Below are positions 1-37,971 of a stretch of DNA of 37,971 nucleotides, one piece after another. The notes beneath the pieces were generated by a model. That model did not search any database and was not told the origin of the DNA. It saw nothing but the letters and a program-made list of their open reading frames with translations. The stretch comes from Pseudomonadota bacterium (lineage in GTDB: Bacteria; Pseudomonadota; Alphaproteobacteria; SMXQ01): the NCBI GenBank assembly GCA_022545545.1, contig JACZQV010000005.1, positions 1 through 37,971 of the forward strand, given 5' to 3'. The position numbers and the translations under genes are program-made. Positions within the stretch are counted from its first letter, which is position 1. The number at the start of each line of letters is the position of its first letter.

Positions 1-81
1 CTTCGACACAGTGGTGATGCAGTGGGGCAAATCAAAACCCAGCTCAATATAATTCGTACCGCTCTGCTGACCGACGAAGAT

Positions 82-1041
82 CTAAGCCTGAATGCTACCA
101 CTCGGGCTACGAAGCAATCGGAAATCGATACCGCACTGGATCAGATCAACCTGTTGGCCAAAACCGATGTGAACTCCTGGACGGCGTTCATTTATGTGAG
201 AATTCATGGAGATAGCATCACTTATTTCAAAGTTCGTACCAAACCCTAGTTCACCTACATTGTACGCACATTGCGTGCGAAAGCATTCCTCAAGAAATTG
301 ACTCATTGCAGCGTCATCGCACTGGTATTTGACGGCCCGTCCTTCTTCAATCCATACAGTAGCTGGATGATCCTGAAGACGGGCATCGCGATCCGTAATC
401 GCATTGACGTTGAATGCGAAATCCGCGACGTGCACCCCAGAGATGGAAGCTGGGAATGTGGCAACTTCGCCAGCTGGAAGAATCACCACCCCGCCTGGGC
501 GCGAAGTTCCGCGATTGCTAATCCAGCGATGACGATTAGCGTCAATCGTGACTCTTAGGTCCGTACCCCCACGCGTTTTGATGGACAGCTGGTTCGCGGT
601 CATGCATCGCTCAAGAATCGCGGTATTCCGGGCTGAAAGTTCTTCGGGCAACGCGCGTAGCGCGTCAGAGAAGAGGCTAGGGCTAGCGCTGATCGCGCGA
701 AATACCGCACATCGACTCTTCTCGTACCTAGAAAGCGCGGTGGCAAGAGTTCGGGTATGCGACATTGTATCACGTTCAAAAGTCAGGACGACAAGCCGGC
801 CCGCGAACTCGGCCGGCGAGGGGAGAGCGCACGTCAGACGATCCGGAAACCCATCATCGTTTAGCGGTGCCATCCACACTCTATTGACGGGTATCTCGCG
901 CAGTTCCAGAGCGGCACATACCCAAGCTGCCGACTCATAGCTATCACTCGTATACAGCACGACGACAATGTCGTCGGCACCAATTCGAGCGTAGTTATCC
1001 AGAAGAGACTGTACGCCCTCCCAAGTCCTACTATCGATCAT
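82..1041 (-). CDS. M29-type aminopeptidase-like protein beside a repeat peptide
   Basis: The 319-residue product resembles the C-terminal catalytic half of M29 (AmpS/PepS/aminopeptidase T) metallopeptidases and their NicX-like relatives. Visible family landmarks are PAGEV (E192), GELGFGTN (E264), GVHIGFGQ (H291) and GIDF (D306), which match the positions of M29 metal ligands. The usual H before the last D is G here. No signal peptide is visible, so it is probably cytoplasmic. The start is ATG with AGGT a few bases upstream, 15 bp after the stop of the repeat-peptide gene, so the two are probably co-transcribed. GC is clearly lower than in the genes from 1.7 kb onward, which suggests acquisition. 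The N-terminal 150 residues are not recognised. Peptidase activity is inferred; it could instead be a non-peptidase M29 relative. The minus frame stays open past the stop to the window edge, but no start codon is visible there. Confidence 0.72.
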   Translation of the reverse strand: MIDSRTWEGVQSLLDNYARIGADDIVVVLYTSDSYESAAWVCAALELREIPVNRVWMAPLNDDGFPDRLTCALPSPAEFAGRLVVLTFERDTMSHTRTLATALSRYEKSRCAVFRAISASPSLFSDALRALPEELSARNTAILERCMTANQLSIKTRGGTDLRVTIDANRHRWISNRGTSRPGGVVILPAGEVATFPASISGVHVADFAFNVNAITDRDARLQDHPATVWIEEGRAVKYQCDDAAMSQFLEECFRTQCAYNVGELGFGTNFEISDAISMNSHINERRPGVHIGFGQQVDLIQCGIDFRLLRSPSGSIQA

Positions 1042-1056
1042 GCGTTACCTATGAGG

Positions 1057-1362
1057 CTATTTTTTTTCCCTCCCCCCGCGTACGATTACATCGCCCGAAG
1101 TGTCGTAGGTGATCTTCCAAGCCACGGGGCCGCCGGCCCGGTCTCCGAGGGATACAATCCTGTCTCCGAGGGCTACAATCTTGTCGCCCGAAGTGTCGTA
1201 GGTGATTTTCCAGGCAGTCTTATCTCCTATGGCGGCTAGGTCCTCAAGTTGTCCTCGAAGATCTGAAACCTTGAATCCCTCCGCCTCATGGCCTTTCATC
1301 TCCCGATAGACCGCGTTTGTTACTCTGGCAATTACCTCCTTCAGGTCCTTGTCGTCTGCCAT
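1057..1362 (-). CDS. Small repeat-containing peptide, candidate modified-peptide precursor
   Basis: This encodes a 101-residue peptide of unknown family. I chose the internal ATG at 1362 because GAGGAGC lies 7 bases upstream; the track's longer ORF adds 67 arginine-rich residues with no support. Residues 1-47 are charged and look helical. Residues 48-101 are repetitive: AWKITYDTSGDKIV (50-63) and AWKITYDTSGDVIV (81-94) flank two 7-residue units, GDKIVAL and GDRIVSL. There is no cysteine, signal peptide or membrane segment. A helical front part with a duplicated polar tail, next to a peptidase-like gene, fits the architecture of a ribosomally made peptide precursor with multiple cores. That reading is inference, and no modifying enzyme is visible because the window ends 81 bp beyond the neighbour. 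Alternatives are a repeat-containing regulatory or adaptor protein. Confidence 0.65.
   Translation of the reverse strand: MADDKDLKEVIARVTNAVYREMKGHEAEGFKVSDLRGQLEDLAAIGDKTAWKITYDTSGDKIVALGDRIVSLGDRAGGPVAWKITYDTSGDVIVRGGREKK
1081..1215 (-). repeat. Duplicated 42-bp unit plus 21-bp tandem unit inside the peptide gene
   Basis: Positions 1081-1122 and 1174-1215 are direct copies that match at about 35 of 42 bases and encode the AWKITYDTSGD repeat. Between them a 21-bp unit is repeated twice in tandem and encodes GD(K/R)IV(A/S)L. Amino acid identity is higher than DNA identity, which hints at selection on the repeat, although the sample is tiny. Confidence 0.85.
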
Positions 1363-1724
1363 GTGAAAGCTCCTCAGGTTCGATGGTTCGGAGCCGACGC
1401 GGATCCCTATACGATCAGGGCGTAAATGGCGGCGACTCACTGCACGTATTAATATACTATAATGGATAGTTCTACAACTGTTTCGTGCAAGCCCAATGCG
1501 CTGCACAGTCCGGTTTTCGCTAAGACCGGGGGTAAAGCGGCGGCAAAACTGGCGATCTACCAAGCGAAGCGGGACCGGGGGCGACGGCTGGACTCGCGCG
1601 ACATCGCCATTGCCCCTGATGGCGGCGCCTGCTAGAGCACTATCCGGCCAGATGGCCGGCCGGATGGGCGGCGCGCCCGATAGCGCGAAGGCGCGTCCGG
1701 GTTCAACGCGGGACCGAGTGGGCG
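1363..1724. other. Intergenic region between peptide gene and YqaA-like gene
   Basis: This 362-bp gap separates divergent genes. An AT-rich stretch at 1448-1477 could hold a promoter: TATAAT lies on plus at 1458-1463 with no good -35, and TTGTAG...TATATT lies on minus with a short 15-base spacer. The right half is GC-rich and contains a remnant of the MITE-like element found twice near metX. I see no supported gene in it; the plus ORF at 1496-1744 has no family resemblance. Confidence 0.5.
1633..1664. mobile_element. Remnant of the MITE-like element (ends only)
   Basis: The sequence starts with AGAGCACTATCCGGCCAG, identical over 18 bases to the left end of the element at 31035, and is followed shortly by GGCCGGCCGGAT, which resembles its other end. 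The interior is missing, so this looks like a collapsed or deleted copy. A TA dinucleotide precedes it, as at the other copies. Confidence 0.6.
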
Positions 1725-2306
1725 ATGCTGCAGCGCATGTATGATTGGGCCATGGGGCTTGCCGGCCATCGCCGCGCGCTGCCGGCGCTAGGCGCCATTT
1801 CCTTCATCGAAAGCTCGGTCTTTCCCATACCGCCCGACGTGCTCCTCATCCCCATGGTGCTGGCGGAGCGCGACAAGGCCTTCAGGATCGCCACCGTCTG
1901 CACCCTCGCCTCGGTCGCCGGCGGGCTGGCGGGCTATGGCATCGGCTATTTCCTGTTCGAAAACGTCGGCCGGCCGCTGCTCGAATTCTACGGCCACGCC
2001 GACAGCTTCGCCCGCTTCCAGAACCAATATAATGAATGGGGCGCCTGGATCGTCGCCGGCGCCGGGCTGACGCCCTTTCCCTTCAAGGTCATCACCATCG
2101 CCAGCGGCGTCACCAAGCTCGATCTCTTCATCTTCACCGCCGCCGCCGTCTTTTCCCGGGGCCTGCGATTTTACGCCGAGGCGGCGCTGTTGTGGTATTT
2201 CGGACCGCCGATACGCGCCTTCATCGAGAAGAATCTGGGCTGGCTCACGACCCTCTTCTTCGCCGGACTCATCGGTGGCTTCGTCGCCGTGAAGGTCCTG
2301 TTTTGA
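1725..2306 (+). CDS. YqaA/DedA-family membrane protein
   Basis: The 193-residue hydrophobic protein belongs to the DedA/SNARE-associated superfamily, in the short YqaA-type branch. Visible landmarks are the N-terminal re-entrant segment with ESSVFPIPPD (about residues 28-38), a glycine-rich AGGLAGYGIGY membrane helix (about 63-75), and the GAGLTPFPFKVITIASG stretch (about 110-127), followed by two more hydrophobic helices. DedA proteins act in the inner membrane and some flip lipids such as undecaprenyl phosphate. The substrate of this branch is not known to me. The start is the first in-frame ATG; a second ATG lies 12 bases downstream and no strong ribosome binding site decides between them. 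The gene stands alone, 160 bp before dsbB. Confidence 0.85.
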   Translation: MLQRMYDWAMGLAGHRRALPALGAISFIESSVFPIPPDVLLIPMVLAERDKAFRIATVCTLASVAGGLAGYGIGYFLFENVGRPLLEFYGHADSFARFQNQYNEWGAWIVAGAGLTPFPFKVITIASGVTKLDLFIFTAAAVFSRGLRFYAEAALLWYFGPPIRAFIEKNLGWLTTLFFAGLIGGFVAVKVLF

Positions 2307-2466
2307 GCCGGGGTGGGCGAAGACCGTCGGGATTTTGTACGTGATCCACTAGAGTGTGGAATCGCCCCGGCCCGCTCCCCCGCCCGACAGCCTGAGGCAT
2401 CGTAGGCTATGGGTGGCCGTGTCGAGGGGAGCGGGATGGTCAAGCTAATCGGGTAAGGCTCTCGCC

Positions 2467-3003
2467 ATGACAATCGCCGAGATCACCGCCAACCCGCGCC
2501 TCGTTTTCGCCCTCCTGCTGGGCGCCAGCGCGGCGATCCTGGCGGCGGCGTTCGCCTCCCAAACTATCGCCGGGCTCGAGCCCTGCGTGCTCTGCCTCTA
2601 TCAGCGCGTGCCCTACGGCGCCGTCATCGCGCTTTCGGGCCTGGGCCTGGGTCTCTCAGGCTTAGCGCCGCCGCCGAAGGGCGTGATCGTAAGCCTCGCC
2701 GGACTATGCGCCGTCGCCTTCCTGGTCAACGCCGGCATCGCAACCTTTCATGTCGGCGTCGAGCAGCACTGGTGGCAGGGGTCCGAAGCTTGTGGAGCCG
2801 TTGGAACCATGGCGCGGACGATCGAGGAGCTTCGCGCGCAAATTCTCGCGGCGCCGGTGGTGCGCTGCGACGAGGTGCCCTGGTCGCTGTTCGCCATCTC
2901 GATGGCGGGGTATAATGTCCTCGCCTCCCTGGGCTTATTCGTTGCCAGCGCGATCGCCGCCAGGGGGATGTGGCGGGCCGGCGGCGACCGGGCGGACGCC
3001 TGA
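2467..3003 (+). CDS. dsbB: Disulfide bond formation protein DsbB family
   Basis: DsbB is the inner-membrane quinone reductase that reoxidises the periplasmic thiol oxidase DsbA. The 178-residue protein has four hydrophobic segments and the family's two cysteine pairs: C40-V-L-C43 in PCVLCLYQR in the first periplasmic loop, and C109 and C134 in the second loop (SEACGA and VVRCDE). The arginine directly after the first pair (YQR) matches the quinone-binding arginine of the family. Length is normal. The coq7 gene follows 28 bp downstream, which places quinone synthesis and quinone-dependent thiol oxidation side by side and suggests co-transcription. No DsbA is visible in the window. Confidence 0.93.
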   Translation: MTIAEITANPRLVFALLLGASAAILAAAFASQTIAGLEPCVLCLYQRVPYGAVIALSGLGLGLSGLAPPPKGVIVSLAGLCAVAFLVNAGIATFHVGVEQHWWQGSEACGAVGTMARTIEELRAQILAAPVVRCDEVPWSLFAISMAGYNVLASLGLFVASAIAARGMWRAGGDRADA

Positions 3004-3031
3004 GCCGTCCTCGCCCGCGAATAGAGGGAAC

Positions 3032-3577
3032 ATGGCAGCCAAGGGACGCATGCCGGGGGACCCGGACCCGGAAGAGATGAAGCGGCGCATGATCCGCGTC
3101 GATCACGCCGGCGAATACGGCGCCTTGCGGATCTATGAGGGCCAGCTCGCGGTCCTCGGCCGGAGGCGCGTCGGCGAGGTCATCCAAAAGATGGCGGACG
3201 GCGAACGCCGGCATCTTGCGGTGTTCGAGAAGATGATCGTCGAACGCCGGGTGCGCCCGACGCTGCTCTCGCCGCTGTGGCACGTCGCCGGCTTCGCGCT
3301 CGGCGCCGGCACCGCGCTGATGGGCGAGAAGGCGGCCATGGCCTGCACCGTCGCCGTCGAGGAGGTGATCGACGAGCATTACGCGCGCCAGGCCGAGGCG
3401 CTCGGCGCCGACGACGCCGAGTTGAAAAGCGTGATCGAGGAATTCCGCGACGACGAAATCGCCCACGGCGAGGTTGCCCGCGATCACGGCGCCACGGAAG
3501 CGCCGGCTTACGAGGCCCTGAGCGCGGCGATCAAGGCCGGCTCGCGCCTCGCCATCTGGCTATCGACCCGGATTTAG
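3032..3577 (+). CDS. coq7: COQ7-type demethoxyubiquinol hydroxylase
   Basis: This di-iron membrane-associated hydroxylase adds the last ring hydroxyl in ubiquinone synthesis. The 181-residue protein shows the paired iron-ligand motifs HAGEYGA, ERRHLA, VEEVIDEH and DDEIAHGE, arranged as in the COQ7 ferritin-like four-helix bundle. I chose ATG 3032, preceded by AGAGGG, instead of the track's start at 2750, which runs through dsbB in another frame. The protein starts about 20 residues before the first ligand helix, as is usual for bacterial members. It ends at SRLAIWLSTRI, the usual family terminus. A convergent HNH gene ends 58 bp downstream. Confidence 0.93.
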   Translation: MAAKGRMPGDPDPEEMKRRMIRVDHAGEYGALRIYEGQLAVLGRRRVGEVIQKMADGERRHLAVFEKMIVERRVRPTLLSPLWHVAGFALGAGTALMGEKAAMACTVAVEEVIDEHYARQAEALGADDAELKSVIEEFRDDEIAHGEVARDHGATEAPAYEALSAAIKAGSRLAIWLSTRI

Positions 3578-3635
3578 GGCGCCGCTGGCGCCACGGCGCC
3601 GGCGCGCGGTAAAGCCACCAAGGTCGGGGCCGGGA

Positions 3636-4238
3636 TCAGACGGGATCGAGTACGGTGTCCCAGTAGAGGAAGTCGCGCCAGCTTTCGTGCAGATAGTTGG
3701 GCGGATAGGCGCGGCCGTTCTGCTGCAGTTGCCAGGTCGTCGGCTGGCGCGGCATGACGCGCGGGTAAATGCCGCTTTCGCGGGGCAGCCGCCCGCCCTT
3801 GCGCAGGTTGCAGGGCTCGCACGCCGCGACCACGTTCTCCCAGACGGTCTTGCCGCCGCGCGACTTGGGGACGATGTGATCGAAGGTCAACTCCTCGGTC
3901 GCCCCCGCCGTGCCGCAATAGGAACAGGTGAAGCGGTCGCGCAGGAAGACGTTGAACCGGGTGAAGGCCGGGCGCCGGGTCGCCGGGATGTAGCGCTTGA
4001 GCGAGATCACCGAGGGCAGGCGCATGGCGAGCGACGGCGAGTGGACCAGGCGTTCATACTCGGACACGATGTTGACGCGCTCGAGGAACACCGCCTTGAT
4101 CACGTCCTGCCACGGCCACAGCGACAGCGGGAAATAGCTGAGCGGCCGGAAATCCGCGTTCAGTACCAACGCCGGACAGGCTTCAAGCGACGCAAGCAAG
4201 CTTCCTCCTTGCCCCCGAACAGGCGGCACGATCGACAC
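3636..4238 (-). CDS. HNH endonuclease family protein
   Basis: The 200-residue protein carries a clear HNH zinc-finger nuclease domain in its C-terminal half: CSYCG, then LTFDHIVPKSRGG, WENVVAACEPCN and LRKGG. The first CxxC and second CxxC bind zinc, DH provides the catalytic histidine, and the N of WENV and of CN complete the fold. The N-terminal 90 residues (VLNADFRPLSYFPLSLWPWQ) are typical of the chromosomal single-copy HNH proteins widespread in alphaproteobacteria. Their cellular job is not known to me. There is no restriction or phage partner nearby, so this looks like a resident gene, not part of a defence island. Confidence 0.88.
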   Translation of the reverse strand: MSIVPPVRGQGGSLLASLEACPALVLNADFRPLSYFPLSLWPWQDVIKAVFLERVNIVSEYERLVHSPSLAMRLPSVISLKRYIPATRRPAFTRFNVFLRDRFTCSYCGTAGATEELTFDHIVPKSRGGKTVWENVVAACEPCNLRKGGRLPRESGIYPRVMPRQPTTWQLQQNGRAYPPNYLHESWRDFLYWDTVLDPV

Positions 4239-4366
4239 GCCAACGATGGGGCAAACGCAGGGTTCGCCCTGAGAATCCTAATCAATCGCTAACATAGCGG
4301 AGTTCGAGCGGAAACATCCAATTTTTCGAGACCCTTGCCCGTCCCGGCCCCGGCCGGCGGGAAGCT

Positions 4367-5047
4367 TCAGCCGGTCCCGGCCTGGCGCTCGGCGAAGGCC
4401 GAAGCCAGGAACTCGGTCCCGAGCCGTATGCCTTCCTGGTCGATTCCATGGCCAAGACCCGGGCGGATATGGGCGCTGACCCGAACGCCCGCCGCCTCGA
4501 GCGCGGCGACGGCGCGGGGATGGGACTCGGCCGGCACGACCTCGTCGGCGGTGCCGTGAACCAGCAGCACCGGCGGATGGGCGCGGATCTCTTCGGCCAA
4601 ACGCTCGCGCCCGGCGAGCGCGCCTGAGTACCCGATGAGCGCGGCGCAAGCGTCAGCCCGCCTGAGCGCGACGTGAAGCGCCATCATGGCGCCTTGGGAA
4701 AAACCGATGAGGGCGAGGTCCCTGTCCGCGAGCCGCCGCCGTTCGAGTTCGCGGTCGATGAAGCCCGACAATATCGGCGCCGTGGCGCGGATGCCCGCCA
4801 GTATCCTCCCCGGTGAGCGGTCGGCGAGGCTGAACCACTGCCGTCCCACCGGCGCCATGTCGTAAGCGTAGGGGCCATGGGGCGAAAGGAACCCGGCGTC
4901 GGGCAGGACCCGCGCGAAGTGCGGCGCCAGGCCGATCAAATCGTTGCCGTCGGCGCCGACGCCGTGCAACAGGATGACGAGCTTGGCCGGCTCCTCGCCG
5001 CTGACCGGTCCGAACGATGGTCCCGAAAGCTCGAAGGGTTCGTCGAT
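4367..5047 (-). CDS. Carboxylesterase/phospholipase (alpha/beta hydrolase), probable ATC start
   Basis: This is a small serine hydrolase of the phospholipase/carboxylesterase family. Seen in order are LLHGVGADGND (oxyanion region), GFSQGAMM (nucleophile Ser), HGTADEVVP (Asp) and GLGHGID (His). The track starts at a TTG inside the first core strand (LLHG), which cannot be right. Translating upstream in frame gives the normal family N-terminus, ending FGPVSGEEPAKLVILL. No ATG, GTG or TTG is in frame there. A perfect AAGGAGG lies 9 bases before ATC at 5047, so I place the start at that non-canonical ATC, giving about 226 residues. A base error or mutation of an original ATG is equally possible. 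It acts on acyl esters; the substrate is unknown. Confidence 0.75.
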   Translation of the reverse strand: MDEPFELSGPSFGPVSGEEPAKLVILLHGVGADGNDLIGLAPHFARVLPDAGFLSPHGPYAYDMAPVGRQWFSLADRSPGRILAGIRATAPILSGFIDRELERRRLADRDLALIGFSQGAMMALHVALRRADACAALIGYSGALAGRERLAEEIRAHPPVLLVHGTADEVVPAESHPRAVAALEAAGVRVSAHIRPGLGHGIDQEGIRLGTEFLASAFAERQAGTG

Positions 5048-5238
5048 GGCCCGTTGCCTCCTTATCCGATGCCTGCGCGCGGGCGGGTCGACCCGATGGC
5101 GCCGGCGCGAATTCGTGCTAACCTCGCCTCCTGCCTGCGCGAAGCCGTCGCTTCGCTACGGCGAAGGCAGGCCGGCGCCGGCCCAAGATGGCCTCGGCCC
5201 AACCCTATAGCGCAATGTTGGAAGGGAAGGACACCGTC

Positions 5239-5294
5239 ATGAGGTTTATGGCATGAGATTTATGGCATGAGGTTTATGGCATGCGATTCATAGC
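5239..5294 (+). repeat. Four tandem 14-bp units carrying start codons and SD sequence
   Basis: The unit ATGAGGTTTATGGC occurs at 5239, 5253 (one G to A change) and 5267, and a diverged fourth copy at 5281 is the first 14 bases of the following gene. Copies 1 to 3 each encode MRFMA, and the gene itself starts MRFIA, so the array is a copy of its own start. Each unit begins with ATG. Copies 1 and 3 carry GAGG 8 bases before the next ATG. Stops of the mini-ORFs overlap the next starts as ATGA. An SD-like AAGGGAAGG lies just before copy 1. Confidence 0.9.
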
Positions 5295-5610
5295 CGGCCT
5301 TGCCGCACTGTTGCTCCTCGCCGTCTCATCGGGCGCGGGCGGGGCCGAGATGCGCCAGGACGGACAGGGGCGCTGGGTGAACGAGGCCGGCGGCAACCCC
5401 TTGGGTGATTCGAGGTTCAACCTGATGGCCGATCCGACCTTCAACCTCGGGGCCGATCCCGCCTACAACAGCGACGTCGACCCCAGATTCAACCTCCAGG
5501 CCGATCCCCTATTCAATCCGAGGGCCGATCCGAAATTCAACCCGATGGGCGATCCCGCCTTCGGCCCGGCGGGCGATGGGGGCGGCAATCAAGGCCGGTT
5601 AGGACGATAG
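5281..5610 (+). CDS. Small secreted octapeptide-repeat protein
   Basis: The 109-residue protein has a signal peptide (about residues 1-22, ending GAGGAE). The mature part holds seven consecutive 8-residue repeats at 42-97, with consensus (A/G)DPxFNxx: [48 protein letters not shown] and GDPAFGPA. It ends in a glycine-rich tail. I do not recognise the family. Regular Asp-Pro, Phe and Asn positions suggest a small repetitive fold or metal-binding surface in the periplasm or outside the cell, but this is inference. The ATG at 5281 is used because earlier ATGs in the 14-bp array hit stops within a few codons. The quinone oxidoreductase gene starts 28 bp downstream. Confidence 0.75.
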
Positions 5611-5638
5611 GGCGCGCGCGACTGCCGAAACGAAAACG

Positions 5639-6607
5639 ATGAAGGCCGTTAGGATTTATCAGGCCGGTGGGCCCGAAGTGCTCAAGATCGAAGACCGCCC
5701 GATGCCGCGGGCAAAATCCGGATGGGTGCTGATCGAGGTCAAGGCATTCGGTCTCAATCGATCCGAACTTTTTACTCGCCAGGGCCACTCCCCCAATGTG
5801 CCGTTTCCGCGAATCCTTGGAATAGAGGCCGTCGGCCTCGTCGAGGAATCGCCCGGCGGAGAATTCCGCCAAGGCGACAAAGTCGCCACTGCCATGGGCG
5901 GCATGGGTCGCGCTTTCGATGGAAGCTATGCCGAATATACCCTCGTCCCCGCCGCTCAGGTTCAAAAACTGGAGACCAGCCTGGATTGGGCGACATTAGG
6001 CGCATTGCCGGAGATGGTTCAGACCGCATGGGGTTCGCTGCATACGGCATTGAAAATTACCGAAGGTGAAACCCTACTGATCCGTGGCGGGACAACATCC
6101 GTCGGATTGGCCGCCGCCGTTATTGCCAAACGGCGAGGGCTCACCATTGCGGCCACGACCCGCAAGCCGGAACGCGAGGCGATGCTTCGCGCCAACGGCG
6201 CCGATCACGTCTTCATCGAGACCGGCGAAATTTCGGACGAAGTCAGGAAGATTTACCCGAATGGCGTCGACAAGGTCCTGGAGTTGGTGGGCGCCACGAC
6301 GCTGCTCGACTCATTGCGCTTAACCGCGATGCACGGCGCGGTCTGCATGACCGGCATGGTTGGAGACAGTTGGGAACTCGAAAACTTCAGCCCGATGGGA
6401 GCGATCCCAACGGCGGTCAATCTCACGACCTACTCAGGCGGCGCCGACGACTTTATCGATACACCGCTACAAGAATTCATCGCCACGATCGAAGGCGGTG
6501 AAACCAGCATCAAAACCGGCCCAATCTTCCACATCGACGATATTGTCGAGGCTCATCGGGTGATGGAAGAGGATCGCGCGGCCGGGAAGATCGTCGTTCT
6601 CACCTAA
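5639..6607 (+). CDS. Zinc-free quinone oxidoreductase-like MDR protein
   Basis: The 322-residue enzyme belongs to the medium-chain dehydrogenase/reductase superfamily, in the quinone oxidoreductase branch. It starts [15 protein letters not shown], the usual N-terminal strand. It has the GroES-like half ([24 protein letters not shown]) and a Rossmann half with a nucleotide-binding stretch, [14 protein letters not shown] (about 148-161). The catalytic zinc cysteines of alcohol dehydrogenases are absent, as expected for NADPH:quinone reductases. The substrate is unknown. GC is visibly lower than in the flanking genes, which hints at later acquisition. It lies 28 bp after the octapeptide-repeat gene and may share its transcript. 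Confidence 0.88.
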
Positions 6608-6712
6608 CGACAAAGCCGACACCATCCGAGAATGCTCACGGACCGCCGAGCTGGAAGCGGAACCGGACCCGTCCTGCTGACCGGCAAGCGTCGGCCAGCG
6701 GAGCAAGGCCCA

Positions 6713-7558
6713 TCATTGGCGCAAACGCTTGACGATGGCGGCGTAATCCGCGTGGGCGGGCGTGATGACGCCGTGGCGGATGAGGAAGTCGATGATCACC
6801 AGGTTGGTGTTGAACATGAACTCCTGGGTCTCGGCCACGGTCCTGGCGACCCGTTCGACGGGCCAGAGGGTGAACGCCTCGACCTCGCCGTCGGTGTTCT
6901 CGGGCGTGAAATCCGCCGGAAGTTCGATATCGAAGACGAAGATGACGTCGTTCCTCAGGCCTTGCGGCTGCTCGGTGCGGTAGCGCAGCGTGCCGACGGA
7001 ACGCGCGCGGCGAGCGATTTTGGCAGGGATACCGGCCTCTTCCGCCATTTCCTTGATAAGCGTCTCGCGGACCCCGGCGCCGTGGGGGATGCCGCCGGCG
7101 GTGACGCAATCGAGCAGCGAGGGATAACTCGGCTTGTCGCGGTGCCGGCGCGCGATCCATAGCTCGAGCCCGTCCTTGCCGTCGACGAAGCCGTTGACGT
7201 GCACCTCGAACGCGGTGACGCCGAACAGCGGCGCCCCGGCGCGCTCCATCTTCAAAAGCGGCGCCGCGTCATGCGCGGTCTTGACCGAGTAGCACTCATC
7301 CCGCCAGCCCGTCACCACCCCTTCCGCCGCCAGCGTCTTCAAGACCGTCTCCATCGCCGCCGAGCGGCGGTCGAAATCCGCAAGCTCGGGCTTCATGACG
7401 ACGCCCTCGGCGCCGACGTCGAAAACCTCGGTAAAGGATTCAAGCCGCCGGGCGAACTCCCGCCTCACCTCGCCGACCCGGGCCGCGCCGATGCGAAACG
7501 CCAGGTAGCGCGAGGGATCGTAGCTGCTGCATTCGTTGATGCGGTCGAGGTAGCTCAC
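6713..7558 (-). CDS. DUF4743-Nudix hydrolase
   Basis: The 281-residue protein has an N-terminal DUF4743-like domain (about 1-115) and a Nudix domain (about 115-270), the arrangement found with thiamine pyrophosphokinase in fungi and alone in proteobacteria. The Nudix box reads AGGIPHGAGVRETLIKEMAE then EAGI: the EMAEEAG metal-binding glutamates are present, the first box glutamate is replaced by Gly, and the R of REU is K. Family members are thought to hydrolyse oxidised or damaged thiamine diphosphates or other nucleoside diphosphate-linked compounds; this is inference from the family. It is a single gene on minus, with no partner close by. Confidence 0.85.
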   Translation of the reverse strand: MSYLDRINECSSYDPSRYLAFRIGAARVGEVRREFARRLESFTEVFDVGAEGVVMKPELADFDRRSAAMETVLKTLAAEGVVTGWRDECYSVKTAHDAAPLLKMERAGAPLFGVTAFEVHVNGFVDGKDGLELWIARRHRDKPSYPSLLDCVTAGGIPHGAGVRETLIKEMAEEAGIPAKIARRARSVGTLRYRTEQPQGLRNDVIFVFDIELPADFTPENTDGEVEAFTLWPVERVARTVAETQEFMFNTNLVIIDFLIRHGVITPAHADYAAIVKRLRQ

Positions 7559-7681
7559 CTTCGCTCACCTCATGCGTTCAGCCATTCCGTGCCGGCTCCA
7601 CCCGCAACCCTGCGCCCCAGCCGCCAGGGACGTGACGTTCGGCGCGCTACGGCCTTTCGCAAACCGATCGGGCGCGGGCGG

Positions 7682-8659
7682 TCAGTGCAGGCGGGGTGAT
7701 TTGAGGTAATCGGCGCGGCTGCCCGAACGCACCCGGATCTCCATCTCCTCGCCCTCGCGGAGCACGGTCAGCGGCACCTCGACGCCGGCGGCGCCGAGCG
7801 CCCAGATCTTGCGGTACATCGGCGCCAGCTGTTCGACCGGATCGCCGTCGATCTCCAAGACCACGTCGCCGGCGCGGACATCGGCGGAATTCGCCGGCCC
7901 CCCGTCGGCCACCTTGGCGATCATCAGGCCGCCCTCGCTGTCCATCGTCGACATGCCGAGCCAGGGTCTCGGCGGCTTGTTGGCGCGGCCGAATTTCACC
8001 AAGTCGTCGAGGATCGGTTTGAGCAGGTCGATGGGGACGATGAGGTTGCCGTTCATCGGTTCTTCGTCCGGGAATGCCTGCTGGATGAAAAGCGAGCCGA
8101 TGCCCCGCAAACTGCCGTCTTCGCCGATCAGCGCGGCGCCGCCCCAGACCGGGTGGGGGGGCGCGGTGAAGATGCCCTCGTCCAACACGTATTCCCAGTA
8201 GCCGGCGAACTCGCGCTTGGAGATCACCTGGGCGTTGATCGCCGCCGGTGGGCCGCCATAGCCCGCCACGATCACCGGATCCCCTTCGCCCAAGCTGGCG
8301 GAATCGCCGATCTCCATCGCCGGCAGGCCCAGGGGTTCGAACGCCTGCACCAGGCCGAAGCCGGTCTCGCGGTCATAGCCGACGACGTGCCCCTCGGTGG
8401 CCTTGCCCTCGCCGTGAATGAGCCAGACCGATTCCGCCTCGGTGATCAAATAGCCGATGGTCAGGACCAGCCCGTCGTCACGGATGACGACGCCGTGGCC
8501 CGCGCGTTCGCCGCCGAGCGAGGACGCCGTGAACGCGTCCGTCGAGATCTTGGTGCGAATATAGACCACCGAGGAGAGGACGCTTGCGAGGTCGAAGGAA
8601 ACGTCTTCGGGTTTGGGCTGCGTGATCTCGGTCAATTCCGGGTCGAAAGGGTCCGACAT
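7682..8659 (-). CDS. DegP-like trypsin fold plus PDZ, catalytic triad absent
   Basis: The 325-residue protein has a trypsin-like beta-barrel (about 25-215) followed by a PDZ domain (about 230-315, PRPWLGMS, GPANSADVRAGDVVLEIDG), the HtrA/DegP layout. The three catalytic positions are altered: the strand that normally ends in a catalytic His reads VLTIGYLITEA, the Asp region reads DRETGFGLVQ, and the GNSGGP serine loop reads PVWGGAAL. It also lacks a signal peptide or membrane anchor. I therefore call it a pseudoprotease, probably a cytoplasmic peptide-binding scaffold. The gene is intact and of full length, so this is not decay of a recent protease copy. Partner proteins are unknown. Confidence 0.82.
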   Translation of the reverse strand: MSDPFDPELTEITQPKPEDVSFDLASVLSSVVYIRTKISTDAFTASSLGGERAGHGVVIRDDGLVLTIGYLITEAESVWLIHGEGKATEGHVVGYDRETGFGLVQAFEPLGLPAMEIGDSASLGEGDPVIVAGYGGPPAAINAQVISKREFAGYWEYVLDEGIFTAPPHPVWGGAALIGEDGSLRGIGSLFIQQAFPDEEPMNGNLIVPIDLLKPILDDLVKFGRANKPPRPWLGMSTMDSEGGLMIAKVADGGPANSADVRAGDVVLEIDGDPVEQLAPMYRKIWALGAAGVEVPLTVLREGEEMEIRVRSGSRADYLKSPRLH

Positions 8660-8899
8660 ATCCGATCCCCCTTGCTGTACGACGAGCCGCCCCCCGACGG
8701 CGCCAATGGCACCGGCTTCAGCCTACCCGTGTCGACGGATAAATCCTAGTCGGCGCCGGTTTCAAAATTCCGCCATCACCTCGATCGGGCACATGGGAGA
8801 TCGATACAAGGCACCATGCAGGCGGCCGGTCAAGGGAAACGGCCGGGACAAGGTTGAAATCTCTTGGCCGCGGCCGAGGCTTGGGACACACTTACCGCC

Positions 8900-9112
8900 A
8901 TGGACGCGCTATCCGCCCTTTTCCCCTATCTCGTCGGCCTCGCCGTCTTGGCGACCCTGGCGGTGCTGATTGCCGGCGTCGTCACCATGACGCGGCGCGA
9001 CAAACACGACCCGCGTCTCGCCAACAAGCTGATGCGCGCGCGGGTCGCGTTTCAGGCGCTGGCGCTGGTCCTGATCGCGCTCTCCTTCCTGCTGTTCAAA
9101 CTCAAGGACTAG
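8900..9112 (+). CDS. HIG1-domain-like twin transmembrane protein
   Basis: The 70-residue protein has two transmembrane helices (about 8-29 and 48-66) joined by a short basic loop, with NKLMRARVAFQALAL, the pattern of the HIG1/hypoxia-induced family. Mitochondrial relatives (Rcf1) assist cytochrome c oxidase assembly; a similar role in bacteria is inference. I chose ATG 8900 instead of the track's 8864 because the protein then begins right before the first helix, as in short alphaproteobacterial members. The adenosyltransferase gene follows 17 bp downstream, so the two are probably one transcript. Confidence 0.8.
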   Translation: MDALSALFPYLVGLAVLATLAVLIAGVVTMTRRDKHDPRLANKLMRARVAFQALALVLIALSFLLFKLKD

Positions 9113-9129
9113 GCAATTCATGGGCTTCG

Positions 9130-9723
9130 ATGGTGCGCCTGACCAAGATCTACACCCGTGGCGGGGACAAGGGCGAAACCTCCCTTGGCGACGGATCACG
9201 CATCGCCAAGCACGATACCAGGGTCGCCGCTTACGGTACGGTGGATGAGGCCAACGCCGTCATCGGGCTCGCCAGGCTTCACACCTCGGGCGAGGCCGAC
9301 GCGGCGCTTGCCCGCATCCAGAACGACCTCTTCGACCTCGGCGCCGATCTCTGCCGGCCTGAAGGCGATGAAAAAGGGCAAGGCGCTTCGGACGCCGCCA
9401 AGAACGCCAAAGGTCCGCTGCGCATCATCCAAGCACAGATCGACCGCCTGGAAGCGGAAATCGACGGCATGAACGCGGAACTCGCGCCGCTCGAGAGTTT
9501 CGTCCTGCCGGGCGGCACCGAAGCTTCGGCCACCCTCCATCTCGCCCGCACCGTCGTTCGCCGCGCCGAACGGCTGATCACGGAATTGGCCCGGACGGAG
9601 GCCGTCAACCCCTCGGCCATCGCCTACATCAACCGCCTGTCCGATCATCTCTTCGTCCTCGCGCGGGTTCTCAATGACAAGGGCGGGCGCGATGTCCTGT
9701 GGCGTCCCGGCGCCAATAGGTAA
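9130..9723 (+). CDS. PduO-type cob(I)alamin adenosyltransferase
   Basis: This enzyme transfers the 5'-deoxyadenosyl group of ATP to cob(I)alamin, giving adenosylcobalamin. The N-terminal ATP-binding segment TRGGDKGETSLGDG and the GTVDEANAVIG stretch are classic for the PduO/CobO2 family, as is RTVVRRAERL in the C-terminal helix. The track's longer ORF begins inside the upstream HIG1-like gene in another frame; I use ATG 9130, directly before VRLTKIYTRGG, giving 197 residues. The product would supply the cofactor for the B12-dependent ribonucleotide reductase encoded at 21.9 kb. The gene lies 112 bp before etfB. Confidence 0.92.
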   Translation: MVRLTKIYTRGGDKGETSLGDGSRIAKHDTRVAAYGTVDEANAVIGLARLHTSGEADAALARIQNDLFDLGADLCRPEGDEKGQGASDAAKNAKGPLRIIQAQIDRLEAEIDGMNAELAPLESFVLPGGTEASATLHLARTVVRRAERLITELARTEAVNPSAIAYINRLSDHLFVLARVLNDKGGRDVLWRPGANR

Positions 9724-9753
9724 AACGCGCGGGTAAGGCGGCGGCGGCGGCGC

Positions 9754-9782
9754 TTGACAGGGAACCCGCTCTTAAACAAACT
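9754..9782 (+). promoter_or_regulatory. Possible promoter of etfBA
   Basis: A perfect TTGACA at 9754-9759 is followed, with a 17-base spacer, by CAAACT at 9777, a weak -10 match. An alternative AT-rich TAAACA lies closer. The position, about 55 bases before the etfB start, fits, but the -10 is poor. Confidence 0.4.
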
Positions 9783-9835
9783 CAGTGAATCCGCCGGGGG
9801 CGCCTCTGTCCCCGGACCATAATTTCAGGCAACCC

Positions 9836-10585
9836 ATGAAAGTTCTCGTTTCCGTCAAGCGGGTCATCGACGCCAACGTCAAGGTGCGGGTCAAGGCCGA
9901 CCGGACCGGGGTCGAGACCGCCAACGTCAAGCAATCGATGAACCCCTTCGACGAGATCGCCGTCGAGGAAGCGATACGCTTGGCCGAAGACGGCAAGGCC
10001 GAGGAGATCGTCGTCGTCTCGGCGGGGCCTGAGCGGTGCTCGGAAACCATCCGCACGGCGCTTGCCATGGGGGCCGACCGCGGCATCCACGTCAAGTGCG
10101 ACGACGCCCTGGAGCCCCTCGCCGTCGCCAAGATTCTGAAGGCCATCGTCGATCGCGAATCGCCCGATATCGTCATCGCCGGCAAGCAGGCGATCGATGA
10201 CGACTGCAACCAGACGGGACAGATGCTGGCGGGCCTCCTTGGCTGGCCCCAGGGAACCTTCGTCTCCAAACTCGAGATCGGCGACGGCGAGGTCCAGGTG
10301 ACGCGCGAGGTGGACGGCGGGCTCGAGACCCTGGCGCTCGACCTGCCGTGCGTGGTGACCACCGATCTCCGCTTGAACGAGCCGCGTTACGCTTCGCTGC
10401 CCAACATCATGCGGGCGAAGAAGAAACCGATCGACGCCGTGACCCCGGAAGAGCTCGGCGTCGACATTACGCCGAGGCTTACGACGCTCAAGATCGAGGA
10501 ACCGACCAAGCGCGAGGCCGGCGTCAAGCTCGAGAGCGCCGCCGAGCTTGTCGACAGGCTCGCCAACGAGGCGGGAGTGATCTGA
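9836..10585 (+). CDS. etfB: Electron transfer flavoprotein beta subunit
   Basis: EtfB pairs with EtfA to carry electrons from acyl-CoA and other flavin dehydrogenases to the ETF:quinone oxidoreductase; it binds AMP. The 249-residue protein starts [20 protein letters not shown], the standard N-terminus. It contains the family's [14 protein letters not shown] and [18 protein letters not shown] stretches. I chose ATG 9836 because the track's 17 extra residues have no family counterpart. The stop overlaps the etfA start by one base (TGATG), so translation is probably coupled. The enzymes that feed this ETF are not in the window. Confidence 0.95.
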
Positions 10586-11553
10586 TGGCCGTCCTCGTCC
10601 TTGCCGAGCACGATCACCGATCGATCTCGGCGGCGACGCTGAACACGTGCTCGGCGGCGAAGGCGTTGGCGGCGCTCACCGGCGGCGGCGTCGCGGTGCT
10701 GGTGGCGGGAGAGAACTGTGACGGCGCCGCCAAGGACGCCGCCGGCATCGAAGGCGTCACCAAGGTGTTCCATGCCGATGATGGCGCCTTCGCCCACCCG
10801 CTGGCGGAGAATCTGACCGAGCTGGTGCTCAGCGTCGCCGATGGCTACAGCCATATTCTTTTCCCCGCCACCACCTTCGGCAAGAACGTCGCGCCGCGCG
10901 TCGCCGCGCTCCTCGACGTCCAGCAGATCTCCGACGTCACCGAAATAACGGCGCCTGACACCTTCGTCCGCCCGGTCTATGCCGGCAACGCCATGGCGAC
11001 GGTGCGATCGAGGGATACGGTCAAGGTCATCACCGTGCGCACCACCGCGTTCGAAAAGGCCGAGACCGGAGGCGGCGCGGCGGAAATCGAGGCCATCGCG
11101 GCGATAGGCGGCGGTCCGGCGCTCTCGCGTTTCATCTCCGCCGAACTCAGCGCCTCGGAACGGCCGGAGCTTACCAGCGCCCGGGTCATCATCTCGGGCG
11201 GGCGCGGCATGGGGAGCGCCGACAACTTCAAACTGTTGGAGCAGATCGCCGATCACCTCAACGCCGCCATCGGCGCGTCCCGCGCCGCCGTCGATGCCGG
11301 TTTCGTCCCCAACGACTACCAGGTCGGCCAGACCGGCAAGATCGTCGCGCCCGAGCTTTATATCGCCGTCGGCATTTCCGGCGCCATTCAGCACCTCGCG
11401 GGCATGAAGGACTCCAAGGTCATCGTCGCCATCAACAAGGACGAGGAAGCCCCCATCTTCCAGGTCGCCGATTACGGCATCGTCGGCGATCTGTTCAAGG
11501 TGCTGCCGGAGCTGACGGCGGAACTCGCCAAGTGGAAGGACGCCGCCAAGTAG
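10585..11553 (+). CDS. etfA: Electron transfer flavoprotein alpha subunit
   Basis: EtfA binds the redox FAD of the ETF heterodimer. The 322-residue protein shows the C-terminal FAD domain signature: SGGRGMGSADNF, VDAGFVPNDYQVGQTGKIVAPELYIAVGISGA (quoted in pieces) and INKDEEAPIFQVADYGIVGDLF near the end. The N-terminal half has PATTFGKNVAPRVAA, typical of the family. The start is ATG 10585, overlapping the etfB stop; the track's start at 10348 lies inside etfB in a different frame. Downstream, an 8-base GC-rich inverted repeat (about 11567-11598) might end the transcript, although no T-run follows. Confidence 0.95.
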   Translation: MAVLVLAEHDHRSISAATLNTCSAAKALAALTGGGVAVLVAGENCDGAAKDAAGIEGVTKVFHADDGAFAHPLAENLTELVLSVADGYSHILFPATTFGKNVAPRVAALLDVQQISDVTEITAPDTFVRPVYAGNAMATVRSRDTVKVITVRTTAFEKAETGGGAAEIEAIAAIGGGPALSRFISAELSASERPELTSARVIISGGRGMGSADNFKLLEQIADHLNAAIGASRAAVDAGFVPNDYQVGQTGKIVAPELYIAVGISGAIQHLAGMKDSKVIVAINKDEEAPIFQVADYGIVGDLFKVLPELTAELAKWKDAAK

Positions 11554-11757
11554 CGGCGCGGCCGCCGGCATTGCCGGTGAAGTGGGCCGGCGGTCAGGAT
11601 AAACTGTTGCATTTGCCCCCGAATTGGGGGATTGGAGACCCCTTCGGCGGTCGATTCGCAGGTCGAGGAGACCGCAACGGCGACGGCGCCCGGCGTCCGG
11701 GCCCGCGCGTAGCGGAAGGATGGTTTGCGTCTTGATACGCATTCCCAGCACCATCGG

Positions 11758-13227
11758 ATGAGCACCAAACCCCATCACGCCAAGGCCGCCCGGGGCAGCG
11801 CCGCGCCCGGTTCGAGCGCCGCGTCGGGGCCCAACCCCGAAGCCGGCGGCGCGCCGGCGCTTCGGGGCGGACGGTTCACCGGCGGCCTCGATGCCCTGAT
11901 GGCGGAGATCAACGCCTCCATCGGCTTCGATCGCCGGCTTTACGCCCAGGATATCGCGGCGTCGAAGGCCCATTGCGCCATGCTCGCGCGCCAGGGCATC
12001 ATCTCCGGCGAGGACGGCGATGCCATCCTCGAGGGCCTGGATAAGATCCTCCGGGAGATCGAGAGCGGCGCTTTCGCCTTTGAGACGGCGCTCGAGGACA
12101 TCCACATGAACATCGAGGCGCGCCTGACCGATTTGATCGGCGAGGCCGGCGGCAAGCTCCACACCGCGCGCTCGCGCAACGACCAGGTGGTGACCGACCT
12201 CAAGCTCTGGGTGCGCGACGCGCTCGATACTCTCGACGGGGAGATCAAGGAACTCCAGGCGGCCCTGATCGACGCCGCGGAACGCCATGCCGGCACCGTC
12301 ATGCCCGGTTTCACCCATCTCCAATGCGCCCAGCCGGTGACCTTCGGCCACCATCTGCTGGCCTACGTGGAGATGGCGGGCCGCGACCGCGGGCGCATCA
12401 TCGATTGCCGCACACGCCTCAACGAATCGCCGCTCGGCGCCGCCGCGCTGGGCGGAACATCCTTCGCCATCGACCGCGACGACACCGCCAAGGCGCTTGG
12501 TTTCGACCGCCCGGCGGCCAATTCGATCGACGCCGTATCGGACCGGGACTTCGTCATCGAGTTCCTCGGCCTCGCCGCCATCGCGGCGGTCCACCTCTCG
12601 CGCCTGGCCGAGGAATTCGTGCTGTGGAGCTCGGCCCAGTTCGGCTTCGTCACCCTGTCCGACGCCTTCACCACCGGCTCCTCGATCATGCCCCAGAAGC
12701 GCAATCCCGACGCCGCCGAGCTCGTGCGGGCGAAGACGGGACGCATCTTCGGCGCGCTGATCGCCGTGCTTACCGTCATGAAGGGGCTGCCGCTCGCCTA
12801 CGGCAAGGACATGCAGGAAGACAAGGAGCCGGTGTTCGACGCCGCCGATACATTGTCGCTCTGCATCAGGGCGATCACCGGCATGGTGAAGGACATGGAA
12901 GTCCATGAGGACGCGATGGGCGCGGCGGCGGCGAAGGATTTCGCCACGGCGACCGATCTCGCCGACTGGCTGGTGCGCGAGGCGGGCCTCAGTTTCCGCA
13001 AGGCGCACGGCGCCGTCGGCCGGCTGGTGAAGCTGGCCGAGGACAAGGGCGTCGATCTCGCCGGTCTCGGCCTCGATGAGATGCGCGACATCGAACCCAA
13101 GATCGACCAGCGGGCGCTTGAAGTGCTGACCGTCGAGCGGGCGGTCGAAAGCCGCACCAGCTTCGGCGGCACCGCGCCCGACAATGTGCGCCGGGCCGCG
13201 AAGGAGGCCCGCGGGAGGTTCCTATGA
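11758..13227 (+). CDS. argH: Argininosuccinate lyase
   Basis: ArgH splits argininosuccinate into arginine and fumarate in the last step of arginine synthesis. The 489-residue protein has all fumarase-superfamily signatures: [18 protein letters not shown]-like [12 protein letters not shown], and the flexible catalytic loop [15 protein letters not shown] 11758 is used instead of the TTG at 11725 in the track. The first 38 residues are Ala/Gly/Pro/Ser-rich and precede the conserved [12 protein letters not shown], so this is a low-complexity extension, or the true start lies further in. The stop overlaps the downstream lipoprotein start as ATGA, so argH, the lipoprotein, lysA and the DUF4175 gene appear to form one operon. 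Confidence 0.95.
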
Positions 13228-13376
13228 ACCGGAGGTCAGGCGTCGTTCGTATCGTCACCCTGCTGATGATCGCCTGCTTCCTGGCGTTACCGCTCGGCGC
13301 CTGCGGCAAGAAGGCAAGCCTCGAACCGCCGCCGGGAAAGGAAACCGAGTTCCCCCGGCAGTACCCGCGGCGGTAA
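13224..13376 (+). CDS. lptM: Small LptM-like lipoprotein
   Basis: This gene, too short for the ORF track, encodes 50 residues: a signal peptide with lipobox LGAC (C27), followed by [13 protein letters not shown]. It matches the pattern of the small LptM/YifL lipoproteins, usually found between argH and lysA in proteobacteria. LptM in Escherichia coli helps the LptD/LptE lipopolysaccharide translocon mature; transfer of that role here is by family and position. Its ATG overlaps the argH stop (ATGA) and GGGAGG precedes it, so it is translated from the argH transcript. lysA starts 5 bp after its stop. Confidence 0.85.
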
Positions 13377-13381
13377 TACCG

Positions 13382-14677
13382 ATGAACCATTTCCCCTATC
13401 GCGACGGCGAGCTCTTCGCCGAGGGCGTGCCCCTTCAGCGCATCGCCGCCGAGGTCGGCACGCCGGTCTATTGCTACTCGTCCGCCGCGCTCGCCGCCAA
13501 TTACCGGGCCTTCGCCGAAGCCTTCGCCGGACAGCGGGCGACGATATGCTATGCCGTCAAGGCCAATTCCAACCTCGCCGTCATCCGCACCCTCGCCCGG
13601 TTGGGCGCCGGCGCCGACGTGCTCTCGGAGGGCGAGCTTCGCCGGGCGCTCCGGGCCGGCGTCGCGCCCGGGAACATCGTCTTTTCCGGCGTCGGCAAAT
13701 CGCCGGACGAATTGGCGCTGGCGCTCGAGGCGGGCATCGGCCAGATCAATGTCGAATCCGAGCCCGAGATCGAGGCCTTGAACGAACTGGCCGCCGCCAA
13801 GGGCGTGCGCGCGCCGGTGGCCATCCGCGTCAACCCCGACGTCGACGCCGGGACCCACGAGAAGATCACCACCGGCATCAAGGAAAACAAGTTCGGCATC
13901 GATTTCGATCGTGCCCGCGCGGTGGCGGCCCATGCGGGCGGGCTTCCGGGCATCGACATCGTCGGCGCCGCCGTCCATATCGGCTCGCAGCTCACCGATC
14001 TCGCCCCCTTTTCCGACGCCTTCCGTCTGCTCTCGGAGCTTGTCGGGGGCTTGCGCGAAGACGGCCACGACATCCGCCGCCTCGATCTCGGCGGCGGCCT
14101 CGGCATCCGCTACCAAGACGAGACGCCGCCGACGCCGAAGGAATACGCGGCGATGATCGCCAGGGCGACCGATGGGCTCGACTTGGAGATCGTGCTGGAG
14201 CCGGGGCGGGCGATTACCGGCGACGCCGGGGTTCTCCTCACCCGGGTTCTCTACGTCAAGAAGGGGGTATCGCGGACCTTCGTGATCGTCGACGCGGCGA
14301 TGAACGACCTCATGCGGCCGTCACTCTATGACGCCCATCACGCCATCATCCCGGCGATCGAACCCGCGCCGGACGCCGATGAGGCCGTGGTCGACGTGGT
14401 CGGTCCGGTGTGCGAGACCGGCGATTTTTTGGCCAGGGATCGCGCCATGCCCGTGGTACACTCCCAAGACCTCCTTGCCATCGGTGCCGCCGGGGCTTAT
14501 GGGGCGGTCATGGCTTCCACCTATAACAGCCGGCCTCTGGTGGCGGAAGTGTTGGTCAAGGACGGCGATTTCGCCGTCATACGGCCGAGGCAGAGCTACG
14601 ACGACATGCTCGGCGCCGAGAAGATGCCGGACTGGCTCGAGGATGCCCAGCCCTTGCCTTCGAAAGGCGTCGCATGA
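13382..14677 (+). CDS. lysA: Diaminopimelate decarboxylase
   Basis: LysA decarboxylates meso-diaminopimelate to lysine with PLP. The 431-residue protein shows the PLP lysine in CYAVKANSN (K60), the HIGSQL motif, the GGGLGIRY phosphate-binding glycine loop, EPGRAI, and the CETGDFLA segment with the active-site Cys from the partner subunit. The start ATG 13382, 5 bp after the lipoprotein stop, replaces the track's start inside argH. The argH-lptM-lysA order is the usual proteobacterial one. Its stop overlaps the next gene's start as ATGA. Confidence 0.95.
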   Translation: MNHFPYRDGELFAEGVPLQRIAAEVGTPVYCYSSAALAANYRAFAEAFAGQRATICYAVKANSNLAVIRTLARLGAGADVLSEGELRRALRAGVAPGNIVFSGVGKSPDELALALEAGIGQINVESEPEIEALNELAAAKGVRAPVAIRVNPDVDAGTHEKITTGIKENKFGIDFDRARAVAAHAGGLPGIDIVGAAVHIGSQLTDLAPFSDAFRLLSELVGGLREDGHDIRRLDLGGGLGIRYQDETPPTPKEYAAMIARATDGLDLEIVLEPGRAITGDAGVLLTRVLYVKKGVSRTFVIVDAAMNDLMRPSLYDAHHAIIPAIEPAPDADEAVVDVVGPVCETGDFLARDRAMPVVHSQDLLAIGAAGAYGAVMASTYNSRPLVAEVLVKDGDFAVIRPRQSYDDMLGAEKMPDWLEDAQPLPSKGVA

Positions 14678-17127
14678 AGGAAGACACGGACCGAGACCCT
14701 TTGCTGACCGGGAAGATGCGCGGGCGTCTCGAGCGGCTGGAGTTCCTGGCGCGCCTGGCGCTCTTTTGGGAGCGGCTGTGGCCGGCCCTGTGGCCGGCGG
14801 TGGGCGTTGGCGGCATATTCCTGGCCCTGGCGCTGTTCGATGTCCTGCCGGGCCTGCCCGGATGGCTTCATTTTCTGGTCCTGATCGCCTTTCTCGGACT
14901 GTTGGGATTCGCCCTCAGGCGCGCGGTAATGAGTCTGGCCGTGCCGGGCGCGGCGGCGTCCCGGCGGCGGCTTGAAACCAAGAGCGGTCTCGAGCACCGT
15001 CCGCTCAGCGTGCTCGGGGACGAACTCGCCACCGGCGAAAGCGATCCCGAGATTCGGGCGCTCTGGCACTTGCACCGCAAGCGTATGTTCGAGAGGCTCC
15101 GCGATTTGCGCGTCGGCGTCCCGGCGGCCGGCCTTGCGAAGCGGGACATTTACGCGCTGCGCGCGGCGTTGACGGTGGTGCTGGCGATCGCGGCGGCGGC
15201 GGCCTGGAACGACGGTGCTTCGCGCCTCGCGGGCGCGGTGACACCGGACTTCGCCTCATTCGGCGCCGGGTCGCCGGCGACGCTCGATGTCTGGATCACG
15301 CCGCCCGCTTATACCGGTCTTGCTCCGATCTTCGTCAAGGGCCGGAGCGAACAAAAAGACGTCCTCGCGGTACCGGCGGGAAGCGGCCTGCTGGCTCAGC
15401 TCCATGGCGGGCGTGGCACGCCCAGGCTCAAGATCGATGACGAGGCGACACCCTTCAGCGCCGTCGATACGAACGCCTACAAGATTACCGCCACCATCGA
15501 CGACGGAGACCGGCTCAGCGTCGAACAGGACGGCAAGGAAATCGCCGCCTGGCCACTTTCGGTCATCCCCGATACCGAGCCCGAGGTCCAGTTCGCCACC
15601 CCGCCAACGCGTACCACCAGGGCGGCGCTGAGGCTCGAATACCAGGCGGTGGACGATTACGGTATCGCCGGGGTCAAGGCCTTCATCCGCCGCACCGGCC
15701 CCGGCGCCGCGCACAAGGGCGCGGTCAAGACGATCGTGCTCGACCTGCCCCTGCCCGGCACCGGCTTCAAGAAGGCCAAGGAAGCAAGCTACCACGACCT
15801 CACCGCCCACCCCTGGGCGGGGCTGCCGGTCTCCGTCCAGTTGATGGCGAATGACGGCATCGGCCAGATCGGCGTCAGTCAGCCCCGTGTCATGGTTCTG
15901 CCCGAAAGGCTCTTCCGCCACCCCGTGGCGCGCGCCATCATCGAGTTGCGCAAGCGGCTTTCCGTCGATCCCGACGACCGGCGCCCGGTCATGCTGGGGC
16001 TTTATGAATTATCGAACTTCCCGCGGGAATACCGGCACGACACGGTGGTGTTCCTGGCGCTTCGCTCGGCGCGGGCGAGGCTCAAATACGACCACTCGGA
16101 AGAGGCGGTGCCGGCGGTTCAATCGCTCTTGTGGGACACCGCCTTGCGCCTCGAGGACGGCAAGCTTTCGATCGCCCAGCGGGAACTTCGCGCCGCCCAG
16201 CGGGCCCTGATCGAGGCCCTTTCCAGGCGCGCGTCGACCGCCGAGATCGAGCGCCTCATGGACAAGCTGCAGACGGCGCTTAACCGCTTCCTCGAGTCGA
16301 TGCTCAAGAACATGCAGAACATGCCGAATTTGGCGATGCCCTTCGATCCCTCGTCGCGCTATTTCACGCCCCAGGATTTGCAGCGGATGCTCGAACGGGC
16401 CCGCGAACTGGCCCGCACCGGCTCCCTCGACGCGGCACGCCAACTCCTCGCGCTCATGCAGGAGTTGTTGGAGAACCTGCGCGCCGGCAACTTCGCCATG
16501 AGGCCGGGGGGAAAGGGTGAAAACAAGGCCTGGGAAATGATGCGCAACCTGGGGGACATCATGCGCCGCCAGCAACGGCTTCTCGACCGTTCCTTCGGTG
16601 ATTCCCAGAAGAGCCTTGGGCAGGGCACGCGCCCCGACACCGGCGGCAGCGCCAAGGAGCAGGAGGCGCTGCGCCGGGGATTGGGGGACCTCATGCGTCG
16701 ACTGGGCGAAGCCGCCGGGCGAATCCCCAGGGCCTTCGGCCGCGCCGAGCGTTCCATGCGAGACGCGGTGGAAGCCTTGCGGCGCAACGCTCCGGGCCAG
16801 GCGGTGGGTCCGCAGAGCGACGCCCTCGATCAGTTGCAACAGGGCGCCGGCGCCATGATGAAGGAGCTGATGAAGCGGTTCGGCCGCGGGCCCGGGATGG
16901 CACGCCGGGGCGGTGGGTTGATGAACCGCATGAATCGCGCCTTCGACCCGCTGGGCCGGCCGATGCCGGGCGTCGGCAACTTCAGCGGCGAGGATGTCGG
17001 CATACCGGATGAAATGGAAATGCAAAGGGCGCGGGAAATCCTCAGGGAGTTGCGCCGGCGCGCCGGCGAACTGGACCGTCCGCGCCTCGAGCGGGACTAC
17101 CTCGACCGCCTGTTGCGACGGTTCTGA
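14674..17127 (+). CDS. TIGR02302/DUF4175 family large membrane protein
   Basis: The 817-residue protein matches the alphaproteobacterial DUF4175 (TIGR02302) type. It has two adjacent hydrophobic helices near the N-terminus (about 38-57 and 63-82), a third at about 160-175, then a large presumably periplasmic part. The N-terminal periplasmic region contains a beta-rich section with ITPPAYTG. The second half is helical and rich in Met, Arg, Gln and Leu (DIMRRQQRLLDRSFG, AMMKELMKRFGRGPGM). The function is unknown. Its constant place after lysA suggests an envelope role, but this is inference. It overlaps lysA by 4 bases, so it is the last gene of the argH operon. Confidence 0.85.
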   Translation: MKEDTDRDPLLTGKMRGRLERLEFLARLALFWERLWPALWPAVGVGGIFLALALFDVLPGLPGWLHFLVLIAFLGLLGFALRRAVMSLAVPGAAASRRRLETKSGLEHRPLSVLGDELATGESDPEIRALWHLHRKRMFERLRDLRVGVPAAGLAKRDIYALRAALTVVLAIAAAAAWNDGASRLAGAVTPDFASFGAGSPATLDVWITPPAYTGLAPIFVKGRSEQKDVLAVPAGSGLLAQLHGGRGTPRLKIDDEATPFSAVDTNAYKITATIDDGDRLSVEQDGKEIAAWPLSVIPDTEPEVQFATPPTRTTRAALRLEYQAVDDYGIAGVKAFIRRTGPGAAHKGAVKTIVLDLPLPGTGFKKAKEASYHDLTAHPWAGLPVSVQLMANDGIGQIGVSQPRVMVLPERLFRHPVARAIIELRKRLSVDPDDRRPVMLGLYELSNFPREYRHDTVVFLALRSARARLKYDHSEEAVPAVQSLLWDTALRLEDGKLSIAQRELRAAQRALIEALSRRASTAEIERLMDKLQTALNRFLESMLKNMQNMPNLAMPFDPSSRYFTPQDLQRMLERARELARTGSLDAARQLLALMQELLENLRAGNFAMRPGGKGENKAWEMMRNLGDIMRRQQRLLDRSFGDSQKSLGQGTRPDTGGSAKEQEALRRGLGDLMRRLGEAAGRIPRAFGRAERSMRDAVEALRRNAPGQAVGPQSDALDQLQQGAGAMMKELMKRFGRGPGMARRGGGLMNRMNRAFDPLGRPMPGVGNFSGEDVGIPDEMEMQRAREILRELRRRAGELDRPRLERDYLDRLLRRF

Positions 17128-17196
17128 AACCCTTCACGCGGAAGACCGAAGTCGCGGCGCGCCTTGCGCGGCTTGAGTCCTGACGCGGCTCGAGCG

Positions 17197-17577
17197 TTAA
17201 GAAGAGGCTTGGTCGGGGGCACCCGCCAAGGTGTCTTCGACGGCGTCGCAAATTTCCTGCAGATCGAACGGCTTGGGAATGACCCGGTGGACGAGGGCAT
17301 CGAGGTTGTGGGCGCGCTCGCGTTGACCCGGATATCCCGACATCAGCAGGATGGGAAGCTCCGGGTGGTCCTTCGATACCTTGAGCGCCAGTGCGATGCC
17401 ATCCATGCCCGGCATGACGATATCGGTCAACAGGAGGTCATAATGCCCCGCCCCTAGGGCTTCGAGCGCCCGGATCCCGTCATTGACGGCGGTGACCTCA
17501 TGTCCCTGGTGGCTAAGCGCCCGCCTGACGAACTCGCGAACGTCCTCTTCGTCTTCGGCGACCAGGATCCGTGCCAT
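17197..17577 (-). CDS. cpdR: CpdR-like single-domain response regulator
   Basis: The 126-residue protein is a stand-alone receiver domain. Acidic pocket residues lie in AEDEED, the phosphoacceptor is D52 in LLTDIVMPGMDG, and K102 lies in PKPF. Sequence style (MARILVAEDEEDVREFV, LPILLMSGYPGQRERAHNLDALVHRV) is that of CpdR, which in Caulobacter recruits ClpXP to the cell pole when unphosphorylated, under the CckA-ChpT relay. I trimmed the track's 385-residue ORF, which runs through the upstream gene in another frame, to ATG 17577. It follows the zinc-ribbon gene by 11 bp on minus. No kinase is in the window, as expected for this system. Confidence 0.9.
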   Translation of the reverse strand: MARILVAEDEEDVREFVRRALSHQGHEVTAVNDGIRALEALGAGHYDLLLTDIVMPGMDGIALALKVSKDHPELPILLMSGYPGQRERAHNLDALVHRVIPKPFDLQEICDAVEDTLAGAPDQASS

Positions 17578-17588
17578 CTCATCCCCTC

Positions 17589-18293
17589 CTAGCCGTCGTT
17601 CACGAAGGTTATTTTCACGTCGGTCGCCTTCGGAGGCGGGTCCTTCACCTGGGTCACGAAGGGCGCGCTTTCGCCCGGCAACAGGCGGGTCTGCACGGCC
17701 GAGAAGGTCCAGTTCTTGATCTCGTCCTGCTCGGCGTTGCGCAGCTCCGCGCGCAGCTTCGGCACCTCGTAGGTGAATTTGGAGATATTCTTGACCTCCC
17801 CTTCGATGATCAGCACCGGAACGCCTGCCTCGGTCCGCCGCGACTGTTTGAGGTTGCGTAGCTCCAGTCCGAAAGGCACGGCGGCGACCTCGAGCCCCGC
17901 CAATTCGTAAAGCTGCGCCGCCGGCGGCCAGATGGCGACGATCTCGTCGCGCGCGATGGTACCGCCACCGAGAACGGCGATCACGACCGCCGCCAGCGCC
18001 ACCCATCCGACGGCGGCGCCGCGCCGGGTGGGCTTGCGGGGAAAGGCCGGCAGATCGGAACCCGTGGGGATCGCCCGTGGCCCGGCTTCCAACGGCGGCG
18101 GCGCGGCGTCCTCGGCCGAATTTTCCAGCGAATCCGTGGCCGCATCCTCGGCCACGTCCTCGGCCAGGTCGTCGGACGGCGTCTGCATCCACCGGTGGCC
18201 ACACTTGGCGCAGCGCACCATGCGGCCCTTGGGGGCCAACAGCGCCGGGTCTACCAAAAAGCGGGTAGAACAGGCCGAGCAGGAGAGTATCAT
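17589..18293 (-). CDS. MJ0042 zinc-ribbon protein with DUF3426-like tail
   Basis: The 234-residue protein begins with a zinc ribbon: CSACSTRF and CAKCGHRW, the MJ0042-type finger (about 1-37). An acidic, disordered linker follows (EDVAEDAATD and similar), then a single transmembrane helix at about 93-113, and a DUF3426-like periplasmic domain (VPVLIIEGEVKNIS, LLPGESAPF). The layout suggests a membrane protein with a cytoplasmic finger. Its function is not established to my knowledge. It is transcribed away from ftsE and just before cpdR, an arrangement I recall from other alphaproteobacteria. Confidence 0.87.
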   Translation of the reverse strand: MILSCSACSTRFLVDPALLAPKGRMVRCAKCGHRWMQTPSDDLAEDVAEDAATDSLENSAEDAAPPPLEAGPRAIPTGSDLPAFPRKPTRRGAAVGWVALAAVVIAVLGGGTIARDEIVAIWPPAAQLYELAGLEVAAVPFGLELRNLKQSRRTEAGVPVLIIEGEVKNISKFTYEVPKLRAELRNAEQDEIKNWTFSAVQTRLLPGESAPFVTQVKDPPPKATDVKITFVNDG

Positions 18294-18469
18294 GTCGAAT
18301 TCGGAACCTGCGGATCAGCGCGCTTTTATAGGCGCAATCCCGGCCACAAGGCAAGCACCGACGGGGAAACTGGACGCCGGCGGGACGCTATGCAATTCTC
18401 TCCGCTTGGACGCCTGTTCCGGAGTTCCGGAATGGAAGCGAGGGTGAGTGCGATGGATCGCTTCGATTT

Positions 18470-19177
18470 ATGTCCGGCGAGGGAGGCCGCATAAGGGTGG
18501 TCCGATTCCAAAATGTCGGCATGCGCTACGGCCTCGGGCCGGAAATCCTGCATGACGTGTCTTTCGAACTCGAACCCGGTTCTTTCCATTTCCTGACCGG
18601 CCCCAGCGGCGCCGGGAAATCCACGCTGTTGAAACTGATTTATCTCGCTTCCCGTCCGTCCCACGGCCTCATAACCCTGTTCGACCGCGATATCGCGCTG
18701 GCGGAGCGCAACGAACTGCCGGCGCTGCGCCGGCGCATCGGTGTCGTGTTCCAGGAGTTCCGGCTGCTCGATCACCTTTCGGTCATGGACAACGTGGCCC
18801 TGCCGCTCCGGGTTGCCGGCGCGAAGGAGAGCGATATCCGCGACAATGTCGCGGAGTTGCTGGATTGGGTGGGCCTCTCCGATCATTTGCAGTCCCGTCC
18901 GGCGACGCTGTCCGGCGGTCAGAAACAGCGCGTCGCCATCGCCCGCGCCGTGATCAACCGGCCGCATCTTCTGCTTGCCGACGAGCCGACGGGCAATGTC
19001 GATGACCGCATCGGCATACGCCTGCTTTATTTGATCGAGGAACTGAACAAGCTCGGCACCACCATCATCATCGCCACCCACAACGAGGCCCTGGTCTCGC
19101 GCTTCGATCACCCCGAGATGCACCTGAGCGATGGTGTGCTCACCATCAAGCGCAAGTCCGCGCAAGGGATGGTCTGA
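18470..19177 (+). CDS. ftsE: Cell division ABC ATPase FtsE
   Basis: FtsE is the ATPase of the FtsEX complex, which couples the divisome to peptidoglycan hydrolase activation. The 235-residue protein has Walker A GPSGAGKST, signature LSGGQKQR, Walker B LLLADEPTGN and the switch His in IATHNEAL. The track start is ATG 18470. A GTG at 18497, giving the more typical MVRFQNVGMRYG start, is preceded by GAGGGAGG at good spacing and may be the real start. ftsX begins on the base after its stop. Confidence 0.94.
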   Translation: MSGEGGRIRVVRFQNVGMRYGLGPEILHDVSFELEPGSFHFLTGPSGAGKSTLLKLIYLASRPSHGLITLFDRDIALAERNELPALRRRIGVVFQEFRLLDHLSVMDNVALPLRVAGAKESDIRDNVAELLDWVGLSDHLQSRPATLSGGQKQRVAIARAVINRPHLLLADEPTGNVDDRIGIRLLYLIEELNKLGTTIIIATHNEALVSRFDHPEMHLSDGVLTIKRKSAQGMV

Positions 19178-20089
19178 ATGTTCCGGCCGCGCTCCGACCT
19201 GCCACTCGAACACGACGCCGCCAACAGGTTCCTGCCGTGGCTGATCGTCCTCATCGTCTACCTTGCGGCCCTCGCGCTCGCCGGACTGATGGTGCTGAGC
19301 ACCGCCGCCAGCGGCTGGGGCCGGGGACTGACGGATACCTTGACCGTGCAAATCCCTCCGGCGGCGAGTATGGCGAGCAAGGACGGCGTCTCCGATGCCA
19401 ATTCCGCCCCCGAGGCCCGCGTCGATAGGGCGCTCGAGGTGCTGCGCGCCACCCCGGGCGTCGCCCAGGCCAAGGCGTTGAGCCGAGAAGAATTGTTGGC
19501 GCTGCTCGAGCCGTGGCTTGGTTCCGGTCAATTCACCGAAGAACTGTCGCTGCCGGCCCTGATCGACGTAAAGCTGAAGGCTCACTCGGGCGTGAGCCTC
19601 GAGGGCCTGGCGGCGACACTCGACGCCGCCGTGCCGGGAGCCACGATCGACGATCACAAGCGCTGGTTCGGCCGCCTGATCCTGCTGGTCCGCTCCGTCG
19701 AGTTGATCGCCGGCGGCATTGTCCTGCTGGTAAGCTTGGCCGCCATCGCCACCGTCATCTTCGTCACCCGCACCGGGCTCGCGATCCATCACGATGTCAT
19801 CGAACTCCTCCATGTGATGGGCGCCCATGACGCTTACATCGCGCGCCAGTTCCAGTTCCAGGCCCTGGATATGGGCGTGCGTGGCGGCGCCATCGGCTTC
19901 GCGCTCGCCGCTTCGACCCTCCTCGCCCTCGGATATCTCTCCGCGCGGATCGAGGCCATGCTGCTCCCCTCGCTGGAGTTGAACGCCTCTCAATGGCTGG
20001 CGCTTTCGGCCCTGCCGTTCGTCGTCGCACTGATCAGTATGATCACGGCGCGCGTCACCGTGCTCCGGGCCCTCGCCAAACTGCCCTGA
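19178..20089 (+). CDS. ftsX: Cell division membrane protein FtsX
   Basis: FtsX is the membrane partner of FtsE. The 303-residue protein has the expected topology: an N-terminal helix (about 21-43), a periplasmic domain with the ferredoxin-like region around VLRATPGVAQAKALSREELLALLEPWLG (quoted in part), then three more helices including the conserved HVMGAHDAYIARQFQ loop before the last pair. It abuts ftsE without a gap, implying coupled translation. Its last codons and stop are part of an 18-bp unit tandemly repeated three times, so the 3' end has been copied into the downstream spacer. Confidence 0.93.
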   Translation: MFRPRSDLPLEHDAANRFLPWLIVLIVYLAALALAGLMVLSTAASGWGRGLTDTLTVQIPPAASMASKDGVSDANSAPEARVDRALEVLRATPGVAQAKALSREELLALLEPWLGSGQFTEELSLPALIDVKLKAHSGVSLEGLAATLDAAVPGATIDDHKRWFGRLILLVRSVELIAGGIVLLVSLAAIATVIFVTRTGLAIHHDVIELLHVMGAHDAYIARQFQFQALDMGVRGGAIGFALAASTLLALGYLSARIEAMLLPSLELNASQWLALSALPFVVALISMITARVTVLRALAKLP

Positions 20090-20128
20090 AATGCCAAACT
20101 GCCCTGAAATGCCAAACTGCCCTGAAAT
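20075..20128 (+). repeat. Three perfect tandem 18-bp units at the ftsX stop
   Basis: The unit GCCAAACTGCCCTGAAAT occurs three times head to tail. The first copy encodes the last residues of FtsX (AKLP) and its stop codon; the other two lie in the spacer. Each copy therefore keeps the same in-frame stop, so loss or gain of units would not change the protein. Confidence 0.92.
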
Positions 20129-20161
20129 GTCGGAGCGCGGCATGCCCGGGAAGGAAACGCG

Positions 20162-20803
20162 ATGACCAGACTGCCTGGCCGCAAAGATCGGCGCCGGACG
20201 AAGCGCCGGCTATGGTCGGCGGGGGGTCTCGCTGTCATAGGCGCCGGTATCTGGGCGGCCGGCTTCATGTGGTTCGCCGAAACCGTGCCGCGCGCCATCG
20301 ACGATCCCGAGACCGTGACCGACGCCGTGGTGGTGCTGACCGGCGGCAGTGGGCGGCTCGGAGTCGGCCTTTCCCTGCTGGCCCAAAAGCGCGCCAAGAA
20401 ACTGTTCGTCTCCGGCGTCTACCAGGGTGTCGACGTGGCCGAACTCTTGCGCATTTCCCGCCAGTCGCCCCGCGAGCTCGATTGCTGCGTGGTGCTCGGC
20501 TATAGCGCCGACGATACCGCCGGGAACGCTAGGGAGACGGCGGAATGGATGGCGCGGGAAGGGTACGCTTCCTTGCGCCTGGTGACCGCGAATTACCATA
20601 TGCGCCGTTCGTTGCTCGAGTTCCGCCGGGTCATGCCGGAGGTCGCCCTGATCCCCCATCCCGTGTTCCCGCCGAATTTCAAGGGCGAGGAATGGTGGCG
20701 CTGGCCGGGAACGGCGAGCCTGATCCTGATCGAGTACAGCAAATACTTGGTGGCGCTGCCCGGCCTGGCGCCAGGACGGCGCGCATCGAAGCCCGGCCGA
20801 TGA
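20162..20803 (+). CDS. YdcF/ElyC-like DUF218 membrane-anchored protein
   Basis: The 213-residue protein has a basic N-terminus, one transmembrane anchor (about 19-40) and a DUF218 domain. Family landmarks are DAVVVLTGGSGRLGVGL (about 54-70), a conserved GNARETAEW stretch, and VTANYHMRRSLLEFRR. DUF218 proteins include SanA, YdcF and ElyC, linked to envelope integrity and undecaprenyl-carrier use; the exact activity is unsettled. It lies between ftsX and an acyltransferase gene, and its stop overlaps the next start (ATGATG), so ftsE to plsC may be one envelope operon. Confidence 0.87.
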   Translation: MTRLPGRKDRRRTKRRLWSAGGLAVIGAGIWAAGFMWFAETVPRAIDDPETVTDAVVVLTGGSGRLGVGLSLLAQKRAKKLFVSGVYQGVDVAELLRISRQSPRELDCCVVLGYSADDTAGNARETAEWMAREGYASLRLVTANYHMRRSLLEFRRVMPEVALIPHPVFPPNFKGEEWWRWPGTASLILIEYSKYLVALPGLAPGRRASKPGR

Positions 20804-21570
20804 TGTTGTTTCTTCGCTCGGCCCTGTTCAATGCCGTCTTCTTCCTCTGGTCGGCGGGCCTCTGTTTCATTTTTCTGCCGCTCCTCGTCTTGCCGGAACG
20901 GGTGATGCTCCGGGCCGGGACGTGGTGGTCGAAATCCATCATCCGAATCCTGGGGCTGACCGCGGGAACCAGGTTCGAGATACGCGGGGCCGAGAACATC
21001 CCCACCGGAGCCGCGATATTCGCATCGAAGCACCAATCCGCCTGGGACACCCTGTTCTATATGATCTTCCTTCCCGGCCCGGCGCTGGTGGTGAAGAGGG
21101 AGTTGTTTCGGATTCCGCTTTACGGCTGGTCCGCCCGGCACGCCGGCATGATCGGCGTCGACCGGCGAGGCGGCGCGCGGGCGCTGAAACACCTGATTCG
21201 TGGCGCCAGGAGCGCGCTCAAGGGCGGACGGTCCGTGGTCATCTTCCCGCAAGGCACACGCACCGCGCCTGGCACCCGGGAACCCTATCAGGTGGGTGTG
21301 GCCGCGCTTTATCGGGGACTGGACCAACCGATCGTGCCGGTGGCGGTCAATTCGGGTATCTTCTGGGGCCGCCGTGCCTTCCTCAAACGCCCCGGTACCA
21401 TCCTGATCGAGGTCCTTCCGGCGATCCCGACCGGTCTCGATCGCGACGACTTCATGGCCGAACTCGAGCGGCGAATCGAGACCGCCACGGACCGGCTGGT
21501 GGCGGAAGGCCGGTCACGGGAGCCGGCCTTGGCGCGCCAACAACCGGGAGAACCGCGAGGGGATCGTTAA
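20800..21570 (+). CDS. plsC: 1-acyl-sn-glycerol-3-phosphate acyltransferase
   Basis: PlsC-type enzymes acylate lysophosphatidic acid to phosphatidic acid. The 256-residue protein has an N-terminal hydrophobic helix, the catalytic HX4D box as HQSAWD, the block GVDRRGG, the FPQGTR substrate box and VPVAVNSG, all in the expected order. It starts at ATG 20800, overlapping the DUF218 stop; a second ATG is directly adjacent at 20803. The track's longer ORF is a frame shadow of the upstream gene. The tail of about 25 residues is polar and charged. Confidence 0.92.
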   Translation: MMLFLRSALFNAVFFLWSAGLCFIFLPLLVLPERVMLRAGTWWSKSIIRILGLTAGTRFEIRGAENIPTGAAIFASKHQSAWDTLFYMIFLPGPALVVKRELFRIPLYGWSARHAGMIGVDRRGGARALKHLIRGARSALKGGRSVVIFPQGTRTAPGTREPYQVGVAALYRGLDQPIVPVAVNSGIFWGRRAFLKRPGTILIEVLPAIPTGLDRDDFMAELERRIETATDRLVAEGRSREPALARQQPGEPRGDR

Positions 21571-21955
21571 ACCCTGGAAAATGCGGACACTTCAGCGGCG
21601 GGGCAATCGTTTCTCCATGGCAAAAAGTAATGAGGGAAATATTGAAGAAATTTTCTTGTGGGTAACTTTGGGGATAAAAGTCATGTATCCCCAGGGCCTT
21701 CCGGCATGGAATGGGAACAACTGGAAAGTTCCCGCCGCAGCAACGGGTTGCACTCTTTTTCTCAGAGAAAACGTAACGAGAACATTTTCTTGACGCGGTT
21801 TCCTCCGGTTTCTAAAATACACTTATAATCAACCAGCGCGGACCGGGATTTTGTAAGGGTTTCAGGGACTTCCCTGAGGGTTCGGGTGGCCGTAGCCGCT
21901 CTCCCTGGCCCCTTCCCGGCAACATCGCGCCTCTTTTATTATCGCGGGAACAGTC
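21571..21955 (+). other. AT-rich nrdJ leader region
   Basis: This 385-bp gap is clearly richer in A/T than its surroundings up to about 21830. It holds a strong sigma-70-like promoter (listed separately) and, in the roughly 130-base leader, a small hairpin at 21862-21877 (TCAGGG, 4-base loop, CCCTGA). I looked for a cobalamin riboswitch box and for a palindromic NrdR-like box and saw neither clearly. The ORFs at 21581 and 21592 have no family resemblance. Confidence 0.6.
21790..21818 (+). promoter_or_regulatory. Sigma-70-like promoter of nrdJ
   Basis: TTGACG at 21790-21795, a 17-base spacer and TAAAAT at 21813-21818 match the sigma-70 consensus at five of six bases in each box. It would start a leader of about 130 bases before the nrdJ ATG. 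It lies in an AT-rich pocket between plsC and nrdJ. Confidence 0.7.
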
Positions 21956-24900
21956 ATGGCCAGCGTCGCAGCGATATCCCAACAAATCTGGGACATGAAA
22001 TACCGCCTCAAATCGGCCGCTGGCGCGCCTGTGGACAAATCCATCGATGATAGCTGGCGGCGCGTCGCCGACACCCTGGCCCGGCCGGAAAAAGAGCGCC
22101 AATATTGGGCCGAACGCTTCTACGAGGCGCTCCAGGGTTTCGAATTCCTGCCGGCCGGGCGCATCATCGCCGGCGCCGGCGCCGCCAGGAACGTCACGCT
22201 TTTCAATTGTTTCGTCATGGGCACCATCCCCGATGACATGAGCGGCATCTTCCAGCACCTCAAGGAAGCGGCGCTGACCATGCAGCAGGGCGGCGGTATC
22301 GGCTACGATTTCTCGACCCTGAGGCCCAAGGGGGCGCCGGTGAAAGGCGTCGGCGCCGATGCCTCGGGACCACTTTCCTTCATGGATGTTTGGGATTCCA
22401 TGTGCCGCACCATCATGAGCGCGGGCGCGCGGCGTGGCGCCATGATGGCGACCATGCGCTGCGATCATCCCGACATCGAGGCCTTCGTCGAGGCCAAGCA
22501 CGAGCCCGGCAGGCTGAGGATGTTCAACCTCTCGGTGCTGGTGGGCGACGCCTTCATGGAAGCGGTGCGCGACAATCAGCCTTGGGATTTGGTGTTCGAC
22601 GGCGTTTGCTGGAAGACCCTGCCGGCGAGGGAATTGTGGGAAAAGATCATGCGCGCGACCTACGCCTACGCCGAGCCGGGCGTGATCTTCATCGACCGCA
22701 TCAACCGCCTGAACAACCTCAATTACTGCGAGGAAATCCACTCATGTAATCCCTGCGTGACACGGGATGCCTGGGTGCCGACCGCCATGGGGCCGCGCCA
22801 GGTTGGGGAACTCCTCGGACGGCCGTTCACGGCGCTCGTTGACGGGCACAAATGGCCTTCCGGCAAGGCCGGTTTCTTCGCCACCGGCCGCAAAACGGTC
22901 GTCCGTCTCAAGACCCGCGAAGGTTACAGCCTGCGCCTGACGCCCGATCACCCGATAAGGCGGGTCGCGGTGAAGACGCGGTGGCGAAAGGAGAGCGAAT
23001 GGACGAGGGCCGGAGACCTCCGCCCCGGCGATGAGGTCATCCTCAACGACCACCGGGAAGCCGGGAATTGGTCCGGCCCGCTAACGGAAGACGAAGGCTA
23101 TCTCATCGGTCTGTTGATCGGCGACGGGACGCTGAAATCGGACAAGGCGGTTCTCAGCGTCTGGCCGGGCGCCATGGCGGTCAATGGGGATGTGCCGCGC
23201 CCAGGCGTTATGGGAATCATGGCGCGCGCCGAGGAAGCCGCCCGGACCTTGCCGTCGAGGAGCGACTTCACCGGCTGGATTCCGGTGCCGGGTCGCGGCG
23301 AACACCGCCTTGCCATCGCCGCCCTCAAGCATCTCGCCAAGGCCCTCGGCATGGCGCCTGGCAACAAAGCGATCACCGCCGCCATGGAGCGGGCTTCCAG
23401 CGCTTTTTATCGCGGCTTCCTGCGTGGCCTGTTCGATGCCGACGGTTCCGTCCAGGGGACGCAGGCCAAGGGCGTGAGCATCCGCCTTTCCCAGTCGAAC
23501 AGGGCCACTCTCGAGGCCGTGCAGCGGATGCTGCTGCGTCTCGGCATCTACAGCCGGATCTACGGCGATCGCCGCCCGGCGGGGCCTCGCCTGCTGCCGG
23601 ACGGGAAAGGCGGCCGAAAGTCCTACGACTGCGCCGCGGACCACGAACTCATCATCAGTAACGAGAACCTCCTCCGCTTCGACCGGCTCGTCGGATTTAG
23701 CGATACCGACAAGGTGACGCGGCTCAAGGTTCTGCTCGCCAATTACGCCCGCCGCCCCAACCGGGAGAGGTTTTCCGCACGGGTCGAAACGGTCATCGAG
23801 GACGGTGTCGAGGAGGTGTTCGACGTAGAGATTCCGGGCCTCAACGCCTTCGATGCCAATGGCTTTTACGTCCACAACTGCGGCGAGCAGCCATTGCCCC
23901 CCTACGGCGCCTGTCTGCTGGGCTCGATCAACCTGGCGCGACTCGTCAGGAACCCGTTCGAGGACGGCGCGGTATTGGACATCGAACGGCTGCGTGAACT
24001 CGTCCCCGTCGCCGTGCGCATGATGGACAACGCCATCGACGTCTCGGGCTTTCCCCTGCCCGAGCAGGCCCATGAGGCCAGGGCCAAGCGGCGCATGGGC
24101 CTCGGCATAACCGGGCTTGGCGACGCCCTCATCATGTGCCGGGCGCGCTATGGCTCCGATCGGGCGCTCGAGCTGACCGAGGGTTGGATGAAGGAGATCC
24201 GGCGCGCCGCCTATCTCGCATCGTCGGCGCTGGCGGCGGAGAAGGGGGCGTTTCCGCTTTATGACGCCGGGAAGTTTCTCCAAGGCGAGAGCGTCAAGAC
24301 GCTCGATGCGGACGTCAGGGAGGCCATCGCACGCGACGGCATCCGCAACGCCCTTCTGACCTCGGTGGCGCCGACCGGCACCATCTCGCTGTTCGCCGAT
24401 AACGTTTCCTCCGGTCTCGAGCCGGTCTACGCCTTCACCTATACCCGCCACATCCGCCTCGCCGACGGCGAAAGCAAGGAAGAGGAGGTCAGCGATTACG
24501 CCTATCGCCTGTTCAGGCGCCTCAAGGGCGAGGACGCGCCGCTGCCCGATTATTTCGTCGACACCCGGACTCTCGACCCCATTGATCACATCGTCATGCA
24601 GGCTTTGGTGCAGAAATATGTCGACAGCTCGATCTCGAAGACCATCAACGTGCCCTCGGGTATCGTCTTCGATGACTTCAAGGACGTCTACGACCGCGCC
24701 TATGACGCCGGCTGCAAGGGGTGCACCACCTACAGGCCGAACGAGGTCACCGGCGCCGTGCTCGAGGTCAAGGACGGGGACGAGACGGCGGAGCCCGAAC
24801 TGCCGCTCGATAAGCCGCCCGCCCGCGCCGAGACGGCGTATGAGTCCGGCGGCGTCGTCTACATGACCCAGCCCCTGCACCGGCCCGAGGAACTGCCGGG

Positions 24901-25399
24901 CAAGACCTACAAGATCAAGTGGCCGGAAAGCGACCACGCCATGTACATCACCGTGAACGACGTCGTGCGCGACGGACGCCGGCGGCCTTTCGAGATCTTC
25001 ATCAACTCCAAGAACATGGAGAACTATGCCTGGATGGTGGCCCTGACGCGCATGATCAGCGCCGTCTTCAGGCGCGGCGGCGACGTCTCCTTCGTGGTCG
25101 AGGAACTAAAAGCGGTGTTCGACCCCAGGGGCGGGCAGTGGATGGGCGGCAGATACGTCCCCTCGCTCCTGGCCGCCATCGGCGACGTGATCGAGAATCA
25201 CATGATCGACATCGGCTTCCTGGCGAGCCCGAAGGAGAAACGCGAAGGCCGGCTCGATACGGAAGGTCCGGCGATGAAGCAGGTGGTGGGGCTGCCCGAT
25301 GCGCGCTTTCGCCAGTGCCCGAAATGCGGGCAGGCCAGCGTCATCCGCCAGGAGAACTGCGACGTCTGCGTCTCCTGCGCCTATTCCAAGTGCAGCTGA
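21956..25399 (+). CDS. nrdJ: B12-dependent ribonucleotide reductase with intein
   Basis: NrdJ is the class II, adenosylcobalamin-dependent reductase that makes deoxyribonucleotides with or without oxygen. The 1147-residue precursor contains a 375-residue intein (267-641); the spliced enzyme would be 772 residues, normal for the short NrdJ type. Visible parts are an N-terminal FLPAGRI and NVTLFNCF (C85, probable redox Cys), the active-site segment HSCNP joined after splicing to CGEQPLPPYG, the phosphate loop PTGTISLFADN, and a C-terminal zinc-binding CPKCG...CDVCVSC tail. The thiyl-radical Cys is the first residue after the intein, so the unspliced protein cannot be active. It has its own promoter. 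A PduO-type adenosyltransferase at 9.1 kb could supply cofactor. Confidence 0.95.
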   Translation: MASVAAISQQIWDMKYRLKSAAGAPVDKSIDDSWRRVADTLARPEKERQYWAERFYEALQGFEFLPAGRIIAGAGAARNVTLFNCFVMGTIPDDMSGIFQHLKEAALTMQQGGGIGYDFSTLRPKGAPVKGVGADASGPLSFMDVWDSMCRTIMSAGARRGAMMATMRCDHPDIEAFVEAKHEPGRLRMFNLSVLVGDAFMEAVRDNQPWDLVFDGVCWKTLPARELWEKIMRATYAYAEPGVIFIDRINRLNNLNYCEEIHSCNPCVTRDAWVPTAMGPRQVGELLGRPFTALVDGHKWPSGKAGFFATGRKTVVRLKTREGYSLRLTPDHPIRRVAVKTRWRKESEWTRAGDLRPGDEVILNDHREAGNWSGPLTEDEGYLIGLLIGDGTLKSDKAVLSVWPGAMAVNGDVPRPGVMGIMARAEEAARTLPSRSDFTGWIPVPGRGEHRLAIAALKHLAKALGMAPGNKAITAAMERASSAFYRGFLRGLFDADGSVQGTQAKGVSIRLSQSNRATLEAVQRMLLRLGIYSRIYGDRRPAGPRLLPDGKGGRKSYDCAADHELIISNENLLRFDRLVGFSDTDKVTRLKVLLANYARRPNRERFSARVETVIEDGVEEVFDVEIPGLNAFDANGFYVHNCGEQPLPPYGACLLGSINLARLVRNPFEDGAVLDIERLRELVPVAVRMMDNAIDVSGFPLPEQAHEARAKRRMGLGITGLGDALIMCRARYGSDRALELTEGWMKEIRRAAYLASSALAAEKGAFPLYDAGKFLQGESVKTLDADVREAIARDGIRNALLTSVAPTGTISLFADNVSSGLEPVYAFTYTRHIRLADGESKEEEVSDYAYRLFRRLKGEDAPLPDYFVDTRTLDPIDHIVMQALVQKYVDSSISKTINVPSGIVFDDFKDVYDRAYDAGCKGCTTYRPNEVTGAVLEVKDGDETAEPELPLDKPPARAETAYESGGVVYMTQPLHRPEELPGKTYKIKWPESDHAMYITVNDVVRDGRRRPFEIFINSKNMENYAWMVALTRMISAVFRRGGDVSFVVEELKAVFDPRGGQWMGGRYVPSLLAAIGDVIENHMIDIGFLASPKEKREGRLDTEGPAMKQVVGLPDARFRQCPKCGQASVIRQENCDVCVSCAYSKCS
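22754..23878 (+). mobile_element. LAGLIDADG intein inside NrdJ
   Basis: The insertion is in frame and has class 1 splicing residues: Cys1 (CVTRDAWVP), a block B TPDH motif in RLTPDHPI, and C-terminal GFYVHN followed by Cys+1 (CGEQ). The block F His is Asn (LNAFDANG), a known kind of variation. The middle part carries both homing endonuclease motifs, LIGLLIGDG and LRGLFDADG, each with its acidic residue, so the endonuclease may be active. Removal joins HSCNP to CGEQPL, a normal NrdJ active site. GC matches the host gene, which argues against very recent arrival. Confidence 0.95.
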
Positions 25400-25433
25400 G
25401 GCTGGGGTAATCTTCTAACCCAACCCTGTTCCT

Positions 25434-25643
25434 ATGAAATACAGGGATTTTCTCCGCATCCTGACGGATAACGGATTCGTCCTCGATCGCCAACGAGGAC
25501 GTCACCGGATCTATAAGGGGATCGTCGGGGGGAAAACGAGGCTCGTCGCCGTCAGCCATGCCAGGGATAGCGACGACATCAGGCCTGGAGTACTGAACTC
25601 CATGATCAGGCAGTCCGGCCTCAGGAAAATTCTGTTCAGGTAA
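25434..25643 (+). CDS. hicA: HicA-like mRNA interferase toxin
   Basis: The 69-residue protein has the HicA double-stranded RNA-binding-like fold signature: MKYRDFLRILTDNGF at the start, RGRHRIYKG with the catalytic His (usual form GSHxxY), and RPGVLNSMIRQSGL at the end. HicA toxins cleave mRNA. It starts 34 bp after nrdJ, and no promoter of its own is obvious, so it may be read from the nrdJ transcript. The HicB-like gene lies on the opposite strand, converging with an 8-bp gap, instead of following in the same operon as usual. Confidence 0.85.
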   Translation: MKYRDFLRILTDNGFVLDRQRGRHRIYKGIVGGKTRLVAVSHARDSDDIRPGVLNSMIRQSGLRKILFR

Positions 25644-25651
25644 CTTCGCCT

Positions 25652-25957
25652 TCAGGCCGCCAGGGGCAGCGTGAACTGGTGGCGATGACCTCCCGCGGCG
25701 TGATCGCCGAGGACAGTGCGCAAGGCATAACCCAAGAACTTCAGTCTCAGGGTCAAGGGAGCGGGACGATCGAGCAGATGCCCGCGCTCATGCTCGGGCA
25801 ATGCACGAACGGACTCTGAATAGAGGTTGATCGCTTCATTCAGGGAATTGAAAACCTCGACAAAAGAACGACCTTGGACCGCGATATCCAAGTCTAAACA
25901 AATGGCTTCCCAATCACCGTCCCGGCCCTCGGCGTAACAGCGCAGTGTACGGGTCAT
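25652..25957 (-). CDS. HicB-like antitoxin-family protein
   Basis: The 101-residue protein resembles the partial RNase H-like domain of HicB antitoxins: RCYAEGRDGDWEAICLDLDI (about 5-24), AVQGRSFVEVFNSLNEAI, then a helical tail without an obvious HTH or ribbon-helix-helix domain. Many alphaproteobacteria carry this short form. I used ATG 25957, preceded by GAGAGGG; the track's start at 26026 adds an arginine-rich extension. It is convergent with hicA and has its own promoter-like sequence at 26040-26068. Whether it neutralises that HicA is inference. Confidence 0.75.
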   Translation of the reverse strand: MTRTLRCYAEGRDGDWEAICLDLDIAVQGRSFVEVFNSLNEAINLYSESVRALPEHERGHLLDRPAPLTLRLKFLGYALRTVLGDHAAGGHRHQFTLPLAA

Positions 25958-26039
25958 GGCAACCCTCTCCCTCTCGATACCGTTCGAGCCATATCGGCGT
26001 TCACGCCTTTCTATTTGTTCCCTCATGGAGCCGACAACA

Positions 26040-26068
26040 ATAATATCTTACCACCACAATGCGGTAAA
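26040..26068 (-). promoter_or_regulatory. Promoter-like sequence for the HicB-like gene
   Basis: On minus, TTTACC (26068-26063), a 17-base spacer and TATTAT (26045-26040) match sigma-70 boxes at four and five of six bases. It sits in an AT-rich pocket, about 80 bases before the chosen start. The same stretch contains a short dyad, TTACC and GGTAA, that could be an operator. Confidence 0.5.
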
Positions 26069-26127
26069 AAAGGTGGATAAAGGTTAACGCTATACGATCA
26101 CGTCCCTCTCCGGCCCAGCGCCTCTCC

Positions 26128-26709
26128 CTACCGGCCTTCCGCCATCCTGCGCACCAGGGCGTGAAGCCGGTGCAGCGGGCCGTCGGTGATGCCGAGTTCA
26201 TCGAGGTGATTGACGGTGCTCTCGAGATAGTCGCGGTTGGAGCCGCCGACGCCGGCGCCTTGGGCGATCAACCGGACGGCCTGTCGTAGCGTTTGCTTGC
26301 CGGCATATTGGTGATGTCCCCTGTCGACGACGTAAGTGTGGGCCGTCACCTTCCGGCCTCCGGCGGAGAGGGGCCGGCCGCCGGCGAAGATGGGGGCGCC
26401 GCCGACGGTGATGGGCACGGCGCGCCGCACATAGACGTCGGTCACCTTCTCGCGTGCGTCGAGATAATCGAGGACGTCCGCCCCCTCGGCGGCGGCGATC
26501 CTGAACGCCATGCCCTTGCACGCGCCGCCGCGATCGAGCCCCAGCACCAGGCCGGGCCGCGCCTCGGTCCCCCGATAGACGTGGGAAAATATGCAAAAAG
26601 CGCGGTGATATCCCCTGAGCAGCGCCGGCGCTGCCTCGAGATAGGCGAATCCCGGATCCCACATCAGTGACCCGTAGGCGAAAACCCAGACCTCGCCGCT
26701 CTGCTTCAC
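26128..26709 (-). CDS. chaC: ChaC-type gamma-glutamylcyclotransferase
   Basis: ChaC enzymes degrade glutathione to 5-oxoproline and Cys-Gly. The 193-residue protein begins with the substrate-binding loop VFAYGSLMWDPGF, and contains LRGYHRAFC, the catalytic-Glu segment YLDAREKVTDVY, and NRDYLESTVNHLDELGI near the C-terminus, in family order. Length is normal. It stands alone on minus, divergent from the DUF2125 gene, with a tandem repeat array in the shared upstream region. Confidence 0.92.
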   Translation of the reverse strand: MKQSGEVWVFAYGSLMWDPGFAYLEAAPALLRGYHRAFCIFSHVYRGTEARPGLVLGLDRGGACKGMAFRIAAAEGADVLDYLDAREKVTDVYVRRAVPITVGGAPIFAGGRPLSAGGRKVTAHTYVVDRGHHQYAGKQTLRQAVRLIAQGAGVGGSNRDYLESTVNHLDELGITDGPLHRLHALVRRMAEGR

Positions 26710-26714
26710 GCTTT

Positions 26715-26780
26715 GCGTTCCCTTTCAAACTTGGGGGCGTTCCCTTTCGACCTTGGGGCGTTCCCTTGCAGACCTTGGGG
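26715..26780. repeat. Three imperfect tandem units of about 22 bp
   Basis: Units beginning GCGTTCCCTTTC occur at 26715, 26737 and 26758, each ending in CTTGGGG or CTTGGG. They lie between the divergent chaC and DUF2125 genes, directly upstream of chaC's start, where promoters would be expected. Confidence 0.8.
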
Positions 26781-26865
26781 CCCGGCGCCTCTTGCGGCCC
26801 TCGACCGGGGCGCGGGCAACGACTATACAGGGAAACCGGCAAGACCAGGGTGCAAGGCGGGTTCG

Positions 26866-27960
26866 ATGGAGAGGACGGGACGGCGCCGGCTTTTGCGTTT
26901 GGGCGTTTCCTTGGCGGGCGCGGCGGCGGCGCTCACCGCCTTGTGGTTCGTCGGCGCCGCCCTGATCCGCGACAACATCGAAGGCTGGGCCGCCGATTGG
27001 CGCGCCGGCGGCAATGCGTTCTCCTACGGTTCCCTCGAGATCACCGGATTTCCCGTCCTCTTTCGCGCCCGCATGACCGATCCCGTGATCGGCGGCGGGG
27101 AAGGCGGGGCACCCTGGGAATGGCGCGCCCCGGCACTTCAAGCGAGGCTGTTGCCGTGGCAGACGCGGCGCATCGACAGGATCGCCCTTGCGGGCCGCCA
27201 CCTTGTATCGTTCACGTCGGCGGGGGCGCCGGTCAGGCTCACGATCGATGCCGCCCGTGCGCTCGGCAGCCTCGAATTCGGTCCCGAGGCCATCACCGCC
27301 ATCCTCGAGGCCGCCGGCCTCACAGCCGTGAACGAGGGCAATGCGGAACGTGTCGAAATCGCCATCGCGACGGTTCGCGCGGATTTGAGCCGCCGGCCCA
27401 ACCCCGACCATCTGACCCCTGTCATCGTCCTTGGCCTGAAGCTTGGCGGCGTGATCCTGCCACCCCGCCTGACCGGGGCCCGGGAGCGTAAGGGCAAGAA
27501 TGCGGGGCCACTCGGGCCGAGGATCCAGGCGTTTCTGTTCAAGGGCGCCGTCATGGGCCCGATCTCTCCAGCCTACGATTATAAGGCCTTCGCCGCCTGG
27601 CGCGATAATGGGGGCACCGTCGAGATCGAAAATTTCCGCCTCCATTGGGGGCCGCTCAGGCTCTCGGCCAACGGCACCTTGGCGCTCGATGAGAAGATGC
27701 AGCCCATGGGCGCGCTCAAGGCCACCATCGCCGGTTTCGCCGAGACCCTCGACGCCCTCGTCGCCGCCGGCGCCATGAAGAAGAAGAAAGCCCGGACGGC
27801 GAAGTTCTTCCTCTCCCTGCTGGCGAAATCGCCGGCGCCGGACGCTCCGCCCGAGCTTACCCTGCCCTTGACCATACAGAAACAGACGCTCTCGGTCGGG
27901 CCCGTCCCTCTCGCCAAAATCCCGCCGATCCGCTGGCCGCGAACAGGGCACCGGCGCTGA
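26866..27960 (+). CDS. DUF2125 family protein
   Basis: The 364-residue protein has a basic N-terminus and one hydrophobic helix (about 9-30), then a long beta-rich region typical of DUF2125: DNIEGWAADWRAGG, SYGSLEITGFPVLFRARMTD (quoted within limits) and LHWGPLRLSANGTLALDEKMQPMG. The AsmA-like beta pattern suggests a periplasmic, envelope-linked role; this is inference. I use ATG 26866 instead of the track's 26713, because the extra 51 residues are translated from the tandem repeat region and low-complexity sequence. It converges with the tyrA operon. Confidence 0.85.
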   Translation: MERTGRRRLLRLGVSLAGAAAALTALWFVGAALIRDNIEGWAADWRAGGNAFSYGSLEITGFPVLFRARMTDPVIGGGEGGAPWEWRAPALQARLLPWQTRRIDRIALAGRHLVSFTSAGAPVRLTIDAARALGSLEFGPEAITAILEAAGLTAVNEGNAERVEIAIATVRADLSRRPNPDHLTPVIVLGLKLGGVILPPRLTGARERKGKNAGPLGPRIQAFLFKGAVMGPISPAYDYKAFAAWRDNGGTVEIENFRLHWGPLRLSANGTLALDEKMQPMGALKATIAGFAETLDALVAAGAMKKKKARTAKFFLSLLAKSPAPDAPPELTLPLTIQKQTLSVGPVPLAKIPPIRWPRTGHRR

Positions 27961-28010
27961 GGCGCCGGACCAGCGCCCGGTCCCTACCGGGGGAGCCTGG
28001 CTTTACCGGG

Positions 28011-28958
28011 CTATGCCTGGCCGGCGTCGATGATCGAGCGGCGGATCTCGCGGGTGCGGGTGAAGATTTCCTCGAGTTTCTCCCCCTCGCCCCAGCGGAT
28101 GGCACGCTGGAGCACGGCGAGGTCTTCGGTCAGACGCCCGACCATCTCCAGCACCGCCTCGCGGTTGTTGAGGAAGATGTCCCGCCACATGACCGGATCG
28201 GAGGCGGCGATGCGGGTGAAGTCGCGGAACCCGCCGGCGGCGAACTTGATGACCTCCGCCTGGAGCTGCCGTTCCAAATCCGTCGCCGTGCCGACGATGG
28301 TGTAGGCGATCAGATGGGGCAGATGCGAGGTGATGGCCATCACCTTGTCGTGATGACCGGCCTCCATGATGTCCACCAGGGAGCCGGCGCCGCGCCACAG
28401 CTGGGCGACCTTTTCGACCGCACGGGCGTCGGTGCCCGGCGGCGGCGTCAGGATGCACCAGCGGCCCTCGAACAACTCGGCGAACCCCGCCTCCGGCCCG
28501 GAATGCTCGGTCCCCGCCACCGGATGGGCGGGGACGAGATGGACGCCGTCGGGCAATGCCGGCGCCAAGTCGCGGATCACCATTTGCTTGACAGAGCCGA
28601 CGTCGGTGACGATGGCGCCGGGTTTGAGACCGGGCGCCATGGCCGTGGCGATATCGGCGTAGGCGCCAAGGGGCGCACAGATGACGACGAGATCGGCATC
28701 GGCGACGCACCCCGGCGCATCGTCGAAGGCGTGATCGATGGCGCCGAGCTCGAGCGCCTTTTGCCGGGTCGCCTCGGTGCGCGCGGTGCCGGCGATCACG
28801 CCGGCGAGGGATTCCCGTTTCATCACCCGGCCGAGGGACGAGCCGATGAGCCCGAGGCCGATCAAGGCGACGCGGGCGAAAAGCGGCCCGGTGGTCGCGG
28901 CACCGGGTTCGGGTTTCGCACCGGGTTCCGGTTTCGAATGTGTCGGGTCCGCCATCAT
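28011..28958 (-). CDS. tyrA: Prephenate/arogenate dehydrogenase
   Basis: TyrA oxidatively decarboxylates prephenate or arogenate on the way to tyrosine. The 315-residue protein has the NAD(P)-binding GLGLIGSSLGR loop, VTDVGSVK, the conserved HPVAGTEHSGPEAG active-site stretch, and SHLPHLIAY. The first 25 residues hold a KPEPGA repeat and are an unconserved extension; the core starts at FARVALIG. The start abuts the hisC stop directly. With hisC and the chorismate mutase gene it forms a minus-strand operon for aromatic amino acids. Confidence 0.94.
   Translation of the reverse strand: MMADPTHSKPEPGAKPEPGAATTGPLFARVALIGLGLIGSSLGRVMKRESLAGVIAGTARTEATRQKALELGAIDHAFDDAPGCVADADLVVICAPLGAYADIATAMAPGLKPGAIVTDVGSVKQMVIRDLAPALPDGVHLVPAHPVAGTEHSGPEAGFAELFEGRWCILTPPPGTDARAVEKVAQLWRGAGSLVDIMEAGHHDKVMAITSHLPHLIAYTIVGTATDLERQLQAEVIKFAAGGFRDFTRIAASDPVMWRDIFLNNREAVLEMVGRLTEDLAVLQRAIRWGEGEKLEEIFTRTREIRRSIIDAGQA
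28901..28936 (-). repeat. Two tandem 18-bp units in the 5' end of tyrA
   Basis: CACCGGGTTCGGGTTTCG is followed directly by a copy with one base changed. It encodes the KPEPGA repeat in the unconserved N-terminus of TyrA, so length changes would keep the frame. Confidence 0.85.
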
Positions 28959-30056
28959 TCAGCCCATGAATTCCTTGAGCGCCCCGGCGGTGGCTTTCAT
29001 TTCATGCTCCAATCCGATGGTGATGCGCAGGCACGCCGGCAGACCGTAATTGTCCACCCGGCGGGCGATGATACCGTGGGTCTTGAGATATGCATCGGCG
29101 GCGGCGGCATCGCGGCCGGCCTCGGCAGGGAACCCGACGAGCAGGAAATTGGCGATGCTCGGATGGACCTCGAGGCCGATGCCGCCAAGCGCGTCGGCGA
29201 GGAGTGCGCGCCATTTTTCATTGTGCGCCCGCGCCTCATCGACGAAGGCACTATCGCCAAGCGCGGCCACGCCCGCCGCCTGGGTGGGCCCGGTGACGTT
29301 GAAGGGCATGCGCAGCCGATCGAGCATATCCACCGTCGCCGGCGGTGCGTAGGCCCAGCCGAGGCGCAAGCTCCCCATGGCGAAAATTTTCGAAAAGGTG
29401 CGCGTCATCACCACGTTATCGCCGTCATCGACAAGCTCGATGCCGGGCGAGTAATCGTCGCGGGTGACATATTCCGAGTACGCCGCGTCGATGACCAAAA
29501 GTACGCCGCCGGGCAAGCCTGCGCGCAGGCGCCGCATCTCCTCGGCCGCGAGGTAGCTTCCCGTCGGGTTGTTGGGGTTCGCCAGATACACGATCCGGGT
29601 CTTCCCGGTGACGCCGCCGAGCAGCGCGTCGACATCCGCCGTCAGCGCCGTCTCGGGCACGGCGACCGGCACCGCGCCCACCGAACGGGCGATGATGGGG
29701 TACATCAGGAAGCCGTGCGCGGTATGGATGACCTCATCGCCCGGCCCGCAATAGGCCCGCGCCAAAAGGGTGAGGAGTTCGTCCGAGCCGGCCCCGCACA
29801 CGATACGCTCCGGATCAAGCCCGAAACGCTCGCCGATGGCGGCGCGCAACCCGGTGCACCCGCCGTCGGGGTAACGCTGCATCTCCGCCGCCGCTTCCCG
29901 ATAGGCCGCCACCGCGCTCGGGCTCGGCCCCAACGCCCCTTCGTTGGACGACAGCTTGATGACGCGCGTCCCCCCCGAGAGCCGGGACTCTCCACCGACA
30001 TAGGGTTCGATATCGAGGATGCCGGGACGCGGTGTCAATGCACCCTTGGGGCTCAT
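28959..30056 (-). CDS. hisC: HisC-family aminotransferase
   Basis: This is a PLP fold type I aminotransferase of the histidinol-phosphate type, 365 residues. Visible are KLSSNEGALGPSP at the substrate-binding N-terminus, YLANPNNPTGSY, DAAYSEYV, and the PLP lysine in RTFSKIFAMGSLRLGWAY (K of FSK). Between a chorismate mutase gene and tyrA it may act mainly on aromatic keto acids; HisC homologues often serve both pathways. I use ATG 30056, which overlaps the previous gene's stop as ATGA. The track's longer ORF is arginine-rich shadow sequence. Confidence 0.92.
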   Translation of the reverse strand: MSPKGALTPRPGILDIEPYVGGESRLSGGTRVIKLSSNEGALGPSPSAVAAYREAAAEMQRYPDGGCTGLRAAIGERFGLDPERIVCGAGSDELLTLLARAYCGPGDEVIHTAHGFLMYPIIARSVGAVPVAVPETALTADVDALLGGVTGKTRIVYLANPNNPTGSYLAAEEMRRLRAGLPGGVLLVIDAAYSEYVTRDDYSPGIELVDDGDNVVMTRTFSKIFAMGSLRLGWAYAPPATVDMLDRLRMPFNVTGPTQAAGVAALGDSAFVDEARAHNEKWRALLADALGGIGLEVHPSIANFLLVGFPAEAGRDAAAADAYLKTHGIIARRVDNYGLPACLRITIGLEHEMKATAGALKEFMG

Positions 30057-30943
30057 GTCCCGTCCCCGCCGCCGGCGTCGGGGCCGAGATCCTCGGCCGT
30101 CAACGGCGTGGCATAGGCGCCAAGCGAAAGGACCTGGCCCGCGGCGTCGCCCAGTAGCTCCCTGAACCTCCCGACCCTCTTGTCTGAGGCCAGGACCAGC
30201 CCGTCGACCTCGATCAGGTGCTGCCACACGGTTCGCTGCCGTCCGCCCCGGTAAATCGCCATGAAACGAGCCGGCAGGTCCGCCGCGGCGAGATCCGAGT
30301 GCAGCCGCGCCCGTGATATCTCGTCCTCGGTCTCGAATGCCAGCAGCGAACGATCATCGCCGGTCTCCTCCGGCGTCAGCTTGGCGACCGCCAGGGCATG
30401 GAGACCGGCGCCGCGCCGGTCCCTTTCGCCGGTGAAAGGCAGCCGGGCGATGACCTGCGGGTTGTCCTTGCCGGGCCCCAGCAAATGCGGCCACCACGGT
30501 TCCTCTTCCTCCTCCTCCGGAAAGGGGAGGACCCCGACGGCGGCCCTGTCTTCCGCCACCTCGCGCATCACCTGACCCGGCGATTGGCAATACATCATGG
30601 GCGTGTGGGAGCCGAACTGGTCGCGTGCCAGCCCCCAGTAACCGGGATTTTCGTCGGGCGCGAACACCGCCACCGTGAACGGACCCTGAAGACGCAGATG
30701 GGCGGCCATGATTTCACGCCAAATCCCCACCAGTTGGGTCTTGGGGAAGGGGCCGGTATGACGGGCGACCAGCCGGCGCAGGACCTCTGCCTCGCGGGCG
30801 GGGCGCAGGGTCGGGCCGGCGCCCTTGATGCCGCCGATCTTCTGCGCCACGTCGGTGCGCCGCATGAGGAGGTCATGAATGCTTTCGTCGATCTCGTCGA
30901 TTTCACGACGCAGATCGTCGAGATCCGTATTTGTCTTGTCCAT
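30053..30943 (-). CDS. AroQ chorismate mutase with degenerate PDT-like domain
   Basis: The N-terminal 90 residues are an AroQ chorismate mutase: LDDLRREIDEID, LLMRRTDVAQKIGGIKG and LRPAREAEVLRRL give the Arg/Lys pattern that binds chorismate. The remaining 200 residues have the layout of prephenate dehydratase P-proteins (VAVFAPDENPGYWG, then an EEEEEE loop, later an ACT-like end) but lack the TRF catalytic motif. I therefore call only the mutase function with confidence. It is the first gene of the minus operon with hisC and tyrA, and a promoter-like sequence precedes it. Confidence 0.88.
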   Translation of the reverse strand: MDKTNTDLDDLRREIDEIDESIHDLLMRRTDVAQKIGGIKGAGPTLRPAREAEVLRRLVARHTGPFPKTQLVGIWREIMAAHLRLQGPFTVAVFAPDENPGYWGLARDQFGSHTPMMYCQSPGQVMREVAEDRAAVGVLPFPEEEEEEPWWPHLLGPGKDNPQVIARLPFTGERDRRGAGLHALAVAKLTPEETGDDRSLLAFETEDEISRARLHSDLAAADLPARFMAIYRGGRQRTVWQHLIEVDGLVLASDKRVGRFRELLGDAAGQVLSLGAYATPLTAEDLGPDAGGGDGT

Positions 30944-30973
30944 GGGTATCGGCGCTCGCCAAATCAGGGGGGA

Positions 30974-31002
30974 GTCATAGTCTCAGACGCCTTTAAAATC
31001 AA
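30974..31002 (-). promoter_or_regulatory. Promoter-like sequence for the aromatic operon
   Basis: On minus, TTGATT (31002-30997), a 17-base spacer and TATGAC (30979-30974) each match the sigma-70 boxes at four of six bases. They lie about 30 bases before the chorismate mutase start. Confidence 0.4.
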
Positions 31003-31034
31003 AGAAAACGTTGACAGCCCTACCCTTCGACCCC

Positions 31035-31301
31035 AGAGCACTATCCGGCCAGCTGGAATCGTTTGACCGGGATTATTTTGCGTCGTGGCTAGAGGCTTGA
31101 GCATCGGCAAAGGGGCTGGGCCCCTTTGCAAATTAAGTACCGGGCCACGGCGCAAAAGAACCCGGCCGAAGGAGCGGCAAAACGGCCCCTCGGGTGCGTC
31201 GCGCCGCTCGCCCGATGCCCCGCATCGCGCTTCGCGCCGCTCCTACCCGAGAAACCGTTTTGCCGCCATCAAATCGCTTCCATCTGGCCGGATAATGCTC
31301 T
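31035..31301. mobile_element. MITE-like palindromic element, copy A
   Basis: The ends are 18-base inverted repeats, AGAGCACTATCCGGCCAG on the left and its complement with one mismatch on the right. The 267-bp element codes for nothing visible. The interior contains a second long inverted repeat (GCGGCAAAACGG at 31174 against CCGTTTTGCCGC at 31255). Two internal blocks, around 31056-31087 and 31153-31185, are shared with copy B at 33236 in opposite orientation. A TA follows the right end. It separates metX from an upstream TTGACA. The remaining 60 bp to metX show no riboswitch I recognise. Confidence 0.8.
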
Positions 31302-31361
31302 AGCTAGTAGCCCCGCAATTCAAGCGCAGAAACGAACCCTCGGGGGATGGGGTGAAAAGCC

Positions 31362-32555
31362 ATGAGCGCGCCCACCAAACCACAGACGCCGAATACCGCC
31401 GAGTTGCCCGGCTATCGGGTCGAACTCGGGGTCGATGAGCCTTTGCATCTCGACTGCGGGGTGCCGCTCGGCCCCTTCACCATGGCCTATCAGACTTACG
31501 GCCGGCTCAACGAGGCGAAGTCGAACGCCATCCTCGTCTGCCATGCCCTCACCGGCGATCAATTCCTCGCCGGCGATCATCCGGTGACCGGCAAGAAGGG
31601 ATGGTGGGACGTCATGGTCGGTCCCGGCAAGGCCCTCGATACCGACCGCTATTTCGTCATCGGCTGCAATCTTATCGGCGGCTGTATGGGCACGGTGGGG
31701 CCGACGGAAATCAATCCGGCGAAGGATAGGCCCTACGCCCTCGATTTCCCGGTCATCACCATCGGCGACATGGTCAAGGCGCAGAAACTTCTCATCGACC
31801 ATCTCGGTATCGGCCGGCTATTTTGCGTCATCGGCGGCTCCATGGGCGGCATGCAGGCGCTGGACTGGGCCGTGCGCTATCCCGAACGGGTCTTCACGGC
31901 GGTGCCGATCGCCACCGCCGCCCGCACCTCGACCCAGAACATCGCCTTTCACGAGGTCGGCCGCCAGGCGATCATGGCCGACCCCGACTGGTGCGGCGGC
32001 AACTACCTGATCGAGGGCAAGCGTCCCCACCGGGGCCTCGCGGTGGCGCGCATGGGGGCCCACATCACCTATCTTTCGGAGACCGCCCTGCATCGCAGGT
32101 TCGGGCGCAATTTGCAGGACCGCAAGAACTTCACCTACGGCTTCGAGGCCGATTTCCAGGTCGAAAGTTATCTCCGCCACCAGGGCGTCGCCTTCGTCGA
32201 CCGCTTCGACGCCAATACCTATCTCATCATCACCCGCGCCATGGATTACTTCGACCTCGCCGAGGAGCATGGCGGCGGGGTGCTGGCCGAGGCGTTTCAG
32301 GGAACGGAGGTGCGCTTTTGCCTGATTTCGTTCACTTCGGACTGGATGTTCCCGACGGCGGAGAGCCGGGGGCTTGTCCACGCGCTGAACGCCGCCGCCG
32401 CCAATGTCAGCTTCGTCGAGATCGAGTCCGACCAGGGCCACGATTCCTTCCTGCTCGATATCCCGGAATACCACAAGATCCTTTCGGGCTTCCTCGCCGG
32501 CGCCGCCGATCATCTGGTGCGTTGCGGGACCAAGGCGCCTTCGGCCGATGGATGA
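31362..32555 (+). CDS. metX: Homoserine O-acyltransferase MetX
   Basis: MetX activates homoserine by O-acylation (acetyl or succinyl) for methionine synthesis. The 397-residue alpha/beta hydrolase shows the nucleophile elbow [31 protein letters not shown] with the Asp region and [10 protein letters not shown] with the catalytic His. Acyl donor choice cannot be read from sequence here. It overlaps metW by 8 bases, the usual metXW pair. Copies of the palindromic element flank the pair on both sides, and copy A occupies most of its upstream region. Confidence 0.95.
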
Positions 32556-33210
32556 CACCCCCGGCCGGGACGGACGCCCTGGGCAGGCGGCATCGGCGGC
32601 CCCCGGGGAAATCCGCGCCGATCTGCGACTGGTCGCCGATCTCGTGGCGCCGGGCACCCGGGCGCTGGACGTCGGCTGCGGCGACGGGACGCTGCTTCAC
32701 TATTTGAACCAATTCAAGGGGGTCGACGGGCGCGGCCTGGAGATTCGCCAGGAACGGGTGAACGCATCGGTGAGCCGGGGGCTTTCCGTGGTCCAGGGCA
32801 ATGCCGAAACCGACCTCAGGAACTATCCTTCCCAGGCCTTCGATTACGTCATCCTCAGCCAGACCCTGCAGGCGATCCACGATCCCCGCGGGGTGCTGGA
32901 GGAATTGCTGCGTATCGGCAAGCACGCCATCGTATCCTTCACCAATTTCGGCTACTGGCGATTCCGTTTGCATCTGGCGTGCTCGGGCCGTATGCCGGTG
33001 ACCGATTCGAAGGACCATGAATGGTTCGATACGCCGAATATCCACCTCTGCACGATCCGGGATTTCGTCACCCTTTGCGACGCCCTCGGCATCACCGTCG
33101 AGCGCTGTTTCTCGGTGCGCCGCGGCGGCCAGACCCGTCGGGTGCGGCCCTCGAGCGCGCTCGCCAACCTGATCGGCGAACAGGCGGTGTTCCTGCTCGG
33201 CCGGGAATGA
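32548..33210 (+). CDS. metW: Methionine biosynthesis protein MetW
   Basis: MetW is a SAM-methyltransferase-like partner of MetX, reported to stimulate or be required for its activity in several proteobacteria. The 220-residue protein has the SAM-binding motif [11 protein letters not shown], the MetW hallmarks [22 protein letters not shown] and [13 protein letters not shown], and HLCTIRDF. I chose ATG 32548, overlapping metX by 8 bases, instead of the track's start deeper inside metX. The palindromic element copy B begins 25 bp after its stop, where it could form an mRNA-end hairpin. Confidence 0.93.
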
Positions 33211-33235
33211 GCGGTCCCGGCCGGCGCCCCCATTA

Positions 33236-33406
33236 GACCCCTATCCGGCCAGCTGGGACCGTTTTGCCGCTCCTTCGGCCGGGTTCTTTTCCGCCGTGGC
33301 GTCGTTGCGCCGCATTGGCGATGCTCCACATCGCCATGCGGCGGGCGCTGGACCACGGCGCAAAATAATCCCGGTCAAACGATCCCATCCGGCCGGATAG
33401 TGCTCT
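33236..33406. mobile_element. MITE-like palindromic element, copy B
   Basis: The 171-bp element is homologous to copy A in reverse orientation: its right end reads GGCCGGATAGTGCTCT, and the blocks GATCGTTTGACCGGGATT and AAAAGAACCCGGCCGAAGG (reverse strand) match A. The centre is a strong hairpin, CGCCGCATTGGCGATG against CATCGCCATGCGGCG with a 5-base loop, enclosed by a CGCCGTGG/CCACGGCG stem. TA dinucleotides flank both ends. The whole element would fold as RNA into one long stem. Confidence 0.8.
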
Positions 33407-33464
33407 AAGATGGGATGCCGCCTCCTTGGTGGACGGTTCGGAACAAAGCCATAGAGGACCAGAG

Positions 33465-34094
33465 GTGCCGAAATCAAGGAAACGAAAGCGATCGAGGCGC
33501 GCCAAACCCCACGACATCCCCTGGGGTGGCGGCCAGCAGCGGTCCCATCGTTCGCGCGGGCGCGTCATCACCATAGCCGTGCTCGTGGTCCTCATCGCCG
33601 GCGGCGGTTTCTTGTGGTGGCGCGCGTTCAGCGCCGAGCGGGACTTCCTGGCGTTGGCGGAGCGGGGCAAGGGCGCCCTTTCCCGGGTCAAAACCGGGAT
33701 CAGCGCCGGTGGAGGGCACCTTTCACCGGGGCAGGCATACAGCTATGCGGATAGGTTCCCGACCTCGGGGCCGCACGATCGGGTTTGGACGGCCCCCGGA
33801 TTCTACGAGGTTCCCCAGCCGCCGACGCGTCTCGTCCACGCGGCCGAGCACGGCAACATCGTCATCTATTATGACAAGCCGGCCACCGGCGTCCTCGATA
33901 CCCTCAAGGGATGGGCCTCACTCTATGACGCCCAATGGTCGGGAATCGTCGTCACGCCGATGTCCGGATCGGGCGAGACCATCGTCCTCACCGCCTGGAA
34001 TAAGACGCTGAGGCTCAAGCGCTTCGACGCCACCGCCGCCGCCGCCTTCATCGACGCCTACCGGGGCAGGGGGCCGGAGCACCCGGTGCGGTAG
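33465..34094 (+). CDS. DUF3105 membrane-anchored protein
   Basis: The 209-residue protein has a very basic N-terminus (KSRKRKRSRRAK), one transmembrane helix (about 36-53) and a DUF3105 domain with YADRFPTSGPHD, LVHAAEHGNIVIYYDKP and the C-terminal strand VLTAWNKTLRLKRFD. His residues in SGPH and AEHG are the hallmark of this family, possibly metal ligands. The function is unknown. I chose GTG 33465 with AGAGGA 5 bases upstream; the track's TTG at 33426 is also possible. It starts 58 bp after copy B of the palindromic element. Confidence 0.8.
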   Translation: MPKSRKRKRSRRAKPHDIPWGGGQQRSHRSRGRVITIAVLVVLIAGGGFLWWRAFSAERDFLALAERGKGALSRVKTGISAGGGHLSPGQAYSYADRFPTSGPHDRVWTAPGFYEVPQPPTRLVHAAEHGNIVIYYDKPATGVLDTLKGWASLYDAQWSGIVVTPMSGSGETIVLTAWNKTLRLKRFDATAAAAFIDAYRGRGPEHPVR

Positions 34095-34256
34095 GTATTC
34101 GGGCGACTGTCCCCGCCCGGCCACGGCGTCGGGTGATCGATTGCTTTGGTCTATCCTTGCGCGCCTGTGGCGCGGCGGGGGCCGGGCTTGGTGTTGACGA
34201 TGCCCTGCTCTAGACCCCACGTGCCAGGGTTAGGACCCAAATAACCCCCTTCGAAT

Positions 34257-35222
34257 TCAAGAGGCTGGTAAACCGGCTTCTTCGCCCGGCGCCCGCTGAT
34301 AGCCGTGCTGTTGCACGTCCTCGTTGACGAGGCCGGTGTCGCTGTCCAATGTTTCCAGTAAGTCCCAGCTTTTCATCCACTCGAACGTGCGTTGCCTCTC
34401 GTCGTCGGGAATCGGCGCCGGATCGACCAGCAACAGGCGGCTCTCTTTAAGGTCACTGACCTTAAGCTTGGCCATCCCCTCGGGGTCGAGGTCTTTGTAG
34501 TAGTCGATGAAGTAGTGCATGTACGCGCCCTTGTCCGCATTGATACGGCGCACCGCCTGGCGTACCCCGCGATTGAACGCACTGTAGGTCTCGGCGTCCA
34601 CGCGTTCGGACGCGACCTCGGTGCCATGATGGAAGGCCGCGATGACGGTGCGGCAACCACTTTTCTCGGCGAGCGTGATGTAGGGCTCGGTCAACGTGGT
34701 GGCGTCGACGGTGCCATCCATGAGCATCTTGAAGCGGTAGTTCGAGCCGTTGGGCACGCGGCCGAGCTTGATCATGTCGCGCGGGACAAAGCCTTCCAGC
34801 ATCTGAAGCGTGAGATAGTGGGTGCCGGAATAGAACGGAACGCCAATCTGGCGGTTGGCGAACTGCTGTGCCGTCTGCACCGGCGAATCGTCACGCACGA
34901 CCAGCGCCGCGTAGGTCACGATCGAGCGGCGGCCGATTTGGCGGCTCTTGACCTTGGTGCCTTCCACGCGCGAATAGTTGCCCCACTCGCAGGCGTTATA
35001 GAGGTCGGCCTTGCCCTGCTCGAGCATTTTGCCGTGGCTGGCGAAGCGCGGCGCGTCCTTGTGGCTGGTAATGTTGAGCTGCGGGGTCTTGTCGACGCCC
35101 TTCTCCCGGTCGATCCATTCGATGGTGAGCCCTTCCTTCTCGAACAGGCCCTCGTCGTAAGCGACGAGCTCCGCCAATCCCTGGAATGGCGCAGTCGTCT
35201 CCAAAACTAGCTTCTTGTTCAT
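34257..35222 (-). CDS. NMT1/SsuA-like substrate-binding protein without signal peptide
   Basis: The 321-residue protein resembles NMT1/THI5-like periplasmic-binding proteins of nitrate, sulfonate or thiamine-precursor ABC systems: LVAYDEGLFEKEGLTIEW near the N-terminus, VPFYSGTHYLTLQMLEGF, and MDGTVDATTLTEPYI. The protein starts MNKKLVLETTAPFQG without a signal sequence, although AGGAGG and ATG at 35222 give a strong translation start. It may therefore act in the cytoplasm, perhaps as an enzyme or sensor of the same fold. No permease or ATPase is nearby. A dyad ACTATAAGATAGT at 35319-35331 lies upstream and could be an operator. The substrate is not known. Confidence 0.8.
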   Translation of the reverse strand: MNKKLVLETTAPFQGLAELVAYDEGLFEKEGLTIEWIDREKGVDKTPQLNITSHKDAPRFASHGKMLEQGKADLYNACEWGNYSRVEGTKVKSRQIGRRSIVTYAALVVRDDSPVQTAQQFANRQIGVPFYSGTHYLTLQMLEGFVPRDMIKLGRVPNGSNYRFKMLMDGTVDATTLTEPYITLAEKSGCRTVIAAFHHGTEVASERVDAETYSAFNRGVRQAVRRINADKGAYMHYFIDYYKDLDPEGMAKLKVSDLKESRLLLVDPAPIPDDERQRTFEWMKSWDLLETLDSDTGLVNEDVQQHGYQRAPGEEAGLPAS

Positions 35223-35424
35223 GAAGTTCCTCCTGATGATTTGCGATGCGAAACCGCAGTCTCTCTGGGCAACGTGTCAGGCCATGGTCACAATTTCGAT
35301 AATATAACCAATTTTGACACTATAAGATAGTCCCGAATGGGCGAAATGACCATCTAAATCTTGCAGAAAATTCGCATGTTTCGCCGATTCCGAGTCATGG
35401 AGACGCAGAATCAGGACTACTTAC

Positions 35425-35577
35425 CTAAGATGCGCCCAGGCGGCCGAACTTGCTTTTCCAGTCGTGGAACGTCGCTTCGGTGATGGGGTGCTCGGGGCAT
35501 AGATCGGCCGTCTTCGCTCCGGCCCCATGCTCCTTCAAAATCCCGAGGGCCTGCTCTTCGGGGAAGCCGCTACGCAT
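35425..35577 (-). pseudogene. IS3-family transposase OrfA fragment
   Basis: This 50-codon frame encodes FPEEQALGILKEHGAGAKTADLC and ITEATFHDWKSKFG (quoted in parts), the helix-turn-helix start of IS3/IS911-type OrfA. It is preceded by AAGGAGA. It stops where an intact OrfA would continue for about 40-50 residues with its leucine zipper, and no OrfB follows. It is a decayed insertion sequence and was missing from the ORF track. Confidence 0.85.
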
Positions 35578-35701
35578 TCTGTTCGTCTCCTTCCAGGTGA
35601 CGGAACCTACTTCATCTTGGAGACATTCTCGGGGGTCAACTCACGACCTGTTGTGGAAGGCTGTAAGAGCCAAGCAAAACAAAGCCCACCATTTAGGGCC
35701 C

Positions 35702-35845
35702 ATCACAATCTGGTCAGGTCACTACAATCTGGGCAACTTCATGCGGACTTTAGCCTTGCCGAAGGAAGAAGTGGAGCGCCGCACGCTAACCACGCCGCGG
35801 GAAAAGCTGGTGAAGATCGGCGCGAAGGTGGAACCATTCCGATGA
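35702..35845 (+). pseudogene. C-terminal fragment of an IS1380-like transposase
   Basis: The plus frame reads HYNLGNFMRTLALPKEE then TTPREKLVKIGAKV before a stop. This matches the C-terminal region of IS1380-type transposases (YNLxNFLRTLALP, LREKLIKIGAKV). The upstream catalytic part and the last about 25 residues are missing, so it is a remnant. The other frame in the track (35527-35904) is a shadow. Confidence 0.75.
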
Positions 35846-35928
35846 CGGTGAAAATTGGGTCCCCTCGGAGCCGATTCGAAGGTCATCCGGGAAATGCCAG
35901 TTAAACCAACCCCAAACGCGCCTCCTTC

Positions 35929-35964
35929 TCATGATTCTTGTCATGATTCTTGTCATGATTCTTG
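35929..35964 (+). repeat. Three perfect tandem 12-bp units
   Basis: TCATGATTCTTG is repeated three times head to tail, about 70 bp before the TctC-like gene and after the transposase remnant. Each unit contains the palindrome TCATGA. Confidence 0.92.
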
Positions 35965-36033
35965 GCTCGTGCTAGGGTTCGGCAAAACTCGTGTGCGCGG
36001 CAAGCACATCCTCACACCACAGGGAGATTTATC

Positions 36034-37356
36034 ATGTCATCCAAGTCTATGCGCGTGACCACCGCTCTCGCCTTCGGCATCGCCGGGCTGCTTGGCGCCA
36101 TGACGCCAGCCGCCGTCAGTGCCGACGCGGTCGCCGATTTCTATAAGGATAAACGGATCAAGATCGTCCAGGGCTCCGCGCCGGGCGGCGGCTACGATAC
36201 CTACGCGCGGACCCTGGCCCGGCATTTGCCCAAGCACATTCCGGGCAATCCCCGCATCCTCGTCCAGAACATGCCGGGCGCCGGTGGCATCGTCGCGGCC
36301 AATTACATATACAACGTGGCGCCCCAGGACGGCACCGTCATCGGCGGCCTCAATCGCGCCTCGCCCATGGCCCAGATTATGGGCCATTCGGGGCCGCGTT
36401 TCGATTCCCAGAAGTTTCACTGGCTCGGCAGCGTGACCAACGAGGCCGGGGTGCTGGCGGTGATGAAATCCTCCGGGGTGACCAAGCTCGAGGACATCTT
36501 CACCAAGACGGCGATCATGGGCTCCAGCGGGCCGTCGGACACCCTGTTCTTCCCGGCCATAATAAACAACGTCCTCGGCGGTAAGTTCCAATTGGTGGTC
36601 GGCTACCCCTCGACCACCATGGTGCACCTGGCCATGGCACGGAACGAGGTCCATGGACTCAGCCAGTCCTGGTCGTCGTTCAAGATCCCCCATGTCAAGG
36701 AGCTCAAGGCGGGCAAGGTCGCGGTGCTGGCTCAGCTGTCGCTCAAGCCACATCCCGAGCTCACCAAGATGGGCGTGCCCATGATCTTCGATGTCATCGA
36801 CAAAAAGCATGTGCTTCCCGGGTTCACGGTCGAGGAGGCCAAAAACCTGTTCCGTCTGTTGCTGACGTCGAAAGCCATGGGCCGGCCCTATGCGCTGGGT
36901 CCCAAAGTCCCAATGGACCGGGTCAAGGCGCTGCGCGCGGCTTTCATGGCGACCGTCACGGACCCCGCCTTCATCAAGGATGCCAATGTCCAGGGCCGTG
37001 ACGTGAGCCCGGTTTCGGGTAACGAGGTCCAGCAGATGATTGCCACGCTGGCAAATACGCCCAAGGCGACCATCAAGAAGCTCGAAGGCCTGATCCAATT
37101 CAAGGGCAAGGTCACGAAGGTCAAGATCGCGCTGGCCAAGCACACCGGCAAGGTCACCAAGACAAAGAAGGGCGGGCGGCGCATCTTCATCGACTACAAA
37201 GGCAAGGAAGTGAAGGCCAAGGTCTCGGGCTCGCGCACCAAGGTGACGATCAACGGCAAGAAGACCAAGCGCAAGTTCATCAAGGTCGGCATGACCTGCA
37301 CCTTCACCTATCCCGGCCCCGGCCAGGAAGCCAAGCGGGTCGACTGTAAGGGCTGA
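36034..37356 (+). CDS. TctC-like tripartite tricarboxylate transporter binding protein with extra C-terminal domain
   Basis: The 440-residue protein has a signal peptide (about 1-31) and a TctC/Bug-type solute-binding domain: IKIVQGSAPGGGYDTYAR, HIPGNPRILVQNMPGAGGIVAANYIYN (given in part), and DGTVIGGLN. Such proteins bind small carboxylates for the TctAB permease. Unlike typical members of about 320-330 residues it carries an additional lysine-rich beta-type tail of about 80 residues (VSGSRTKVTINGKKTKRKFI, IKVGMTCTFTYPGPGQEAKR). This resembles small DUF5666/OB-like domains. ATG 36034 with AGGGAG upstream is used instead of the track start. No TctA or TctB is in the window, so it is an orphan or its partners lie elsewhere. 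Confidence 0.87.
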   Translation: MSSKSMRVTTALAFGIAGLLGAMTPAAVSADAVADFYKDKRIKIVQGSAPGGGYDTYARTLARHLPKHIPGNPRILVQNMPGAGGIVAANYIYNVAPQDGTVIGGLNRASPMAQIMGHSGPRFDSQKFHWLGSVTNEAGVLAVMKSSGVTKLEDIFTKTAIMGSSGPSDTLFFPAIINNVLGGKFQLVVGYPSTTMVHLAMARNEVHGLSQSWSSFKIPHVKELKAGKVAVLAQLSLKPHPELTKMGVPMIFDVIDKKHVLPGFTVEEAKNLFRLLLTSKAMGRPYALGPKVPMDRVKALRAAFMATVTDPAFIKDANVQGRDVSPVSGNEVQQMIATLANTPKATIKKLEGLIQFKGKVTKVKIALAKHTGKVTKTKKGGRRIFIDYKGKEVKAKVSGSRTKVTINGKKTKRKFIKVGMTCTFTYPGPGQEAKRVDCKG

Positions 37357-37424
37357 TCTGTCAACGGCGGAGCAAGGTTAGTCCACCAGCTTTCAATTTC
37401 GGTCCCGTTTCGTCGATTGATTGA

Positions 37425-37655
37425 CTGTGGGGCGAAGTACGCACGATCGAAGAGATCGCTAACCGCGAGAAACTCCTGGAACGCTACGTCCGGCGGATCC
37501 TCGAACTGGCCTTCATAGGCCCGGACATCACGATCGCAGTCCTTGATGGCCTTCAGCCCGCTGATGTCACCTTGGAGCCAATCGCCCGACGATCCCTGCC
37601 GCTGTGCTGGAATGAGCAGCGCCAACCGCCCGGTTGGCCCCGAAGTGAAGGCTAG
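37425..37655 (+). pseudogene. C-terminal fragment of a serine recombinase
   Basis: This open frame without a start codon encodes TIEEIANREKLLERYVRRIL and LAFIGPDITIAVLDGLQP, then LPLCWNEQR and a stop. The pattern (an HTH with ERYVxRILxLAFLxPDIxxAILDGxQPxxLT, then PLxWxEQR) is that of the C-terminus of large serine recombinases of phage or transposon type. The catalytic domain is absent. A stop codon at 37422 interrupts the frame upstream. The minus-strand ORF in the track at 37308-37688 is a shadow of it. Confidence 0.75.
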
Positions 37656-37971
37656 GGCACTCCAGTAAGCGCACCGCGAAATCAGCAAACGGAGACTATG
37701 GTTTCGTCGGCTCGCTGTCTGAGCGGGCGAGCGAACTCATGGCGCTGAGGGGGAGGAGTCAATCGCCTGAAAGGCCCGGGAAACGGGGCCTTTGCGCGCC
37801 GCCGCACGAATATCGAGCGCGCCGTGAGAAGGAGAGGAGGAAGCTGGCGGAGGACGCAGTCTCGAGCGAACCCGTCTCAGCCCGTCATCGCCAGGGCTTC
37901 GACACCAATATGACTACCCAAATCTCTTGTTGGCTAATGCCTTACCCGAACCGGTCTTCAAGTAATACTCG
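37656..37971. other. Right-end spacer, nothing certain
   Basis: No recognisable gene lies between the recombinase fragment and the window edge. A plus frame starting at ATG 37739 stays open to the last base, but its arginine- and proline-rich product resembles no family I know. A GC-rich hairpin lies at 37770-37793. Confidence 0.4.
37770..37793 (+). terminator. Terminator-like hairpin
   Basis: AAAGGCCC and GGGCCTTT form an 8-base stem with an 8-base loop. Only three T residues end the stem, so a weak or bidirectional terminator is possible; it follows the recombinase fragment at a distance of about 115 bp. Confidence 0.4.

Follow-up and report, generated by a model that had tools for sequence, protein, structure and literature searches.

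A small peptide gene paired with an M29-fold protein gene in Alphaproteobacteria and Myxococcota suggests a previously undescribed, gene-encoded natural product family

Does a 101-residue peptide encoded directly upstream of an M29-like gene serve as a RiPP precursor, and does the M29-like protein act on it? The question arises at the left end of the window, the whole 37,971-nucleotide stretch of alphaproteobacterial DNA analyzed here, for which a first-pass annotation had proposed a candidate undescribed peptide system. The features listed there were all present (Table 1): the small ORF with its Shine–Dalgarno sequence and charged front; AWKITYDTSGD in two copies; GD(K/R)IV(A/S)L in two copies (GDKIVAL at residues 59–65 and GDRIVSL at residues 66–72); a spacing of 15 bp up to the ATG at position 1041 of a 319-aa ORF (82–1041, minus strand); and a GC content of 0.50–0.55 here, 0.54–0.55 for the gene pair itself, versus 0.65 for the remainder of the window, that is, the chromosome to its right. 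The remark that no modifying enzyme is visible was likewise accurate, because the contig ends beside the pair. Searches of Pfam and NCBIfam left all precursors and M29-like members without a name above a cut-off, no RNA family was found at the peptide/M29 locus, and a plasmid search with the peptide as query returned no match. A known non-precursor family spanning all 101 residues, which the annotation had allowed for, did not emerge: no known family covers the peptide. Elsewhere in the window, a 109-aa ORF (5281–5610, plus strand) with a signal-peptide-like start and repeated (A/V)DPxFN units looks like a secreted repeat protein.

Table 1. Features at the left end of the window, with the evidence for each
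Feature	Position	Strand	Evidence
Candidate precursor peptide gene, 101 aa	1057..1362	-	ORF, Shine–Dalgarno sequence, synonymous-only repeat differences, same core pattern at 9 other partner-linked loci
Shine–Dalgarno sequence GAGGAG of the precursor gene	1370..1375	-	Sequence; 7 bases ahead of the ATG
Predicted leader region, residues 1–49, charged	1216..1362	-	Pairwise alignments
Predicted core copy 1, AWKITYDTSGD, residues 50–60	1183..1215	-	AWKITYDT the same in L055
Linker repeats GDKIVAL GDRIVSL, residues 59–72	1147..1188	-	Not kept in relatives
Predicted core copy 2, AWKITYDTSGD, residues 81–91	1090..1122	-	
Putative M29-fold maturation protein, homologous part, residues 1–296	152..1041	-	Candidate metal ligands E192, E264, E285 and H291
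Unrelated 3' tail of the 319-aa ORF	82..151	-	Similarity no better than shuffles
Foreign or chimeric contig-end sequence	1..151	.	Plus-strand ORF 1–249 enters the antisense of the M29 gene

The pairing was found at 10 loci in Alphaproteobacteria and Myxococcota, each with an ORF of 55–101 aa that carries a W-x-I-x-(Y/W/F)-type core and lies directly 5' of an M29-like gene, the distance from the end of the small ORF to the M29-like start being 11–166 bp in all 10 pairs. A genome-contig scan contributed L002 from Parasphingopyxis lamellibrachiae, L003 from Sorangium cellulosum So ce26, and L004 on a Myxococcus contig; whole-genome searches supplied L012, L013, L041, L042, L055, and L056, as well as L010, which holds the N-terminal part of the Myxococcus gene. 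Together, about 1,800 genomes and the one contig scan were covered, mostly from two phyla. The core reads AWKITYDT in the window (twice) and in the second alphaproteobacterial precursor (L055), AWSISYST in Parasphingopyxis (twice), and AWEITWKT in Sorangium, with MWSIWTT in L010, MWDIWST in L056, DWSINFG in L012, EWSINFG in L013, SYKISYK in L041, and AWYVAYK in L042. The first-pass annotation had suggested looking for co-occurrence of peptide and M29-like gene, and a motif-bearing ORF was indeed found upstream of 10 of 10 family genes versus 0 of 26 other M29 relatives from the same searches, a contrast that is descriptive because the motif was defined on the family. Peptide homologues lacking the M29-like gene, which the annotation regarded as a refuting case, were not found, the peptide-first search having covered plasmids only. 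The distant Myxococcota M29 matches L014–L040 were rejected as members, as they have no motif ORF upstream and do not retain the third Glu and the H-x-D ligands; many M29-like proteins in myxobacteria are of this kind. A viral scan with one of the alignments yielded no relative, and plasmids searched with the M29 protein yielded only a remote haloarchaeal aminopeptidase. The Myxococcus contig of L010 (G063:C382) ends inside the M29-like gene, the remainder of which is on another contig (L011), and its translated tail, AVSYTHSEPTRPRLTS, resembles sequencing-adapter read-through.

Selection on the core is apparent from the codons. The two window copies, of 11 codons each, differ at 3 nucleotides, all synonymous, and at 0 amino acids (P = 0.007, simulation), and the two Parasphingopyxis copies differ at 11 nucleotides and 1 amino acid, a result that none of 200,000 simulations reached; AWKITYDT of the window and of L055 differs at 4 nucleotides and 0 amino acids (simulated P = 0.0005). 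When the window and L055 peptides are aligned, their best match does not extend beyond the core and the leaders are dissimilar, whereas the corresponding M29-like proteins are 62% identical. Leaders of the window and Parasphingopyxis peptides are still alike, this being the only full-length leader likeness of the window peptide in pairwise alignments. As read from these comparisons, the pattern is that of a core held constant while the leader ahead of it evolves freely, and a short precursor with a divergent leader and a conserved core is a generic mark of RiPPs. The multi-copy cores put forward by the first-pass annotation hold for AWKITYDT, present in two copies, but not for the polar GD(K/R)IV(A/S)L repeat, which was rejected as a core, being absent from all relatives. 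AWKITYDT is very probably the part of the peptide on which the adjacent M29-fold protein acts.

The similarity of the window protein to M29 enzymes, noted at first pass, is real but weak (PF02073, E = 1e-4, 21.6 bits with a cut-off of 27); two further members scored 20.2 and 19.4 bits, and the others gave no match. In profile comparisons, the family matched M29-like proteins of myxobacteria that lack a precursor partner (hhalign E = 6e-41), and these in turn match the NicX dioxygenase (E = 6e-10) and PepS/AmpS/AmpT (E = 3.5e-5 to 2e-4). Among PDB entries, the nine-sequence family profile matched 6zsv best, which is CgnB of crocagin biosynthesis (PMC10070186); the E of 0.77 is weak alone, but the alignment falls on E, NE, H, and H-x-D, and the family and CgnB/E profiles aligned with a hhalign E of 4.3e-6 and a probability of 87%. 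The family and CgnB have the NSxxNExxxGxHxGxG block and the H-x-D pair in register, so that family E192/E264/E285/H291/H-x-D stands against CgnB E161/E252/E274/H280/H291/D293, with CgnB E161 not cleanly aligned. The dinuclear metal ligand set is intact in all full-length relatives, and its C-terminal pair is gone in the window copy. In sequence, the family is nearer to the precursor-less myxobacterial M29-like proteins than to CgnB/E, and in the tree it forms one clade (SH-aLRT 94), with CgnB/CgnE and a third relative in another (99). CgnA, CgnB, CgnC, and CgnE were taken from a genome of 11.4 Mb, where the CgnB fragment is matched at 100% identity and a small ORF ends in GNIYW. AlphaFold2 run on the Parasphingopyxis protein with four sequences reached a pLDDT of 45, and the fold assignment therefore rests on the sequence profiles. 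The term "peptidase" used at first pass survives as an assignment to the M29 fold only, because CgnB, the nearest characterized RiPP protein with that fold, is a peptide-binding maturase for which, as for CgnE, no aminopeptidase activity was detected (PMC10070186). A conserved DCCG/NCCG motif was seen near the C-terminus of the M29-fold protein in L002, L003, L011, L041, L042, L055, and L056, and is absent from L012 and L013, the two members paired with a radical SAM enzyme.

Across the loci, only the precursor and its M29-fold partner are constant, usually with one variable gene 3' of the pair, and beyond this immediate neighbor the genes look ordinary chromosomal. In L002 and L055 the gene that follows encodes a SAM methyltransferase, the two enzymes being 37% identical, and in L003, L004, and L056 it encodes an MFS transporter. 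L012 and L013 carry a relative of radical SAM/SPASM RiPP maturases at this place (TIGR04463, E = 3.3e-45, far below the equivalog cut-off), L042 an aKG-HExxH peptide hydroxylase (TIGR04267, E = 4.2e-10, 39.9 bits versus a cut-off of 40), and L041 a Gfo/Idh oxidoreductase with DUF4440. One precursor/partner pair is thus combined with five different types of neighbor, and the relatives have the adjacent peptide-modifying genes typical of RiPPs in general (radical SAM/SPASM, aKG-HExxH, and methyltransferase). The window groups in the tree with the two methyltransferase loci (support 86), which makes a methyltransferase the likely missing neighbor of its pair. The precursor role that the first-pass annotation had assigned to the peptide is borne out by these relatives, in which homologous pairs adjoin RiPP-type tailoring genes and exporters and the core is kept while leaders diverge.

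Based on these comparisons, we consider it probable that the pairs represent a RiPP family not described before, with the M29-fold protein serving to bind the precursor and to process it. The 101-aa peptide would be the RiPP precursor, with an N-terminal leader followed by two AWKITYDT cores, and the M29-fold protein would be its conserved, precursor-binding maturation partner. In the intact relatives, the dinuclear metal site may act on the W-x-I-x-Y core to process it; a lineage-specific enzyme would then tailor the product (in the closest relatives of the window, the SAM methyltransferase, putatively by methylation), and export would follow. No common oxygenase occurs across the loci, which implies that the M29-fold protein is itself responsible for the chemistry, or cleaves, or presents the peptide to a lineage-specific partner. 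A CgnB-like metal-assisted cyclization, elimination, or oxidation of the core has a nearly even chance of being its action; amino- or endo-proteolysis that frees the core is conceivable, albeit with the balance against it; and non-catalytic presentation of the peptide appears unlikely. We only tentatively entertain the bolder proposal that the M29-fold protein is the class-defining enzyme, whose metal site would crosslink or cyclize the W-x-I-x-Y core without a separate oxygenase. Were this the case, the family would form a new class of RiPPs, one whose core-forming enzyme was once an aminopeptidase.

Whether the pair still functions in the genome of the window itself depends on how its left end is read. 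The window is one entire contig of a draft genome of 196 contigs, so that base 1 is a contig end, and chimeric contig ends are common in draft assemblies. Similarity of the 319-aa protein to all relatives ends at about residue 297 (window position ~151); the last ~23 residues, D306 included, are non-homologous when the tail score is set against shuffles, whereas full-length relatives extend ~80 residues further and there carry the H-x-D pair, present in every one of them and missing from the window copy, and in most cases also the DCCG tail. The residues highlighted at first pass accordingly stand for E192, E264, and H291, to which E285 can be added, but D306 was rejected as a metal ligand because it lies within the unrelated tail. 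A frameshift of the M29 3' end was also rejected, bases 1–150 having no DNA similarity above shuffle level to the 3' ends of relatives, and bases 1–151 gave no phage or PHROG match. For the left ~150 bases, the alternatives are a chimera of the assembly and a true insertion, and with the M29 gene interrupted, the copy may be dead or simply misassembled. That an insertion disrupted the M29 gene and left a nonfunctional pseudogene pair in this genome is a serious possibility, if somewhat short of an even one: homology ends at ~151, a different open frame crosses the junction, and neither the C-terminal half of the M29 gene nor a methyltransferase homologue was found elsewhere in the assembly of this genome, but the break lies no more than 151 bases from a contig end, in an assembly of 196 contigs, and the remaining parts of both ORFs are intact. 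A pseudogene in the window is compatible with a RiPP system in the intact relatives.

Other explanations concern the family as a whole. A dedicated metallopeptidase that trims the leader of a peptide otherwise methylated or unmodified, which is the proteolytic action considered above taken as a model of its own, would release short linear AWKITYDT-type peptides (signals or metallophores). We regard it as rather unlikely: the M29 kinship is remote but real, intact members keep the M29/CgnB metal-ligand pattern, the methyltransferase and MFS lineages have no other adjacent processing enzyme, and two identical cores per precursor suit proteolytic release, yet the proteins fall below the PF02073 cut-off, a 2023 review of RiPP leader proteases makes no mention of M29 (PMC10885120), and no aminopeptidase activity was seen in the same-fold CgnB/CgnE (PMC10070186). 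It is very improbable that the peptide is a toxin–antitoxin, regulatory, or housekeeping small protein next to the M29-like gene by chance; such a protein could account for a small upstream ORF in a tight operon layout and for peptides that match no family above cut-off, but not for conservation concentrated in a short C-terminal core that two species carry twice, with divergent leaders, nor for RiPP-type maturases and exporters as partners in several loci. It is also improbable, if not to the same degree, that the loci belong to the already mined crocagin pathway family. Ligand spacing and the NSxxNExxxGxHxGxG block are common to both, the profiles of the family and CgnB/E align as noted above, and the crocagin survey describes, across ~100 genomes, single-copy CgnB/CgnE homologues that keep the metal site intact and have candidate precursors, with which the myxobacterial members may overlap (PMC10070186). 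Against this, the family forms a clade apart from CgnB/CgnE and the third relative, its core is W-x-I-x-Y and not a C-terminal xYW, and the text of the survey names no Alphaproteobacteria (PMC10070186); furthermore, a tblastn search with CgnC of the family neighborhoods and the first 12 kb of the window gave no match at E ≤ 1.

Ten pairs from two phyla thus suggest that a family of gene-encoded natural products, with a distant relationship to crocagin biosynthesis, has so far gone undescribed. CgnB and CgnE are the only M29-fold RiPP proteins that we found described in the literature searched, and in crocagin CgnB acts together with a dioxygenase, which obscures its own catalytic role. Two-gene systems of the present kind occur naturally in cultured strains (Parasphingopyxis lamellibrachiae and Sorangium cellulosum So ce26); because they share no maturation candidate other than the M29-fold protein, the function of this protein is directly testable. 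The family can also be used in genome mining for small aromatic peptides missed by current models.

Crocagin biosynthesis in Chondromyces crocatus (CgnA/CgnB/CgnE; 6zsv, 6zsu; PMC10070186) resembles the family in that the precursor gene adjoins a gene for an M29-derived dinuclear-metal protein with aligned ligand residues, the core is aromatic (Tyr/Trp), a methyltransferase is among the tailoring genes, and the hosts are myxobacterial. In crocagin, however, the core is the C-terminal IYW, whereas the family core is W-x-I-x-(Y/W/F) and sometimes doubled; there are two M29-fold copies instead of one; and CgnB is proposed to perform a metal-assisted elimination after hydroxylation by the dioxygenase CgnC (PMC10070186). 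The family neighbors are of the five types listed above, with no CgnC found among them. No carbamoyltransferase, glycosyltransferase, or SGNH protease was recognized by eye among the adjacent ORFs. In a further genome from the Sorangium family, a distant CgnB-like protein lies beside a cytochrome P450 (L053, 5599–8282), possibly a further M29-fold RiPP locus. M29 aminopeptidases (AmpS, PepS, AmpT; PF02073) are remotely homologous to the family in the central and C-terminal part and have the same metal-ligand pattern; unlike them, the family is linked to a substrate-like small peptide, and its aminopeptidase activity is only putative. The NicX-type 2,5-dihydroxypyridine 5,6-dioxygenase (7cn3) belongs to the same broader fold family through the myxobacterial M29-like intermediates, but the family profile does not match it directly and its substrate is a small aromatic compound rather than a peptide. 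Finally, the aKG-HExxH RiPPs (pfl/pos, PMC12636437) and radical SAM/SPASM RiPPs employ enzymes that two lineages of the family add to the pair; in those systems the HExxH or radical SAM enzyme defines the class, whereas here the M29-fold protein is the constant component.
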